Of a DNA stretch of 64,000 nt, positions 1 to 64,000 are shown piece after piece. Source of the stretch: Oribacterium sp. P6A1. Its GTDB lineage: Bacteria; Bacillota; Clostridia; Lachnospirales; Lachnospiraceae. The stretch spans positions 248,001 through 312,000 of the forward strand of contig NZ_JNKO01000002.1 in assembly GCF_000702885.1 (NCBI RefSeq), in the 5' to 3' direction. A program made the translations under genes and the position numbers. The notes beneath the pieces are model-generated. The model saw nothing but the letters and a program-made list of their open reading frames with translations. It was not told the origin of the DNA and did no database searches. Numbering within the stretch: the stretch's first letter is position 1; every line of letters starts with the position of its first letter.

Positions 1-4
1 CCTG

Positions 5-165
5 CCCATGGCTATGTGCTGAGCGCTTGTGCCATGGGGCCTGAATAAAAAAGTGCATAAAGTCCTACGCATGGCTTCGCGCTGACGCGCTTGTACCATG
101 GGGGGCTGAATAAAAAAGTGCATAAAGCCCCACGCATGACTTCGCTGACGCTTTCGTCATGCTGC
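5..165. repeat. Three degenerate tandem hairpin repeats, period 63-65 bp
   Basis: CATG-headed units begin near 7, 70 and 135. A 22-bp segment starting CTGAATAAAAAAGTGC is identical at 41-62 and 106-127. Each unit folds on itself: CCCATGGC (5-12) pairs with GCCATGGG (31-38), CATGG (70-74) with CCATG (96-100), and GCATGAC (134-140) with GTCATGC (156-162). Stem bases differ between units while pairing is kept. The array touches the left window edge, so more units may lie outside. No coding frame is convincing here. A related single hairpin lies inverted at 35083-35115. Confidence 0.75.
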
Positions 166-285
166 AGAAATTCGGAATCCGGCCTGTCGGCCTACTTCCT
201 CATTTCTGTTAGCGTCGCTAAAACAAATACGTCCTTGAACGCAAGCGTTCAGTCCGTTTTTGTTTTGCGACAGGGCTTTATGCAC
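118..285. other. Structured element with 13-bp inverted ends, predicted five-way junction
   Basis: GTGCATAAAGCCC (118-130) and GGGCTTTATGCAC (273-285) are perfect inverted repeats. Between them four consecutive hairpins tile the interior: GCATGAC/GTCATGC (134-140, 156-162); CAGAAAT/ATTTCTG (165-171, 202-208) with inner GGAA/TTCC and GGCC/GGCC; TTAGC/GCTAA (209-213, 217-221); and AAACAAATACG/CGTTTTTGTTT (221-231, 255-265, one mismatch) enclosing GAACG/CGTTC (237-241, 246-250). The layout resembles either a MITE-like non-autonomous element or a multi-branched RNA. Identity unknown; it abuts the rpsT terminator. Confidence 0.55.
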
Positions 286-316
286 TAAAAAAACCAGCGG
301 TGGGTCAACCGCTGGT
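286..316 (-). terminator. Rho-independent terminator of rpsT
   Basis: ACCAGCGGT (293-301) and ACCGCTGGT (308-316) form a 9-bp stem. Read on the minus strand the stem is followed by a run of seven T (286-292). Confidence 0.9.
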
Positions 317-407
317 CTTTGTGAGTAACGTTACTTACAAAGTTTTTTATTTCAAGAACGACTTGAAAAGCAGAAATCCTGATCAAAGATTTCCGGATCA
401 TAGTATA

Positions 408-671
408 TTAGTTCATTGCATCAACAGCCTTATAAAGCTTAGCAACCTTTCTTGAAGCGTTGTTTGACTTAAGAACGCCCTTGCTGTGAGCCATGCTGAT
501 CTTCTTCTGAGCCATCTTAAGAGCATCCTGAGCCTTAGCCTTATCACCAGCCTCTACTGCTGCGTATACTCTCTTGATGTATGTCTTAACTTCTGAACGA
601 ATTGACTTGTTACGCTCATATCTTGTAGCTGCAACAAGGATTCTCTTCTTAGCGGATTTAATGTTTGCCAT
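408..671 (-). CDS. rpsT: 30S ribosomal protein S20
   Basis: This 87-residue basic protein is S20, which binds 16S rRNA in the body of the small ribosomal subunit. The sequence opens MANIKSAKKRI and carries the family's Lys/Arg-rich helical pattern (RNKSIRSEVKTYIKR, then MAQKKISMAHSKGVL), ending at the usual length of 85-90. The ATG at 671 is preceded on its strand by AAAGGAGATATTTCC, a strong ribosome binding site. It is monocistronic, divergent from lepA, with its own promoter (761-789) and terminator (286-316). The rpsT-lepA neighbourhood is common in Firmicutes. Certain call. Confidence 0.98.
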   Translation of the reverse strand: MANIKSAKKRILVAATRYERNKSIRSEVKTYIKRVYAAVEAGDKAKAQDALKMAQKKISMAHSKGVLKSNNASRKVAKLYKAVDAMN

Positions 672-760
672 TGGAAATATCTCCTTTCATAATGATATCA
701 ATATCTTTTTTATGCTGTTTTCAAATACCGGACACGGACAGTTTGAAAACACGCTCAACT

Positions 761-789
761 ATCATATATAAAAGCCATAATCGTGTCAA
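761..789 (-). promoter_or_regulatory. Promoter of rpsT
   Basis: On the minus strand TTGACA (789-784), 17 bases, TATGAT (766-761): a near-consensus sigma-A promoter about 90 bases upstream of the rpsT start. Confidence 0.85.
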
Positions 790-807
790 GAGAATAAAAT
801 GATTATG

Positions 808-837
808 TTGGCAAAAAGTGTCACAATATGATAGTAT
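808..837 (+). promoter_or_regulatory. Possible promoter of lepA
   Basis: TTGGCA (808-813) with an 18-base spacer and TAGTAT (832-837). Position fits lepA transcription, but the match is moderate and TATGAT at 827-832 is an alternative -10. Confidence 0.4.
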
Positions 838-880
838 ATTTGCACAAAAACGAAGAAATAAAATTAAAATAGGAAAAAAG

Positions 881-2704
881 ATGGCAGATATTAAAAACAT
901 TGATCAGTCAAAAATCAGAAACTTCTGTATCATAGCTCATATCGATCATGGTAAGTCGACATTGGCAGACCGTATCATCGAGATGACGGGTACACTTACC
1001 GAAAGAGAGATGCAGTCCCAGGTCCTCGATAACATGGATATCGAGAGAGAACGCGGAATCACCATCAAGTCTCAGACCACAAGAGTCATATATACCGCAA
1101 AGGATGGCGAGGAGTATATCTTCAATCTTATCGACACACCGGGGCATGTAGACTTTAACTATGAGGTATCCCGTGCCCTTGCGGCCTGTGACGGTGCCAT
1201 ACTTATAGTTGATGCCACACAGGGTATTCAGGCCCAGACCCTGGCCAATACTTACCTTGCGCTTGATCATGATCTGGAGATACTTCCGGTTATCAATAAG
1301 ATAGACCTTCCATCCGCAGATCCTGACCGTGTTGCTGAAGAGGTTGAGGATGTCATCGGAATCGAGGCCATGGACGCGCCGAGGATTTCAGCCAAGACAG
1401 GTGAAAATGTTCAGGATGTTCTTGAGGCGCTGGTCAAGAAGCTTCCTGCCCCCGAGGGCTCACCGGAAAATCCTCTTCAGGCCCTCATCTTTGACTCTCT
1501 TTACGACAACTACCGCGGAGTTATCATTTTCTGTCGCGTAAAGGAGGGTACAGTCAAGGTGGGAACACGAATCAGGCTCATGGCAAGTAAGGCTGAGTTC
1601 GATGTTACGGAGGTTGGCTATTTCGCGCCGGGAAGATTTATTCCGTGTGAGGAGCTGACAGCGGGAATGGTTGGATACATTACCGCATCCATCAAGGATA
1701 TCCGTGAGACCCGTGTCGGTGATACCGTTACCGATGCAAATCGCCCTGCGGACAAACCCCTTCCGGGATACAAGAAGGTCCAGTCCATGGTTTACTGCGG
1801 AATCTATCCTGCGGACACCATGAGATACCCTGATCTGAGGGACGCTCTTGAAAAGCTTCAGTTAAATGATGCGGCTCTTCAGTATGAGCCTGAGACCTCA
1901 CAGGCCCTTGGCTTTGGTTTCCGATGCGGTTTCCTGGGACTTCTTCATCTTGATGTGGTTCAGGAACGTCTGGAAAGAGAGTACAATCTTGACCTCGTAA
2001 CCACAGCACCGTCGGTTGTCTACCACATATATAAGACAGACGGCACCATGATAGAGCTTTCCAATCCGGCAAACCTTCCGGATCCTTCCGAAATAGATCA
2101 TATGGAGGAGCCTGTAGTAGAGGCGGAGATCATGGTCACACCTGAGTTTATGGGTTCTATCATGACTCTCTGTCAGGAACGTCGTGGTGTATACAAGAGT
2201 ACTGAGTATATTGAGGCAAACAGAGCCATACTTAAGTATGATATGCCGCTTAATGAGATCATTTACGACTTCTTCGATGCCATTAAGTCACGTTCAAAAG
2301 GATATGCTTCTTTCGATTATGAACTTAAGGGTTATCAGACCAGTAAGATGGTGAAGCTGGATATCCTTGTAAACAAGCAGATAATAGATGCTTTGAGCTT
2401 TATCGTTCATGCGGATTCAGCCTATGAGCGTGGAAAGAAGATGTGTGAGAAGCTAAAGAACGAGATTCCGCGTCAGCTGTTCGAGATTCCTATTCAGGCG
2501 GCTATAGGCGGACATGTACAGGCCAGAGAGACGGTCAAGGCACTTCGTAAGGACGTTCTTGCAAAGTGCTACGGCGGTGATATCTCACGTAAGAAGAAAC
2601 TTCTGGAAAAGCAGAAGGAAGGTAAGCGCAGGATGCGTCAGTTCGGTAATGTTGAGATTCCCCAGAGCGCATTCATGTCTGTACTTAAGCTGGATTCTGA
2701 ATAA
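881..2704 (+). CDS. lepA: Elongation factor 4 (back-translocating GTPase)
   Basis: LepA/EF4 is a ribosome-bound translational GTPase thought to act on stalled or mistranslocated ribosomes and in 30S biogenesis. The 607-residue product starts at the ATG of MADIKNIDQ, preceded by AGGAAAAAAG; a GTG 63 bases upstream would extend the frame but no homologue-like sequence lies there. G1 is AHIDHGKST (near residues 19-27), followed by the switch motif [17 protein letters not shown] and NKIDLP. The EF-G-like domains and the LepA-specific C-terminal domain follow to the basic tail ([17 protein letters not shown]). Length is standard (about 600). Single gene closed by a terminator. Confidence 0.98.
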
Positions 2705-2717
2705 AAAATATTATGGA

Positions 2718-2748
2718 GACCATTCCGCTATGCGGGGTGGTCTTTTTT
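2718..2748 (+). terminator. Terminator of lepA
   Basis: GACCATTCCGC (2718-2728) pairs with GCGGGGTGGTC (2732-2742) through G-T wobbles, followed by TTTTTT. Confidence 0.85.
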
Positions 2749-2887
2749 CACGATAAAGCCGTCAAACGTTCTCCTGGACGTTGGCCGTCACAGATTAGAG
2801 ATTTCGATATAACTTTTGGTGAAAACAGAAAATGATAAAATCATAATAGGTTATGGCTTGTATAAGAATATTATGTATTTTCTTTCG

Positions 2888-2947
2888 TTGAAAAGGTTTT
2901 TTTTTGAGACTATACTTGTGGAAACGGACGACGTTAAGGGGCGTCGT
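2888..2947 (+). promoter_or_regulatory. Promoter and leader hairpin of ilvE
   Basis: TTGAAA (2888-2893), 17 bases, TATACT (2911-2916) is a good sigma-A promoter. ACGACG (2928-2933) and CGTCGT (2942-2947) then form a short stem near the mRNA 5' end, just ahead of the ribosome binding site at 2951. No T-box or leucine-codon leader is visible. Confidence 0.75.
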
Positions 2948-2964
2948 GAAAGGAGAATATTAAC

Positions 2965-3990
2965 ATGGCTAAAAAGGACCTTGATTGGGCAAATATAGGT
3001 TTTGCTTATCACGTAACAGATAAGAGATATGTTTCTAATTATAAAGACGGTAAGTGGGATGAAGGAAAACTCGTTGATGATCCGAACGTGACGCTTAATG
3101 AGTCTGCATGTGTGCTCCAGTACTGCCAGCAGGTATTTGAAGGTCTGAAGGCATATACATGGGAGGATGGTTCGGTTGTATGTTTTCGTCCGGACCTCAA
3201 TGCTGACAGAATTTACGAATCAGCTCAGAGAATTGAGATGCCTCCGTTCCCTAAGGATAAGTTTATCGATGCGGTGGATCAGGTTGTTAAGGCCAATATT
3301 GACTGGGTACCTCCATATGGTTCGGGAGCATCTCTTTATCTTAGACCTTATGAGTTTGGAACAGGCGTTGTTATCGGTGTAAAGCCTGCTACAGAGTATC
3401 AGTTCAGGATCTTTACAACTCCGGTTGGCCCATACTACAAGGGCGGTGCTACTCCTATCGCTATTCTTGTGTCCGATTTTGACAGAGCGGCTCCTCGCGG
3501 AACAGGTGCTGTAAAGGCAGGACTTAATTATGCCATGAGTCTTCATTCCTCTGTTCTTGCACATCAGGCAGGCTATGCAGAGAATCTCTATCTTGATCCT
3601 GCAACAAGAAGCTATGTTGAAGAGACAGGCGGTTCCAATGCTATCTTCGTTGATGCGGATGGCAGGCTTGTGGTTCCCAAGTCACCTTCTATTCTTCCTT
3701 CCATCACAAGACGCTCAATTGTTTATATAGCTGAGCATTATCTGCATCTTACAGTTGATGAAAGACCTGTTAAGTTCGAAGAGATCAAGGGCTTCAAGGA
3801 GTGTGGTCTTTGCGGAACAGCTGCGGTTATTTCTCCTGTTGGACGTATCGTGAACGGAGAAGAGGAAATTCTTCTTCCGTCAGGTATGGAGAAGGCCGGA
3901 GAAGTTATCGGTGAGCTTTACAGCACTATCACCGGAATCCAGAGCGGAAAGATCGAGGCTCCGGAAGGTTGGATTCACCACGTTTGCTGA
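2965..3990 (+). CDS. ilvE: Branched-chain amino acid aminotransferase
   Basis: A PLP-dependent fold-type IV transaminase that interconverts Leu/Ile/Val with their 2-oxo acids using 2-oxoglutarate/glutamate, in the cytosol. The 341-residue length fits the large bacterial/eukaryotic-type (BCAT II) branch. The PLP lysine is in GAVKAGLNYA (about residue 184), the family region ETGGSNAIF follows near residue 218, and CGLCGTAAVISPV near 297 is the phosphate-binding region. ATG at 2965 follows AGGAGA with 8-nt spacing. Monocistronic between its promoter and a strong terminator; no other branched-chain biosynthesis gene is nearby, so it may serve catabolism or balance as well as synthesis. Confidence 0.95.
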   Translation: MAKKDLDWANIGFAYHVTDKRYVSNYKDGKWDEGKLVDDPNVTLNESACVLQYCQQVFEGLKAYTWEDGSVVCFRPDLNADRIYESAQRIEMPPFPKDKFIDAVDQVVKANIDWVPPYGSGASLYLRPYEFGTGVVIGVKPATEYQFRIFTTPVGPYYKGGATPIAILVSDFDRAAPRGTGAVKAGLNYAMSLHSSVLAHQAGYAENLYLDPATRSYVEETGGSNAIFVDADGRLVVPKSPSILPSITRRSIVYIAEHYLHLTVDERPVKFEEIKGFKECGLCGTAAVISPVGRIVNGEEEILLPSGMEKAGEVIGELYSTITGIQSGKIEAPEGWIHHVC

Positions 3991-4074
3991 TCTTTCTGAC
4001 GGGATTTTCCGGGGCACTTTGGAGACTCTGACCGGAGATTCGGGAGAACACGATATACATCACTTAAATAAAAC

Positions 4075-4102
4075 GGACCTGCCGCATTGCGGCAGGTCTT
4101 TT
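4075..4102 (+). terminator. Terminator of ilvE
   Basis: GACCTGCCGCA and TGCGGCAGGTC (4076-4098) form an 11-bp perfect stem followed by TTTT. Confidence 0.9.
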
Positions 4103-4150
4103 GCTGTCCTGATAAAATTTGAAGTTTTTGTATGACTGTGATAAATTAAA

Positions 4151-4186
4151 TTGCCGCAAAGTGACATACTTAATATAGTGCGGCAA
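4151..4186. promoter_or_regulatory. Inverted repeat upstream of hemW
   Basis: TTGCCGCA (4151-4158) and TGCGGCAA (4179-4186) are perfect 8-bp inverted repeats, 20 bases apart, ending just before the hemW ribosome binding site (AGGAG, 4189-4193). The same TGCCGCA core occurs in the ilvE terminator stem. It could be an operator or an mRNA stem near the 5' end; function unknown. Confidence 0.35.
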
Positions 4187-4197
4187 CAGGAGCGGAA

Positions 4198-5388
4198 ATG
4201 TCCGACAGAAGAATTATCGATCCATTTGACGAGAAGCAGCTTGAGCTGTATATACATATACCTTTTTGCGAAAAAAAGTGTAATTATTGTGACTTTCTGT
4301 CTTATCCTATGAACCCTCGGGCTCATTCGGATTATGTTGAAAAGCTTTGCAGCGAGATAGAACTTTTTGGGACCATCGGGGCCGGTCATGAGATATCCAC
4401 TGTATTTATAGGAGGAGGCACGCCGTCCATTCTGGACCCTTCCCACATTACGGCCATCATGGAGGCTGTCAGGAAAAATTATAAGGTCCGGGAGGATGCG
4501 GAAATAAGCATTGAATGTAATCCTGCCTCGGCCATGCGCTATAAATTCAATGCTTATAAAGAGGCGGGCATCAACAGACTGTCCATCGGACTTCAGTCGG
4601 CAAATGATGAGGAGCTTCGTACTCTTGGACGTATACATATATTTGAGGATTTTCTCAAATGTTATCAGAATGCCAGAATGGCGGGGTTCAAAAACATTAA
4701 CATCGACCTTATGAATGATATTCCGGGACAGACTGAGAAAAGCTGGAACGATACCATGAAGCATGTACTTATGCTTAAACCGGAGCATGTGTCCATTTAT
4801 AATCTTATTGTAGAAGAGGGGACGCCCTTCATGAAGCTCTATGAGGAGGGGAGACTGAGTCTTCCTGATGAGGAAACTGCGGCAGGAATAGACGGGATAA
4901 CCCGCTCGCTTACGGAAAAGAACGGTTATGAGAGATATGAGGTCTCAAACTTTGCGAAGCCGGGATATGAATGCAGACATAATTACGGGTACTGGTCCAA
5001 TGTTCCCTATCTTGGGTTCGGACTTGGGGCGGCCTCCTATTTCGGAAACGAAAGATGGAATGTCACCCGGGATTTCGGAACCTACATGGATCTGGATTTC
5101 ATGAATGAAATGCGGGAGGGTTTCACGCGGCTTCATACCGATAGACATTTGCTCAGCCGTAATGAGCAGATGGAGGAGTTCATGTTTCTTGGGCTGAGGC
5201 GTATTGCAGGAGTTTCCGAGACAGAGTTCAAACTGAGGTTCCAGGTTGATATAATGAGTGTATTCGGAAGTCAGCTTGAAGAGTTTTTGGGACAGGGGCT
5301 GATTGTTCACCGGGGATACAGATACTGTTTCTCGGAAAGAGGTATGGATGTTTCCAATGTTATCCTGAGCCGTTTCCTGCTGGACTGA
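4198..5388 (+). CDS. hemW: Heme chaperone HemW / radical SAM coproporphyrinogen oxidase-like
   Basis: A radical SAM protein of the HemN/HemW family, 396 residues. The cluster motif CX3CX2C is Cys24-Cys28-Cys31 in PFCEKKCNYCDF, followed by FIGGGTPS and the SAM-contacting LSIGLQSAND. Proteins of this length without the extra N-terminal HemN cysteine region act as heme-binding chaperones (HemW) and not as true oxygen-independent coproporphyrinogen oxidases; many are still annotated as HemN. The C-terminal HemN_C part (EFMFLGLRRIAGVSETEF) is present. ATG follows CAGGAGCGGAA. In Firmicutes hemW usually sits between lepA and hrcA, as here, although several unrelated genes are interposed. The tetR-like gene follows 38 bases later. 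Confidence 0.9.
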   Translation: MSDRRIIDPFDEKQLELYIHIPFCEKKCNYCDFLSYPMNPRAHSDYVEKLCSEIELFGTIGAGHEISTVFIGGGTPSILDPSHITAIMEAVRKNYKVREDAEISIECNPASAMRYKFNAYKEAGINRLSIGLQSANDEELRTLGRIHIFEDFLKCYQNARMAGFKNINIDLMNDIPGQTEKSWNDTMKHVLMLKPEHVSIYNLIVEEGTPFMKLYEEGRLSLPDEETAAGIDGITRSLTEKNGYERYEVSNFAKPGYECRHNYGYWSNVPYLGFGLGAASYFGNERWNVTRDFGTYMDLDFMNEMREGFTRLHTDRHLLSRNEQMEEFMFLGLRRIAGVSETEFKLRFQVDIMSVFGSQLEEFLGQGLIVHRGYRYCFSERGMDVSNVILSRFLLD

Positions 5389-5426
5389 TAACGGCCTGAT
5401 TACAGGAAATGTTTTTGGAGGACAGA

Positions 5427-6023
5427 ATGGCAAAGAAGAGCGGAAGAAACACAAAACAGAGGATAGTTTCGGCAGCGTGGAAGCTGTTTTATGAACAGGG
5501 ATATGATGATACAACTGTTGATGACATTGTCTTTGAATCGGGTACCTCCAAGGGATCCTTTTACCACTACTTTGAAAGCAAGGATGCGCTTTTAGGGTCT
5601 CTCAGTATCCTGTTTGATGAGAAGTATGGGGAGCTTATGGAGGTTATAGATCCCGATATGAATGCTGTTGACAAGCTTATCTACTTTAATCATGAGCTGT
5701 TTGAAATGGTGGATTCCTCGGTATCCATAGAACTTCTTACAAGAATGTTCTCGTCTCAGCTTATCACTCACGGCGAGAAGCATTTGCTGGACAGGAAAAG
5801 GATGTATTTCAAGCTTATCAAGCAGATAGTCAAGCAGGGACAGGACAGAGGTGAGATGAGGGATGATGTCACCGCAAACCAGATAGTCAATGATTATGCC
5901 ATGTTTGAAAGGGCGCTCCTTTACGACTGGTGTCTGGAGGACGGAGAATATTCCCTGGTGAGAAATGCAGACAGATTGATGCCTATGTTTCTTGACGGAT
6001 TCAGAAGTTTCGAAAAAAATTAA
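5427..6023 (+). CDS. TetR/AcrR family transcriptional regulator
   Basis: A 198-residue one-domain-plus-ligand-pocket repressor. Residues 8-55 form the TetR helix-turn-helix: KQRIVSAAWKLFYEQGYDDT, then TVDDIVFESGTSKGSFYHYF with the canonical FYHYF recognition-helix end. The C-terminal ligand domain is not assignable to a subfamily. The ATG at 5427 is chosen because GGAG at 5417-5420 sits 6 bases before it; an ATG 18 bases upstream has no such site. It is probably cotranscribed with hemW (38 bp gap). The 34-bp palindrome at 6100-6133, just downstream and ahead of the Na+ symporter gene, is a natural candidate operator, which is inference. Confidence 0.88.
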   Translation: MAKKSGRNTKQRIVSAAWKLFYEQGYDDTTVDDIVFESGTSKGSFYHYFESKDALLGSLSILFDEKYGELMEVIDPDMNAVDKLIYFNHELFEMVDSSVSIELLTRMFSSQLITHGEKHLLDRKRMYFKLIKQIVKQGQDRGEMRDDVTANQIVNDYAMFERALLYDWCLEDGEYSLVRNADRLMPMFLDGFRSFEKN

Positions 6024-6099
6024 ATTATTGTCTCAGAAACGAACGGTTGTCAGTCTAGTGAAAAATCCAGTAAAATAAAGGAAAAATTAGATTATTAAT

Positions 6100-6133
6100 G
6101 AACGGTGTATAGACTATAGTCTATACACCGTTC
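6100..6133. promoter_or_regulatory. 34-bp perfect palindrome between tetR-like gene and putP
   Basis: GAACGGTGTATAGACTA (6100-6116) is followed directly by its exact reverse complement (6117-6133). There is no T-run after it, so it does not read as a terminator. A partial copy of the left arm (GAACGGT, then CAGTCTA) lies at 6041-6057 and CAGTCTA recurs at 6141-6147. It ends immediately upstream of the putP promoter. Candidate operator. Confidence 0.6.
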
Positions 6134-6157
6134 TGCATTTCAGTCTAATTAATGTTG

Positions 6158-6166
6158 TGATATAGT
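6158..6166 (+). promoter_or_regulatory. Extended -10 promoter of putP
   Basis: TGATATAGT (6158-6166) is an extended -10; the -35 position (TTTCAG, 6138-6143) is weak, which suits a regulated promoter abutting the palindrome. Confidence 0.55.
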
Positions 6167-6224
6167 ACAGACCATATATAGGAAAAATAAATAAGTGAAG
6201 CTTTAGTGATAGCTTTACCAGGGG

Positions 6225-6261
6225 GTCATCCTTTCGCCGGGCGAAAATCCAAGGGATGGAC
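6225..6261 (+). other. Stem-loop in the putP leader
   Basis: GTC-ATCC (6225-6231) pairs with GGAT-GAC (6254-6261, one bulge) around an inner TTTCGC/GCGAAA hairpin (6232-6246). The ribosome binding site (AAAAGGAG, 6267-6273 region) lies immediately 3' of it, so folding could affect initiation. No known riboswitch class is recognised. Confidence 0.4.
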
Positions 6262-6280
6262 ATCAAAAAGGAGAAAAAGT

Positions 6281-7885
6281 ATGTCAAGTGCAAGTATGTG
6301 TGTATTGATCGCAATTATCGCATATCTCGGGCTGACCATCGGAATCGGTGTTTACTACAGCCGAAAGGGAGGTTCCAGTGATACCGAGAATTTCTATCTG
6401 GGAGGCCGGGGTCTTAATCCTATCGTGACAGCCATGAGCGCGGAAGCTTCGGATATGAGCTCATATCTTCTCATGGGTCTTCCGGGCCTTGCATATCTTG
6501 CCGGAGTTGCAGAGGTAGGCTGGACCGTAATCGGTCTTGCAGTGGGAACTTATCTCAATTTCCTTCTTGTTGCAAAAAGACTTCGTATATATTCCGAGAA
6601 AATAGGTGCAAACACCGTTCCTGATTTCTTTTCAAGAAGATATGATGACAGAAAAAGAACACTGTCATGTATGGCGGCTGTGATCATCCTTATTTTCTTC
6701 ATCCCTTATACAGCTTCCGGTTTTAAGGCTGTCGGAACACTGTTCAACAGTCTTTTCGGATGGGATTATCATGTTGCTATGGTTCTCGGTGCTGCTGTTA
6801 TCATCGGATACACAGTTCTCGGCGGCTTCCTTGCGGTATCAACAACCGACCTTATTCAGTCTGTTGTTATGACCATAGCGCTTCTTATAATCATCGTTTT
6901 CGGTATTTCCCAGGCCGGAGGAATCGGAACGGTTATCGAGAATTCAAAGGCTCTTCCGGGATACCTGAATTTAACACAGGGTTATGATATAACAACAGGA
7001 AAGGCAGCTGTATTCGGAGGACTTTCCATTGTCTCAACACTTGCATGGGGACTCGGATACTTTGGTATGCCCCACATCCTTCTCAGATTCATGGCTATAA
7101 GAGATCCTGAGGAGATCAAGATTTCAAGACGTATCGCAGCAGTCTGGGCATTTCTTTCCATGGCTGTAGCTGTTCTCATAGGCTTCATCGGTTACAGTGT
7201 TTCCGTGACAGGAAAGGTTCCTTTCCTTGAGACAAGTGCAGAGTCAGAGACCATCATCATCCGTCTTTCAGATCTCATGAGCAGGAACGGAGTGTTTTTC
7301 TCAATCATTGCAGGTGTTATCATGGCCGGTATCCTTGCAGCTACCATGTCAACGGCTGATTCACAGCTTCTTGCCGCAGCAAGCAGTATGTCAGAGGATA
7401 TTATGAGAGATTTCCTCCATATAAAACTTGATCAGAAGACATCTATGTTCGTTGCGCGTATCACAGTAGTTGCCATCGCCATCATTGCTGTATTCCTTGC
7501 CTGGGATCCAAACAGCAGCGTGTTCAGAGTAGTATCCTTCGCATGGGCAGGCTTCGGAGCAGCCTTCGGACCTGTTATGATTCTGGCTCTTTTCTGGAAG
7601 AGAAGTTCAAGAGGCGGAGCTACAGCCGGAATGTTCGCCGGCGGACTTATGGTTTTTGTATGGAAATATCTCGTTGCACCAATGGGTGGAGTATTTGCAA
7701 TCTATGAGCTGCTTCCTGCTTTTGTAGTTGCCCTTCTGGTCAATGTGGTTGTATCCCTTCTTACATTTGCGCCTTCAAAGGAGGTTCAGAAAACCTTTGA
7801 TGAGGTGGCTGAGTTAAGCAAAGGAAACATCGGCTTTGCATCAAAGAGTGATAAAAGCCTTTCTCAGCCTGCGCTTCAGGAGTGA
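6281..7885 (+). CDS. putP: Sodium:solute symporter, PutP (Na+/proline) type
   Basis: A 534-residue polytopic membrane protein of the SSS family that couples solute uptake to Na+ entry. The start of TM2 reads AMSAEASDMSSYLLMGLPG, matching the PutP signature in which Asp and Ser bind Na+, and GVIMAGILAATMSTADSQLL is the TM8 Na+-site region. About 13 membrane segments can be counted. Proline is the most likely substrate, but related carriers take pantothenate or other solutes. ATG 6281 follows AAAAGGAGAAAAAGT; an upstream in-frame ATG at 6206 has no ribosome binding site and would add a polar extension. Single gene with its own promoter, palindrome and terminator, downstream of a TetR-family gene. 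Confidence 0.85.
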   Translation: MSSASMCVLIAIIAYLGLTIGIGVYYSRKGGSSDTENFYLGGRGLNPIVTAMSAEASDMSSYLLMGLPGLAYLAGVAEVGWTVIGLAVGTYLNFLLVAKRLRIYSEKIGANTVPDFFSRRYDDRKRTLSCMAAVIILIFFIPYTASGFKAVGTLFNSLFGWDYHVAMVLGAAVIIGYTVLGGFLAVSTTDLIQSVVMTIALLIIIVFGISQAGGIGTVIENSKALPGYLNLTQGYDITTGKAAVFGGLSIVSTLAWGLGYFGMPHILLRFMAIRDPEEIKISRRIAAVWAFLSMAVAVLIGFIGYSVSVTGKVPFLETSAESETIIIRLSDLMSRNGVFFSIIAGVIMAGILAATMSTADSQLLAAASSMSEDIMRDFLHIKLDQKTSMFVARITVVAIAIIAVFLAWDPNSSVFRVVSFAWAGFGAAFGPVMILALFWKRSSRGGATAGMFAGGLMVFVWKYLVAPMGGVFAIYELLPAFVVALLVNVVVSLLTFAPSKEVQKTFDEVAELSKGNIGFASKSDKSLSQPALQE

Positions 7886-7982
7886 TTACCGGTATCGGTA
7901 AAGAGAACATAAAAGAAAAAAACGTATACGTCACGAACGGAATATTTATTCCGGTTTAAGGGTGGTGTTACAGCGAAATATG

Positions 7983-8012
7983 AAAAGGCCGCATCTTCGG
8001 ATGCGGCCTTTT
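7983..8012 (+). terminator. Terminator of putP
   Basis: AAAAGGCCGCAT and ATGCGGCCTTTT flank CTTCGG, a perfect UUCG-type stem-loop with a T tail. Confidence 0.95.
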
Positions 8013-8099
8013 AGTGTACTCATTTATAATCCCGTGTTTATACTGTCTGATCCGACTTACGGATGAAGATCTAATCGGCTCGTAAATCTCCGGGCATTC

Positions 8100-8108
8100 T
8101 GCTATAAT
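8100..8108 (+). promoter_or_regulatory. Extended -10 promoter of holA
   Basis: TGCTATAAT is a consensus extended -10; no clear -35 at 17 bases upstream. It lies 28 bases before the holA ATG. Confidence 0.6.
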
Positions 8109-8136
8109 GCTCTTAATTTCTTGATGGGAGTGCTAT

Positions 8137-9153
8137 ATGGCTTACGGAAAAAAGGAAAATGATAACGAATATTTAAAGCTGGGAGATGATCTTAGGAGCG
8201 GTAAATTCAGGCCCTGCTACCTTATATACGGGGAAGAAGAATATCTCAAGCTTTCGTATAAGAAGGCATTCCGAAAGGCCTTCGGAGGAGAAGAGGGTAT
8301 GGCATATACTTTCTTTGACGGTGCACCGGATGTGGATGAGCTTATAGACCTTTTGAATACCATACCCTTTACCTTCGGGGATAATGACGGAAGACTTGTG
8401 ATAATTGGCGACAGCCAGTGGTTTAAAAAGACGCCCCCTGAAAAACTTGTAAAATTCCTTGAGGATATAGAGCATTATCCCGATACTGCTCATCTGATGT
8501 TTATTGAGAGCGAAGTTGATAAAAGGGGGAAACTGTACAAGCTCATACAGAAGAACGGATTTGCCTGCGAGATGGGAATGCAGGATCGCGGTCAGCTTGG
8601 AAAATGGGCAGCCAGATATCTTTCCAATGCAGGTAAGAAGATACGAAGTTCAACTATGGATCTTGTTCTTGAAAAGTCAGGGAACAGTATGGATAATATA
8701 GCCTCCGAGCTGGAAAAGCTTATCGCTTATACAGGTGAAAGAGATATTATCGAAGATGAGGATGTGGAAATCATCTGCTCTCAGAATGTAGAGGACAGGG
8801 TTTTCGATATGATTACTGAAATGAGTCTCGGAAACACGGACAAGGCACTGAAATTCTATGGAGATCTTCTGACCTTGCAGGAAGCTCCCATGAAGATACT
8901 GAGCCTCATGAGACGTAATTTCAACCAGCTCCTTCTTACAAAGGAATCGGTAACCAGAGGCATGACAGGGCAGGAGGCTGCGAAATATGTGGGTGTTACT
9001 CCCTGGATACTGGGAAAGCTTCAGAATCAGGCAAAGCACTATTCCCTTGACGGAATCGAAAATTATCTGGCCAGATGCCTGGATTATGACGAGGCCATAA
9101 AGAGCGGAAATCTTTCTGACCGTATGGCTGTTGAACTGCTTCTGACTGTATGA
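8137..9153 (+). CDS. holA: DNA polymerase III subunit delta
   Basis: The delta subunit of the clamp loader, which opens the beta sliding clamp in the replisome. The 338-residue protein has the YLIYGEEEYLKLSYK opening, typical of HolA (YLLYGEEYLL-type, degenerate P-loop region), the AAA+-like domain to about residue 210 (ERDIIEDEDVE), and the helical collar domain at the C-terminus (LRRNFNQLLLTKE-type segment, then the helix LDYDEAIKSGNLSDRMAVELL). Start ATG follows GATGGGAG at 6-nt spacing. In many Firmicutes holA precedes rpsT and lepA; here it lies about 7 kb away in the same neighbourhood. No terminator is seen after it. Confidence 0.93.
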   Translation: MAYGKKENDNEYLKLGDDLRSGKFRPCYLIYGEEEYLKLSYKKAFRKAFGGEEGMAYTFFDGAPDVDELIDLLNTIPFTFGDNDGRLVIIGDSQWFKKTPPEKLVKFLEDIEHYPDTAHLMFIESEVDKRGKLYKLIQKNGFACEMGMQDRGQLGKWAARYLSNAGKKIRSSTMDLVLEKSGNSMDNIASELEKLIAYTGERDIIEDEDVEIICSQNVEDRVFDMITEMSLGNTDKALKFYGDLLTLQEAPMKILSLMRRNFNQLLLTKESVTRGMTGQEAAKYVGVTPWILGKLQNQAKHYSLDGIENYLARCLDYDEAIKSGNLSDRMAVELLLTV

Positions 9154-9226
9154 GGCCACCCTTTCCTTCCTGCTGAAAATGACCGGAATTTATGAGGATA
9201 TTACAATTTGGTTATAAAAAAGTAAG

Positions 9227-9255
9227 TTGACCTGATTTTTTATGTGTATTATGGT
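9227..9255 (+). promoter_or_regulatory. Possible promoter of the 3D-domain gene
   Basis: TTGACC (9227-9232), 17 bases, TATGGT (9250-9255); consistent spacing, modest -10. Confidence 0.45.
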
Positions 9256-9351
9256 TTAGCTGTATTTGCGGTTATATTTGTCTCTATAAGTATACTTTTC
9301 AGGCATGATAAGTTTGATGTGTGTCATGCAATTTCAGGAGGAAATATTTAT

Positions 9352-9945
9352 ATGAAACTGGCAGAATTAAAAACGCTGGCGGCGGCAGTTATGTTTGCTG
9401 CGGTTGTTTCGTCTTCTGCACTTGCGGCTGAAGTTACCGGGCCCACGGGTTCGGAGTGGACTGATGCTTCACTTGTAAACGGCTATTCATTGGAAAATAC
9501 TACAGACGCGGAGCTGGATGCAGAAATGCAGTCGGAGATATATGCTGAAGAGGTTCTTTCGGCTCATCTGGCAGAGCTCGCTCAGATGAAGGCTTCTGCA
9601 AGACCGGGAGAGACGCCTATCGGCGACAAGGTTACGGAGGAATCCACCCATTATGTAAAGGGTGCATCTTTGGGAACCTTTTGCATAACAGGATACTATG
9701 GGGGCGGAGTTACTTATTCCGGAGCTCCTACAGTGGCGGATCATACCATAGCTGCTGATCTGTCGGTGCTTCCCATGGGAACAAAGGTGTTTATAAATAA
9801 TACGGTCTACACTGTGGAGGATATCGGAAGCGGCGTAAGAGGAAATATGATTGATATTTACTATAATACTTATGCGGAGGCTGCCGGAGTAACAGAGCTG
9901 GGATGGCGTTATGCTGACGTTTATCTTGCGGTCTATAATGGATGA
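9352..9945 (+). CDS. Secreted 3D-domain protein (peptidoglycan-active)
   Basis: A 197-residue exported protein. Residues 1-26 look like a signal peptide (MKLAELKTLAAAVMFAAVVS, then SSALAAE with an Ala-x-Ala cleavage site). The C-terminal ~85 residues are a 3D domain, named for three conserved aspartates: TIAADLSVLPMGTKVFI, VEDIGSG and GNMIDIYY, with the WGRR-like end reading LGWRYADVYLAV. 3D domains share the MltA-like double-psi barrel fold and are linked to lytic transglycosylase activity in resuscitation/germination proteins. No LysM, G5 or SH3 anchor is present, which makes this a minimal version. The ATG at 9352 is preceded by CAGGAGG at 10 nt; an upstream frame start lacks this. Monocistronic. 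Substrate and role are inference. Confidence 0.8.
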   Translation: MKLAELKTLAAAVMFAAVVSSSALAAEVTGPTGSEWTDASLVNGYSLENTTDAELDAEMQSEIYAEEVLSAHLAELAQMKASARPGETPIGDKVTEESTHYVKGASLGTFCITGYYGGGVTYSGAPTVADHTIAADLSVLPMGTKVFINNTVYTVEDIGSGVRGNMIDIYYNTYAEAAGVTELGWRYADVYLAVYNG

Positions 9946-10025
9946 CCATAAAACTGAAAAAAGATTACGTATTTCGGATAAGAGGATTTTAAAATCATAT
10001 GATCCTGTGAGAGATACGGATAATG

Positions 10026-10054
10026 AAGGAGCTGCTTTGGACAGCTCCTTTTTT
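10026..10054 (+). terminator. Terminator of the 3D-domain gene
   Basis: AAGGAGCTG and CAGCTCCTT (10026-10050) followed by TTTT. Confidence 0.9.
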
Positions 10055-10116
10055 GTGGGATTTTTTTAGGAGCGGTTACTTCATCATTATTTCACAATTC
10101 AGCCGGGTTAAAGCTC

Positions 10117-10145
10117 TTGACAGAAAATAGTAAGGCGAGTATTAT
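10117..10145 (+). promoter_or_regulatory. Sigma-A promoter of the hrcA operon
   Basis: TTGACA (10117-10122), 17 bases, TATTAT (10140-10145). The predicted start point falls about 6 bases before the CIRCE element. Confidence 0.9.
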
Positions 10146-10157
10146 AACACTCAGATG

Positions 10158-10184
10158 TTAGCACTCCAATATTTTGAGTGCTAA
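10158..10184. promoter_or_regulatory. CIRCE operator for HrcA
   Basis: TTAGCACTC, nine bases, GAGTGCTAA: exact match to the consensus inverted repeat. It lies in the early leader of hrcA, so HrcA represses its own operon; repression weakens when DnaK/GroE chaperones are occupied by unfolded protein (known for the family). Confidence 0.98.
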
Positions 10185-10211
10185 CAGAATAAAAACAAAG
10201 GAGGCGGACAG

Positions 10212-11243
10212 ATGGAACTGGATCAACGCAAGGTCGTTATCCTAACTACGATAATTAAAAATTATCTTGAGACCGGAGAACCGGTGGGCTCACGAACCAT
10301 AAGTAAGTATTCAGGGTTAAATCTTAGTTCTGCCACCATTAGAAATGAGATGAGTGATCTTGAGGAGATGGGATATATCCTTCAGCCTCACACTTCGGCA
10401 GGACGCATTCCCAGCGACAAGGGCTACCGCTTTTATGTCGATCAGCTGATGGAATCACATCAGCATGAGATAGATGACGTAAAGACGGAGATGTTTGAAA
10501 AGGTAGACAGACTTGAGACTACCCTGAAGACTCTGGTGAAGAATCTTGCCCAGAATACCAATTATGCCGCAGTGGTCACAGGACCATCCATCAGAACAAA
10601 CAAGATTAAGTTCATTCAGACATCACTGGTAGATTCAAAGAGACTGCTTCTTGTAATCATGATGCAGGGAAACATCGTTAAGACAACTACAGTTCTTCTC
10701 GACGGCTCAGAGGAGCTTGATTTCAACAGGGTTCTAAGCATTAACATGCTTCTCAATGATGAACTCAGCGGACTCTGCGTTGAGGATATAACGGAAGGAC
10801 GTCTTGCACAGCTTCTTGCCAGAACCAGTCACAAGGAGACCATAAAGGCTATAGTTTCCGGAATCGTGGATGTTTTGGATATCAAGTTCGGAGATTCCCA
10901 GATCTACACTTCAGGCGCCACGAATATTTTCAAATATCCGGAGCTTACCGAATCGGACAATGCTTCAAAGCTCATAAGTGCCTTTGAGACAAAGGACGAG
11001 CTGGCAGCCCTTGTAAAGGGTGTTGAGGAGCAGGGAGAAGGCAGGAGACCTATTCAGGTTTACATAGGTGATGAATCACCGCTTCAGAACATGGCGGATT
11101 GTTCCGTGGTAACGGCCAGCTATGAGCTTGGCAACGGGCTTAAGGGAACCATCGGCGTCATAGGACCGAAGCGTATGGACTATGAGAAGGTGCTTGAGAT
11201 ACTGAGCAGGCTTCAGAGTGAGATGGATCAGGCATTTCAGTAG
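10212..11243 (+). CDS. hrcA: Heat-inducible transcription repressor HrcA
   Basis: The class I heat-shock repressor, which binds CIRCE. The 343-residue length is normal. The N-terminal winged helix covers about residues 1-90 (ETGEPVGSRTISKYSGLNLS, then SATIRNEMSDLEEMGYILQP, followed by HTSAGRIPSDKGYRFYVD, all family signatures); the rest is the GAF-like dimerisation domain ending in GTIGVIGPKRMDYEKVLEIL. ATG 10212 follows AAAGGAGG. First gene of hrcA-grpE-dnaK-dnaJ behind a perfect CIRCE, thus autoregulated. A short hairpin (GCTGT/ACAGC, 11256-11269, then TTTT) lies in the gap to grpE and could lower downstream expression slightly. Confidence 0.98.
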   Translation: MELDQRKVVILTTIIKNYLETGEPVGSRTISKYSGLNLSSATIRNEMSDLEEMGYILQPHTSAGRIPSDKGYRFYVDQLMESHQHEIDDVKTEMFEKVDRLETTLKTLVKNLAQNTNYAAVVTGPSIRTNKIKFIQTSLVDSKRLLLVIMMQGNIVKTTTVLLDGSEELDFNRVLSINMLLNDELSGLCVEDITEGRLAQLLARTSHKETIKAIVSGIVDVLDIKFGDSQIYTSGATNIFKYPELTESDNASKLISAFETKDELAALVKGVEEQGEGRRPIQVYIGDESPLQNMADCSVVTASYELGNGLKGTIGVIGPKRMDYEKVLEILSRLQSEMDQAFQ

Positions 11244-11312
11244 CAGGGTTTAAATGCTGTAAAGACAGCTTTTACATATTAGGTCCTTAGGGACTTGAAA
11301 CAGGAGGTTATC

Positions 11313-11939
11313 TTGAAAGACGAAGAATTGAAACAGTCTTCCGAAGAGCAGGGTACTGAAGAGACCAACGCGGGTAAGACAGAAGAAGTTAATGAGCAGC
11401 CTGCAGGCGAAAAGGATGTAAGTGAAGGAGCTGAGGCTTCAGAGGAAGCTCTGGCAGAAGAAGGAGCAGAGGAGGCTGATGCCGGAACTCAGAAGCTCAG
11501 AGAAAAGTACGAGGCGGAGATCGCTGACTGGAAGGATAAGTATACAAGACTCTATGCAGAGTTTGATAACTTCCGCAAGCGCACAGATAAGGAGAAGATT
11601 CAGAACTTTGATTTTGGTGCCAGGGATGTTATCGAGAAGCTTCTCCCGGTAGTGGATAATTTTGAGAGAGCCCTCGGAACTGTTGAAAAGGAAGATGAAG
11701 AGGATGCTTTTACAAAGGGCATCCAGGGTATATACAAGCAGATTCAGAAGATGTTTGAGGATCTCCAGGTAAAGGCCATAAAGGCAGAGGGTGAGAAATT
11801 CGATCCGAATCTTCACAACGCAGTCATGACCGACACAGAGAGCGATGTGGAAGAGGATACAATCACCCAGGATCTTCAGAAGGGATATACCTATAAAGAT
11901 CAGGTTGTAAGACACAGCATGGTCAAGGTAAAGAAATAG
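11313..11939 (+). CDS. grpE: Nucleotide exchange factor GrpE
   Basis: Homodimeric exchange factor that releases ADP from DnaK. The 208-residue protein has an unusually acidic, low-complexity first ~65 residues rich in Glu/Ala, then the long coiled coil (YEAEIADWKDKYTRLYAEFD, then NFRKRTDKEKIQNF) and the C-terminal beta domain (VKAIKAEGEKFDPNLHNAVM, DLQKGYTYKDQVVRHSMVKV), which contacts DnaK. I choose the TTG at 11313 because AGGAGG (11302-11307) sits five bases upstream; another TTG at 11295 lies before that site. Second gene of the CIRCE operon. Confidence 0.95.
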   Translation: MKDEELKQSSEEQGTEETNAGKTEEVNEQPAGEKDVSEGAEASEEALAEEGAEEADAGTQKLREKYEAEIADWKDKYTRLYAEFDNFRKRTDKEKIQNFDFGARDVIEKLLPVVDNFERALGTVEKEDEEDAFTKGIQGIYKQIQKMFEDLQVKAIKAEGEKFDPNLHNAVMTDTESDVEEDTITQDLQKGYTYKDQVVRHSMVKVKK

Positions 11940-12038
11940 TTCATAACGAAACGGCATAAGCTTTTTCGATGAAGTCCTCCGGGACCATAGGCGCTTAAAC
12001 AGAGGACAGGTAAATACAGATTACAGATTTGTTTTTGA

Positions 12039-13925
<1,887 letters not shown>

Positions 13926-13969
13926 TTTAAAACTTTACACGGCATAAAGTGTAGGGTATCATTCATAAA

Positions 13970-13994
13970 GCCTCCGGCGCATCGCGCCGGAGGC
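13970..13994 (+). other. Strong hairpin between dnaK and dnaJ
   Basis: GCCTCCGGCGC and GCGCCGGAGGC around ATC: an 11-bp perfect GC-rich stem with a three-base loop. It is followed by AATATGTCG, not by a T-run, so it is more likely an RNA-stabilising or partial attenuating stem that keeps dnaK transcript levels above dnaJ. Confidence 0.75.
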
Positions 13995-14117
13995 AATATG
14001 TCGATTATGGAATAAGCCGGTTCCCGGATTACTCTTTAATGTGAGTATCATAAGGAATGGCACTGTATCAAAAGCAGGTCTTGAGATGCAGATTATTTTG
14101 GTTTATAGGAGTAAAAC

Positions 14118-15239
14118 ATGGCAGAACAGAAGCGAGACTATTATGAGGTTCTCGGCGTAGATAAAAATGCTGATGATGCAACCATTAAAAGGGCTTTCCG
14201 TAAGCTTGCCAAAAAGTATCATCCGGATGCCAATCCGGGAGATAATGCTGCTGCTGAAAAGTTCCGTGAGGCGAATGAGGCCTATGCGGTGCTTTCTGAT
14301 GAGCAGAAGCGTAAGGCTTATGACACTTACGGACATGCTGCATTTGATCCTAACTCAGCAGCAGGTCAGAGCAGCGGCTTTGGCGGCTTTGATTTCGGAG
14401 GTATGGATTTCTCCGACATTTTCGGGGATATCTTCGGCTTCGGAGGCGGAAGAGGAGGCTTCTCTTCCTATGGCGGCGGAGCAAATCAGGCCACCCGCGG
14501 TCAGTCTATACGTACCGGTGTGCGCATTACATTTGACGAGGCTATCAAGGGCTGCAAGAAGACTGTTAAGATCCGTTACAAGGATGAATGTTCAAAGTGC
14601 AACGGTACCGGTGCAAAGCCTGGAACCCAGCCTGAGACATGTTCAAGATGCGGAGGCCGCGGTCAGGTGGTTATGCAGCGCCAGAGCATGTTCGGAACCA
14701 TTCAGCAGGTGACCACATGTCCTGACTGTCAGGGAAGCGGAAAGATAGTCAAGGAGAAGTGTCCTGACTGCCGTGGCGAAGGCTACATTGCAACACAGAA
14801 AAACATTGAGATCACTATCCCTGCAGGTATAGATGACGGACAGACACTTCGTCGTTCAGGCGGCGGAGATCCGGGAACAAACGGTGGTCCCAGAGGTGAT
14901 CTGCTTGTTGATATCGCTGTATCACAGCATCCTTTCTTCAAGCGTCAGGGAACAAACATCTACTCAACAGAGGAGATCAGCTTTGCAACAGCTGCTCTCG
15001 GCGGCAAGAAGGTCATCCGTACAGTGGACGGAAATGTTGAGCTTGCCATAAAGCCGGGCACACAGTCTGATACCAAGACAAGACTGAGAGGCAAGGGAGT
15101 TCCGAGCCTTAACAATCCAAATGTTCGCGGTGACCACTATGTTACCATCGTGGTGAACATTCCTTCTTCACTGAATAAGAAGCAGAAGGAAGCCCTCAAG
15201 GCTTATGCCGAGGCATGCGGAGAGACTGTAGAGATCTAA
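14118..15239 (+). CDS. dnaJ: Chaperone protein DnaJ (Hsp40)
   Basis: Co-chaperone that stimulates DnaK ATPase and hands it substrates. The 373-residue type I DnaJ has the J domain with HPD at residues 34-36 ([11 protein letters not shown]), a Gly/Phe-rich stretch ([20 protein letters not shown]), four CXXCXGXG repeats ([32 protein letters not shown]) forming two zinc centres, and the C-terminal substrate domains. The ATG follows TATAGGAG. It ends the heat-shock operon and is closed by a terminator at 15253. Confidence 0.98.
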
Positions 15240-15252
15240 TATATGGTGAATT

Positions 15253-15283
15253 GTGCCGGAGAGGATTCTCCGGCGCTTTTTTG
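15253..15283 (+). terminator. Terminator of the hrcA-dnaJ operon
   Basis: GCCGGAGA (15255-15262) and TCTCCGGC (15267-15274), then GCTTTTTT. Confidence 0.92.
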
Positions 15284-15477
15284 TGATAAGGCTTAAAGCA
15301 CATATCATGCTTACATGGAAAGGATAAAATATTCATTGACTAAGGCTGTGATAACTGGCAGCCATAGTTCATCATATTTATTTAAGCTTCAGAAAGAGAT
15401 AAGACTGCAGAGGGTACTGCCTAAGTGGTGGTTCTGAAGTACCCTACTCATTTTATATTTTACTTTTTGCGGTTAAT

Positions 15478-15486
15478 TGTTATAAT
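15478..15486 (+). promoter_or_regulatory. Extended -10 promoter of rsmE
   Basis: TGTTATAAT (15478-15486) with a weak -35 (TTTACT, 15459-15464, 16-base spacer). Confidence 0.6.
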
Positions 15487-15581
15487 AGCGAAGATTTTAT
15501 ATAATCAGCAGAACCTTTTAGAGGGCTGACAGCTTATAGGATTTCTGCTGATAAAGAGTACTTGATAAAAAGAAGGTAGAT

Positions 15582-16388
15582 ATGCACCATTTTTTTGTGG
15601 AAAGATCCGATATTGATACAGATGCCCGCAGGGTACGCCTTACAGGTGATAATTATAACCATTTGAAGAATGTGCTTCGGGTAAGGACAGGAGAAAAGGT
15701 TCTTATTTCAGACGGAGAAGGCACGGACTATGAGTGTGAAGTGGAAGAAATCCATGATGAGAACTGGATTAAAGAGTCTGCCGGTGCGGCAGGTTCCGGA
15801 GCTTCAGATCCTGAGGTGGTGCTTCATATCAATTTTGTTGAAGAAATCCACGAGCTTCCTGCGGATATATATCTGTTTCAGGGACTTCCGAAGCAGGATA
15901 AGATGGAGCTTATCATTCAGAAGGCTGTGGAACTGGGAGCTCATGCTGTGATTCCCCTGGATTCAAAAAATACCGTGGTGAAGCTGGATGATAAAAAGGC
16001 TCAGAAGAAAACAGAACGCTGGCAGGCCATAGCTGAGGCTGCGGCAAAACAGTCCAAGCGTTCCATCATTCCTGAGGTCATGCCGGTTATGAAGTGGAAA
16101 TCTGCTATGGAATTTGTAAAGGACTTTGATCTGAAGCTTATTCCTTATGAGAATGCAAAGAATATAAAGCATACCATGGAGGAACTTAAGAAGGTTCCCA
16201 AACAGGGCAGGATAGCAGTATTTATAGGGCCGGAGGGCGGATTTTCGGAAGCAGAGATAGAGGATGCCCTTTCTCATGGAATCGAGCCAATTACTCTCGG
16301 AAAGAGAATACTCAGAACTGAAACTGCTGCCATTACCAGTATGAGCATGCTGATGCTCACATTGGAAGCAATGGGGGATGAGAACTGA
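15582..16388 (+). CDS. rsmE: 16S rRNA (uracil1498-N3)-methyltransferase
   Basis: A SPOUT-class SAM methyltransferase that modifies U1498 of 16S rRNA in the 30S subunit. The 268 residues are slightly longer than the usual ~245, with extra Ala/Gly/Ser between the PUA-like N-terminal domain (NHLKNVLRVRTGEKVLISDG) and the trefoil-knot domain. Knot signatures are GLPKQDKMELIIQKAVELGA, FIGPEGGFSEAEIEDA and ITLGKRILRTETAA. ATG follows AGAAGGTAGAT. In Firmicutes rsmE is usually downstream of dnaJ and prmA; here the order is dnaJ, rsmE, cysteine desulfurase, prmA, with a new promoter separating it from the heat-shock operon. Confidence 0.95.
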   Translation: MHHFFVERSDIDTDARRVRLTGDNYNHLKNVLRVRTGEKVLISDGEGTDYECEVEEIHDENWIKESAGAAGSGASDPEVVLHINFVEEIHELPADIYLFQGLPKQDKMELIIQKAVELGAHAVIPLDSKNTVVKLDDKKAQKKTERWQAIAEAAAKQSKRSIIPEVMPVMKWKSAMEFVKDFDLKLIPYENAKNIKHTMEELKKVPKQGRIAVFIGPEGGFSEAEIEDALSHGIEPITLGKRILRTETAAITSMSMLMLTLEAMGDEN

Positions 16389-16469
16389 GAAGGGTCTCCG
16401 GCTTTTCTGAGCGGATTTTTCAGGAAATCCTTGAGACATAGACATTGAATTAATAGAGCAGGGAAGATA

Positions 16470-17627
16470 ATGAGAGAAATTTATTTTGATAATTCGGCAA
16501 CCACAAGGGTGTATCCCGAGGTGGTTGAGCTAATGAAGAAGATTATGGAGGAGGATTACGGTAATCCTTCTTCCAAGCACACAAAGGGCTTCGATGCGGA
16601 GAAAATTTTCCGTAATGCCCGTCAGCAGGTGGCTGATACCCTGAAGGTAAAACCAAGAGAGATAATATTTACATCCGGCGGAACAGAGTCCAACAACACT
16701 GTAGTTTTCGGAACTGCCTTTGCAAAGCGTAAGCAGGGAAAGCATATAATTTCCTCACAGGTTGAGCACGCTGCGATTTATAAGCCGCTTGACGTGCTTG
16801 CGGAGCTTGGCTATGAGATAACATATCTTCCGGTGGATTCCAGGGGACATATAAATCTTGAGGAGCTTAGGGCGGCCATCCGTCCCGATACCATACTTGT
16901 TTCCATCATGCATGTGAATAACGAGATCGGCGCCATAGAGCCTGTGGAAGAGATAGGAAGGATAGTAAAGGAATGTAATCCCAATACCTGGTTCCATACC
17001 GACGCCATCCAGTCTTACGGAAAACTTACTATCCGTCCGAAGAAGCAGAATATTGATATGCTTTCTGTTTCCGGACATAAGATTCATGGACCTAAGGGCG
17101 TGGGCTTCCTGTATGTAGATGAGAAGATAAAACTTCGTCCTATTATATACGGAGGCGGACAGCAGGAGGACATGCGTTCGGGAACCCATAATGTTCCTGG
17201 AATCGCAGGTATGGGACTTGCGGCGGAGATGGCCTACAGGGATCATGATGCGAAGATAAAGAAAATACAGGATATAAAGGATTACTTCATTTCGGAAGTA
17301 TCAAAGATAGAAGGTGTAACGGTTAATTCAGAGATGGGAGATGCATCGGCCCCTAATATAGTATCTGTGTCCTTCGAGAAGGTTCGTGCTGAGGTACTTC
17401 TTCATGCACTTGAGGAGAAGGGGATCTATGTAAGCTCCGGCTCTGCATGCTCGTCAAACCATCCGGGAATTTCCGGAACCCTTAAGGCTATAGGAGTTAA
17501 GCAGGAGCTTCTTGATTCCACTATAAGATTTTCCTTCGGTATGTTCAATGAGAAGGAAGAGGTAGATCTTTGTATGGAGGCTCTGAAGGAGCTTGTTCCG
17601 GTACTGAGAAGATTCACCAGATTTTGA
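16470..17627 (+). CDS. Cysteine desulfurase (NifS/IscS family)
   Basis: A PLP enzyme that turns L-cysteine into alanine and a protein-bound persulfide. The 385-residue sequence has FDNSATTRVYPEV at the start, FTSGGTESNN, the cofactor-stacking His100 (SSQVEH), the PLP lysine Lys194 in SVSGHKIHGPKG and the persulfide cysteine near residue 327 in SSGSACSSNHPG, so catalysis should be intact. The loop after the cysteine is of the IscS/NifS class I type. Its likely acceptor is ThiI, encoded convergently 1.3 kb downstream (thiI at 18914-20113); in Bacillus a dedicated desulfurase pairs with ThiI. No iscU/sufU is nearby. ATG follows AGGGAAG. Confidence 0.93.
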   Translation: MREIYFDNSATTRVYPEVVELMKKIMEEDYGNPSSKHTKGFDAEKIFRNARQQVADTLKVKPREIIFTSGGTESNNTVVFGTAFAKRKQGKHIISSQVEHAAIYKPLDVLAELGYEITYLPVDSRGHINLEELRAAIRPDTILVSIMHVNNEIGAIEPVEEIGRIVKECNPNTWFHTDAIQSYGKLTIRPKKQNIDMLSVSGHKIHGPKGVGFLYVDEKIKLRPIIYGGGQQEDMRSGTHNVPGIAGMGLAAEMAYRDHDAKIKKIQDIKDYFISEVSKIEGVTVNSEMGDASAPNIVSVSFEKVRAEVLLHALEEKGIYVSSGSACSSNHPGISGTLKAIGVKQELLDSTIRFSFGMFNEKEEVDLCMEALKELVPVLRRFTRF

Positions 17628-17748
17628 TGACTCACACTGCATCAACATATCTTTTTTGAAACGTTCATCATGATAATGACTGGAGTTATCAGTTTTTCTT
17701 GGGTACATTCAAGATTCAACAGTTATAGGATGAGAGAAAGGTTTTAAC

Positions 17749-18813
17749 ATGGTTTGGAGAAAATTTACTATTCATACAACAACCGGGGCTGAGGATATCC
17801 TTAGTGCTAATCTTGCGGATCTTGGGCTTGACGGAGTTCAGATAGAGGACAGAATCCCTCTTTCCGAGGAGGACACCAAGGGAATGTTTATAGATATTCT
17901 TCCTGATATCGGTCCGGATGACGGAAAAGCGGATGTGAGCTTCTATGTTGAGGTTCTGTCACCTGAAGATAAGCAGGACAGAATCGAAAAAGCAAAAAAA
18001 TATATGGAGGATCCTTCGGTTGATGCGAGCTACATGCCCAATACTTCCAATGTATACACTCCCGCTGAGCTTAAAAAGCTCCTTCAGGAAGTGGAAGAGA
18101 TGATTGCTGATATGAGAAACTACTGCGAAGTGGGTGAGGGAACTATCGACACCTCAGAAACGGAGGATAAGGACTGGATCAATAACTGGAAGACCTTTTT
18201 CCATCCGTTTACAGTAGGAGATATCCTCATCAAGCCCACTTGGGAAGAAGTTCCGGAGGAGCATAAGGACAAGCTTCTTATCGAGATAGATCCGGGAACA
18301 GCATTCGGAACAGGTATGCATGAAACTACACAGCTTTGTATATGCCAGCTTCAGAAGTACATGAAGGATGGAGATGAAGTTGCCGATATAGGAACAGGCT
18401 CGGGAATCCTCGGTATTACGGCTTTAAAGCTCGGAGCCGGTCATATCTACGGAACAGATCTCGACGAAGAAGCAGTACCTGCTGTACATGATAACCTGAA
18501 AGCCAACGGGCTTCCTGACAGCAGTTTTGATATGATAGTCGGCAATGTTATCGGTGATGAGGATGTGAAGTCTAAGATGGGTCTCGAAAAGTACGATATC
18601 GTTGTAGCCAATATTCTCGCGCCTGTTATCGTGCTTCTCACCGGAGAGGTGGGACCGCTGCTTCGTAAGGATGGGCTTTTCATCACTTCGGGAATACTCA
18701 ATGAGCGTGAGCAGGAGGTGCTTGATGCATTCAAGGCTCATGAGGATATCTGGGAAGTTCTGGAAGTGAACCATCAGGGCGAGTGGGTGAATGTGACTGC
18801 CCGGAAGAAGTAA
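17749..18813 (+). CDS. prmA: Ribosomal protein L11 methyltransferase
   Basis: SAM-dependent enzyme that trimethylates L11. The 354-residue protein is longer than the usual ~315; the N-terminal substrate domain carries an extra Asp/Glu-rich stretch (around residues 45-110). The catalytic domain shows IDPGTAFGTGMHETTQLC, then VADIGTGSGILGITALKLGA (SAM motif I), GTDLDEEAVPAVHDNLKANG and DIVVANILAPVI, all PrmA signatures (NPPY-like motif is NILA). Start ATG with AGAAAGG upstream. Cotranscription with rsmE and the desulfurase is plausible; a strong bidirectional terminator follows. Confidence 0.95.
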   Translation: MVWRKFTIHTTTGAEDILSANLADLGLDGVQIEDRIPLSEEDTKGMFIDILPDIGPDDGKADVSFYVEVLSPEDKQDRIEKAKKYMEDPSVDASYMPNTSNVYTPAELKKLLQEVEEMIADMRNYCEVGEGTIDTSETEDKDWINNWKTFFHPFTVGDILIKPTWEEVPEEHKDKLLIEIDPGTAFGTGMHETTQLCICQLQKYMKDGDEVADIGTGSGILGITALKLGAGHIYGTDLDEEAVPAVHDNLKANGLPDSSFDMIVGNVIGDEDVKSKMGLEKYDIVVANILAPVIVLLTGEVGPLLRKDGLFITSGILNEREQEVLDAFKAHEDIWEVLEVNHQGEWVNVTARKK

Positions 18814-18854
18814 TAAACTTAATACCGAATGTTTGATTTCGGCTCATATAGTAA

Positions 18855-18888
18855 AGAAAATGCAAGGGCGTACGCCCTTGCATTTTCT
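18855..18888. terminator. Bidirectional terminator of prmA and thiI
   Basis: A 34-bp perfect palindrome: AGAAAATGCAAGGGCGT followed by its reverse complement. A-rich and T-rich ends serve both strands between convergent genes. Confidence 0.9.
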
Positions 18889-18913
18889 GTATAAATCAAT
18901 ATTAATTTGCTGA

Positions 18914-20113
18914 TCAGTGCTTTCTTCCGTCACACCAGATGAGCTCGGCTTCATTAACGGCTTTTTCAACCAGAGGAAGCATCTCCTCATATACTATCTC
19001 TTCGGACTTTCTGATCTTCTCAGGAAGTGGCTTTGTTACAGGATGCTTTGCAACGAAGATGGTGCAGCAGTCCTCGAAAGGCTCGATGGAAGTCTCGTAT
19101 GTTCCGATCTTCTGTGAAACCTCGACAATCTGCTGTTTGTCGAAGGCGATGACAGGCCGGTATACCGGGAGAGTACATACTTCATTTGTGCAAACAAGAG
19201 ACTGCATGGTCTGGCTTGCTACCTGACCGATGGACTCGCCGGTGATAAGCGCGATACATCCGCGCTTCTCTGCAATAGCCTCTGCTATACGCATCATGTA
19301 ACGGCGCATGATGATGGTGAGCTCCTCGTGAGGACACTTCTCGTAAATCTTCAGCTGTATATCTGTAAAGTTTACAACGTGAAGAGCGATGGCACCTGAG
19401 TAGAGAGCTACTTCATTGGCAAGATCCACAACCTTCTGCTTTGCACGCTCTGATGTGTAAGGCGGAGCGTGGAAATATGTAGCCTCTATGATGGCTCCGC
19501 GGCGGGCGATCATATAACCGGCAACAGGGCTGTCGATTCCTCCGGAAAGAAGGAGCATGGCCTTTCCGTTTGTTCCGAGAGGCATACCGCCTACGCCCGG
19601 AAGGATTTCAGAATAAATGTTTATGAACTGACGTATCTCGACGTGGACAGTTACCTCTGGCTTGTGTACGTCAACGGAGGTGTTTTTAAACTTTTCAAGG
19701 ATGTCGTGACCGAGCTCGGCATCAACCTCGTTTGACTGCATAGGGAACTCTTTGTCCGCACGTCTGGTGGTTACTTTGAAGGTGAGCTTGCGGTCTCCGT
19801 AAACCTCGGAGAAGTATTCAAGGACCTTGTCTGAAAGCTCACGATATTCATGGGTTGACTCCATCTGAATCATAGGACAGATGGAAACAATTCCGAAAAC
19901 ATGCTGAAGAGCGTCGATGGTCTCGTCATAGTCGTAGGTTTCTGATTTTACGGTTACATAGATACGTCCGCGCTCGCGATATACTTTGAAATCGCCGTCT
20001 GCGCGTTCAAGCTTTTTACGGATGTCATGGACAAGGGCATCCTCAAACACATAACGGTTTTTTCCCTTTGTGCCTATCTCTGCATACTTGATAAGAAAGC
20101 TTTGGTATTGCAT
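18914..20113 (-). CDS. thiI: tRNA 4-thiouridine synthase ThiI
   Basis: ATP-dependent tRNA sulfurtransferase that makes s4U8 and, in some bacteria, supplies sulfur for the thiazole of thiamine. The 399 residues contain an N-terminal ferredoxin-like region and THUMP domain (LIKYAEIGTKGKNRYVFEDA at the start), then the PP-loop ATPase (MLLLSGGIDSPVAGYMIARR). The C-terminal rhodanese domain of E. coli ThiI is absent, as in Bacillus, so the sulfur must come straight from a cysteine desulfurase persulfide. The catalytic cysteine is likely the one in VCTLPVYRPV (LVCTNEVCTLP region). ATG 20113 follows AAAGGAG; an upstream ATG at 20167 lies inside the preceding terminator. Second gene after the HPr-like gene. 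Confidence 0.95.
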   Translation of the reverse strand: MQYQSFLIKYAEIGTKGKNRYVFEDALVHDIRKKLERADGDFKVYRERGRIYVTVKSETYDYDETIDALQHVFGIVSICPMIQMESTHEYRELSDKVLEYFSEVYGDRKLTFKVTTRRADKEFPMQSNEVDAELGHDILEKFKNTSVDVHKPEVTVHVEIRQFINIYSEILPGVGGMPLGTNGKAMLLLSGGIDSPVAGYMIARRGAIIEATYFHAPPYTSERAKQKVVDLANEVALYSGAIALHVVNFTDIQLKIYEKCPHEELTIIMRRYMMRIAEAIAEKRGCIALITGESIGQVASQTMQSLVCTNEVCTLPVYRPVIAFDKQQIVEVSQKIGTYETSIEPFEDCCTIFVAKHPVTKPLPEKIRKSEEIVYEEMLPLVEKAVNEAELIWCDGRKH

Positions 20114-20134
20114 AGAACTCCTTTTCTTTATTGC

Positions 20135-20169
20135 GAAAAAAATGAGTGCGCGAAAACACGCACTCATTT
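20135..20169 (-). terminator. Terminator between the HPr-like gene and thiI
   Basis: AAATGAGTGCG and CGCACTCATTT form an 11-bp stem; on the minus strand it is followed by TTTT. It ends the HPr-like transcript; thiI, only 22 bases further on, would depend on read-through or a promoter within it. Confidence 0.8.
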
Positions 20170-20208
20170 GCCACTTGTTAATTCATCGTTGCAATGCTAC
20201 GATATGGA

Positions 20209-20451
20209 TTACTCTGAAATGATGTAAGGTGTCAGAGCTGAAAGGATCTCTTCCATACGATTTGCATCGGCGTGGATGTTAAGATCGATAGGCTTTGAAA
20301 GATCCAGTGAGAAGATACCCATGATGGACTTTGCATCGATTACATAACGGCCGGAAACAAGGTCAAAATCAACATCAGGGAACTTTACAAGCTCATTGAC
20401 GAATGATTTTACTTTATCGATGGAATTAAGCGAGATACGTACGGTTTTCAC
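20209..20451 (-). CDS. HPr-like protein lacking the phosphorylatable histidine
   Basis: An 80-residue protein with the HPr fold. The regulatory-serine segment is clear: VIDAKSIMGIFSLDLSKPID (around residues 37-56), where HPr has Ser46 in NAKSIMGI/V. The first half (MKTVRISLNSIDKVKSFVNE) has no histidine near position 15, so it cannot accept phosphate from Enzyme I and is not a PTS phosphocarrier. It may be a Crh-like regulatory partner of CcpA or a structural relic; Crh also lacks His15. A GTG start at 20451 follows AAGGAGGATTTCATC. It has its own promoter (20518-20547) and terminator. Function is inference. Confidence 0.85.
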   Translation of the reverse strand: MKTVRISLNSIDKVKSFVNELVKFPDVDFDLVSGRYVIDAKSIMGIFSLDLSKPIDLNIHADANRMEEILSALTPYIISE

Positions 20452-20517
20452 GATGAAATCCTCCTTAAATATGTTATTTATTTATTAAATAAGTAATTAC
20501 AAACTTACTGTACAATA

Positions 20518-20547
20518 ATTCTAGCAACAAGAAACTTCAAAAGTCAA
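20518..20547 (-). promoter_or_regulatory. Promoter of the HPr-like gene
   Basis: On the minus strand TTGACT (20547-20542), 18 bases, TAGAAT (20523-20518). Confidence 0.7.
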
Positions 20548-20632
20548 TAGAATGTCAAAGGTTTTCCCCCTGAAACCGGGACATTTTCCGGGGATTATAC
20601 ATATATATTTTAAGGAAATTAAAAAGAATCAG

Positions 20633-22171
20633 ATGAATTTGAAAAATAAGAGAGCAGCCATGCATAACCTGGGCTGTAAGGTTAATTCATACGAGGCGGA
20701 GGCCATGGCGGCTGAGCTTAGAGCGGCAGGAGCGGAGATAGTGTCATGGGATGATTCGGCGGCGGACATATATATCATTAATACCTGTTCGGTTACCAAT
20801 ATTGCAGACAGAAAATCCAGACAGATGATACATAAGGCCCGGGCCATGAATCCTTCGGCGGTGGTGATCGCAGTCGGATGCTATGTTCAGGCGAGGGCGG
20901 AAGAGCTTAAAGAGGATGCGGCTGTTGATATACTTATAGGAAACAACGGGAAAAGCCGGATCGTTTCCGCACTGGAAGAGTATTATGAACCTGGCGGGAA
21001 CAAGAATGTTTCATCTCTTTTTGCAGGAACCGGATCAGCAGAAGATGAGAATCCCGATAGTGAAGATACTGCAGAGACATTTGCAAAAAAACAGATGGAA
21101 CTTCCAAAAGCCGGATGGACGGAAAACAATCTTTTGGAAGATGGACGAAACTTCAAAAGCAGGATCCCGGGCCATGTAAATGACATTTCGAAGGAGCGGC
21201 ACTACGAGGAGCTCAGAACCGGAGAGATAGAGGATGAAGGAAGAGTGTTCATCAAGGTGCAGGATGGCTGTAATCAGTTCTGTTCTTACTGCATTATACC
21301 TCTTGTGCGTGGCCGTATAAGATCCAGGTCTTTGGAAAGTACGGTAGGAGAGGTCAGGGATTTTGCGGGACGGGGATATCATGAGATAGTTCTTACGGGA
21401 ATACATCTTTCTTCCTATGGTCTTGATTTTGACGACACAAATTACGAATATGCCATGGATAATGATATTCCGTCGGAGCATTTGCTGGAGCTTATAAGGA
21501 GTGTTGCCGCTGTTCCGGGGGTTGAGAGAGTGAGACTGGGCAGCCTGGAGCCTCGTATCATAACCGAAAGCTTCGTGGAAGAGCTGAAGAGGATTCCTGA
21601 GGTATGCCCGCATTTTCATCTTTCTCTTCAAAGCGGTTGTGACAGAACCCTTAAGGCAATGAACAGACATTATACTACCGAAGATTTCCGGAAATCCGTT
21701 TCTATCATCAGAAAGGCATGGGATAACGCGGCTATAACGACGGATGTTATAGTGGGTTTTCCGGGGGAAAGTAATGAGGATTTTGAAGATTCCTACAGGT
21801 TTATAGATGAGATAGGGTTTTATGAACTTCATGTCTTTAAGTACAGCAGACGTCAGGGAACGGCGGCAGACAGGATGAAGGAGCAGGTTCCTGATAAGAT
21901 AAAGTCCCTTAGATCCGAAAGGCTCATAAAGCTTGATGAGCTTAAATCCCGGGAGTTCAGAAGTAGATTCATAGGGATTTCCGATGAAGTGATTCCCGAA
22001 GAAGTGGTGGAAATAAACGGAATAAAATATTTGCGGGGCTACAACAGAAGTTATGTGCGGTATTTGGTACCGCTTACAGAAAACTGTACCCCTGACAGTA
22101 AAATCGGACAAATAATAAGGGCAGAGGGTAGAGATTTCTGTGAGACATGCGTACTTGCAATGCCTATATAA
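20633..22171 (+). CDS. mtaB: tRNA t6A37 methylthiotransferase MtaB
   Basis: Radical SAM methylthiotransferase that converts t6A37 to ms2t6A37 in tRNA. The N-terminal UPF0004 domain has three cluster cysteines ([38 protein letters not shown]), the radical SAM motif is [20 protein letters not shown], and a C-terminal TRAM-like region ends the protein. At 512 residues it is longer than typical (430-450). The extra length is a linker of about 55 residues, low in conservation and acidic (residues ~123-190), between the two domains. The ATG at 20633 gives the standard MtaB opening; its ribosome binding site is weak (AAGGAA 15 bases upstream), and an upstream in-frame ATG at 20552 would add 27 unconserved residues. 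Confidence 0.92.
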
Positions 22172-22212
22172 ATGTTATAAAATTAGTTAAGTTATTAAAA
22201 GGACGTGACAAT

Positions 22213-22476
22213 ATGAACGATTTAGGCAGTACACAGATTATCAGACCGATGCAGGATTACGACTTGGATGTTACAGAGGTATTGACCCGGGTTTATGAGG
22301 CATTGACTGAAAAGGGTTATAATCCCATAAACCAGATCGTGGGTTATATTATGTCTGGTGACCCTACTTATATCACAAGCCACAAGGGCGCCCGCAGTCT
22401 TATTATGAAGGTGGAGCGGGATGAAATCCTTGAGGAGCTTATGAAAACTTATGTTGAGGCAAAGCTCAGCAAGTAA
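22213..22476 (+). CDS. ireB: IreB family regulatory phosphoprotein
   Basis: An 87-residue member of the UPF0297/IreB family, small cytosolic proteins that in Enterococcus are phosphorylated by the PASTA kinase IreK and modulate cephalosporin resistance and envelope stress. The sequence has the family pattern: [12 protein letters not shown], then [20 protein letters not shown] and [23 protein letters not shown] 22213 follows AAAGGACGTGACAAT; the longer frame from 22147 overlaps mtaB without support. It heads the conserved ireB-ruvX-DUF1292 set (Bacillus yrzL-yrrK-yrzB). A terminator-like hairpin follows (22493). No PASTA kinase gene is in the window. Confidence 0.95.
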
Positions 22477-22492
22477 TTTGTGTATCTATTGA

Positions 22493-22522
22493 GAGTCTGT
22501 CCATTTAGGCAGGCTCTTTTAT
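22493..22522 (+). terminator. Terminator-like hairpin between ireB and ruvX
   Basis: GAGTCTGTC and GGCAGGCTC (wobble pairs included) around CATTTA, followed by TTTTATTG. Probably a partial terminator since ruvX has no obvious promoter of its own. Confidence 0.65.
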
Positions 22523-22540
22523 TGTATTTGGAGACATCAG

Positions 22541-22954
22541 GTGAGAATTTTAGGATTGGATTACGGGTCAAAGACCGTAGGTGTTGCCATAACAGATCCC
22601 ATGGGCATCACTGTACAACCATTGAAAACTATCATAAGAGATCGGGAATCGGCGCTTCGAAAGACGCTGAAGGAGATTCAGGAGATAGTAGAGGAAAATG
22701 ATGTGGAAAAAATCATATTGGGACTTCCTCTGAATATGAACGACACCGAGGGAGACCGGGCTAAGCTTACAAGAGAATTTGCGGAAAAGCTTAAGCTCAG
22801 GGTATCGGTGCCCATTGAGTTTGAGGATGAGCGGCTTACGACTATGGAGGCTGCCGAGATACTCGACGAAAGCGGCGTAAAAAGAAGCGAACAGAAAAGG
22901 GTTATCGACCAGGTGGCCGCACAGTTGATTCTGGAACAGTATTTGAGAGGCTGA
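22541..22954 (+). CDS. ruvX: Holliday junction resolvase-like / pre-16S rRNA 5'-processing nuclease YqgF
   Basis: A 137-residue RNase H-fold nuclease. YqgF/RuvX enzymes are implicated in 5'-end maturation of 16S rRNA, and were also proposed as Holliday junction resolvases. Active-site carboxylates fall in GLDYGSKTVGVAI (Asp near residue 6), ILGLPLNMNDTEGD and EFEDERLTTMEAAEIL, with the closing Asp in VIDQVAAQLIL. GTG start at 22541 with GGAGA upstream (22530-22534). Middle gene of the ireB-ruvX-DUF1292 set; length is normal. Confidence 0.95.
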   Translation: MRILGLDYGSKTVGVAITDPMGITVQPLKTIIRDRESALRKTLKEIQEIVEENDVEKIILGLPLNMNDTEGDRAKLTREFAEKLKLRVSVPIEFEDERLTTMEAAEILDESGVKRSEQKRVIDQVAAQLILEQYLRG

Positions 22955-22993
22955 AGCCTGTCTATAAAAATATATTGGAGTTAGGAGAAGGAA

Positions 22994-23257
22994 ATGGAAA
23001 ATACTATCCGATTAAAATCAGATGATGGGAATATCGAACTGGAGATTCTTGAAGAGACTACGGTTCAGGGAGTTAATTATATTCTTGTTACAGATGCACC
23101 TGAGGGTGAGGACGGAGAATGTTATGTCATGAAGGACGTGTCCGGCCCGGAAGATGCGGAAGCGGATTATGAGTTTGTTGATGAGAAGGAATCGGAAGCA
23201 TTGATGCAGGTTTTCTCAGCACTCCTGGAAGGTGAAGGTATAACGATTGAAAAGTAA
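22994..23257 (+). CDS. DUF1292 family protein (YrzB-like)
   Basis: An 87-residue acidic protein of the DUF1292 family, function unknown, universally found beside ruvX in Firmicutes. The recognisable pattern is a beta-rich start (MENTIRLKSDDGNIELEILE), then YILVTDAPEGEDGECYVMK and a short C-terminal helix (EALMQVFSALLEG). ATG follows AGTTAGGAGAAGGAA. Its stop codon overlaps the TTG start of the RNase J gene by 11 bases, suggesting translational coupling. Confidence 0.92.
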   Translation: MENTIRLKSDDGNIELEILEETTVQGVNYILVTDAPEGEDGECYVMKDVSGPEDAEADYEFVDEKESEALMQVFSALLEGEGITIEK

Positions 23258-25268
23258 TACAGATAAAGAAGTAAAAGAAGTTATGGAGTCTGAAGTGAAG
23301 GATACGGCTGCTTCCGCAGGTGAGAAGCGTTCACGCAGACCCCAGAGAAGAACGACACGAAGAAAGCCGGCTGAAGGTCAGGCGGCTGAAGAGGCTAAAG
23401 AAGCGGTGTCTTCTGAAGAAGCCCTGAAGACAGATGAAAAGTCCCAGGTAAAGCCTTCAAGGAGAAGATCTTCCGGACAGAACAGGAAAAACGTGAAGAC
23501 GGAAGAGGCTTCGGAAGGTGCGGCAGCTCTTGAGGCTCCCGCTGAAAAGAGAAGCGGCAATAACAGCAGAAGAAAGAGACAGAAGGCTGATGCAGCCGGG
23601 AAAAAGAACGGTAAGGTAAGGATCATTCCTCTGGGAGGACTTGATCAGATCGGAATGAACATAACCGCTTTCGAAACAGATGACTGTATTATCATCGTTG
23701 ACTGCGGACTTGCATTCCCGTCAGGAGATATGCTGGGTATCGATCTGGTAATTCCTGATATCACATATTTAAAGGCCAATATCAGCAAGGTAAGAGGCTT
23801 CGTCATCACTCATGGACATGAGGATCATATAGGAGCTCTTCCGTATGTACTTCAGCAGGTGAAGGCTCCTGTTTACGGAACCAGACTCACCATGGCGCTC
23901 ATTGAAAATAAGCTTAAGGAAAACGGTCTGGATCAGGTTATAGACATGAATGTAGTGCCTTTCGGAGGCGTTGTTGACTTCGGAGACATTAAGGTTGAAT
24001 TCATCAAGACCAACCACTCGATTCAGGATGCGGCGGCATTTGCCATTTTTACACCTGCGGGAACCATTGTGCATACAGGTGACTTTAAGGTGGACTATAC
24101 TCCGGTATTCGGAGATCCTATTGATTTACAGCGTTTTGCCGAGCTTGGTAAGTCGGGAGTTCTTGCCATGATGTCCGATTCCACCAATGCGCAGAAGCCG
24201 GGATCCACCATGTCCGAGCGTTCTGTTGGTGTGACGCTGGAACGTATTTTTGCAGAGCACAGGATGAACCGCATCATAGTTGCGACCTTTGCTTCCAATG
24301 TGGACCGTGTTCAGCAGATTATCAACACTGCAGCCAAGCATGACCGCAAGGTGGTGGTTGAAGGCCGTTCCATGGTCAATGTCATTACCGTTGCATCGGA
24401 ACTTAACTATATAGACATTCCCGAGGGAACACTTATAGATATAGATCAGCTTAAAAACTATCCTGATGAACAGACTGTTCTTATCACAACGGGATCACAG
24501 GGTGAGTCCATGGCGGCTCTAAGCCGTATGGCCAGCGGTATGCACCGTAAGGTCCGCATCAAGCCGAATGATGTTGTGGTTCTTTCATCACATCCGATTC
24601 CGGGTAATGAGAAGGCTGTTGATAAGGTAGTCAATGAGCTTTGCATGCTTCATGCACAGGTTATTCTTCAGGATACTCACGTGTCGGGACATGCCTGCGC
24701 GGATGATCTGAAGCTTCTCTATTCACTGGTGAAGCCCGAATTTGCCATTCCTGTTCACGGTGAGTATCATCACCGTATGGCTGCCGCAAAGATCTGCGAG
24801 GCTGTGGGAGTCAATAAGGACAACTGTCTCCTTATCGAAAACGGTGATGTTCTTGAACTTTCCTCAAAGGATGGAAAGAACAAGGCCGAGGTAAAGGAAC
24901 ATGTTCAGGCCGGCGGAGTATTTGTAGATGGTCTCGGCGTTGGAGATGTGGGAAACATTGTTCTCAGGGATCGTCAGAATCTGGCTCAGAACGGTATCAT
25001 CGTTGTGGTACTTACACTTGAAAAGTATTCCGGACATTTGCTTGCGGGACCGGATCTTGTTTCCCGTGGATTTGTTTATGTACGTGAGTCGGAAGATCTT
25101 ATGGAAGAGGCAAGGGTACATGTACAGGATGCGGTTGATGATTGCCTTGTCCGTCATGTCAATGATTGGGGCAAGATCAAAAATATAATCAAGGATTCTC
25201 TCAGTGACTTCCTTTGGAAGCGCATCAAGAGAAATCCAGTTATTCTTCCGATCATCATGGAGGTTTAA
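23247..25268 (+). CDS. rnj: Ribonuclease J
   Basis: Metallo-beta-lactamase/beta-CASP nuclease with 5'-3' exo- and endonuclease activity, central to RNA decay in Firmicutes. The 673-residue product is about 115 residues longer than Bacillus RNase J1: the N-terminal ~125 residues are Lys/Arg/Glu/Ala-rich and disordered-looking (TRRKPAEGQAAEEAKEAV, RKNVKTEEASEGAAA). The catalytic domain then starts VRIIPLGGLDQIGMN, with the zinc motif TGHGxD-type sequence THGHEDHIGALPYV (near residue 190), beta-CASP SDSTNAQKPGSTMSE and SSHPIPGNEKAVD, and the C-terminal domain. The TTG at 23247 sits eight bases after GGTGAAGG and overlaps DUF1292; ATG 23283 is an alternative with a weaker site. One RNase J is visible here. 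Confidence 0.93.
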   Translation: MKSNTDKEVKEVMESEVKDTAASAGEKRSRRPQRRTTRRKPAEGQAAEEAKEAVSSEEALKTDEKSQVKPSRRRSSGQNRKNVKTEEASEGAAALEAPAEKRSGNNSRRKRQKADAAGKKNGKVRIIPLGGLDQIGMNITAFETDDCIIIVDCGLAFPSGDMLGIDLVIPDITYLKANISKVRGFVITHGHEDHIGALPYVLQQVKAPVYGTRLTMALIENKLKENGLDQVIDMNVVPFGGVVDFGDIKVEFIKTNHSIQDAAAFAIFTPAGTIVHTGDFKVDYTPVFGDPIDLQRFAELGKSGVLAMMSDSTNAQKPGSTMSERSVGVTLERIFAEHRMNRIIVATFASNVDRVQQIINTAAKHDRKVVVEGRSMVNVITVASELNYIDIPEGTLIDIDQLKNYPDEQTVLITTGSQGESMAALSRMASGMHRKVRIKPNDVVVLSSHPIPGNEKAVDKVVNELCMLHAQVILQDTHVSGHACADDLKLLYSLVKPEFAIPVHGEYHHRMAAAKICEAVGVNKDNCLLIENGDVLELSSKDGKNKAEVKEHVQAGGVFVDGLGVGDVGNIVLRDRQNLAQNGIIVVVLTLEKYSGHLLAGPDLVSRGFVYVRESEDLMEEARVHVQDAVDDCLVRHVNDWGKIKNIIKDSLSDFLWKRIKRNPVILPIIMEV

Positions 25269-25271
25269 CAG

Positions 25272-25865
25272 ATGGGGCAGGATACTCTGGAGAGAGTTGC
25301 AAGCTTTCTCATAGGACTTGCATGGCGTGTTATAGTGATAGCACTTTTGGTTTATGCATTGACGAACGGTGTCAGAGCGGCATACAGCTACGGCCATGGC
25401 CTTTTATATGATCACGCCATGGGAGGAGAGAAGTCTCCCGAGGTGGAGTTTGTCATTACAGATGACCAGACGGTGGAGGACATCGCCGAAGAGCTTATGA
25501 AGGGCGGATTTATCGATAACACTACCGCTTTTCAGGTTCAGTCAAAGCTTTATGAGGCTGACTATGTTCCGGGCATTTATACCATCAGCAAGGCCATGAC
25601 TCAGGTGGAGTTGATCCAGTACTTCACTCAGGAAGGAAAGAAGAACCGTGAGCTCATGGAGAAGAATCTTGTGGATGCCGAGGCGGCTACAACAGCGGCT
25701 ATGGAAACGGAAAACGGAATAGAGGTTATCGGCGGAACCGAGGATGAAAATATGATTGCTCAGGATGCTGCAAATGCAGCTCTCGAGTCACAGGCGGCTG
25801 AAAGCGCTGCACAGCAGCAGTATGCAGGAGGCAATGCTTCTGCCGGAAGTGCCGCAGAGAATTGA
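25272..25865 (+). CDS. MltG-like membrane protein without the catalytic domain
   Basis: A 197-residue protein with one N-terminal membrane segment (residues ~14-35, RVIVIALLVYALTNG) followed by the extracellular YceG/MltG LysM-like region: EFVITDDQTVEDIAEELMKG, GFIDNTTAFQVQSKL, then YVPGIYTISKAMTQVELIQY. Full MltG continues with the endolytic transglycosylase domain and its catalytic Glu; here the sequence ends in an Ala/Glu/Gln-rich tail (AANAALESQAAESAAQQQ). The position between ruvX/DUF1292 and trmR matches Bacillus yrrL (mltG), so this is probably the mltG locus in reduced form. ATG 25272 follows GGAGG inside the end of rnj. A peptidoglycan-binding or regulatory role is inference. Confidence 0.78.
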   Translation: MGQDTLERVASFLIGLAWRVIVIALLVYALTNGVRAAYSYGHGLLYDHAMGGEKSPEVEFVITDDQTVEDIAEELMKGGFIDNTTAFQVQSKLYEADYVPGIYTISKAMTQVELIQYFTQEGKKNRELMEKNLVDAEAATTAAMETENGIEVIGGTEDENMIAQDAANAALESQAAESAAQQQYAGGNASAGSAAEN

Positions 25866-25886
25866 TGAAAAACAGGAAGTGAAACT

Positions 25887-26537
25887 TTGATTGCAAACGA
25901 GAGACTGGTGAATTATATACGTTCACTTGAACCTGATCGGAGTGCGCTTCTGGATAAAGTCAGAAAAGAAGCGCTTGCAGCGGAAGTCCCCATCATAAGG
26001 GATGAAACGGCGGCGCTTCTTAAATGTTTTGTAACTATGCTCCGTCCAAAGAGGATACTGGAGATAGGTACTGCCGTAGGATACTCTGCCCTGACCATGG
26101 CTTCTGTTATGGATGAGGATAGTGAGATAATCACCATAGAGAACTATGAGCCCAGAGTTACAGAGGCAACAAAGAATATATCCGGAAGTATTTACAGAGA
26201 CAGGATTCATCTTATAAACGATGATGCGGGGAAGGTTATAAAGAGCTTCGCGGAGTCGGGAAGACAATTTGATTTTATTTTTATGGATGCCGCAAAGGGT
26301 CAGTACATTAACTGGCTTCCTGATATCCTTAGTATGATGCCCCGGGGAGCGGTGCTTTTCAGTGACAATATACTTCAGGAGGGCAGTATCATAAACAGCC
26401 GCTATCAGGTGGAGAGAAGAGACAGGACCATTCACACCAGAATGAGAGAGTATCTTTTTGAGCTCAAACATAATGAGTGTCTGGAGACTGCAATACTGAC
26501 CGATGGAGACGGAATATCCGTCAGTGTTAAACGATGA
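25887..26537 (+). CDS. trmR: tRNA 5-hydroxyuridine O-methyltransferase
   Basis: A 216-residue class I SAM O-methyltransferase of the family containing Bacillus TrmR (YrrM), which methylates 5-hydroxyuridine to 5-methoxyuridine at tRNA position 34. The SAM site is ILEIGTAVGYSALTMA (around residue 53), followed by ITIENYEPRVTEATKNI and the metal/substrate region DFIFMDAAKGQYINWLPD and VLFSDNILQEG. The TTG start at 25887 follows AGGAAG with 7-nt spacing. It lies 42 bases ahead of the U32 peptidase-family gene that supplies the hydroxylated substrate, the same arrangement as Bacillus yrrM-yrrN-yrrO. Related caffeoyl-CoA-type enzymes are an alternative if context is ignored. Confidence 0.88.
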   Translation: MIANERLVNYIRSLEPDRSALLDKVRKEALAAEVPIIRDETAALLKCFVTMLRPKRILEIGTAVGYSALTMASVMDEDSEIITIENYEPRVTEATKNISGSIYRDRIHLINDDAGKVIKSFAESGRQFDFIFMDAAKGQYINWLPDILSMMPRGAVLFSDNILQEGSIINSRYQVERRDRTIHTRMREYLFELKHNECLETAILTDGDGISVSVKR

Positions 26538-26579
26538 CAGGTATAAGTGCCTTAATTTGAGTTATAAAGAGGAGAAAGA

Positions 26580-27833
26580 ATGTTAAAGGAAACAGAGTTA
26601 TTGATCCCTGCAGGATCTTTGGAAGTGCTTAAGGTGGCAGTCAATTATGGTGCCAATGCAGTATATATAGGCGGAGAAGCCTTCGGACTTCGTGCCAATG
26701 CCAAGAACTTCAGCATAGAGAATATCCGTGAGGGTGTAGCCTATGCACATGAGAGAAATGTAAAAGTGTTTGTAACTGCGAACATTCTGGCACATAATGG
26801 TGATATGGAGGATGCCCGTGAATATTTCAAGGAGCTTTCCACAACAGGAATCGATGCTGTTCTTGTAGCCGATCCGGGTATGTTCATGATCGCAAAGGAG
26901 ACATTGCCGGAAAGCATCGAAATTCACATCTCAACCCAGGCCAACAATACTAACTATGAGACCTTCCTTTTCTGGTGGAAGATGGGTGCAAAGCGTGTGG
27001 TATGTGCAAGAGAGCTGAGCCTGAAGGAAATAAAGGAGATCAGACAGCATATTCCTGAGGAACTTGATATCGAGGCCTTCATCCACGGTGCTATGTGCAT
27101 GTCATATTCCGGACGCTGCATGCTCAGTAATTTCTTTACAGGAAGAGATGCAAACCGCGGAGAGTGTACACATCCATGCAGATGGAAGTATAATATCGTT
27201 GAAGAAAAGAGACCGGGACAGTATTATCCGATCTATGAGAATGACAGAGGAACCTTTATCTTCAATTCAAAGGATCTCTGCATGATCGAGCATGTACCTG
27301 AGCTTATTGATGCAGGTATCGATTCCCTGAAGATCGAGGGTCGAATGAAGACCGCTCTTTATGTTGCGACAGTTGCCAGAACATATCGTAAGGCTCTGGA
27401 TGATCTCAAGGAGAGCGAAGAGAAGTACCGTGCCAACATGGAATGGTACAAGTCCGAGATCGCAAAGTGTACCTATCGTGAATTCACTACGGGATTCTAC
27501 TATGGCAAGCCTTCAGCAGAGGATCACATCTATGATAACAACACTTATGTTACAGGCTCGGTTTATCTCGGAACCATCAGGGATACAGATTCCGAGGGAT
27601 GGTGTTATCTTGAGCAGAAGAACAAGTTCTCTGTGGGAGAGACCATCGAAATCATGAAGCCGAACGGAGAGGATATCCCTATTGAGGTTCTGGAGATCCG
27701 TGACGCTGAGACAGATGTTCCTCAGGAGTCATGCCCTCATGCATGCCAGCAGATCAAGGTGAAATTCTCAGTACAGCCGGCTGCCGGAGACATTATCAGA
27801 AAAGAAACAGCTGAAAAGGTAGATGTTGACTAA
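26580..27833 (+). CDS. trhP: tRNA uridine hydroxylation protein TrhP (peptidase U32 family)
   Basis: A 417-residue U32-family protein. Members of this group (Bacillus YrrN/YrrO, E. coli TrhP) are iron-sulfur enzymes needed for prephenate-dependent hydroxylation of uridine-34 in tRNA, despite the peptidase name. The opening LLIPAGSLEVLKVAVNYGAN and AVYIGGEAFGLRANAKNFS are family signatures, and four conserved cysteines lie in HGAMCMSYSGRCMLSNFF and GECTHPCRW. The C-terminal domain (EIMKPNGEDIPIEVLEI) resembles the beta-barrel extension of the YrrO type. One copy here versus two in Bacillus. ATG follows AGAGGAGAAAGA. Product would be the substrate of TrmR. Confidence 0.9.
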   Translation: MLKETELLIPAGSLEVLKVAVNYGANAVYIGGEAFGLRANAKNFSIENIREGVAYAHERNVKVFVTANILAHNGDMEDAREYFKELSTTGIDAVLVADPGMFMIAKETLPESIEIHISTQANNTNYETFLFWWKMGAKRVVCARELSLKEIKEIRQHIPEELDIEAFIHGAMCMSYSGRCMLSNFFTGRDANRGECTHPCRWKYNIVEEKRPGQYYPIYENDRGTFIFNSKDLCMIEHVPELIDAGIDSLKIEGRMKTALYVATVARTYRKALDDLKESEEKYRANMEWYKSEIAKCTYREFTTGFYYGKPSAEDHIYDNNTYVTGSVYLGTIRDTDSEGWCYLEQKNKFSVGETIEIMKPNGEDIPIEVLEIRDAETDVPQESCPHACQQIKVKFSVQPAAGDIIRKETAEKVDVD

Positions 27834-27912
27834 ACAGAAAGGAAACATCCGAAACAAATGCGGTCTTATGACAGGCATTTTGCTTTCGGGTGTTGACTGA
27901 ACAGAATGGAAC
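27824..27912 (+). repeat. Imperfect direct repeats flanking a long hairpin
   Basis: TGTTGACTAAACAGAAAGG (27824-27842) at the trhP stop recurs as TGTTGACTGAACAGAATGG (27891-27909) at the next start codon. Between them CCGAAA-CAAATGC (27849-27861) pairs with GCATTTTG-TTTCGG (27875-27889). No T-run follows. The layout looks like a small duplication or insertion at the gene border, and it supplies the next gene's ATG. Confidence 0.55.
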
Positions 27913-28754
27913 TTATCTTTATAGCAATAGGAATAGCATCACTTGCGTATGACGCAGTGATATTCGTAAATCATGGGCTGACCGCATTTATGTGGTTCTG
28001 GCCCTTATTTGCGTTAATCAACTTTATGATGTTCAGTCTTGTAAGATATGTAAAACATAAAAACAGGGAAAAGAAAGAAATAAATTTAAGCCCTTTTATA
28101 TTTGCATTTACGACCTACGGACTTTTGGTAGGTACATTGGCAGTGATTCTTCTGATTATTTTCGGCAATGCCAAAACCCTGGAACAGAAGAATCTGGATT
28201 ATGTTATAGTGATGGGTACAGATCTTGTGGACAATAAGATCTCCAAGTCGCTTAAGAGACGACTGGACAGGGCGATAGAGTATTCGGAAGAGAATCCTAA
28301 CACGATTTTTGTGCTTTCCGGAGGCAGAAGCGATTATGACAAAAGCACGGAGGCCACGGTCATGTATCATTACATGATAAAAGCGGGGGTTCCGGAAAAA
28401 AATCTGCTGCTTGAGTTCTATTCTGATTCAACTCAGGAAAAAGTAGGATTTTCGTTAAGGACCATCAGGCAGGATCATGAACAGAAGATGCTGGCTAACA
28501 GAGTGAGACATAATAACAGCATGGAGAAGCGAAATCTGCCGGGAGATGATATAATCATAGGAGTTGACCGTCCGTTATCTATCGGAATCATAACATCGGA
28601 ATTCAATCTATTCCGTGCCGGAGAGATAGCGAAGAAGTACGGCGTCCCGGATGCCTGCCCTATGGCCGCGAAAACAGATGAGCTTATGCTGGTTCATTTT
28701 GCAACCAGAGAAGCGGTGGCACTTTTCAAGGACAGACTGATAGGTAATATTTAA
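27906..28754 (+). CDS. DUF218 (YdcF/ElyC/SanA-like) membrane protein
   Basis: A 282-residue protein. Three hydrophobic segments cover about residues 1-22, 27-50 and 62-88, with a Lys-rich loop between the second and third (KHKNREKKEI). The C-terminal half is a DUF218 domain: DYVIVMGTDLVDNKISKSLK, RRLDRAIEYSEENPN and FVLSGGRSDYDKSTEATVM, the last being the conserved SGG region. DUF218 proteins are linked to envelope integrity and peptidoglycan/undecaprenyl carrier homeostasis in Gram-negatives; biochemistry is unclear. The ATG at 27906 is the only sensible start but has a weak ribosome binding site, because it lies inside a duplicated border segment. Confidence 0.82.
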   Translation: MELIFIAIGIASLAYDAVIFVNHGLTAFMWFWPLFALINFMMFSLVRYVKHKNREKKEINLSPFIFAFTTYGLLVGTLAVILLIIFGNAKTLEQKNLDYVIVMGTDLVDNKISKSLKRRLDRAIEYSEENPNTIFVLSGGRSDYDKSTEATVMYHYMIKAGVPEKNLLLEFYSDSTQEKVGFSLRTIRQDHEQKMLANRVRHNNSMEKRNLPGDDIIIGVDRPLSIGIITSEFNLFRAGEIAKKYGVPDACPMAAKTDELMLVHFATREAVALFKDRLIGNI

Positions 28755-28764
28755 AACAAGAAAC

Positions 28765-28814
28765 GGCAGGTTCCACCGGGAACTGTTGCACAGCGTCGGC
28801 CCTTCGCACGACGA
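28765..28814 (+). repeat. Dispersed repeat, copy A (ahead of the M16C peptidase gene)
   Basis: GGCAGG, a short stem-loop (CAG-TTCC with GGAACTG), then AGCGTCGGCCCTTCGC (28792-28807) with CGTCG/CGACG pairing. Copy B at 48089-48137 shares GGCAGG, a stem-loop of different sequence, and AGCGTCAGCCCTTCGC. Both copies lie just upstream of a large gene. Confidence 0.55.
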
Positions 28815-28847
28815 AATATAAGGGGTTGACTGAGAGGAGAACGGCTT

Positions 28848-31811
28848 ATGAAGAACTATGAGCTGATTGAGACAAAACGAATTGATGAGCTGTCTACAGA
28901 TGCGAGACTCTACAGACACAAAAAGAGCGGTGCCCGAATATTCACCATGAAGAACGATGACGACAATAAGGTTTTTGGTATTGCGTTCCGTACTCCTGCA
29001 GAGGATAGCACAGGTGTTGCTCATATCACAGAACATTCCGTACTCTGCGGATCTGATAAATTCCCGCTGAAGGATCCCTTCGTAGAGCTTGCAAAGGGAT
29101 CACTAAATACATTCTTAAATGCAATGACATACCCGGATAAAACCGTTTATCCCATCGCTTCAAGAAACGACAAGGATTTTGACAATCTGATGAATGTCTA
29201 TATGGATGCGGTATTTCATCCGAACTCCGTTAAGGATCCACGCATCATGCTGCAGGAAGGCTGGCATTATGAAATGGAGGACGAGAAATCCGATCTCATC
29301 TATAACGGTGTGGTATATAACGAGATGAAGGGCGTGTTCTCAAATCCCGAGTCAGTTCTTGAGAGATATATCATGCATGCTCTTTTCCCGGATACCACCT
29401 ATGGCAATGAATCCGGCGGAGATCCTGTGAATATCCCTGATCTTACTTTCGATAAGTTCAAGGAGTTCCATGCCCGTTTCTATCATCCTTCCAATTCCTA
29501 TATCTTCCTTTACGGCGATATGGATATGGAGAAGAAGCTTCAGTGGCTTGATAAGGAATACCTCTCAAAGTACGACGCCATCGAGCCGAATTCCGACATT
29601 GCATTCCAAAAGCCCTTCGGAAAGATGCATGAGGAGGAGATATCCTATTCCATAGGTGACAATGAATCTCTTGAGAACAACAGTTATCTTTCATGGAATG
29701 TAGTTGTAGACGCAGTGGACAATAAGCTTAACCTTGCGTTTGATATACTTGACTATGCACTTCTTTCATCACCGGGTGCACCTCTTAAACAGGCCCTGGT
29801 GGACGCGGGAATAGGAGAGGATATCTTCGGCGGTTTCCAGGACGGAATAAAGCAGCCCTACTTTACGGTTACAGCAAAGGGAACGGAAAAGAAGGAAAAG
29901 AAAAGATTCCTTGAGATCATAAACAGCACTCTGAAGAAGCTGGTGAAGGAGGGACTTGATAAGAAGACCCTTCTTGCGGCAATAAACCATGATGAGTTTC
30001 AGTACAGAGAGGCTGATTACGGTCGTACTCCCAAGGGACTGGTTTATTCCCTGACTTCTCTTGATACCTGGTTATACGGTGGAAAGCCATGGGAGTATCT
30101 TGAGTGCGACAGATTTTATAAGGAGCTCCGGGAAGATGTAGAAAAGGGATATTTCGAGAAGCTCATCGAGAAGTATCTTTTAAATAACGATCATTCTGCC
30201 ATGGTCATCCTTACTCCTGAAAAGGGACTTACAGAGAAGCGTGAGAAGGAGCTTAAGAAAAAGCTTTCCGATATTAAGGCAAAGATGACTCCTGAGGAGA
30301 TAAAGAAGTGTATTTCAGACACAAGGATGCTGAAGGAGTATCAGGCGGAGCCTACAAGTGAAGAGGCTCTGAATACGCTTCCCCTCTTAAGCATCAGCGA
30401 TATAAACAGGAAGGCTGATAAGTTTGACTGGAAGGAAAACAGACTTTCCGATACTCTGGTTGTAAACACTGAGCTTAACACCCGGGGAATCGCATATTTA
30501 AGATTTAACTTCAATACCTCGACACTTACAGAGGAAGAGCTTCCTTATGCCGGATTCCTGAAGACGGTACTCGGTTACATGGATACGGAGAAGCATACTT
30601 TCCAGGATCTCACATCTGATATCCTTTTAAATGCAGGAGGCATCAATTTTGATACCAATGCATATCCTGATATAAGTAATTACGGAAGGTATACAGGCAT
30701 TTTCAGTGTGGAGATAAAACTTCTTTATGACGGCTTCCGCTTCGGATTTGACATCATAGATGAGATACTTCATACAACAAAGTTTGAGGACAGAAAGCGT
30801 ATGCAGGAAATCCTCAATGAGACACGTTCAAGAGAGCGTATGAGGGTTGAAGGTGCCAGCCACAGTTTTGCCGTGAACAGGGCAACCTCATATTTCTCAG
30901 GTACAGGAAGATATTCAGACCTTACAGGGGGCATAGGCTACTATCAGTTCATCAACAGGATATCTGATGAGTTCAGGAAGGATCCTAAGAAACTGGTGAG
31001 AAAGCTCTGGGAAGTTTCCGACAAGCTTTTCCGTGTTGAGAACATGTTTGTTTCCATTGCCGCAGAGAAGAAGGGTTATGAAGCTTTCAGTAAGGATTTC
31101 CCGGGATTCATAAAGAATTTCGCTTCCGGCGCTCTGAAGAAGCAGGAGAACAGCAAAAAGCTTGATAAGGACTATCGCCCATATAAGGGAGAGAAGGTTT
31201 CAGAGGGACCTCAGATAGAACTTACCGGCAATCTCAACGAGGGTTTCAAGACCCCTTCACAGGTGAACTATGTTGCAAGGACCGGACTTTTTGATATAAA
31301 GAAGCTTCCTTATACAGGAAGTCTCAGAGTTCTGAAGGTGATTCTTAACTATCAGTATCTGTGGCTGAATCTTAGAGTCAAGGGCGGAGCATACGGCTGC
31401 ATGTCAGGCTTCGGAAGATCGGGAGAAGGATATTTTGTATCCTACAGAGATCCTCATCTCAAGGAGACTTTGGACATATATCAGGGACTCCCTGAGTATG
31501 TTCGCAGCTTCACAACTTCTGAGAGGGATATGACCAAGTACATCATAGGCGCCATCTCCGAGATGGACACACCGAGAACAAATTCAGCAAAGGCAGCGCT
31601 TACTGTCAGTGCCTTCGTATCAAAGGTGTCCAATGATATGCTTCAGAAGGAGCGTGACCAGGTGCTGGCGACAAAAGAAGAGGACATCAGAAAGCTTTCC
31701 GATTATATGGAGGCTATCCTCGAAAAGGGAGCTGCCTGCACCATAGGAAACGGTCAGCTTATTGAGGAAAATAAAGATAAGTTCCACACAACAGAGGAGC
31801 TTTTTAAGTAA
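28848..31811 (+). CDS. M16C family zinc metallopeptidase (PreP/CymI-like)
   Basis: A 987-residue cytosolic peptidasome of the presequence-protease type, which encloses and degrades peptides. The inverted zinc motif HXXEH is AHITEHSVLCGS (near residue 60), and the distal zinc ligand Glu lies in VVYNEMKGVFSNPE. Further family signatures are GSLNTFLNAMTYPDKTVYP and ESGGDPVNIPDLT; the second half is the non-catalytic homologous domain, with YLWLNLRVKGGAYGCMSGF. Length is standard. ATG follows AGAGGAGAACGGCTT. It is probably monocistronic: a dispersed repeat precedes it and a hairpin follows before era. Confidence 0.93.
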   Translation: MKNYELIETKRIDELSTDARLYRHKKSGARIFTMKNDDDNKVFGIAFRTPAEDSTGVAHITEHSVLCGSDKFPLKDPFVELAKGSLNTFLNAMTYPDKTVYPIASRNDKDFDNLMNVYMDAVFHPNSVKDPRIMLQEGWHYEMEDEKSDLIYNGVVYNEMKGVFSNPESVLERYIMHALFPDTTYGNESGGDPVNIPDLTFDKFKEFHARFYHPSNSYIFLYGDMDMEKKLQWLDKEYLSKYDAIEPNSDIAFQKPFGKMHEEEISYSIGDNESLENNSYLSWNVVVDAVDNKLNLAFDILDYALLSSPGAPLKQALVDAGIGEDIFGGFQDGIKQPYFTVTAKGTEKKEKKRFLEIINSTLKKLVKEGLDKKTLLAAINHDEFQYREADYGRTPKGLVYSLTSLDTWLYGGKPWEYLECDRFYKELREDVEKGYFEKLIEKYLLNNDHSAMVILTPEKGLTEKREKELKKKLSDIKAKMTPEEIKKCISDTRMLKEYQAEPTSEEALNTLPLLSISDINRKADKFDWKENRLSDTLVVNTELNTRGIAYLRFNFNTSTLTEEELPYAGFLKTVLGYMDTEKHTFQDLTSDILLNAGGINFDTNAYPDISNYGRYTGIFSVEIKLLYDGFRFGFDIIDEILHTTKFEDRKRMQEILNETRSRERMRVEGASHSFAVNRATSYFSGTGRYSDLTGGIGYYQFINRISDEFRKDPKKLVRKLWEVSDKLFRVENMFVSIAAEKKGYEAFSKDFPGFIKNFASGALKKQENSKKLDKDYRPYKGEKVSEGPQIELTGNLNEGFKTPSQVNYVARTGLFDIKKLPYTGSLRVLKVILNYQYLWLNLRVKGGAYGCMSGFGRSGEGYFVSYRDPHLKETLDIYQGLPEYVRSFTTSERDMTKYIIGAISEMDTPRTNSAKAALTVSAFVSKVSNDMLQKERDQVLATKEEDIRKLSDYMEAILEKGAACTIGNGQLIEENKDKFHTTEELFK

Positions 31812-31816
31812 GTTTG

Positions 31817-31856
31817 ATTCCTTCCCGGGGATGTTGTCTTCGGGAAGGAATTGTTT
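31817..31856 (+). terminator. Hairpin between the peptidase gene and era
   Basis: ATTCCTTCCCG (31817-31827) and CGGGAAGGAAT (31841-31851), then TGTTTG. Strong stem but short T-run, so termination may be partial. Confidence 0.6.
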
Positions 31857-31875
31857 GAACAGAGAGAGCGGTATA

Positions 31876-32784
31876 ATGAGCAATAAAAAAATCAAAACAG
31901 GATATGTTGCGCTGGTGGGAAGACCTAATGTTGGCAAATCAACACTTATGAATCATGTCATCGGACAGAAGATAGCTATCGTATCCAACAAGCCTCAGAC
32001 TACAAGAGGCAGGATTCAGACGGTCTATGATGATGAGAGAGGTCAGATCATTTTCCTTGATACACCGGGTATACATAAGGCAAAGAACAAGCTTGGGGAG
32101 TACATGGATAATGTTGCGGAGAAGACTCTGCAGGATGTGGATGTAATCGTATGGCTTGTGGAGCCCACAACCTATATCGGCGCCGGTGAGCAGCATATAG
32201 CAGAGGTCATAAAAGCCTCCAGCAAGCCTAAGATTCTGGTGGTGAACAAGATAGATACCATGAAGGAAAAACCTGAGGAGCTGGATGCTGCCATAGAGAA
32301 GTATAAGTCTCTCATGGAATTCGACGAGATCGTTCCGCTTTCAGCCGCAAGAGCCCAGAACATCGAAGGTTTCAAGAAGGCTGTGTTCAAGTACCTTCCT
32401 GAGGGACCACGCTATTTTGATCAGGATACCGTAACAGACCAGACCATGAGAGAAATTGCCGCAGAGCTCATACGTGAACAGGCACTTCGTAAGCTTCAGG
32501 ATGAGGTTCCTCATGGAATTGCGGTTCTCATTGACCAGATGCACCAGAGAAACGACGGACTCTGGGATATCAAGGCGACTATAGTCTGTGAGAGGGATGC
32601 CCATAAAGGAATCATTATCGGTAAGGGAGGTTCCATGCTGAAGAGAATAGGAACGGGAGCCCGCATACAGATTGAGAAGATGGTGGAGGAGAAGGTAAAC
32701 CTCCAGCTTTTTGTAAAGGTTCGCAAGGACTGGAGAGATTCGGATACATTTTTGAAAAATTACGGTTACAAGGATGAAACCTAA
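31876..32784 (+). CDS. era: GTPase Era
   Basis: Essential Ras-like GTPase that binds 16S rRNA 3' end and assists 30S assembly. The 302-residue protein has G1 GRPNVGKSTLMNHVIG, G2/switch SNKPQTTRGRIQTV, G3 DTPGIHK, G4 NKID and the C-terminal KH domain with GIIIGKGGSMLKRIG (around residues 245-260). The ATG of MSNKKIKTGYVALVG at 31876 is used; its ribosome binding site is weak (AGAGAGAG), and a longer frame from 31762 would overlap the upstream gene. recO starts three bases after the stop, the usual era-recO pairing. Confidence 0.97.
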   Translation: MSNKKIKTGYVALVGRPNVGKSTLMNHVIGQKIAIVSNKPQTTRGRIQTVYDDERGQIIFLDTPGIHKAKNKLGEYMDNVAEKTLQDVDVIVWLVEPTTYIGAGEQHIAEVIKASSKPKILVVNKIDTMKEKPEELDAAIEKYKSLMEFDEIVPLSAARAQNIEGFKKAVFKYLPEGPRYFDQDTVTDQTMREIAAELIREQALRKLQDEVPHGIAVLIDQMHQRNDGLWDIKATIVCERDAHKGIIIGKGGSMLKRIGTGARIQIEKMVEEKVNLQLFVKVRKDWRDSDTFLKNYGYKDET

Positions 32785-32787
32785 AGG

Positions 32788-33435
32788 ATGAGGGATGAAC
32801 TGGAACTTCACGGGGTGGTGCTTACTTCAGCACCATCCCGCGATTTTGATAAAAGACTTTCTGTACTGACAAATGAATACGGCAAGGTTACTGTATGGGC
32901 TGCCGGCGCCAAAAAACCCGGTTCTTCCTTTATGGCGGGTACAAGGAATTTTGTATTTGGTACCTTCAATGTCACAAAGGGCAGGAGCGGCTATAATCTG
33001 AGACACGTGAAGGTGAACAATTATTTTGAAGAGATAGCTTCTGATCTCGTGAATGCCTGCTACGGATCATACATTCTTGAATTTGCGGATTATATCTCTC
33101 AGGAGAATCTTGAGGCGGAAGAAACGGTGAATCTCATATATCTGTCACTGAAGGCCATACTCAATGAGAATCTGTCCAATGAACTCGTCCGGAGGATCTA
33201 TGAACTCCGAATAATGTATATAAACGGTGAGTATACGGAGGAACCTCCTTTGCCTTGTTCCCAGGCCTGCCGGTTTGCGTGGCAGTTTGTTCTGGAAACA
33301 CCGGTGATGAAGCTTTACACCTTTACGCTGAAGGAAGAGGTTCTTTCAGAGTTCGCGGATAATGTTGACAGGCTGCTTCATGGTGTAATTCCCCACAACT
33401 TCAGATCACTGGAGATATTGAAGACGTTGAAGTAA
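32788..33435 (+). CDS. recO: DNA repair protein RecO
   Basis: RecO loads RecA with RecR in RecF-pathway recombination. The 215-residue protein is shorter than typical (~240). The OB-fold N-terminus is clear: LHGVVLTSAPSRDFDKRLSV, LTNEYGKVTVWAAGAKKP, GSSFMAGTRNFV. The C-terminal four-cysteine zinc finger (CxxC...CxxC) is missing; only CSQAC remains at about residue 158, and the region is shortened. The helical remainder (YILEFADYISQENLEAEETV) is intact. The ATG at 32788 lies three bases after the era stop, with AAAGG directly before it. Function in loading should not require the zinc site in all homologues. Confidence 0.9.
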   Translation: MRDELELHGVVLTSAPSRDFDKRLSVLTNEYGKVTVWAAGAKKPGSSFMAGTRNFVFGTFNVTKGRSGYNLRHVKVNNYFEEIASDLVNACYGSYILEFADYISQENLEAEETVNLIYLSLKAILNENLSNELVRRIYELRIMYINGEYTEEPPLPCSQACRFAWQFVLETPVMKLYTFTLKEEVLSEFADNVDRLLHGVIPHNFRSLEILKTLK

Positions 33436-33668
33436 AGGTTTAAACCGTGGTGTGAAATACGGTCAGCATTGTCCTTTACGTATCATGCCGGTTTCTTTCA
33501 GTCTGAATAAGCAGTAAAGCAGACCGGATACGGCAGAGGAGTGACGGATCAGAAGTAATCTTTTGCTGGATTTTTCGCCGCGTCGGATGTATAGTTGGGA
33601 GTAACGCGTAAGCGGGAAAACAATACACTTTATTCTTAGCCGCACTCCGGCGGCAGAAAGAGGAAAAA

Positions 33669-35063
33669 ATGGCAAAAGAATACACAATGGACACTATCGT
33701 TTCCCTTGCAAAGTCAAGAGGATTTGTTTATCCGGGTTCTGAGATCTATGGTGGTCTTGCAAATACATGGGACTACGGAAATCTCGGCGTTGAATTAAAG
33801 AACAACGTAAAGAAGGCATGGTGGAAGAAATTCATTCAGGAGTCAAAGTATAATGTAGGCATTGACTGCGCTATACTTATGAATCCACAGACCTGGATCG
33901 CATCAGGACACCTTGCTTCTTTCTCAGATCCTCTTATGGATTGTAAGGAATGTCATGAGAGATTCCGTGCTGACAAGATCATCGAGGATTTTGCGGCTCA
34001 GAATGCTATGGAGCTTAACGGTTCTGTAGACGGCTGGTCAAACGAAGAGATGGAGAAATTCATCGAAGACAACAAGGTAGAGTGCCCAACTTGTGGTAAG
34101 CATAATTTCACAGGTATCCGTCAGTTCAACCTTATGTTCAAGACCTTCCAGGGAGTAACAGAGGATGCAAAGAATGCAGTTTATCTCCGTCCGGAGACTG
34201 CACAGGGTATCTTCGTAAACTTCAAGAATGTTCAGAGAACATCACGTAAGAAGCTTCCATTCGGTATCGGACAGATCGGAAAGTCATTCCGTAATGAGAT
34301 CACTCCGGGTAACTTCACATTCCGTACAAGAGAGTTCGAGCAGATGGAGCTTGAGTTCTTCTGCAAGCCAGATACAGACCTTGAGTGGTTCGCATACTGG
34401 AAGCAGTTCTGTCAGGACTGGCTCCTGAGCCTCGGTATGCCTAAGGAAATGCTTCGTGCAAGAGATCACGAGAAGGAAGAGCTCAGCTTCTACTCAAAGG
34501 CTACAACAGACCTTGAGTTCCTCTTCCCATTCGGATGGGGCGAGCTTTGGGGTATCGCTGACAGAACCGATTATGACCTCGGACGTCATGCAGAGGTTTC
34601 AGGTCAGGATATGACATACTTTGACGATGAGACAAACGAGCATTACATTCCATATGTAGTAGAGCCATCTCTCGGTGCAGACCGTGTAACTCTTGCATTC
34701 CTTTGCGCTGCATACGATGTAGAGCAGCTTGAGGGCGGTGATGAGAGAACAGTACTTCATTTCCATCCGGCTCTTGCACCTGTAAAGATCGGTATCCTTC
34801 CGCTTTCAAAGAAGCTTGCCGAGGGTGCACAGGCTATCCATGACGAGCTTGCCAAGTACTGGTATGTTGAGTACGATGACAGAGGAAACATCGGAAAGAG
34901 ATACAGAAGACAGGATGAGATCGGAACACCTTACTGCGTAACATACGATTTTGATTCAGAGAACGATCACTGTGTTACAATCCGTGAGAGAGATTCCATG
35001 AAGCAGGAGCGTATCCCTATCGATCAGCTTAAGAGCTACTTCGAGGAGAAGCTTGCGTTCTAA
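33669..35063 (+). CDS. glyS: Glycyl-tRNA synthetase (homodimeric class II)
   Basis: Single-chain alpha2 glycyl-tRNA synthetase (GlyQS), 464 residues. The start [20 protein letters not shown] and [17 protein letters not shown], then motif 2 in [31 protein letters not shown], and motif 3 [14 protein letters not shown] are all present; the anticodon-binding domain follows [15 protein letters not shown]. Cys residues ([21 protein letters not shown]) form a zinc-ribbon insertion near residues 95-150. ATG follows AGAAAGAGGAAAAA. The 233-base gap from recO holds short stems (for instance GCCGC/GCGGC at 33639-33654) but no recognisable T-box. Confidence 0.97.
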
Positions 35064-35064
35064 G

Positions 35065-35115
35065 TGCAGATTCAGGTTATCTGCAGCATGGCGGAAGCGC
35101 AAGCGAAGCCATTCG
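35065..35115. repeat. Hairpin repeat related to the 5-165 array, inverted
   Basis: TGCAGAT (35065-35071) pairs with ATCTGCA (35079-35085) right after the glyS stop. It overlaps GCAGC (35083-35087), which begins a unit reading on the minus strand as ATGGCTTCGC...GCGCTTCCGCCAT, GCTGC. The unit at 134-165 reads ATGACTTCGC...GACGCTTTCGTCAT, GCTGC. One stem pair changes from A-T to G-C on both arms, a compensatory change. Confidence 0.6.
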
Positions 35116-35147
35116 TAGGACTTATATGAAATATTGATATAAGCATC

Positions 35148-35183
35148 AATCCGGTATGAACTATAGGTTCATACCGGATTTTT
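35148..35183 (+). terminator. Terminator of glyS
   Basis: ATCCGGTATGAAC (35149-35161) and GTTCATACCGGAT (35167-35179) form a 13-bp perfect stem followed by TTTT. Confidence 0.92.
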
Positions 35184-35227
35184 CTGTATAAACAGGGGTT
35201 TTCTTTTGAAAATAGGGGTAATAGATA

Positions 35228-35236
35228 TGGTATAAT
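35228..35236 (+). promoter_or_regulatory. Extended -10 promoter of the two-component operon
   Basis: TGGTATAAT, 35 bases before the kinase ATG; no clear -35. Confidence 0.55.
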
Positions 35237-35270
35237 TAGACGAAAATATAGATAGTAGAGGGGATGTGCC

Positions 35271-36329
35271 ATGAAGCATGTAGGACTTATGGGGCGGGTA
35301 GCCGTGAGCTTTTGCATCAGTACTATTTTGCCCTTGATTTTGATGTATCTTATGTTCAAGGGATATACAACCATGAGCATGAACATGATGACACTTATTG
35401 TCGCAGGTCTTTTCTTTATCTGCTGGATATATATGGGTATAGTGAAGCCTGTGGATGAGCTTAAGGCGGCGGCGAAAAGGATAGAGTCGGGGGATCTGGA
35501 TTTCACACTTGAAGCAGAGACCAATGATGAATTCGGTGAACTGATGCAGGCATTTGACGAAATGCGCATGAGACTAAAGGAAACCCAGGATGAAAAAATC
35601 CGGAATGACAATGCAAACAGAGAGCTTATATCTAACATAGCGCATGATCTGAAAACACCGCTTACTGCCATCAAAGGTTATTCAGAGGGGATTCTTGACG
35701 GAATAGCCCAAAGTCCGGAGATGCAGAAGAAGTATATCCAGACTATCAATATCAAAGCCAATGATATGGACAGGCTCATAGATGAGCTGAGATACTATGT
35801 TAAGGTAGAGTCCAACAAGATACCCTATGATTTTCAGCACATGAGGGTACAGGAGTATTTTCAGGATTGTGCGGACGAGATCGGACTGGATATGGAGTCT
35901 CAGGGCATTGAGTTTGAGTTCAGCAACAGTATAGATCATGAGGTAGAAATGATTGCAGACCCTGAGCAGTTGAGAAAGGTTATTAACAATATCATTTCAA
36001 ACTCTGTCAAATATATGGATAAGGATGAAAAGAAGATAGCATTGAACCTTGAAGATGCGGGTGATTTTATACAGGTCAATCTTCAGGATAACGGAAAGGG
36101 CATAGCAAAGACAGACCTTCCGTATATATTCCAGAGATTTTTCAGAGCGGACAGTTCCAGAAATTCAATGAAGGGCGGCTCGGGAATCGGGCTTTCCATA
36201 GTTAAAAAGATAGTTGAGGACAGCGGAGGCCGGATCTGGGCATCTTCCGTGGAAGGAGAAGGAACAACGATACATTTTGTTCTTCGCAAATATATTCGAA
36301 GTATTCAGGAGGTACAGGTAAATGGATGA
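35271..36329 (+). CDS. Sensor histidine kinase (HAMP-HisKA-HATPase)
   Basis: A 352-residue membrane kinase. Two adjacent membrane segments (residues ~9-30 and ~38-58) leave almost no extracellular loop, so sensing is probably within the membrane or cytosolic. A HAMP domain follows (KPVDELKAAAKRIESGDLDF), then HisKA with the phosphorylated His near residue 126 (SNIAHDLKTPLTAIKGYSEG) and the HATPase N, G1 and G2 boxes (VINNIISNSVKYMDKDEKK, DNGKGIAKTDLPYIFQRFFR, GGSGIGLSIVKKIVED). Architecture resembles the intramembrane-sensing envelope-stress kinases. It precedes and overlaps its regulator gene by 8 bases, the reverse of the common order. Confidence 0.93.
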   Translation: MKHVGLMGRVAVSFCISTILPLILMYLMFKGYTTMSMNMMTLIVAGLFFICWIYMGIVKPVDELKAAAKRIESGDLDFTLEAETNDEFGELMQAFDEMRMRLKETQDEKIRNDNANRELISNIAHDLKTPLTAIKGYSEGILDGIAQSPEMQKKYIQTINIKANDMDRLIDELRYYVKVESNKIPYDFQHMRVQEYFQDCADEIGLDMESQGIEFEFSNSIDHEVEMIADPEQLRKVINNIISNSVKYMDKDEKKIALNLEDAGDFIQVNLQDNGKGIAKTDLPYIFQRFFRADSSRNSMKGGSGIGLSIVKKIVEDSGGRIWASSVEGEGTTIHFVLRKYIRSIQEVQVNG

Positions 36330-37023
36330 GGATAAAAAGAAGATCCTGATAGTTGAGGACGAGCAGTCCATCGCAGAACTTGAGAGGGATTATCTGGAGC
36401 TCTCAGGCTTTATGGTAACTATCACAGAAGATGGAGAGAAAGGTCTGGACAAGGCTCTGAAAGAGAATTTCGACCTCATCATACTTGATCTCATGCTTCC
36501 GGGCAGGGATGGATTTGAAGTTTGCAAGGATATACGTGCAATTAAGGATATACCTATCATCATCGTTTCTGCAAGGAAGGATGATATAGATAAGATAAGA
36601 GGTCTTGGACTCGGAGCGGATGATTATATGACGAAGCCCTTCTCGGCTTCTGAACTGGTGGCCAGAGTCAAGGCACATCTGGCAAGATATGAGAGGCTCA
36701 TAGGTAACGGAAAAGAAAGCAATGATATGATAGAGATCAGGGGACTCAAGATCGATCCTACCGCGAGACGTGTCTGGGTGGGGAACGAGGAGAAGGTCTT
36801 CACTACAAAGGAGTTCGATCTTTTATACTTCCTTTCATCTCATCCCAACCATGTATATACAAAAGCCGAGCTCTTTAAGGAAATCTGGAAGATGGATTCG
36901 GTGGGTGACATAGCTACAGTCACGGTACATATCAAAAAGATCAGGGAAAAGATTGAGATGGATACCGCAAAGCCCCAGTATATAGAAACCATCTGGGGAG
37001 TGGGGTACAGATTCAAGGTCTGA
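36322..37023 (+). CDS. OmpR/PhoB-family response regulator
   Basis: A 233-residue DNA-binding regulator, phosphorylated by the kinase encoded just upstream. The receiver has the acidic pocket VEDEQ (Glu12, Asp13), phospho-acceptor Asp56 in LIILDLMLPGRDGFEV, the switch residue in IIIVSARKDD and Lys in YMTKPFSASELVARV. The C-terminal winged helix (from about residue 135) has KVFTTKEFDLLYFLSSHPNH and VTVHIKKIREKIE, ending ETIWGVGYRFKV. Start ATG overlaps the kinase end. A terminator follows, so the pair forms a two-gene operon; the targets are unknown. Confidence 0.95.
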   Translation: MDEDKKKILIVEDEQSIAELERDYLELSGFMVTITEDGEKGLDKALKENFDLIILDLMLPGRDGFEVCKDIRAIKDIPIIIVSARKDDIDKIRGLGLGADDYMTKPFSASELVARVKAHLARYERLIGNGKESNDMIEIRGLKIDPTARRVWVGNEEKVFTTKEFDLLYFLSSHPNHVYTKAELFKEIWKMDSVGDIATVTVHIKKIREKIEMDTAKPQYIETIWGVGYRFKV

Positions 37024-37039
37024 TTTATGATTGATACGG

Positions 37040-37084
37040 CTGATGTTTTTTGTTCTGTAAAGGACAGAAAACATCAGCTTTTTT
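37040..37084 (+). terminator. Terminator of the two-component operon
   Basis: GCTGATGTT (37040-37048) and AACATCAGC (37070-37078) with further inner pairing (TTCTGT/ACAGAA), followed by TTTTTT. Confidence 0.92.
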
Positions 37085-37243
37085 GTGACTTTGAACTTTG
37101 GATAAAAGGTATATAAGGACAGTGGATTAAAACAAGAATTAAAACAAGAATTAAAGTGATATTGATTCCGAGTGAAATAAAATGAAGGAGAAAAAGAAAT
37201 AAGGATGTTTGATTTTTTTTATTGGATTTAAGGGAGGTAATTT

Positions 37244-37330
37244 TTGATATTTACGGGTGTTGGACGTTCATTCTTCTCACTAACGCGTTATGGAAATAAT
37301 TTTCATAAAATACGCAAAAACAAACCTTAG
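37244..37330 (+). CDS. Possible small leader peptide (28 codons)
   Basis: A TTG start six bases after AGGGAGG (37231-37237), an excellent ribosome binding site, opens a 28-residue basic frame (MIFTGVGRSFF, then LTRYGNNFHKIRKNKP) whose stop TAG lies in the 5' arm of the hairpin at 37325-37362. No homologue is recognised. Without the binding site I would not report it. It could be chance. Confidence 0.3.
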   Translation: MIFTGVGRSFFSLTRYGNNFHKIRKNKP

Positions 37331-37390
37331 ATATTCTTCGATTTTTCTTAGAATTTCTAAGGCATTTCGGCAACGCTGAAAAATTTTTTA
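37325..37390 (+). terminator. Hairpin pair with T-run upstream of the ppdK promoter
   Basis: CCTTAGA-ATTCT (37325-37337) pairs with AGAAT-TCTAAGG (37350-37362). Then TTCGGC/GCTGAA (37366-37380, one wobble) is followed by AAATTTTTT, a weak terminator. It could end a short transcript starting upstream of 37231. Confidence 0.45.
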
Positions 37391-37393
37391 AAA

Positions 37394-37407
37394 TGTAACC
37401 GTTTACA
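37394..37407. promoter_or_regulatory. cre box (CcpA binding site)
   Basis: TGTAACCGTTTACA fits TGWAANCGNTNWCA at every position and is nearly palindromic. It ends 13 bases upstream of the ppdK -35, a position where CcpA tends to activate in Gram-positive bacteria. Confidence 0.75.
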
Positions 37408-37420
37408 TCAAGAAGTGCAC

Positions 37421-37449
37421 TTTACTAAAAAAATATAGTCATATATAAT
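37421..37449 (+). promoter_or_regulatory. Promoter of ppdK
   Basis: TTTACT (37421-37426), 17 bases, TATAAT (37444-37449). Confidence 0.75.
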
Positions 37450-37586
37450 CTCAAATGGTGATTTTATCCGATTGAAGGGGATAAATCATTAGTGTTTTTG
37501 TGGTAGTTGCCGTGTATATCTGGCAATTGGGCAATTGTATACAGTAAACACTTATAAATGTATGTATGATTAGGAGGAGAATCAAT

Positions 37587-40229
37587 ATGGCTAAGAAATG
37601 GGTTTATACCTTCAAAGAAGGTAATATGTCTATGAGAAACCTGCTTGGAGGTAAGGGCGCTAACCTTGCTGAGATGACTGAGATCGGTCTTCCTGTTCCA
37701 CAGGGTTTCACAATTACTACAGAGGCTTGTACACAGTACTATGAGGATGGTCGTAAGATCAACGATGAAATCATGGGTCAGGCTATGGAGGGCGTAGCCT
37801 GGATGGAGAAAGAGAATGGAAAGAAGTTCGGTGATCTTCAGAATCCTCTTCTTGTTTCAGTTCGTTCAGGTGCCCGTGCATCAATGCCCGGTATGATGGA
37901 CACAATCCTCAATCTTGGTCTTAATGACGAAGTAGTTGCTGCTATGATCAAGGGCAATCCTGATCCGGCATTCGAGCGTTTCGTATATGATTCATATCGT
38001 CGTTTCATTCAGATGTTCTCAGATGTAGTTATGGAGGTTGGTAAGAAGTATTTCGAGCAGCTTATCGACAAGATGAAAGAGAAGAAGGGTGTTAAGTTCG
38101 ACGTTGACCTTACAGCAGCTGACCTTAAGGAGCTTGCAGAGCAGTTCAAGGCTGAATACAAGAATCAGCTTGGAAAGGACTTCCCTTCAGATCCTGTAGA
38201 GCAGTTAAAGCTTGCTATCGAGGCTGTATTCCGTTCATGGGATAACCCACGTGCCAACGTATACCGTCGTGATAACGACATCCCTTATTCATGGGGAACA
38301 GCTGTAAACGTAATGCCTATGGTATTCGGTAACCTTAACAATCAGTCAGGAACAGGTGTTGCATTCACACGTGACCCGGCTACAGGTGAGAACAAGCTCA
38401 TGGGTGAGTTCCTTATCAATGCTCAGGGCGAGGACGTAGTTGCAGGTGTTCGTACACCTATGCCTATCGCTCAGATGGAGCAGGAGTTCCCTGAGGCTTA
38501 TGCTGAGTTCCTTAAGGTATGTAAGACTCTTGAGAATCACTATCATGACATGCAGGATATGGAGTTCACAGTTGAGAATAAGAAGCTCTATATGCTTCAG
38601 TGCCGTAACGGTAAGAGAACAGCTCCTGCAGCTCTTAAGATTGCATGTGATCTCGTTGATGAGGGACACAAGACACCTGAAGAGGCTGTTGCCATGATCG
38701 ATCCTCGTAACCTTGATACACTTCTTCACCCACAGTTTGATGCTGCTGCTCTTAAGGCTGCAACACCACTTGGAAAGGGACTTGGTGCATCTCCGGGAGC
38801 TGCCTGCGGTAAGGTTGTATTCACAGCTGATGATGCTGTAGAGTGGGCTGCAAGAGGAGAGAAGGTAGTTCTCGTTCGTCTTGAGACTTCACCTGAGGAT
38901 ATCACAGGTATGAAGGCTGCTCAGGGTATCCTTACAGTTCGTGGCGGTATGACATCACACGCTGCCGTTGTTGCCCGTGGTATGGGTGAGTGCTGCGTAT
39001 CAGGCTGCGGCGATATCATCATGGATGAGGAGAACAAGAAGTTCACTCTCGGCGGCAAGGAGTTCCACGAGGGAGACTTCATCTCTATCGATGGTACAAC
39101 AGGTAACATCTACGATGGAAAGATCGCTACAGTAGATGCACAGATCGCTGGTGAGTTCGGACGTATCATGGCCTGGGCTGATCAGTTCAGAAAGCTTAAG
39201 GTTCGTACAAATGCGGATACACCGGCTGATGCAAAGAAGGCAAGAGAGCTTGGCGCTGAGGGTATCGGTCTCTGCCGTACAGAGCACATGTTCTTCGAGG
39301 AAGACAGAATTGCTGCATTCCGTGAGATGATCTGCTCAGATACAGTTGAGGAGAGAGAGGAAGCTCTTGAGAAGATTCTTCCATATCAGCAGAATGACTT
39401 TAAGGCTCTTTATGAGGCTCTTGAGGGCTGCCCGGTTACTATCAGATTCCTTGATCCGCCTCTTCACGAGTTCGTTCCTACAACAGAGGACGAGATCAAG
39501 AAGCTTGCAGATGCAAAGCATAAGTCAGTAGAAGAGATCAAGGCTATCATCAACTCACTTCACGAGTTCAACCCTATGATGGGTCACAGAGGATGCCGTC
39601 TTGCAGTTACATATCCTGAGATCGCAAAGATGCAGACAAAGGCTGTTATCCGCGCAGCTCTTGAGGTTCAGAAGAACCATCCTGAGTGGAATGTAAAGCC
39701 TGAGATCATGATTCCTCTTGTATGTGAGGTAAAGGAGCTTAAGTTCGTTAAGGAGATCGTAGTTGAGACAGCTGACGCAGAGATCGCTGCAGCAGGTGCA
39801 GATCTTCAGTACGAGGTTGGTACAATGATCGAGATCCCAAGAGCAGCTCTTACAGCTGACGAGATCGCAAAGGAAGCTGATTTCTTCTGCTTCGGTACAA
39901 ATGACCTTACACAGATGACATTCGGTTTCTCACGTGATGATGCAGGTAAGTTCCTCAATGCTTACTATGATACAAAGATCTTTGAGTCAGATCCTTTCGC
40001 AAAGCTTGACCAGACAGGTGTAGGCAAGCTTATGGAGATGTCTATCAAGCTTGGAAAGCCGGTTAATCCCGCACTCCACATCGGTATCTGCGGTGAGCAC
40101 GGCGGAGATCCTTCATCAGTAGAGTTCTGCCACAAGATCGGCCTTGACTATGTATCATGTTCACCATTCCGTGTACCTGTAGCCCGTCTTGCAGCTGCTC
40201 AGGCACAGATTGCAAATCCAAGAGCTTAA
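37587..40229 (+). CDS. ppdK: Pyruvate, phosphate dikinase
   Basis: PPDK interconverts pyruvate + ATP + phosphate with PEP + AMP + PPi. In anaerobic clostridia it can replace pyruvate kinase or form PEP. The 880 residues (family ~875) contain the N-terminal ATP-grasp domain (GGKGANLAEMTEIGLPVP, SVRSGARASMPGMMDTILNL), the swivelling phosphohistidine domain with the catalytic His near residue 458 in GGMTSHAAVVARGMGE, and the C-terminal PEP-binding barrel (GICGEHGGDPSSVEFCHKIG, CFGTNDLTQMTFGFSRDD). ATG 37587 follows TTAGGAGGAG. The long leader, cre box and codon bias point to high, carbon-regulated expression. Closed by a terminator. Confidence 0.98.
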   Translation: MAKKWVYTFKEGNMSMRNLLGGKGANLAEMTEIGLPVPQGFTITTEACTQYYEDGRKINDEIMGQAMEGVAWMEKENGKKFGDLQNPLLVSVRSGARASMPGMMDTILNLGLNDEVVAAMIKGNPDPAFERFVYDSYRRFIQMFSDVVMEVGKKYFEQLIDKMKEKKGVKFDVDLTAADLKELAEQFKAEYKNQLGKDFPSDPVEQLKLAIEAVFRSWDNPRANVYRRDNDIPYSWGTAVNVMPMVFGNLNNQSGTGVAFTRDPATGENKLMGEFLINAQGEDVVAGVRTPMPIAQMEQEFPEAYAEFLKVCKTLENHYHDMQDMEFTVENKKLYMLQCRNGKRTAPAALKIACDLVDEGHKTPEEAVAMIDPRNLDTLLHPQFDAAALKAATPLGKGLGASPGAACGKVVFTADDAVEWAARGEKVVLVRLETSPEDITGMKAAQGILTVRGGMTSHAAVVARGMGECCVSGCGDIIMDEENKKFTLGGKEFHEGDFISIDGTTGNIYDGKIATVDAQIAGEFGRIMAWADQFRKLKVRTNADTPADAKKARELGAEGIGLCRTEHMFFEEDRIAAFREMICSDTVEEREEALEKILPYQQNDFKALYEALEGCPVTIRFLDPPLHEFVPTTEDEIKKLADAKHKSVEEIKAIINSLHEFNPMMGHRGCRLAVTYPEIAKMQTKAVIRAALEVQKNHPEWNVKPEIMIPLVCEVKELKFVKEIVVETADAEIAAAGADLQYEVGTMIEIPRAALTADEIAKEADFFCFGTNDLTQMTFGFSRDDAGKFLNAYYDTKIFESDPFAKLDQTGVGKLMEMSIKLGKPVNPALHIGICGEHGGDPSSVEFCHKIGLDYVSCSPFRVPVARLAAAQAQIANPRA

Positions 40230-40270
40230 GTCGTATTAATAGCATAATCGAATATAAGTTGGATAAATCA

Positions 40271-40302
40271 GCGAGGCATCGGAGAAATCCGGTGCCTCGT
40301 TT
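40271..40302 (+). terminator. Terminator of ppdK
   Basis: CGAGGCATCGGA and TCCGGTGCCTCG (40272-40299) around GAAA, followed by TTT. Confidence 0.88.
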
Positions 40303-40396
40303 AAGATATTGTATCATCATGGCAGGCTCTGAGCTTCCAGGGATTATTCGAGGAGTCATCTGAAGGCTGACGCGAAATCGAGATAAAGGAGAATAC

Positions 40397-41230
40397 ATGA
40401 CAGATGTGAAATACAGTGCGATCTTTACAGATATCGATGGAACACTTCTGAATTCTGATCACAGGATATCGGAAAAGACACTTTTAGCACTTCGAAAATG
40501 GACAGATTCAGGAAGAGAGTTTGTTTTAGCATCCTCAAGAGGGATATCCGGTATAGAACCGATCATTCGAAGATATGACCTGGATTGTTCGGTGATTGCA
40601 CTTGGAGGTTCTGTCATTAAAGACAGGGATGGAAGCATTATCTATGAAAAGGGTATGTATATAGACACTGTAAGAGAGGTACTGGAGCTTTCATGCCGTG
40701 AAAAGCTTCCTGTATCCTGGAGTGTTTACTCAGCGGAAAAATGGATAGCAAACAGTATTCACGATCCAAGGATAATGAATGAGGCGGCAATAGTTGAAGC
40801 CTTCCCCACGGGGGATGACCTTTCCTCATTTCTGCCTGGTGAAATGATAGGAAAAATACTGTTTTTCTGTGAACCCGGCAGCATAGATTCAGTCGAGATG
40901 AAGCTTAAGAGCAGCTATCCCGAGCTTTCCGTTGCGAAGTCATCAAATATCCTTTTGGAGGTGAATCCAAAGGGAATCACTAAAGCCGGCGCTGTAAAGG
41001 AATACTGCAGGTTAAAGGATATAGCGTTGGAAAATACAATCGCTTTCGGTGATAATTATAACGATCTTCAGATGCTTAAAATAGTCGGGAAACCGGTTGT
41101 GATGGGAAATGCTCCTCAGGAAATACGCGGAAGCTTTGACATGATCACATTGGATAATGATCATGACGGTATAGCGGCAGCCCTGGAAAGAATCACAGCT
41201 GATGAAATAACCCGGGATTCTCAGGATTAA
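40397..41230 (+). CDS. Cof-type HAD-superfamily phosphatase
   Basis: A 277-residue haloacid dehalogenase-like hydrolase of the IIB (Cof) subfamily, cytosolic phosphatases of sugar phosphates or cofactors. Motif I is FTDIDGTLL (nucleophile Asp12, acid/base Asp14), motif II falls near LASSRG, motif III Lys in NPKGITKAGAVKEY and motif IV in FGDNYNDLQMLKIVGKPVVM. The cap domain lies between about residues 85 and 185. Substrate cannot be told from sequence. ATG follows AAAGGAGAATAC. Single gene with its own terminator. Confidence 0.92.
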   Translation: MTDVKYSAIFTDIDGTLLNSDHRISEKTLLALRKWTDSGREFVLASSRGISGIEPIIRRYDLDCSVIALGGSVIKDRDGSIIYEKGMYIDTVREVLELSCREKLPVSWSVYSAEKWIANSIHDPRIMNEAAIVEAFPTGDDLSSFLPGEMIGKILFFCEPGSIDSVEMKLKSSYPELSVAKSSNILLEVNPKGITKAGAVKEYCRLKDIALENTIAFGDNYNDLQMLKIVGKPVVMGNAPQEIRGSFDMITLDNDHDGIAAALERITADEITRDSQD

Positions 41231-41287
41231 AGAGCAGAAATTAAGGATTGAAGCGGTTTATGTGAAGAAGGTAAAATACAATCCTGT

Positions 41288-41317
41288 AAAGAGTTAAGCC
41301 TTGGCTTAACTCTTTTT
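41288..41317 (+). terminator. Terminator of the HAD gene
   Basis: AAAGAGTTAAGCC and GGCTTAACTCTTT (41288-41315) with a two-base loop centre, then TT. Confidence 0.9.
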
Positions 41318-41371
41318 CGATGTTAAACTAAGACGATGAAACAATTTGAAATATAATGAAAGGGAGGAACC

Positions 41372-42955
41372 ATGGCAAATATTGCACTGCTGGTGCCGAA
41401 TGATGAGCTGTTCAGACTTTCACATGATGCTTTACAGGAAATGAAAAAGCGTCTTTTTATGATGAAGGTGATTGAAACGGAAAGTGCGGTGACGGAAGCC
41501 CGTCAGGCCATAAATCAAGGTGCGGACATCATCATAGCCAGAGGTCTTCAGGCTACTGTCATAAAGCAGTATACGGATATTCCTGTTGTTGAGATAATCA
41601 TGACACAGCAGGGGCTTATCAACATGCTGGAGAGAGCGAAAAGGATCCTCAAAAAGGAGCGGCCCGATATAGCTATAGTCATGTTCAAAAATATGGCCTG
41701 TGACATGACAGGGATAGGAGAAAAGTGCGGAGTTAATCTGAGAGAATACCTGATTCAGAATCCGGAACTCCTGAAACCGACTGCCATGCAGGCAATTGAA
41801 GACAGGGCGGATCTGATCATCGGCGGTTCCACTGTACTGAACATGGCGGATAGTGTGGGAATACCGGCACTGTATCTTGCCAATACTGAGGATTCGGTGA
41901 AAAATGCGATTAAGGAAGCATTCCTCCTTGCAGACACCTTTGAGAACAGCGACATTCCGCCCCATGCGGTGCTTAGTAAAGAAAAGAGTGCCGGAAAAAA
42001 GGGAAATTCATTTGTGAACTTTCCTTATAGGAGTATGAAGATGCAGAAGGCGGTAAATCTTGCTGAAAAGCTTTCGGTAACAGACTGCCCAAAGCTGATT
42101 GTTGAACCTGTCGGAAATCTTCACAGAGCCTTCATTAATGCCATGCATAATAATTCTAAGCATTCTCAGGAAAAGCTGGTGAGTTACGAGTGTGAAAAGG
42201 GGAAGTCTTCCTATGACGATCTTTATGGCCGTAATGCCAAGGTCAATGAATCTCTGAAGGGGACTCTCGTCATAAATAACATCGAATACATGGATGAGAG
42301 GTCCCAAAAGAAGCTCATGGAGATACTGATGTTCAGGAATGTTATTCTGGTGGCAAAGACCGTTAATTACAGGGCATATCTTATACCGGAGCTCTGCGCA
42401 AGGATGTCGGCATTTGCCATAAAGATCCCTTCTCTTTCCGAGACTCCCGAGGACATAGTGTATCTTGCCAATGTCTACATGCAGAGTATAACAGAACGAT
42501 ATGGAAAGTATCACGTTCTTACAAAGGACGGAGAGAAGGAGCTGGAACTGAAAAGGTGGGACGGAGGCAGAATTCAGCTTGAAAGCTTCATCGAGAGACT
42601 GGTTATAACCCTAGAGCACAGAAATCTGAAGGCCGGGGATATAAAAGAGCTCTATGAGGAACTTTATGGTGAAAAATCCGTATATGGTTTTGATGCAGTG
42701 TCTGAGAGTCATAAATGGAATGAGGTAAAACCGGATGAGGCTTTTGATAACGAAACAGATGATTTCGGAATGCAGGAGCCTTATCATACAGGGGTGAAAA
42801 CAGACCGAAGCATGACTGTACAGGATCTCGAGAGAGACCGGATACTAAAGATCATCAGTAAGAATATGGGAAATCGTGAAAAAACCGCGGTGGAGCTTGG
42901 GATAAGCAAGACAACTCTTTGGAGAAAGCTAAAGAAGTACAATCTCATGATGTGA
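41372..42955 (+). CDS. PrpR-N-domain transcriptional regulator with eroded AAA+ core
   Basis: A 527-residue regulator. Residues 1-190 are a PrpR_N sensor domain (ALLVPNDELFRLSHDALQEM; GADIIIARGLQATVIKQYTD; DLIIGGSTVLNMADSVGIPA), which in PrpR binds a small organic acid metabolite. The central region resembles a sigma-54 activator ATPase (SLKGTLVINNIEYMDERSQK; LIPELCARMSAFAIKIPSLS), but the Walker A glycine-lysine motif and the GAFTGA loop are not present. The C-terminus is a Fis-type helix-turn-helix (NREKTAVELGISKTTLWRKL). This suggests a repressor/activator that works without sigma-54. ATG follows AAAGGGAGGAACC. The glycerate genes start 250 bases downstream and are the likely target. Confidence 0.85.
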   Translation: MANIALLVPNDELFRLSHDALQEMKKRLFMMKVIETESAVTEARQAINQGADIIIARGLQATVIKQYTDIPVVEIIMTQQGLINMLERAKRILKKERPDIAIVMFKNMACDMTGIGEKCGVNLREYLIQNPELLKPTAMQAIEDRADLIIGGSTVLNMADSVGIPALYLANTEDSVKNAIKEAFLLADTFENSDIPPHAVLSKEKSAGKKGNSFVNFPYRSMKMQKAVNLAEKLSVTDCPKLIVEPVGNLHRAFINAMHNNSKHSQEKLVSYECEKGKSSYDDLYGRNAKVNESLKGTLVINNIEYMDERSQKKLMEILMFRNVILVAKTVNYRAYLIPELCARMSAFAIKIPSLSETPEDIVYLANVYMQSITERYGKYHVLTKDGEKELELKRWDGGRIQLESFIERLVITLEHRNLKAGDIKELYEELYGEKSVYGFDAVSESHKWNEVKPDEAFDNETDDFGMQEPYHTGVKTDRSMTVQDLERDRILKIISKNMGNREKTAVELGISKTTLWRKLKKYNLMM

Positions 42956-42960
42956 TATTA

Positions 42961-42992
42961 AGAGCATGGTCTTGCATCGTGCTCTTTTTATT
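42961..42992 (+). terminator. Terminator of the PrpR-like gene
   Basis: AGAGCA (42961-42966) and TGCTCT (42980-42985), with inner ATG-type pairs, followed by TTTTATTT. Confidence 0.8.
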
Positions 42993-43084
42993 TGGCGTAA
43001 ATTGAATTGTATTGAAATGATATGAATGTTGCAAAAACCCTTTCTACATTTCTTTCAAAAAAACGGGGCTCCTTTGTAAGTAAT

Positions 43085-43157
43085 TCAGATTGTATCTGAT
43101 AATGTGTTTTAATAAGATGATAGTGCCATAACAGAAAAGCATGATTTTTTGAATCAT
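43085..43157 (+). promoter_or_regulatory. Probable promoter and operator region of the garR operon
   Basis: TTGTAT (43090-43095), 17 bases, TAAGAT (43113-43118) is a plausible promoter. Its -35 lies inside a palindrome, TCAGAT-TGT-ATCTGA (43085-43099). A second palindrome, ATGATT-TTTTG-AATCAT (43141-43157), lies just downstream. No GG-N10-GC sigma-54 promoter was found. Candidate sites for the adjacent regulator. Confidence 0.5.
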
Positions 43158-43208
43158 TTTAAGAAAAACTATGAGCGGTTATACAGAAGAGAATAGAGGA
43201 GAAAGAAT

Positions 43209-44099
43209 ATGAAAATAGGATTTGTTGGTCTCGGAATCATGGGAAAGCCCATGGCAAAGAATCTTATAAAGGCTGGCTACGATGTTGTAGTTACAACACA
43301 TAAGCAGGAGGTTATAGATGAGTTTGTGGCTCTCGGAGCAGAGGGAGCAAAAAATGCTGCGGAGGAAGTAAAAAAGGGTTGCGAAGTCATCATCACCATG
43401 CTCCCCAACAGTCCTCAGGTGCGTGAGGTCACTCTCGGAGCAGGCGGAGTTATAGAGGGTGGAAAGAGCGGTATAACAGTTCTTGATATGTCATCCATCG
43501 ACCCGGTAGAGTCACAGAAGATCGCAGCAGAGCTTACAAAGAGCGGAATTGAGATGCTTGACTGTCCTGTATCAGGCGGGGAGCCAAAGGCTATAGACGG
43601 TACACTTTCTGTTATGGCAGGCGGAAATAAGGATACATTTGACAAGTTCCTTCCTGTACTTAAGGCTATGGCTGCATCCGTTGTTTATGTGGGGCCTATC
43701 GGTTCCGGTAATGTTGCAAAGCTTGCAAATCAGATGGTAGTTGCGGCAAACATCGGAGTCGTGGCAGAGGCATTGACATTTGCCAAGAAGGCAGGAACAG
43801 ATCCGGAGCTGGTTTATCAGGCAATCCGCGGCGGTCTTGCAGGTTCAACAGTAATGGACGCAAAGGCTCCCATGATGCTTTCCGGAAATTATGAGCCGGG
43901 CTTCCGTATAAAGCTCCACGTAAAGGATCTTACAAATGCGCTTAATGCGGCACATGCCATCAATATGCCTGTTCCTATGACCGCACATATGATGGAGGTC
44001 ATGCAGGAGCTTATGAATCATGGTGAAGCTGACTGCGATCATGATGATATCGTAAGATACTATGAGCGCATGAGTGGTGTGTCCATCGTTCAGGCATAA
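43209..44099 (+). CDS. garR: 2-hydroxy-3-oxopropionate reductase (tartronate semialdehyde reductase)
   Basis: A 296-residue beta-hydroxyacid dehydrogenase that reduces tartronate semialdehyde to D-glycerate with NAD(P)H. The Rossmann start KIGFVGLGIMGKPMAKNLIK, the substrate motif DCPVSGGEPKAIDGTLSVMA and the catalytic Lys in GSGNVAKLANQMVVAAN are in place. Close relatives include 3-hydroxyisobutyrate dehydrogenases; the co-located glycerate kinase supports the GarR assignment. ATG follows AGAGGAGAAAGAAT. First gene of the presumed garR-PPC-glycerate kinase operon under the PrpR-like regulator. No glyoxylate carboligase or galactarate/glucarate genes are in the window. Confidence 0.9.
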   Translation: MKIGFVGLGIMGKPMAKNLIKAGYDVVVTTHKQEVIDEFVALGAEGAKNAAEEVKKGCEVIITMLPNSPQVREVTLGAGGVIEGGKSGITVLDMSSIDPVESQKIAAELTKSGIEMLDCPVSGGEPKAIDGTLSVMAGGNKDTFDKFLPVLKAMAASVVYVGPIGSGNVAKLANQMVVAANIGVVAEALTFAKKAGTDPELVYQAIRGGLAGSTVMDAKAPMMLSGNYEPGFRIKLHVKDLTNALNAAHAINMPVPMTAHMMEVMQELMNHGEADCDHDDIVRYYERMSGVSIVQA

Positions 44100-44198
44100 A
44101 ATGGTACGATCTTATGTTTTTGAAGTGTTGGACTATAATGTACACATATTTAAGTGCAGGTGATGGTTTTCATTTGCGGATTTTAAGGGAGCAGAATC

Positions 44199-44627
44199 AT
44201 GGATTACAGAGTATTTGGAAAGCAGATAGTTTTGCGTGTGGACCGCGGTGAGGAGGTTATGGAGACCATAGGTATGCTTTGCGAGAAGGAAGGCATCAGA
44301 CTTGGGTCTATCGTGGGTCTCGGGGCAGCGGATCATCTGGTTATGGGGCTTTATGATGTGGAGAAGCAGGAGTTCAGCGAGATAAAGCTGGATAAGCCGC
44401 TAGAGATTACTTCAATCGTGGGAAACATCACTGAGATGGATGGAAAGCCCTATCTTCATATTCATGTCAATGCTTCTGACGCGGAGGGGCATGCCTACGG
44501 CGGTCATCTTAAGGCTGTGCGCATCAGCGGAACCTCAGAGATTTTCATCACTGTCATCGACGGACATGTGGGAAGAGAGAAGGACAGCATAACAAACACC
44601 GGACTTAATCTTTTTAAGTTTGACTGA
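44199..44627 (+). CDS. PPC domain (DUF296) protein
   Basis: A 142-residue single-domain protein of the PPC/DUF296 family, known from plant AT-hook proteins and as stand-alone bacterial trimers of unknown function. The signature histidines and glycines lie in HIHVNASDAEGHAYGGHL (residues ~87-104), a possible metal site, with GIRLGSIVGLGAADHL before it. There is no AT-hook, so DNA binding is not expected from sequence. ATG 44199 follows AAGGGAGCAGAATC. It sits between garR and the glycerate kinase gene with gaps of 99 and 135 bases, so a role in glycerate or tartronate metabolism is inferred from context only. Confidence 0.88.
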   Translation: MDYRVFGKQIVLRVDRGEEVMETIGMLCEKEGIRLGSIVGLGAADHLVMGLYDVEKQEFSEIKLDKPLEITSIVGNITEMDGKPYLHIHVNASDAEGHAYGGHLKAVRISGTSEIFITVIDGHVGREKDSITNTGLNLFKFD

Positions 44628-44762
44628 TTACGGATAGATAGTATTTCTATATATACGGTGGAACAGAATTCACATGATTTTTTAATTTGCGGATGTTGGA
44701 TATAAGCATTCGCATTTCTTTTATAAAAACCAGGCAGCAGGAGCTGCAAAGGAGAAATACAG

Positions 44763-45905
44763 ATGAAATTACTTTTTGCATCAGATTCCTTTAAGGGGAC
44801 CATATCCAGCGACCAGACCATCGAACTTCTTACAAAGGCAGCTCATGAGGTATTCGGAGAGTGCGAGACAGGGGGGGTGCCTGTTGCTGATGGTGGTGAA
44901 GGCACCACAGAGGCAGTGGTAAAGGCAAGAAAGGGTGAGATGGTCTATGTTGATGTTCATGGTCCTCTCATGGAGACAGAGCATGGCTTCTACGGTAAAC
45001 TGTCTGATACTGAAGCTGTACTTGAGATGGCTGCGGCGTCCGGAATTCCTATGGTTCCCATGGAGAAAAGAAATCCCCTTCATACCACAACCTACGGTAC
45101 AGGTGAACTCTTAAAGGCCGCTCTTGATGCAGGGTTTAAGGAGATTGCCATCGCCATCGGCGGTTCAGCAACCAATGACGGCGGAATGGGCTTTGCCAGA
45201 GCATTAGGGATCAGGTTCCTTGACGAGGACGGCAATGTTCTTTCTGGAAAGGGAAGTGAGCTTTCAAAGGTTCATCACATTGATATGACGGGACTTGATC
45301 CTGCCGTAAAGAATGCTCATTTTACGGTAATGTGTGATGTCACAAATCCTCTTTGCGGTCCTGACGGAGCAACTTTCACCTTCGGTAAGCAGAAGGGTGG
45401 TACCCCGGAGATACTTGATGAACTTGAAAAGGGAATGCAGAACTATCGTGACGTGATCATAAAAGAATTCGGAATCAATCCTGACGAAATAAAGGGTTCC
45501 GGAGCAGCCGGCGGACTCGGCACAGCGCTTAAAGTATTTCTTGGAGCAGAGATGAAGTCAGGCATAGAAACAGTTCTTGATCTCATTGACTTCGATCAGC
45601 GTCTTAGGGATGTTGACCTGGTTGTAACCGGAGAGGGCCGCACTGACTGGCAGTCCTGCTTCGGTAAGGTCATGCAGGGAGTCGGAGACCGTTCAAAGAG
45701 AAAGGGTGTTCCTGTAATTGCGCTCTGCGGCGGACTCGGGAAGGACTATGAAAAAATCTATGACCATGGCATCGATTCTATCATGACCACGGTTGACGGT
45801 CCCATGACACTTAAGGATGCTCTCGATAATGCAGAGGAGCTCTATTATAAGGGAGCTGTCCGCATGTTCAGATTCATTAAGGCCGGAATGAAAGTTAAGG
45901 CATAA
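44763..45905 (+). CDS. glxK: Glycerate kinase (GlxK/GarK family)
   Basis: A 380-residue ATP-dependent kinase that phosphorylates D-glycerate, in this class mostly to 2-phosphoglycerate. Family signatures are LLFASDSFKGTISSDQTIEL, GGVPVADGGEGTTEAVV, IAIGGSATNDGGMGFARALG, GAAGGLGTALKVFLGAEMKS and VVTGEGRTDWQSCFGKVMQG. ATG follows AAAGGAGAAATACAG. A weak hairpin (GCGGATG/CATTCGC, 44689-44713) lies before it and GCAGC/GCTGC (44734-44747) next to the ribosome binding site. Together with garR it links tartronate semialdehyde to glycolysis. A bidirectional terminator follows. Confidence 0.94.
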   Translation: MKLLFASDSFKGTISSDQTIELLTKAAHEVFGECETGGVPVADGGEGTTEAVVKARKGEMVYVDVHGPLMETEHGFYGKLSDTEAVLEMAAASGIPMVPMEKRNPLHTTTYGTGELLKAALDAGFKEIAIAIGGSATNDGGMGFARALGIRFLDEDGNVLSGKGSELSKVHHIDMTGLDPAVKNAHFTVMCDVTNPLCGPDGATFTFGKQKGGTPEILDELEKGMQNYRDVIIKEFGINPDEIKGSGAAGGLGTALKVFLGAEMKSGIETVLDLIDFDQRLRDVDLVVTGEGRTDWQSCFGKVMQGVGDRSKRKGVPVIALCGGLGKDYEKIYDHGIDSIMTTVDGPMTLKDALDNAEELYYKGAVRMFRFIKAGMKVKA

Positions 45906-45976
45906 CAGAATAAAGAAATAAGCGGAAAAATGAAGCAAATTATTCTTACGAAAATCATGAATAGCTAATGTATATG

Positions 45977-46020
45977 AAAAAGGTTCAAATCATGTGCCGG
46001 AACAATGATTTGAACCTTTT
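45977..46020. terminator. Bidirectional terminator of glxK and manA
   Basis: AAAAGGTTCAAATCAT and ATGATTTGAACCTTTT form a perfect 16-bp stem with an 11-base loop between convergent genes. Confidence 0.95.
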
Positions 46021-46037
46021 AATTTCGTATGTAAAAG

Positions 46038-47084
46038 TCAGATATGTGATGTAATGATGGTCATATCGCCTTCGAAATGAAGCTCTCCGTAATTATATGG
46101 AGCGATGAAATTGTCACCTGAGCTTATCGGGATTCCATCAACAGTTCCGGAGCCTTCCAGAACATCCACTATCAGGAAGGAATGGTTTTGAATCAAGCTG
46201 AACCTATCCTTCACAAGATACTTGTCCACTGAAAAATATCTGCACTGCAAAAGTCCGGTGTGGGTCTCCCCCTGATACGTGGAGGCGTCATGAGAAGATA
46301 CCGCGGAAGCCGGGGCTGAAGCCTTTTCATAGGAAGGATAGTTTATGACATCAATGGCCTTATCGATATGGAGCTCTCTCGGTTTTCCGTTCTGAAGGCG
46401 GTCATAATCATAAAGCCTGTATGTGAGATCGCAGTTCTGCTGGATCTCAAGAAGGAGCGTGCCCTTACGGATGGCATGAACAGTACCTGAAGGGATATAG
46501 AAAAAATCACCCTTATGGATAGGTATGACACGAAGGAGCTTATCCCATTCCCCGTTCATGATCATTTCCCGGAGTTCCTCTTTGTTCTTTGCGTGATGTC
46601 CGATGATAATGTCTGCGCCCTCATCACAGTCAGCGATATACCAGCATTCTGTTTTACCGCTGCCACCATTCTCATGAAGGTAAGCATAGTCATCATCAGG
46701 GTGAACCTGTATGGAAAGGTTGTCTTTTGCATAAATGAGCTTAACAAGAAGCGGGAAGCTGTCGTATTTAGTGAGCTTATGATTTTTGTCTAAACAGGAA
46801 GGGTGCTGATCTTTGTATGATCCATTTTCCGGAGCTTCCGGGTTCATATCAGACTTATCAAGTCCGAAGAGCGCAGGCTGGTTTTTCCATAATTCCGAAA
46901 GAGTCATACCCTTAAAGCGGCCGTCCCGTACACAGCTTTCACCGTTACGGTTCGCACTTACGACCCAGGCTTCTCCGACTGTTTCACTATCTGATTTATA
47001 TCCATACTTTTCCTGGAGTCTGGTTCCGCCCCAGAGGACTTCCTTGAGAAAAGGAGTCATGAAAAGTAATTCATTATTATACAT
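46038..47084 (-). CDS. manA: Mannose-6-phosphate isomerase, class I
   Basis: Zinc-dependent aldose-ketose isomerase linking mannose-6-phosphate and fructose-6-phosphate; 348 residues, the short Firmicutes type. Zinc ligands lie in LSIQVHPDDDYAYLHENG (Gln and His), GKTECWYIAD (Glu) and PSGTVHAIRKG (His). An extended region near residues 65-85 (PENGSYKDQHPSCLDKNH) is longer than in Bacillus ManA. ATG 47084 follows AAAGGAAAATCAT on its strand; an upstream frame start at 47117 has no site. Promoter at 47129-47157. Monocistronic. Confidence 0.94.
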   Translation of the reverse strand: MYNNELLFMTPFLKEVLWGGTRLQEKYGYKSDSETVGEAWVVSANRNGESCVRDGRFKGMTLSELWKNQPALFGLDKSDMNPEAPENGSYKDQHPSCLDKNHKLTKYDSFPLLVKLIYAKDNLSIQVHPDDDYAYLHENGGSGKTECWYIADCDEGADIIIGHHAKNKEELREMIMNGEWDKLLRVIPIHKGDFFYIPSGTVHAIRKGTLLLEIQQNCDLTYRLYDYDRLQNGKPRELHIDKAIDVINYPSYEKASAPASAVSSHDASTYQGETHTGLLQCRYFSVDKYLVKDRFSLIQNHSFLIVDVLEGSGTVDGIPISSGDNFIAPYNYGELHFEGDMTIITSHI

Positions 47085-47128
47085 ATGATTTTCCTTTAAA
47101 TTAGTTTTATAGGACAAAAGTACATTAC

Positions 47129-47157
47129 ATTATATTAGAAAGTAATGGATATAACAA
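47129..47157 (-). promoter_or_regulatory. Promoter of manA
   Basis: On the minus strand TTGTTA (47157-47152), 17 bases, TATAAT (47134-47129). Confidence 0.8.
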
Positions 47158-47160
47158 TAA

Positions 47161-47197
47161 AAAAGAAGCAGAACCTTTATGGAAGCTGCTTCTTTTT
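47161..47197 (-). terminator. Terminator of the ECF S-component gene
   Basis: GAAGCAG and CTGCTTC arms with T-runs on both sides; on the minus strand it ends the transcript from 47827-47246 and directly abuts the manA promoter. Confidence 0.85.
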
Positions 47198-47245
47198 TCT
47201 GCCCGATTTCAAAACCGGCTGCTTCAGGATTATAAGATAATATAA

Positions 47246-47827
47246 TTAATTTGCCAGCTTCAGGAAGAATCCTGACTGCTTAAGCGCCGGTCTCAGTGCT
47301 GTGTAAACTACAGTTGAAACAATGAGAGAAATCACGGCATTGATTATGGTGGATACAAAGTTTATTTTAAGTGAAAGCTCAGCAGCTGGTTTTCCGAGTA
47401 TGAGGATCTTGTACCAGTAACCGATGATAGGGTCGGCAAAAATGTTGAAGGTAAGACCTGCGGCAGCGGCGAGGATGGCAAAGCGAAGGACATGCTTCGG
47501 ATCATCGCTTGTAGTTATGTGACCTATTTTATGGGCAACAAAACCTGTAATCAGACCAATTATGGTCTTGCAGATAAGGGTCTTTGGAACAAGAGGGGCA
47601 TATACAGGATCAAAGAAATCGCCGATGCTCATTCCGATGGCACCTGCGATTCCCCCAAGAGGGCCGCCGATTATAAATGAAGCAAGAACTACAACGGCAT
47701 TGCCGAGATGGATGGATGTCATATCTCCCGCTACAGGGATCTTTATCTGTAAGAAAGTAAAAACTGTATAGGACAGGGCTGCAAACAGAGCAGCAAGTGA
47801 AAGCTTGTAGGTTTTAGACTGATTCAT
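47246..47827 (-). CDS. ECF transporter S component
   Basis: A 193-residue membrane protein with about six hydrophobic segments, matching the substrate-binding S component of energy-coupling factor vitamin transporters (COG4720/PF07155-like). The signature is TSIHLGNAVVVLASFIIGG, then PLGGIAGAIGMSIGDFFDPV, and the N-terminal ALFAALSYTVFTF motif, which contacts the shared EcfT subunit. The substrate is unknown; relatives are predicted to carry pyridoxine, hydroxymethylpyrimidine or similar small vitamins. No EcfA/T genes are here, so it must use a module encoded elsewhere. ATG follows GGGGAGGAACAAATC. I see no TPP, preQ1, folate or other riboswitch in the upstream sequence. Confidence 0.85.
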   Translation of the reverse strand: MNQSKTYKLSLAALFAALSYTVFTFLQIKIPVAGDMTSIHLGNAVVVLASFIIGGPLGGIAGAIGMSIGDFFDPVYAPLVPKTLICKTIIGLITGFVAHKIGHITTSDDPKHVLRFAILAAAAGLTFNIFADPIIGYWYKILILGKPAAELSLKINFVSTIINAVISLIVSTVVYTALRPALKQSGFFLKLAN

Positions 47828-48228
47828 GATTTGTTCCTCCCCAACCAGATGTATAATATTTTTTTTATGCCATGAGGCGAAGCTCCAAAGGGCAAATACC
47901 GGATACCCGGGATAACGTCTCTGTCATATTTTTGTTGTATTGGATTATAGGGAACTGCTGGAGATGTTTAAATTACCAGTTTTTGAAAATATTATATGAC
48001 CAGATCGGGATGCTGATCTGTTTGAAGGATTGCTTCAGTGCTAACATGAGGCCGGATGGGGTATAATGGCACAAGGAACGCGTTTTGTGGCAGGCCGAAG
48101 GACCTGTCATGCAGCGTCAGCCCTTCGCGAAGCGAATACAAATGAGATGACGTTCCCATAGAGCGAAAAGCGCGAAGCGGTCCGATATCGTCTTTTTACA
48201 CTTACATCATAAATTCTGGAGTGATTAA
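47828..48228. other. Divergent intergenic region, ECF gene / addB
   Basis: No gene seen. The left part carries the leader of the minus-strand ECF gene with a short stem (TGCC...GGCA, around 47867-47893). An addB promoter -10 (TATAAT, 48062-48067) has no clear -35. The addB leader holds dispersed repeat copy B (48089-48137) and a purine-rich segment with repeated GCGAA units (48122-48178). Confidence 0.5.
48089..48137 (+). repeat. Dispersed repeat, copy B (addB leader)
   Basis: GGCAGGCC-GAA-GGACCTG stem-loop, then AGCGTCAGCCCTTCGC (48113-48128), matching copy A at 28765-28814 in the flanks but with a different paired stem. GCGTCA (48114 on) can also pair with TGACGT (near 48148). Confidence 0.5.
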
Positions 48229-51200
48229 ATGAGTCTTCAATTTGTTTTTGGCGCCGGAGGCGCCGGTAAAACAGAATATATTTTACAGTACTTTTTAAAG
48301 GAAGCGCCGAAGGATCTAGGGAAAAACTGGTTCCTGATAGTTCCGGAGCAGGACACCCTTGCCATGCAGAAGAGAATCACGGGGCATCTTTTCAACAAGG
48401 GAAACGGAATCCTGAACATTGATGTACTGAGCTTCAACAGACTGGCATACCGTGTATTTGAGGAGCTTGATATTCCCATTGGAAGTATGGCTATAATTGA
48501 TGACATGGGTAAAGTCATGATACTTCGGTCTGTAACTGAAAAGATAAAGGACAAACTTAAGCTTTATCAGAGAGAGCTTAATAAGACCGGATTCCTTGCT
48601 GAGCTTAAATCTCAGATTTCCGAGTTCTATCAGTACCGCATTACTCCGGAGATGGTGGATGCAGCAGCAGAGCATGCGGAATCCGTATACACCAAAAATA
48701 AGCTTCATGATCTGGCTCTTATTTTAGAGGGATTTCAGGATTACATGACAGAGCACGGATATCTCACACAGGAAGAGATACTGGACAAGCTTTACAGGAG
48801 TATGCCTGATTCTGAGCTCCTAAAGGGTGCTGTTGTTGCCTTTGACGGTTTCACCGGGTTTACACCGGTGCAGCTGGACATCATGGAAGAGATTCTTCCG
48901 ACCGCCAAAGAAACACTGGTAACACTGGATGTAAGCATTGACGCAAGGGAATCCATATATGATGAGCGGGGACCTGAGGATCTTTTCTATCTTTCGAGAC
49001 AGACCATAAAGAAGCTGACAAAGATAGCAGACCGGCTTAAAGTGGAGCTTATTCCCGAAATAGATGTGAACCGGTACGATGCCTGGACCGGAGAGGAGAG
49101 AGGAGCTGACAGACCGGCTTACAGATTTGATACGCCTCACGGACATGCTCTTGATGTAATAGAGAGAAGAATCTACAGATTCGGTGTGAAGGACGGTAAA
49201 ACAGAGGCGGGTTCGGCTCTCAGCATCTGGGAGGCTGCAGATCAGAGACAGGAAATAGAAGCCATAGCTTCAGAGATAGAAGAGCTGATACGAAGCGGAA
49301 GGATGAGATACAAAGATGTGGGCATCATCCTCACAAATCCCGAAAGCTACAGAGATATAGTGTATAAGGTGTTCTCGGAAGCGGGAATCCCTTATTTCTT
49401 TGATGACCCCGGAAGTCTTATGGATTCTCCCTATGCAGGGATCATGTGTTCCGCCCTGGAGGCAATAGATCAGAACTTCAGCTTTGATTCTGTCATAAGA
49501 TTTCTGAGAGCCTGTCCCAAGGAGAAGCCTTCGGAGGAGCATGAAATAGATGTCATGGACAATTACCTCCGAAAAACGGGTAAAAGGGGTATCACAAAGT
49601 ATGAAAATGTCTGGACCGAAAGAGACGGCAGTGAAAGTGAGATGGAGGCTCTCCGCAAGAAGCTGTTCAGTCCCGTTTTATCCCTTTATAAAAAAATCAA
49701 AAGCAGGGATACGGATGTTGCGGGTAAAGTTCAGGCCCTGAAGGACTTTATGACGGAATCCGGGGCGGAAAGCTATGTACTTATGCTTACGGAGAAGCTT
49801 AGAAAAGAGGGGGACCAGAATCGAGCGGAGTTCATAAAAGACAGTATATCGGCGGTTGATACGGTTCTTGATCAGATGTCAAAGCTTCTTTTTGATGCAG
49901 TTATTTCCGTAAGCGATTTTAAGGATATTCTTGAGGCAGGACTTGCAGAGGCTTCTGTCAGGGTCATACCTGCCACTATGGATCAGGTGGTGATTGGAGA
50001 CCTGACGAGATCCAGGTTTTCCAATCCTCTGGTATTTTTTGTTGCGGGAATTACTTCCACAGAGGTACCGAAGGCTGAGAGCGACCATAAGATAATTACA
50101 GACAGAGACAGGAAGCTGTTTTCTGAAATAGGAGCTGAGCTTGCTCCGGATCGCACCGAAGAAGCATTGATACAAAGATTCTACATATACAGGGCTCTTT
50201 TAAACCCGTCGGAGAGACTTGTTCTCAGCTATCCCATGAAGGGGAGAGACGGAAAGGGAGTAAAGCCTTCCGGACTTATAGGGGATATAAAGGATATGTT
50301 CTCTGATTTTAAGATAAAGAAATTAAGGCGGCTTAAGCCTAAGATCTTTACCCCGAAGGAAGCAGTACGTTTTATTGCATCGGAGCTTCCGGAAACAGTT
50401 GGTCAGCCCGTAACGGAGGGCTCTCTATATGAGAAGCTTGTAAGGCTCCTGAGGATTCTTTATGATGACGGAAATTTCAGAGAGAAGACTCTGGACCTGG
50501 TTTCTGCGGCCTTTTCACATTATGAGGATATGGATCTTAAGCCGGAAGTGGCGGAAATGCTGTACGGAGATATGATAAGCGGTTCCATTACACGGCTTGA
50601 AAGGTTCGGACAGTGCGCCTATGCCCATTTCCTTCAGTACGGACTCAGGTTAAGCGAAAGAGAGACCTTTGAGGTTCAGATGTTCGATATAGGAAATCTC
50701 TATCATTCTGCCATAGAGAAGAGCTTCAGAGATGTCTTTAACATGCATAAAAAGCTGGAGGAGCTAAGTCTAGAGGAGCTTAATGCTCTTGCTGAGAACA
50801 GTGTCAGAAATGTAGCGGAGACCTACAATTACGGTATGCTGTTTGATACTGCCAGAAACCGGTATCTTGTCCATAAGGCGGGGAGCATAACAAAGCTCAC
50901 TCTGTGGGCTCTTTCTGAGCAACTTAAGCATGGTGAATTCTATGTGGATGGAATGGAAAAGCAGTTTGATTATGTGAGAAACGGACTGAGGCTCAAGGGA
51001 AGGATAGACAGAGTAGACGTGGCAAGGGATGCTGATCATGTTTACGTGAAAATAATAGACTATAAGTCCGGTAAGACCTCGTTTGATCTTACAAAGGTCT
51101 ACAATGGTCTGCAGCTTCAGCTGGTTACCTATATGAGCTATGCCATGACAGATTACCGGAACAGGAATCAGAACAAGGAGATAATTCCTGCAGCAATGCT

Positions 51201-51684
51201 TTACTACAGGATACAGGATCCGGTGCTTGAGTACGAGGCTGAAAGGACCAGGGAGAATGCGGAAAGGGAGCTTCTTAAGGAACTTAAGGTAGACGGCCTT
51301 GTGAATTCGGAGCTCCAGATCGTAAAAAAGCTGGACAGGGATATAGTAAAGGATTCTGAGGTGCTCCCGGTTACCTTAAAGGGCGGTACCGTAGACCTCA
51401 GTAAAAAATATGTCGCTTCCACAAAGCAGTTTGAAGCTCTGGAAAAGTATGTTGACAAGCTCATGCAGCGCTTTGCGGGAGAGATAAAATGCGGAAGGAT
51501 CTCAGTGGATCCTATGGATTTCGGTAAGGACAGCACTGTATGTGACTACTGTCCTTATCACAGTGTATGTAAATTTGACAGACGTATCGAGGGATACAGA
51601 TACAGGAAACAGATTATGATGAAACCTGAAGAAATTTGGAAAGAAATAATGCCGGAGGAGTCTCAGGATGAAATGGACGGATGA
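48229..51684 (+). CDS. addB: ATP-dependent helicase/deoxyribonuclease subunit B
   Basis: AddB subunit of the AddAB double-strand-break end-processing enzyme, the Gram-positive RecBCD equivalent. The 1151-residue protein begins with the Walker A FGAGGAGKTEYIL (Lys14) and carries a RecB-type nuclease domain at the C-terminus (KIIDYKSGKTSFDLTKVY). An iron-sulfur cluster is expected from one cysteine in RFGQCAYAHFLQYGL and three in STVCDYCPYHSVCKFD, both present. Inactive helicase repeats and the Chi-recognition region lie between. ATG follows TTCTGGAGTGATTAA. addA overlaps its end by 17 bases. Confidence 0.96.
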   Translation: MSLQFVFGAGGAGKTEYILQYFLKEAPKDLGKNWFLIVPEQDTLAMQKRITGHLFNKGNGILNIDVLSFNRLAYRVFEELDIPIGSMAIIDDMGKVMILRSVTEKIKDKLKLYQRELNKTGFLAELKSQISEFYQYRITPEMVDAAAEHAESVYTKNKLHDLALILEGFQDYMTEHGYLTQEEILDKLYRSMPDSELLKGAVVAFDGFTGFTPVQLDIMEEILPTAKETLVTLDVSIDARESIYDERGPEDLFYLSRQTIKKLTKIADRLKVELIPEIDVNRYDAWTGEERGADRPAYRFDTPHGHALDVIERRIYRFGVKDGKTEAGSALSIWEAADQRQEIEAIASEIEELIRSGRMRYKDVGIILTNPESYRDIVYKVFSEAGIPYFFDDPGSLMDSPYAGIMCSALEAIDQNFSFDSVIRFLRACPKEKPSEEHEIDVMDNYLRKTGKRGITKYENVWTERDGSESEMEALRKKLFSPVLSLYKKIKSRDTDVAGKVQALKDFMTESGAESYVLMLTEKLRKEGDQNRAEFIKDSISAVDTVLDQMSKLLFDAVISVSDFKDILEAGLAEASVRVIPATMDQVVIGDLTRSRFSNPLVFFVAGITSTEVPKAESDHKIITDRDRKLFSEIGAELAPDRTEEALIQRFYIYRALLNPSERLVLSYPMKGRDGKGVKPSGLIGDIKDMFSDFKIKKLRRLKPKIFTPKEAVRFIASELPETVGQPVTEGSLYEKLVRLLRILYDDGNFREKTLDLVSAAFSHYEDMDLKPEVAEMLYGDMISGSITRLERFGQCAYAHFLQYGLRLSERETFEVQMFDIGNLYHSAIEKSFRDVFNMHKKLEELSLEELNALAENSVRNVAETYNYGMLFDTARNRYLVHKAGSITKLTLWALSEQLKHGEFYVDGMEKQFDYVRNGLRLKGRIDRVDVARDADHVYVKIIDYKSGKTSFDLTKVYNGLQLQLVTYMSYAMTDYRNRNQNKEIIPAAMLYYRIQDPVLEYEAERTRENAERELLKELKVDGLVNSELQIVKKLDRDIVKDSEVLPVTLKGGTVDLSKKYVASTKQFEALEKYVDKLMQRFAGEIKCGRISVDPMDFGKDSTVCDYCPYHSVCKFDRRIEGYRYRKQIMMKPEEIWKEIMPEESQDEMDG

Positions 51685-54600
51685 TCAGCAGAGGGTAATA
51701 GATCATAAAGAAGGAAATCTTCTGGTGGCAGCAGCGGCGGGCTCCGGTAAGACAGCGGTTCTTGTTGAGCATGTGATCTCAAGGATAATGGATAAGGAGG
51801 ATCCTCTGTCTCTTGACCAGATGGTCATTATGACCTTTACGGATGCGGCGGCCCAGGAGATGAGGGAAAGAATAAAGTCTGCCATAGACAAAAAACTTTC
51901 GGAGAATCCGTATGATGCAGGGCTTATAAGAGAGGCCGGAAATATTCAGAATGCCAATATCTCCACCATTGACTCCTTCTGCAAGAGGTTCATAACGGAA
52001 AACTATGCGGCCATAGATCTGGATCCCGGTTTCAGAATGGGTGACAGCGGAGAGCTGAAGCTGTTAAAAAGTGATGTGATCTCAGACCTTCTGGAGGAGC
52101 ATTATGCTGTACAGGAGGATGAGGATTTTTTGAATTTTGTGGATGCCTTTTCGGGAGGGAAGGGGGATTCTGGAATTGAGGAGCTTATTCTCAGACTTCA
52201 CGATTATGCCGAAGCGAGTCCCTGGCCCATGGAATATCTTGACAGATGTATAGACCGGAAGGACGGCGGCCGTAACTGGAAAAGATTTTATCTTAACCAG
52301 CTTAGAGCCAGGATAAGGGATGATGCCGAGAATATGGAATATGCATTATCCGTCTGTGAGGATCCCGACGGCCCGGAAGTTTATATAGACGAGTTCACCG
52401 CAAATCTAAATGCCATAGATGCTGTTTCGGAAGCTGATGATATAGAGAGCTTTGCGGCAGCAGTAAAGGCGGCAAAGGACAGCTTCGGAAGACTTAAGCC
52501 CTCAAAGGCAGAGCTTAAGGATAAGGCTAAGGATATAAGAGATGCGGTAAAAAAGGATCTTAAAACAATAGCCGAAAGTATAGTTATACCGGATAAAGAA
52601 ACAGAGGAAAGGATGGAGGCCGGTATAGAGTCCGGCATAAAAGTTCTTGTGAATCTGACCAGGGAGTTCATCGGAAGATTTCAGGACCAGAAGGCAAAAC
52701 GGCATATGCTGGATTTCGGGGATCTGGAGCATAAAGCCCTGGAGATCCTTTATACAGTGGATGAAAACGGGAAGAGATGCTTTTCACAGATTGCGGATGA
52801 TTATGCCAAAAGATACCGTGAGATACTGGTGGATGAATATCAGGATTCAAACTATGTACAGGAGGAGCTGATAGCTGCCCTTTCTTCCGAACGTTTCGGG
52901 AGACCTGATGTTTTTCAGGTGGGAGATGTCAAGCAGTCCATTTACAGCTTCAGACAGGCAAGACCGGATCTGTTTCTTGAGAAGTATAATGACGTGAATT
53001 ATCCGACCATAGAGTTGAGCAGGAATTTTCGAAGCAGAAATGAAGTCATAAGTGCTGCAAACGATGTGTTCAGTCGTGTCATGATCTCAGCTGTGGGAGG
53101 AATAGACTACACCGGGAAGGCGGCTCTTCATTATGGTTTTCCGGATGCGGAATACAGAGATGAACTTAAGCCTGAATATCTGACTGAGCTGCTTATCATG
53201 GAAAACAATAAGGAACTTTCCAGGGATCTCTTTGAAGGAGAGGAGCTTTTAAAGGAAGAAGCGGAAGCCCGTCTTATAGCCCACCGGATACATGAACTTC
53301 ATGACAGGCAGGAAAAGATTCCATACAGAGACATTGTCATACTGACACGTTCCCCGGGATCCTGGGCAGATACCATAGTTGATGTACTGAATGAAGAAGG
53401 GATACCTGCATACTGTACAAGCAATGAGGGATATTTCAATACTGTAGAGGTTGAGACGGTATTGAGCCTCCTGAATGTCATAGACAATCCTGAGCAGGAT
53501 ATACCCCTTGCAGCCATCATGCATTCCGACATCTATAAGTTTACAGATGAAGAGATGGCTGAGATCGTTAATGCAAGAGGTACTCTGAGACCGATAATTG
53601 AAGAGGAAGGTGATGGGGATTATGACTCTGATGAGGTATCCTGTGCAAGCATTTCCGGAGATTATGAAGATACCGGGGAGACGGCTCCGGAAACTTACGG
53701 AATATACAGCATATTTGATGAAGAGAAGGCGGGAAGCGGTGAGCCTCTAAGGGATGAGCTTGCTGATAAACTTCTTGGTTTTTACAGAGACATAGAGAAA
53801 TTCAGGCAGATGTCCCATTACCTGTCCATTCATGAGCTTCTTTACAGAATCTATGATGAGACGGGCTACTATAACTATGTAACTGCCATGCCGGCAGGAA
53901 GCAGAAGAAAAGCTAATCTTGATGCCCTGGTGGATATGGCGCTGTCCTTTGAGAAGACTTCCTATAAAGGCCTTTTTGACTATATAAGGTATATCGAGAA
54001 GCTGAAGAAGTATGATGATGATCAGGGGGAGGCCTCTGTTTATTCCGATCAGGACGACCTTGTGAGAGTCATGTCCATACATAAGTCCAAGGGTCTTCAG
54101 TTTCCGGTGGTGTTCCTGTCGGGTATGGGGCGTAAGTTCAATAAGCAGGATCTCAATTCGAAGATGCTTATAGACTCCGAATACGGTATAGGATGCAACT
54201 ACATTGATCTTGAGAATAAGGTTAAGATTCCGTCTCTCAAAAGAGCTGCAATTAAGGAAAAGCTTGAAACAGATCAGCTTGGGGAGGAACTTAGGGTTCT
54301 TTATGTAGGTATGACGAGAGCTGTTCATAAGCTGATACTTACGGCTGCTGTAAGTGATGCGGAAAAGCTTCTGGAAAAGTACAGCGATGGGGAAACCGGG
54401 TTAAGCAGTACTGCGGTCAGAAATGCTTCATGCTATCTTGACTGGATAGTTATGGCTGAAGGAAGGATGAAGCTTGAAGACAGCGGCAACAGAAACATTG
54501 ATAAACCCATAACTGTAAAGGTCTGCACCCTGGCTGACATAAAGAAGGGCGAGACTTGCAGGAATGAAAGTCTTAAGGAGCAGCATGAGGCTCTGATCCG

Positions 54601-55360
54601 GCAGATCATGGATGCTAAAACCGATGAAGAATCCTATCAGAGAGAGCTTCACAAATTCTCGTTCAGATATGCATATCAGGATGCGGTAGGGCTTTATCCG
54701 AAACATTCTGTTTCCGAGCTTAAGGAAGCGGAGATTGAAAAGTACGAAGAGGCAAGAGAGCTGAAGGGAGCGGAACCCTGGATGATTTCGGCAGATCATT
54801 CCGATACAGAAGGATTTTCTGCCGGGGCTTCTGCATCCTTGCAGTCATCAGGAGGCAAAGACAGGGCAGGCGGAGCAGTGATTGGTGATGCCTACCACCA
54901 TGCCTTTCAGAAATATGACTATGAAGATGAACCCGGGAGATTTATGCAGCAGCTTAAGGAGAAGATGCCGGAGGCGGAATATAAGCTTTTGAAGGAGGAT
55001 CGTTTCAGGACTTTTCTTGACAGTGATCTGGCTGCACGTTTCAGGAAGGCTCAAAAAAACGGAATGCTTTTCCGGGAGAAACATTTTATGCTTAATCTTC
55101 CCCATAACGAATTGTTCGGTACGGGAGAAGTGACAGAGCACATTCTGCTTCAGGGAATCATAGATGCGTTTTTTATAGAGGATGATGAGATAGTTCTTGT
55201 TGACTATAAGACGGATCGTGTTAAAACAGCAGATATTCTTATAGGAAGATATAAGAAACAGCTGGAGCTTTATGAAAAGGCCCTGGAATCCATCACCGGG
55301 AAAAAAGTGAAGGAGAAACTTATATATTCAGTCACTCTGGGGGAAAGCATTCCGGTGTGA
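51668..55360 (+). CDS. addA: ATP-dependent helicase/nuclease subunit A
   Basis: AddA, the UvrD-like 3'-5' helicase and nuclease subunit partnering AddB. The 1230-residue protein has the Q motif WTDDQQRVI, Walker A VAAAAGSGKTAVLV (Lys28), motif II LVDEYQDSN, motif III QVGDVKQSIYSFRQARP, motif IV ELSRNFRS, motif V VRVMSIHKSKGLQFPVVFL and VI ELRVLYVGMTRAVHKLIL. The C-terminal nuclease motif is IVLVDYKTDRV. ATG 51668 follows GGAGGAG inside addB, so translation is coupled. Together with recO in the window, double-strand-break repair by both routes is represented. Confidence 0.97.
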   Translation: MKWTDDQQRVIDHKEGNLLVAAAAGSGKTAVLVEHVISRIMDKEDPLSLDQMVIMTFTDAAAQEMRERIKSAIDKKLSENPYDAGLIREAGNIQNANISTIDSFCKRFITENYAAIDLDPGFRMGDSGELKLLKSDVISDLLEEHYAVQEDEDFLNFVDAFSGGKGDSGIEELILRLHDYAEASPWPMEYLDRCIDRKDGGRNWKRFYLNQLRARIRDDAENMEYALSVCEDPDGPEVYIDEFTANLNAIDAVSEADDIESFAAAVKAAKDSFGRLKPSKAELKDKAKDIRDAVKKDLKTIAESIVIPDKETEERMEAGIESGIKVLVNLTREFIGRFQDQKAKRHMLDFGDLEHKALEILYTVDENGKRCFSQIADDYAKRYREILVDEYQDSNYVQEELIAALSSERFGRPDVFQVGDVKQSIYSFRQARPDLFLEKYNDVNYPTIELSRNFRSRNEVISAANDVFSRVMISAVGGIDYTGKAALHYGFPDAEYRDELKPEYLTELLIMENNKELSRDLFEGEELLKEEAEARLIAHRIHELHDRQEKIPYRDIVILTRSPGSWADTIVDVLNEEGIPAYCTSNEGYFNTVEVETVLSLLNVIDNPEQDIPLAAIMHSDIYKFTDEEMAEIVNARGTLRPIIEEEGDGDYDSDEVSCASISGDYEDTGETAPETYGIYSIFDEEKAGSGEPLRDELADKLLGFYRDIEKFRQMSHYLSIHELLYRIYDETGYYNYVTAMPAGSRRKANLDALVDMALSFEKTSYKGLFDYIRYIEKLKKYDDDQGEASVYSDQDDLVRVMSIHKSKGLQFPVVFLSGMGRKFNKQDLNSKMLIDSEYGIGCNYIDLENKVKIPSLKRAAIKEKLETDQLGEELRVLYVGMTRAVHKLILTAAVSDAEKLLEKYSDGETGLSSTAVRNASCYLDWIVMAEGRMKLEDSGNRNIDKPITVKVCTLADIKKGETCRNESLKEQHEALIRQIMDAKTDEESYQRELHKFSFRYAYQDAVGLYPKHSVSELKEAEIEKYEEARELKGAEPWMISADHSDTEGFSAGASASLQSSGGKDRAGGAVIGDAYHHAFQKYDYEDEPGRFMQQLKEKMPEAEYKLLKEDRFRTFLDSDLAARFRKAQKNGMLFREKHFMLNLPHNELFGTGEVTEHILLQGIIDAFFIEDDEIVLVDYKTDRVKTADILIGRYKKQLELYEKALESITGKKVKEKLIYSVTLGESIPV

Positions 55361-55415
55361 ACCATGGATCTGATGATACAGTAAAGGCCGGTGAAGTATT
55401 CTGTGCCGGCAGATA

Positions 55416-55460
55416 AAAACCACGCCTTCGAGCCTTGGGCCCGTTGGCGTGGTTTCCTTC
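55416..55460. terminator. Terminator between addA and the convergent ThyX-like gene
   Basis: AAACCACGCC (55417-55426) and GGCGTGGTTT (55446-55455). A preceding stem GCCGG/CCGGC lies at 55387-55410. A/T ends allow use on both strands. Confidence 0.8.
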
Positions 55461-55545
55461 ATAATATTAAAAAACTGATTCCCCCGGTACTTTTTCTCCC
55501 TTTGAAGACGCGTTCCATTTCAGGGGATCCGGTTCTTATTTGTTA

Positions 55546-56190
55546 TCATGCCTCCGGCTCAGCCTCATCGTTCTTTGCGATGATGATCTCCTGTGCATAG
55601 GGAAGTGACTCGATCCATTCACAGAAGGTATGCCACTCCTGAAGCTTATGATTTTTTCTTGCAAAATAGATATTAATGAGAGTTTCGTAATTAAGAGTTA
55701 CAGTTCTCATCTGATTGTAGGACTCGGGGATCATCTGAATGAGATCGTACCAGTCATCCTTGTTCTTTCCTTCCTCCATATAACGAAGACGGATTTTCTC
55801 AATCTCTGCAATGTAATCCTTCATTATTTTCTCGGCATCCGGTGTAAGGTGATCATGAGAAAAGTCATCATATTCGATAGGCTTGCTGTGGATCTTGTGC
55901 ATGGTTGAAGTTGAGTTTGCAACTGTGGCAACCTTGTAGGTATCGTATTCTTTCCACCAGTAGATAGGAGCAGTGATATCACAGCATACCATGATCATAC
56001 GAACATACTTGCGATGATCGGAACCTGCAACACGGAGACGTTTTGCAAGGGAAAGATCATTAGGACCAAGGATATAATTTCCGTTCTCATCATAAGAACT
56101 GTCTGAACGGGCCCATGAGTTAAGCGGGTTACGTGCGCCTCTCATGGCGTTTTCAAGATTCATAACTGAAGTTCTCTCGATTTTTAGCAT
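55546..56190 (-). CDS. Conserved protein distantly like ThyX thymidylate synthase
   Basis: A 214-residue protein of a family widespread in Clostridia and their phages. Overall order recalls flavin-dependent thymidylate synthase: an N-terminal KIERTSVMNLENAMRGARNP, a core ITAPIYWWKEYDTYKVATVA followed by NSTSTMHKI at the place of the ThyX RHRxxS region, and a C-terminal SYNQMRTVTLNYETLINIYF then ARKNHKLQEW, like the NxR..hf..R part. The diagnostic RHR motif is absent (KEYDTYK in its place), so ThyX activity is doubtful. ATG follows AGAGGTAATT. A GTGCCGA/TCGGCAC hairpin (56222-56237) lies in its leader. The gene is real; the function is uncertain. Confidence 0.7.
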   Translation of the reverse strand: MLKIERTSVMNLENAMRGARNPLNSWARSDSSYDENGNYILGPNDLSLAKRLRVAGSDHRKYVRMIMVCCDITAPIYWWKEYDTYKVATVANSTSTMHKIHSKPIEYDDFSHDHLTPDAEKIMKDYIAEIEKIRLRYMEEGKNKDDWYDLIQMIPESYNQMRTVTLNYETLINIYFARKNHKLQEWHTFCEWIESLPYAQEIIIAKNDEAEPEA

Positions 56191-56372
56191 AATTACCTCT
56201 TTCTCTATTTATCAAACACCCGTGCCGAAATCGGCACCGGCAAAAGTATGATTTCATGGCATTGATCCGGTTATACTCCGGCAATGCTACGAACTATTGT
56301 ATCAGATTTGTCAAGGCAGAAAAAGTGACAAAAAGAATGGTTAAAATTTTATCAATCAAGAGGCTCATTTTG

Positions 56373-56401
56373 TTGTATGGACAATGAGGAAGTGATATAA
56401 T
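56373..56401 (+). promoter_or_regulatory. Promoter of the iron alcohol dehydrogenase gene
   Basis: TTGTAT (56373-56378), 17 bases, TATAAT (56396-56401), with TG at -15 (TGATATAAT). Confidence 0.8.
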
Positions 56402-56409
56402 GTTAAACA

Positions 56410-56427
56410 ATGTTAAAAAAATAACGA
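56410..56427. promoter_or_regulatory. Candidate Rex operator
   Basis: ATGTTAA-AAAA-ATAACGA matches the Rex consensus TTGTTAA-N4-TTAACAA at 11 of 14 fixed positions and covers the predicted transcription start, a position suited to repression by a NAD+/NADH sensor. A degenerate half site (TGTTAAACAA) precedes it. Confidence 0.45.
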
Positions 56428-56489
56428 TTGGCGTTTATGCTATTAGATATTGCCAACCGGACACTAAAGTATAAAAAGGAGATTGTGTT

Positions 56490-57707
56490 ATGGCAAGATT
56501 TTGTTTACCAAGAGATGTTTATCATGGCAAGGGCTCACTTGCAGAGCTTAAGAACTTTAAGGGCAAGAGAGCTATGATCTGTGTAGGCGGCGGTTCCATG
56601 AAGAAGTTCGGCTTCCTTCAGAAGGCAGAGGATTATCTCAAAGAAGCAGGATTTGAGGTTCAGATCTTTGAGGGAATCGAGTCAGACCCTTCTGTTGAAA
56701 CTGTTATGAAGGGCGCAGAGGCTATGGCCGAGTTCAAGCCTGACTGGATCGTTGCCATCGGCGGAGGTTCACCCATCGATGCAGCAAAGGCAATGTGGAT
56801 CAAGTATGAGTATCCAGACTGTACATTTGAAGATATGTGCAAGGTATTCGGCATTCCTGAGCTTCGCCGTAAGGCACATTTCTGTGCGGTATCTTCAACT
56901 TCAGGTACAGCAACAGAGGTAACAGCATTCTCAATCATTACAAACTACGCAAACGGTGTTAAGTATCCTATCGCTGATTTTGAGATCACACCTGATGTTG
57001 CTATCGTAGACCCTGAGCTTGCAGAGACCATGCCAAAGAAGCTGGTTGCACATACAGGTATGGATGCAATGACACATGCTGTTGAGGCTTATGTTTCTAC
57101 AGCTAACTGTGACTTCACAGATCCTCTTGCTATTCATGCTATTGAGATGATTCAGGAGAATCTCGTTAAGTCATACAATGATGATATGACAGCACGTGAT
57201 GCCATGCACAATGCCCAGTGTCTTGCAGGTATGGCATTCTCCAATGCACTTCTCGGCATAGTACATTCCATGGCTCACAAGACAGGAGCAGCTTTCGCGG
57301 ATTATGGCGCACATATCATCCACGGTGCAGCCAATGCCATGTACCTTCCAAAGGTCATCGCATTTAATGCAAAGGATGAGACAGCAAAGAAGAGATATGG
57401 TGTTATCGCAGATTACATGCATCTCGGCGGTTCCAATGATGATGAGAAGGTAGATCTGCTCATCAAGTACCTTCGCAAGATGAATGATGATATGAATATT
57501 CCTCACTGCATCAAGAATTATGGCAAGGATTCATTCCCAACAGAGCAGGGCTTCGTTCCTGAGGAGGTATTCCTTGAGAGACTTCCGAAGATCGCAGAGC
57601 TTGCTATCGGTGATGCATGTACAGGCTCCAACCCTCGTCAGCCGTCACAGGAGGAGATGGAGAAGCTCCTTAAGTGCTGCTACTATGATACAGAGGTTGA
57701 TTTCTGA
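56490..57707 (+). CDS. Iron-containing alcohol dehydrogenase
   Basis: A 405-residue group III (Fe2+) dehydrogenase that reduces aldehydes to alcohols with NAD(P)H. The NAD-binding region has AIGGGSPIDAAKAMWIKYEY; iron ligands lie in the conserved segments HTGMDAMTHAVEAYVST, VHSMAHKTGAAFADYGAH and HGAANAMYLP. It resembles butanol/1,3-propanediol dehydrogenase-type enzymes; the physiological alcohol is probably ethanol or butanol in a fermenter. ATG follows AAAAAGGAGATTGTGTT. Own promoter, Rex-like box and terminator. Codon bias is strong, suggesting high expression. Confidence 0.93.
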   Translation: MARFCLPRDVYHGKGSLAELKNFKGKRAMICVGGGSMKKFGFLQKAEDYLKEAGFEVQIFEGIESDPSVETVMKGAEAMAEFKPDWIVAIGGGSPIDAAKAMWIKYEYPDCTFEDMCKVFGIPELRRKAHFCAVSSTSGTATEVTAFSIITNYANGVKYPIADFEITPDVAIVDPELAETMPKKLVAHTGMDAMTHAVEAYVSTANCDFTDPLAIHAIEMIQENLVKSYNDDMTARDAMHNAQCLAGMAFSNALLGIVHSMAHKTGAAFADYGAHIIHGAANAMYLPKVIAFNAKDETAKKRYGVIADYMHLGGSNDDEKVDLLIKYLRKMNDDMNIPHCIKNYGKDSFPTEQGFVPEEVFLERLPKIAELAIGDACTGSNPRQPSQEEMEKLLKCCYYDTEVDF

Positions 57708-57756
57708 TAGTGATCAGACAGTTTTTTTGACATTGAACTCCTAATAAAGCAATATA

Positions 57757-57806
57757 AAAGCCCCTTTCCGTTCCGGTGATGTGGAATGGAAAGGGGCATT
57801 GTTTTG
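57757..57806. terminator. Terminator between the alcohol dehydrogenase gene and mgtE
   Basis: GCCCCTTTCC-TTCC (57760-57774) pairs with GGAA-GGAAAGGGGC (57783-57797), with TTTT after it on the + strand and TTTTA on the minus strand. Confidence 0.88.
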
Positions 57807-57818
57807 TTAGTGATATGA

Positions 57819-59528
57819 TCAGACAAGAACGGGAAGGAAGATTTCCGCCAGACCAAGGAAAATGAAAAAACCCAAAACATCCGTTGCGGTTGTTACAAAT
57901 ATACTTGAAGCAAGGGCGGGATCGGCGTGCATCTTGTCAAGAATCAACGGCACAAGGAAACCGAAAATACCGGAAACCATGAGATTGCCTATCATGGCGA
58001 GGAAAATGATGACTCCGAGAAAAGCATTGCCATAAACCAGGGAAACAATGATTCCTGTTACAAGTCCGGTGGCTGCTCCGTCAACTACTCCCAGCAGAAT
58101 CTCTTTTACAAAGGACTTCCAGTTTTCCTTGAAATCCACATCGCCGTTTGAAAGTTCACGGACCATGATGGACATGGTTTGGGTGCCGGCATTGCCTCCC
58201 ATACCGGAAACGATGGTCATGGTGGCAGAAAGGGCAACTACCTGGGCTATGGTGGATTCGAAAATCTTTACAGTAAATGAAGCGAGAAAAGCCGTGAGAA
58301 GATTTACCAGAAGCCAGGGGAGACGCATGCGGGCAGACTCCCAGAGAGTGGTATCAAGACCTTCTTCAGCTGATGTTCCTCCCAAATGAGCGATATCCTC
58401 ATCGTGCTCTTCGTTGATGACATCGATGATATCATCGACGGTAATGATTCCCAGTATGGAACCTTTACTTGAAACAACCGGAATGGCCTGAAGGTCGTAC
58501 TTTGATACTACCTGTGCTACCTCCTCCTGATCCACTTCCGGTTCTACGGAAACCACCTGATCATCCATGATGTCCAGGAGCTTTGTATTACGGGGGGAAC
58601 TCAGAAGATCACGGAGATCCACTGTGCCCACCAGCTTTTTCAGGCGGTCTTCATCGGTTACATAAATGGTTTCGATAACTTCGGTTTTCGGACCGATATC
58701 ACGAATGGTATCAAGAGCCTCTGCACAGGTTCTGTCTTCACGAAGTGCGATGTACTCTGTTGTCATGATACCGCCGGCACTGTCATCCGGATACTGCAAA
58801 AGAGTATGAATGATCTTACGGTCTCCGGATTTCATGCGATTTAGAAGCCGTTTCCGTCTCGCTATCTCCATCTCTCCGAGAATATCTACGATATCATCCT
58901 TTGACATGTCCTCGAACATTTCAAGAAGGGTGTCATCGGAAAGGTGATCACCGATACGCTGACGGGTTTCGTCATCAGCTTCTTCCATGATTTCGGTCAG
59001 CTGTTCTGTATTGAGGAATTCAGGCAGCTTTTCGATATCCTCATCATCAAGGTCGTCGATCTCTTCAACGAAGTCTGCAGTCTGCATGTCTTCGTAGTAG
59101 TCGCTGATGTCTTTTTTATTACCTTCATCAATGAGGTCTTCAAGTTCGTCTTCTTCCTCATCCTCATCTTCGTCGGTTTTTGAATCATCGAAATCATCGG
59201 AATCCGTATGAATCAGATTTCTTTCGTCATTATCCTTTTTGTTTTCATCGGGGATTGATTCAAAAAGATCTGTAAGGTTTGGCCTGGACTCTTCAGGAAT
59301 CTCGGGCTCCTCATCCTCATCTTTTTCATCCTGTGACTCATTCCGGCGTTTATTCTGCCTTGAGACTGAAGGAGAGTTGTCGTTATTCGTCAGATTATCA
59401 GCTTTTTTTGTTTCGCTGCTGTCTGATTCTACAGTTGAAACGATGTCTTCGTTTGAAACAGGTTTTCCCGCTTCTGTTGTTTCCTGATTTAAAACAAGAA
59501 TATCATCCTGCTTCTTCAGTTCATCCAT
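57819..59528 (-). CDS. mgtE: Magnesium transporter MgtE
   Basis: A Mg2+-gated channel/transporter, 569 residues versus ~450 typical. The extra part is an N-terminal ~140-residue acidic, low-complexity tail (DEKDEDEEPEIPEESRPN, DSKTDEDEDEEEDELEDL). Then follow the MgtE N superhelical domain (TEQLTEIMEEADDETRQRI and FEDMSKDDIVDILGEM), two CBS domains (AGGIMTTEYIALREDRTCAE; VGTVDLRDLLSS; LGIITVDDIIDVI), the plug helix and five membrane helices with the selectivity motif VSGMGGNAGTQTMSIMVREL. ATG 59528 follows AGGAGGTGCGCC. No M-box riboswitch is found in the leader; the promoter is at 59623-59651. Confidence 0.94.
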   Translation of the reverse strand: MDELKKQDDILVLNQETTEAGKPVSNEDIVSTVESDSSETKKADNLTNNDNSPSVSRQNKRRNESQDEKDEDEEPEIPEESRPNLTDLFESIPDENKKDNDERNLIHTDSDDFDDSKTDEDEDEEEDELEDLIDEGNKKDISDYYEDMQTADFVEEIDDLDDEDIEKLPEFLNTEQLTEIMEEADDETRQRIGDHLSDDTLLEMFEDMSKDDIVDILGEMEIARRKRLLNRMKSGDRKIIHTLLQYPDDSAGGIMTTEYIALREDRTCAEALDTIRDIGPKTEVIETIYVTDEDRLKKLVGTVDLRDLLSSPRNTKLLDIMDDQVVSVEPEVDQEEVAQVVSKYDLQAIPVVSSKGSILGIITVDDIIDVINEEHDEDIAHLGGTSAEEGLDTTLWESARMRLPWLLVNLLTAFLASFTVKIFESTIAQVVALSATMTIVSGMGGNAGTQTMSIMVRELSNGDVDFKENWKSFVKEILLGVVDGAATGLVTGIIVSLVYGNAFLGVIIFLAMIGNLMVSGIFGFLVPLILDKMHADPALASSIFVTTATDVLGFFIFLGLAEIFLPVLV

Positions 59529-59883
59529 GGCGCACCTCCTGCTGTGATTTATTCTGGCGTTATAGCGCGAAACTTTATTCTAAAGCTGAAAAATGTAAAT
59601 CGCAACTATTTTTAACATATATATTGTAGAAACATTATCATTGATTGCCAACTGTTTTTTATAAAAACCGGGATGATTTTGCAAAATTTAACCCGGAGCT
59701 TATGCACAGTGTATACATAATTTTTTTGTTATATTTGTCTACATAAGCATGGGATTGTTAAAAATTTATTGTTCTTGCAGTGCAAAATGTTTATAATTGT
59801 AGCTGATTGCAATTCGGATTTAGGAATAGAGTCTTGGTGTCCATAGATCCTTGCAAATTTCGATGAATATCATGGAGGAGATC
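59529..59883. other. Divergent intergenic region, mgtE / nfnA
   Basis: No gene seen. mgtE promoter on the minus strand: TTGGCA (59651-59646), 17 bases, TACAAT (59628-59623). An AACCGGG/CCCGG stem-loop lies near 59667-59696. nfnA promoter on the + strand: TTGTTC (59769-59774), 17 bases, TATAAT (59792-59797). The rest is AT-rich with no recognised signal. Confidence 0.6.
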
Positions 59884-60765
59884 ATGTACGAAATCACTAA
59901 AGTAGAGCACTTAGTTGATAAGGATTGGCTCATGGTTGTTAAAGCACCTTTTGTTGCCAAGAAATGCGAACCCGGTCAGTTTTTGATTGTAAAGCTCGGT
60001 GAGCTTGGAGAGAGAATTCCTCTTACTATCGCTGACTATGATAGAGAAGAAGAGACCATCACCATCGTTTTTCAGGTTGTCGGAGCTTCTACAGAGAAGA
60101 TGAGCAAGCTGAAGGCGGGAGATTGTTTTACAGATGTTGTGGGACCTCTCGGAAAGCCTTCAGAGATGATAGATACACCGATAGATGAGCTCAAGAAGCA
60201 GTCCATCATTTTTATAGCCGGCGGTGTAGGAGCAGCTCCTGTTTATCCTCAGGTTAAGTGGCTCCACAGCCATGGTATCGAGGCAGATGTTATTCTCGGT
60301 GCGAGAAGCAAGGATCTTCTCATTATGGAAGATGATCTTCGCAAGGTTGCTGCCAATGTTTATGTATGTACTGATGACGGCTCCTATGGAGATAAGGGCG
60401 TCGTTACAGATATCCTTAAGAAGCTTGTTAATGAACAGGGCAAGAAGTATACCCAGTGTATAGCTATCGGACCGGTTATCATGATGAAGTTTGCCTGCCT
60501 TACAACAAAGGATCTCGGTATTCCTACTATCGTTTCCATGAACCCGATCATGATCGACGGAACAGGCATGTGCGGAGCATGCAGACTTGTTGTTGGCGAT
60601 CAGGTTAAGTTTGCCTGTGTTGACGGACCTGAGTTTGACGGACACCTTGTGGACTTTGACCTTGCTATGAAGCGTCAGAGACAGTATAAGGACGAAGAAG
60701 GCAGAGCGATGCTGGCACTTCAGGAGGGTGCTACACACTCCGGCGGATGCGAAGCAGATAAATGA
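59884..60765 (+). CDS. nfnA: NADH-dependent ferredoxin:NADP+ oxidoreductase, small subunit
   Basis: A 293-residue FAD/[2Fe-2S] protein of the dihydroorotate dehydrogenase electron-transfer (PyrK-like) family. As NfnA/NfnS with NfnB it bifurcates electrons between NAD(H), ferredoxin and NADP(H). It has the FAD motif RIPLTIADYD, IIFIAGGVGAAPVYPQVKWL for nucleotide, and C-terminal cluster cysteines in GTGMCGACRLVVGDQVKFAC. ATG 59884 directly follows GGAGGAG; upstream frame starts lie before that site. The nfnB gene follows after 15 bases. Without the partner it could be called a sulfide/dihydroorotate dehydrogenase-like protein or glutamate synthase accessory subunit. Confidence 0.9.
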   Translation: MYEITKVEHLVDKDWLMVVKAPFVAKKCEPGQFLIVKLGELGERIPLTIADYDREEETITIVFQVVGASTEKMSKLKAGDCFTDVVGPLGKPSEMIDTPIDELKKQSIIFIAGGVGAAPVYPQVKWLHSHGIEADVILGARSKDLLIMEDDLRKVAANVYVCTDDGSYGDKGVVTDILKKLVNEQGKKYTQCIAIGPVIMMKFACLTTKDLGIPTIVSMNPIMIDGTGMCGACRLVVGDQVKFACVDGPEFDGHLVDFDLAMKRQRQYKDEEGRAMLALQEGATHSGGCEADK

Positions 60766-60780
60766 TCGGGGAGGCACAAG

Positions 60781-62172
60781 ATGAATAATTCTATGACAAG
60801 AGTTCCTGTACGTGAGCAGGATGCTAAGGTAAGAGCTACAAACTTTGATGAAGTTTGTCTTGGATACAATGATGAGGAAGCAGTACTTGAGGCTGAAAGA
60901 TGTCTTAACTGCAAGAATCCTCTTTGCATGAAGGGATGCCCTGTTTCTATTCACATTCCTGATTTCATCACAAAGATCAAGGAGAAGGATATCGCGGGTG
61001 CTGCCGATGTTATCGCACTCTCATCTGCACTTCCGGCTGTCTGCGGACGTGTTTGTCCTCAGGAGACACAGTGTGAGGGCAAGTGTGTAAGAGGCATAAA
61101 GGGAGAGGCAGTTTCCATCGGTAAGCTTGAGAGATATGTTGCTGACTGGGCAAGAGAGCATGATTATGTTGCTGCAAAGCCGGGAGAGCCAAACGGAAAG
61201 AAGGTTGCTGTTATCGGATCAGGTCCTTCAGGTCTTACATGTGCAGGGGATCTTGCAAAGCTCGGATACGATGTGACTATTTTTGAGGCATTCCATCAGC
61301 CGGGCGGCGTTCTGGTTTACGGTATTCCTGAGTTCCGTCTCCCTAAGGACAGAGTAGTACGTCCGGAGATTGAAAATGTAAAGAAGCTGGGAGTTAAGAT
61401 TGATACCAATGTTATCGTTGGACGTTCTCTTACTATAGATGATCTTCTTAATGAGGAAGGTTTTGATGCTGTATTCATCGGATCAGGTGCTGGACTTCCT
61501 AAGTTCATGAACATTCCGGGTGAGTCTGCTAATGGCGTATATTCTGCAAACGAATTCCTTACAAGAAACAATCTTATGAAGGCATTCCGCGAGGACGCAG
61601 ATACACCTATCAAGGTAGGAAAGAAGGTAGTTGTAGTAGGCGGCGGTAACGTTGCAATGGATGCTGCAAGAACAGCTCTTCGTCTTGGCGCAGAGGTACA
61701 TGTTGTGTACAGACGTTCCGAGGAAGAGCTTCCTGCAAGAGTAGAGGAAGTGCATCATGCCAAGGAAGAAGGCATTATCTTTGACCTTCTTCAGAATCCG
61801 GTTGAGATTTATGTCGATGAGAATGACTGGGTTAAGGGCATGAAGATCCAGAGAATGAAGCTTGGTGAGCCTGATGCTTCAGGAAGAAGAAGACCTGAGG
61901 AAATCCCGGGAGATGTATATGATCTTGACTGTGATATGGTTATTATGTCCCTCGGAACTTCACCTAACCCTCTAATCAAGCAGACCACTGAGGGACTTGA
62001 TACAAACAAGCATGGATGTATCATAGCCAAGGAAGAGAACGGACAGACATCAAAGACTGCGGTATTTGCAGGTGGTGATGCTGTAACCGGTGCAGCTACA
62101 GTTATTCTTGCTATGGGTGCAGGTAAGGCTGCTGCAAAGGGAATCGATGATTTTCTTAACGGAAAAGCCTGA
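60781..62172 (+). CDS. nfnB: NADH-dependent ferredoxin:NADP+ oxidoreductase, large subunit (GltD-like)
   Basis: A 463-residue FAD and two-[4Fe-4S] flavoprotein of the glutamate synthase small-subunit family. Cluster cysteines are in AERCLNCKNPLCMKGCPV and PAVCGRVCPQETQCEGKCVR; the FAD motif is VAVIGSGPSGLTCAGDLAKL and the NADPH motif VVVVGGGNVAMDAARTALRL. Often annotated gltA or gltD, but no glutamate synthase large subunit gene is adjacent, and the tight pairing with the PyrK-like nfnA fits the Nfn complex, which balances NADPH, NADH and reduced ferredoxin in anaerobes. ATG follows GGGGAGGCACAAG. Terminator after it. Confidence 0.9.
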   Translation: MNNSMTRVPVREQDAKVRATNFDEVCLGYNDEEAVLEAERCLNCKNPLCMKGCPVSIHIPDFITKIKEKDIAGAADVIALSSALPAVCGRVCPQETQCEGKCVRGIKGEAVSIGKLERYVADWAREHDYVAAKPGEPNGKKVAVIGSGPSGLTCAGDLAKLGYDVTIFEAFHQPGGVLVYGIPEFRLPKDRVVRPEIENVKKLGVKIDTNVIVGRSLTIDDLLNEEGFDAVFIGSGAGLPKFMNIPGESANGVYSANEFLTRNNLMKAFREDADTPIKVGKKVVVVGGGNVAMDAARTALRLGAEVHVVYRRSEEELPARVEEVHHAKEEGIIFDLLQNPVEIYVDENDWVKGMKIQRMKLGEPDASGRRRPEEIPGDVYDLDCDMVIMSLGTSPNPLIKQTTEGLDTNKHGCIIAKEENGQTSKTAVFAGGDAVTGAATVILAMGAGKAAAKGIDDFLNGKA

Positions 62173-62514
62173 ATGATTTAGAGACCGGTCTATGTACCGG
62201 AATATGGATGAGACTATAGTGTCAAACCGAATATTAAGGAACTGTCGCTTGGGCGGCAGTTCTTTTTTTGCGATAAGGCCGTTTAGAAATATTCAATATG
62301 ATACAGGTTCTTAAGATTTGCCGGAAAAATCGGATAAATAATTTCAATTTATAGAGGCTTACCGGTTATTTTTTACGTAAATATGACGAAGTACAACATG
62401 CAGGGGCTTTGAAGACAAGGAAAGGATCTTTTTCAGCCATAAAAGATTGTACTATCGATGCTCCGGAATCTTGCAAAGGCGTGCAGATATTTATTTTGAT
62501 GAGAGGAATCTGAG
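62173..62514 (+). other. Intergenic region nfnB to chemotaxis receptor gene
   Basis: Holds the nfnB terminator (AGAACTG-type stem, 62237-62269, followed by seven T) and then ~245 AT-rich bases. I could not fit a convincing sigma-A or sigma-28 (TAAA-N15-GCCGATAA) promoter. GCCATAA at about 62439 is a partial flagellar -10 without a -35. Confidence 0.5.
62237..62269 (+). terminator. Terminator of nfnAB
   Basis: AGGAACTGTCGC and GCGGCAGTTCT around TTGG with one wobble, then TTTTTTT. Confidence 0.92.
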
Positions 62515-64000
62515 ATGGACAAAAAGGCAACAAATCTGGGAATCAATTCACTGAAGTTCACGATAGTTTTTATGCTTCTTGCCACTGCACTGTTGACTGC
62601 TTTGGGCGTTGCTGCATTTTCTATGTACGGCACTATCAAGAACAACAACGAACAGGTAAAAGCTTATCGTAACAGACTTGAATCTGATGTTATGGAAAAG
62701 CTCAGACAGGAGACAGAAATAGCAGTCTCCATGATTGATAAAATTCACAATGAGCAGCTTGAAGGAAAGTATACGGAAGCAGAGGCTCAGAAACATGCTG
62801 CGGATATCGTGCGCGATCTGAGATATGATGATGGAAGCGGATACTTCTGGATTGACACATACGAAGGAATAAATGTTGTTCTTCTCGGAAGGGATACGGA
62901 AGGACAGTCAAGATGGGAATCGGTTGACCCTTCAGGTACGTATTTCATACAGGAGATGATAAAAAACGGACAGAAGCAGGGCGGAGGTTTTACAGACCTT
63001 ATGTTTGCAAAGCCTAATGAAACAGAGCCGCTTCCAAAGAAGAATTATACCCTTGCCTATGAACCCTATAAGTGGGTTATAGGAACCGGAGTCTGGATCG
63101 ATAATCTTGACGAAGCAGAAGCGACCTACCTTAAAAGAGCGTCAGAAGCCATAAGCACAACAATCAGAGATCTTGTGATATTTATCATAATCTGGTTTGT
63201 TGTACTGGTTGTTGTATCAACTCTTATGGGAGCATGGATTATCGGACCTATCAGTAAGGTTACAGCAGCTGCAGAGCGGATAGCCGCAGGCGATTTCGAT
63301 GTGAAACTTGATGTTAAATCAAAGAATGAGGTTGGAGTACTTGCTGATTCCTTCAAGGACACCATATCTAAGATGCAGAACTATCAGGGTTATATCGATG
63401 AGATATCAGACGCATTGTCTGAGGTTTCAAACGGTAATTTGAATGTCCGGCTTCAGAGGCAATATGTAGGGCAGTTTGCAAAACTCAAGACAAATATGGA
63501 ACAGCTCCTGTCCAATCTCAATGCTACACTTGGCGGAATCAATGAGGCTGCGGACAATGTAAGCAGAGGCGCTGAGCAGGTATCCTCAGGAGCTCAGGCA
63601 CTGGCACAGGGCGCAACTGAGCAGGCATCATCCATTGAAGAGCTTTCTGCCAATATGAATGATATTTCTTCCAAGGTAGATGATACAGCCAATATGTCTA
63701 AGCAGGCTCTTTCACTTTCCAACAAGGTTGGTGAAGATATGATCACCAGCAATGGAAAGATGCATGAGATGTCAAGAGCGATGGAGGAAATCGTTGAGAG
63801 ATCCAACGAGATATCCAAGATCATCAAGACCATTGATGATATCGCATTCCAGACCAACATACTTTCTCTCAACGCTGCTATCGAGGCTGCAAGAGCAGGC
63901 CAGGCAGGTAAGGGCTTTGCCGTAGTAGCAGACGAGGTTGGTAATCTGGCTAAGAAGTCACAGGAAGCTGCACAGAATACGGCGCTTCTAATTGAACAGA
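62515..64000 (+). CDS. Methyl-accepting chemotaxis protein, 3' end outside window
   Basis: The first 495 codons of a transmembrane chemoreceptor, open at the window end. One membrane segment covers residues ~15-38 ([19 protein letters not shown]) and a second ~225-247 ([19 protein letters not shown]). Between them is an extracytoplasmic single-Cache (sCache_2) domain: [39 protein letters not shown] and [15 protein letters not shown]; relatives bind small carboxylates. A HAMP domain follows ([20 protein letters not shown]), a second HAMP-like segment, then the signalling coiled coil with the hairpin tip [22 protein letters not shown] 62515 follows GAGAGGAATCTGAG. It implies a motile or formerly motile organism. 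Confidence 0.93.

Follow-up and report, generated by a model that had tools for sequence, protein, structure and literature searches.

A probable MITE-like element, catalogued as Clostridiales-1 RNA, at the rpsT terminator of Oribacterium sp. P6A1

The rpsT locus and the structured element

The window analysed was a stretch of 64,000 nucleotides from Oribacterium sp. P6A1 (contig NZ_JNKO01000002.1, positions 248,001 to 312,000). Near its left edge a structured element of 168 bp lies downstream of the gene for ribosomal protein S20. The features are listed below by window position.

1..117, minus strand: 65-bp tandem repeats made up of hairpin 3, the 3' end and the T-tract (TRF on L007)
111..117, plus strand: direct repeat TAAAAAA, putative target duplication
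118..285, minus strand: the element, 168 bp, with ends GTGCATAAAGCCC and GGGCTTTATGCAC
118..130, plus strand: inverted end; on the minus strand it forms the 3' arm of the closing stem
123..280, minus strand: match to RF01699 Clostridiales-1, model positions 1-166 of 166, 98.3 bits, E 5.8e-21
273..285, plus strand: inverted end; on the minus strand it forms the 5' arm of the closing stem
286..292, plus strand: direct repeat TAAAAAA inside the terminator T-tract of rpsT, putative target duplication
287..320, minus strand: rpsT intrinsic terminator, hairpin 289-320 and T-tract (inverted repeat and sequence)
408..671, minus strand: rpsT, 30S ribosomal protein S20 (TIGR00029)
35030..35124, plus strand: second copy, truncated to hairpin 3 and the 3' arm (22.9 bits and E 4e-4 with model R1)

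The folded unit reads on the minus strand, where the order is rpsT, its terminator, the element, a T-tract and the 65-bp tandem repeats. The ends at 118-130 and 273-285 are perfectly complementary over 13 bp, as originally predicted, or 14 bp when the flanking pair 117/286 is counted. Bases outside the two TAAAAAA repeats differ, so this repeat is exactly 7 bp. On both strands the region 110-295 folded into a far more stable structure than its shuffled counterparts did (-79.7 kcal/mol, z -10.4 on one; -90.3 kcal/mol, z -10.7 on the other), with 0 of 200 shuffles as stable on either. Four hairpins and a five-way junction had been predicted inside the ends. The fold has three hairpin arms and a closing stem, and the junction is therefore four-way. 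A tandem repeat had also been proposed beside the element and is real, with a period of 65 and 2.4 copies at window positions 1-145, reaching inside the element and continuing for approximately 9 bases beyond the left window edge (TRF). The element has no coding capacity; the single ORF of at least 60 amino acids overlapping it (91-288) begins outside. A match to rli38 at 285-425 was judged to be chance (25.6 bits against a cut-off of 49). The truncated copy at 35030-35124 lies directly behind the end of another gene, which we take from its resemblance to encode glycyl-tRNA synthetase.

Family identity and distribution

An Infernal search of the whole window against Rfam placed only one family above threshold, RF01699. 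The score of 98.3 bits exceeds the RF01699 gathering threshold of 48 bits and the full model is covered. Model R1, which was built with this copy included, scored the element at 121.3 bits at 124-280. Because the minus strand matches RF01699, the class is already catalogued, and the original reading of no known class was wrong. RF01699 is labelled in Rfam as an sRNA of unknown function. Three columns of the table describing the motif presumably stand for RNA, cis-regulatory and switch. The Clostridiales-1 row in this 2010 description reads y, n, n (PMC2864571). No account of mobility was found in the accessible part of the original description (PMC2864571), within a narrow literature search.

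The genome of the window (G000) contained 36 RF01699 matches at E<=1e-3, of which 22 were over the cut-off. RF01699 was present in 20 of 41 genomes, this one included, and the richest carried 52 copies (66 with laxer filters). In a sample of the bacterial family 112 of 200 genomes had a match, which in 87 of them exceeded the cut-off; counted by genus this is 111 of 199. Because no more than 13 candidates were scored per genome, copy counts in this sample are lower bounds. It was absent from all 14 control genomes. The search for further copies, set beforehand as a test that could overturn the prediction, thus returned many dispersed copies. By eye, copies with similar interiors sit in unrelated flanks. 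Of the rpsT loci from named genomes, 80 were fetched and 20 scanned, and one carries the element (Lachnospiraceae bacterium JC7, L059). Copy classes were assigned by motif rules of this analysis, which left 14 of 130 copies unclassed.

Several variant arrangements were observed. Tandem arrays of at least four element units occur in G007 and G005 (L188, L179, L183, L237, L238). The array of L188 is flanked by a promoter-like site and by the start of a gene, which we assume to be metA-like. Composite copies (L015, L019, L020, L021, L024, L030) have an extra hairpin sequence in common, for example TGGCAGATTCCGTAGGAATCTGGCA, which seems to be another mobile repeat nested within the element. Weak family matches in L022, L023, L025 and L028 have GATAAAGCC/GATAAGCC and CGTCAAG stretches in common and two of them follow terminators; these are perhaps another subfamily. 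A 197-bp element with ends TGATGTAAGGGTCAAAA and TGATGTGAGTGTCAAAA was found at L305 2350-2546 and in several copies at further places in G010. It is at most a candidate member of RF01699.

Terminal repeats and target duplications

Two end types were distinguished. The window copy has the TGYATAAG type, and a sister type starts with TGAT. The sister type has 17-bp imperfect terminal repeats; its end pattern TGATNNNRGKGTCAWAA matched 109 times in four genomes and the reversed pattern 0 times. Duplications of at least 5 bp flank 8 of 14 sister-type copies. For a held-out set 60 sister copies were fetched from 13 other genera, 51 of them with a recognisable right end. A perfect 5-bp duplication was present in 25 of these 51, compared to 68 of 2000 crossed controls (3.4%). 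The sister target is T-N-N-N-A; of the 25 duplications, 24 begin with T and 23 end with A.

In the TGYATAAG type a 5-bp duplication was found in 0 of 36 copies at boundaries set by a script that placed the end of the window copy too early. Inspection by eye showed a repeat only at the window copy (7 bp) and at the L014/L211/L218 site (approximately 6 bp). Target duplication is well established in the sister type and only suggestive in the type of the window. The window copy itself may have made a duplication, and T-rich repeats beside a terminator can also arise otherwise.

Filled and empty sites

Among 16 rpsT loci with the full gene, the element was present in three (G000, G011 and G015) and absent from 13 at E<=0.01. 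The rpsT site of G016 is empty with the same gene order, as judged from sequence. Downstream of rpsT in G004 (L144) a GTGCA lies between two T-tracts after the terminator and is perhaps the scar of a lost copy. The filled/empty comparison covered 8 of 14 prepared sites, with no call reached at L017 and L030. At L001, L003 and L011 the element is present in G000 and the same loci of the compared relatives gave no model match. The relatives lack the element at L026, where their sequence is a different one. G011 and G015 retain a TGTCAAAAG stretch at the L004 site and may thus hold remnants there instead of a clean empty site. L002 gave no match in its own segment in this comparison.

Covariation and pair types of the stems

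Thirty copies were used to build a model, to which 127 matches from 100 of the fetched loci were then aligned; the 30 are among these 127, a circumstance that favours the structure. In this alignment 92.7% of cells were paired compared to 60.5% in shuffles, and the score was 0.70 compared to 0.19. The other test set for the prediction was whether stem changes are compensated, and two-sided changes were present at 32 of 32 modelled pairs in the model-fitted alignment. A plain sequence alignment of the 30 copies gave two-sided changes at 28 of 32 pairs.

Thirteen orthologous comparisons, which reuse some copies twice, gave 677 pairs without change and 28 with a change on one side; 52 had changed on both sides yet still paired, another 52 were broken and 9 were gapped. 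Whole hairpins differ yet remain paired at orthologous sites. At rpsT this is hairpin 1 in G015 and hairpin 3 in G011, and at rpoC hairpin 1 differs in G011. Orthologous copies at the groEL site also have different hairpins. Between L008 and L228 the outer stem changes from GTGCA/TGCAC to GTGTA/TACAC.

An RNA is expected to tolerate G-U pairs and not A-C mismatches, and these roles swap on the opposite strand. At pairs whose commonest form is Watson-Crick, the ratio of GU to AC was 85:66 in the element stems and 118:32 in RNase P RNA (Fisher's test 4e-5, with related sequences counted as independent). Over all pairs RNase P, taken from 30 genomes of the same relatives, gave 316:32. A-C rates differ little (66 of 3791 cells in the element, 32 of 2467 in RNase P), and the difference lies in fewer G-U pairs. 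The TPP riboswitch, with 8 pairs, gave 29:0 over all pairs and 3:0 where the commonest pair is Watson-Crick; it is too small to serve as the control and RNase P was therefore used. The pair types hint at upkeep as DNA palindromes or at copy-to-copy correction. Conserved positions in the loops of hairpins 2 and 3 would also fit an RNA function.

Association with terminators and promoters

An intrinsic terminator lies directly before 21 of 40 TGYATAAG-type copies on the same strand. The corresponding figures are 37 of 1600 for random positions, 2 of 54 for sister-type copies and 2 of 40 for the opposite side of the TGYATAAG-type copies. With orthologues merged the 40 copies reduce to approximately 31 sites, 17 with a terminator. 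Two terminator-positive copies (L023 and L025) begin with CGATAAAG and not with TGYATAAG. Further copies of this type follow stop codons, for example that of groEL.

Sigma-70-like promoters abut sister-type copies in G007 and, more weakly, elsewhere. At a spacing of 17 only, the -35 signal had z 6.9 on the left (54 copies) and z -1.0 on the right (53 copies). The promoter signal was z 7.2 for the 14 copies from G007 and z 4.2 for 39 further ones. In the 60 held-out copies it fell to z 1.7 on the left, with 0.6 on the right, and did not clearly replicate. As the -35 signal is weak in the held-out genera, promoter targeting is not claimed as general, and transcription-guided targeting would be no more than a possibility. 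A -10-like sequence was enriched in the held-out copies (mean score 7.4 compared to 5.4 at random sites), which the TNNNA target may explain.

Search for a mobiliser

An autonomous partner was sought by scanning for TGATNNNRGKGTCAWAA, without mismatch in four genomes and with two mismatches allowed in 20 fetched regions. Neither scan found an inverted pair around a transposase. No transposase with sister-type ends was found in G000, G010, G018, G024 or G134 using the sister pattern. Two-mismatch end pairs approximately 0.7-1.7 kb apart in L298, L301, L304 and L305 enclose ORFs that looked ordinary by eye. An end pair 1.6 kb apart in G134 encloses an ORF that we presume to be transporter-like. 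A reverse transcriptase was rejected as mobiliser since RVT_1 was unmatched in the copy-carrying genomes G005, G006 and G010 (the last 73% complete). A Y1 transposase was rejected since Y1_Tnp was unmatched in G005, G007, G010, G011 and G015, each with at least 16 copies. As no partner transposase was found, the element is described as MITE-like and not as a proven MITE.

Origin and maintenance of the element

The element is probably a MITE-like non-autonomous DNA transposon of the group filed as Clostridiales-1 RNA. The original prediction offered a MITE-like element or a structured RNA. The first is favoured by the terminal repeats, sister-type 5-bp duplications, copies and filled and empty sites of the family, and is less firm for the TGYATAAG type, with its 0 of 36. 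The second has the Rfam catalogue label in its favour, and the pair types lean to maintenance at the DNA level.

A putative transposase supplied in trans would recognise the inverted ends. It would cut an AT-rich target and leave a short duplication, as observed in the sister type; the window copy is only consistent with this step. Insertion of the window copy, in sense orientation and into the terminator T-tract of rpsT, would predate the divergence of G000, G011 and G015; alternatively, a copy may have been lost from G016. The palindromes of the interior would be maintained, probably through folding of both strands as DNA or through copies correcting one another, and some exchange process could produce the hairpin differences observed between orthologous copies. 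Tandem duplication of tail units follows, as seen in the array beside the window copy. Transcription is likely incidental, with read-through from rpsT expected to yield a folded 3' tail.

A true multi-copy structured sRNA, which acts in trans or forms a stable module of a 3' or 5' untranslated region and whose copies are retained for their usefulness, would account for the strong covariation, the retention of orthologous copies behind rpoC, groEL and secDF in several species and the sigma-70-like promoters abutting TGAT-type copies in G007. The target duplications, the unrelated flanks, GU pairs nearly as rare as AC pairs, the functionally unrelated genes upstream and the patchy presence all argue against it, and it is thought distinctly improbable. 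That the element is no more than a fixed, immobile part of an elaborate rpsT terminator region can hardly be right: it sits exactly at this terminator, but dispersed copies and the empty G016 site contradict the idea.

Insertion of a mobile element could also be directed by transcription, with the terminator type and the promoter type reading the stop and start of transcription units in fixed orientation. This would fit the excess of terminators on one side of the TGYATAAG type and the one-sided -35 signal of the sister type. The weak held-out promoter signal tells against it, as do the dependence among the 40 copies and the different starts of L023 and L025, and an AT-rich TNNNA target with survival outside genes may produce the same picture. 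We regard such direction as unlikely. A wider proposal, and one given little chance of being correct, is that RF01699 as a whole consists of DNA transposons, with selection acting on their branched palindromes at the DNA level, and that both end types enter terminators or promoters in sense orientation, guided by RNA polymerase as it stops or opens. If the MITE-like reading is right, what Rfam lists as an sRNA family should be reclassified as a mobile element, and covariation by itself would not prove RNA function. The symmetry of pair types (G-U against A-C) might then separate DNA palindromes from RNA helices, and the family would be a natural system in which to ask how an insertion comes to sit at terminators.

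Comparison with known systems

REP/RAYT and IS200/IS605-type (Y1) elements are hairpin-rich short repeats, as is the element described here. Derivation from IS200/IS605 or REP was rejected, given the target duplications of the sister type and the lack of a Y1_Tnp match in copy-rich genomes. Group IIC introns insert after terminator hairpins in sense orientation, a position they have in common with the element. Unlike a group II intron, the element has no intron match over the Rfam threshold in the window and RVT_1 was unmatched in some copy-carrying genomes. A group II intron derivative was rejected, with neither an intron core in the window nor RVT_1 in those genomes. RF01699 Clostridiales-1 is the same family in sequence and structure, with a full-length match. 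The accessible part of its description does not mention mobility (PMC2864571), whereas the copies compared here have transposon hallmarks. BOX and RUP of Streptococcus pneumoniae have terminal repeats that pair in the fold and target duplications, and BOX is modular with modules that can be repeated, according to the part of the source consulted (PMC3049150). BOX, RUP and SPRITE are, like the element, short structured repeats, a likeness by description (PMC3049150). Unlike them, the element has three covarying hairpins and is present in 111 of the 199 sampled genera of its family.
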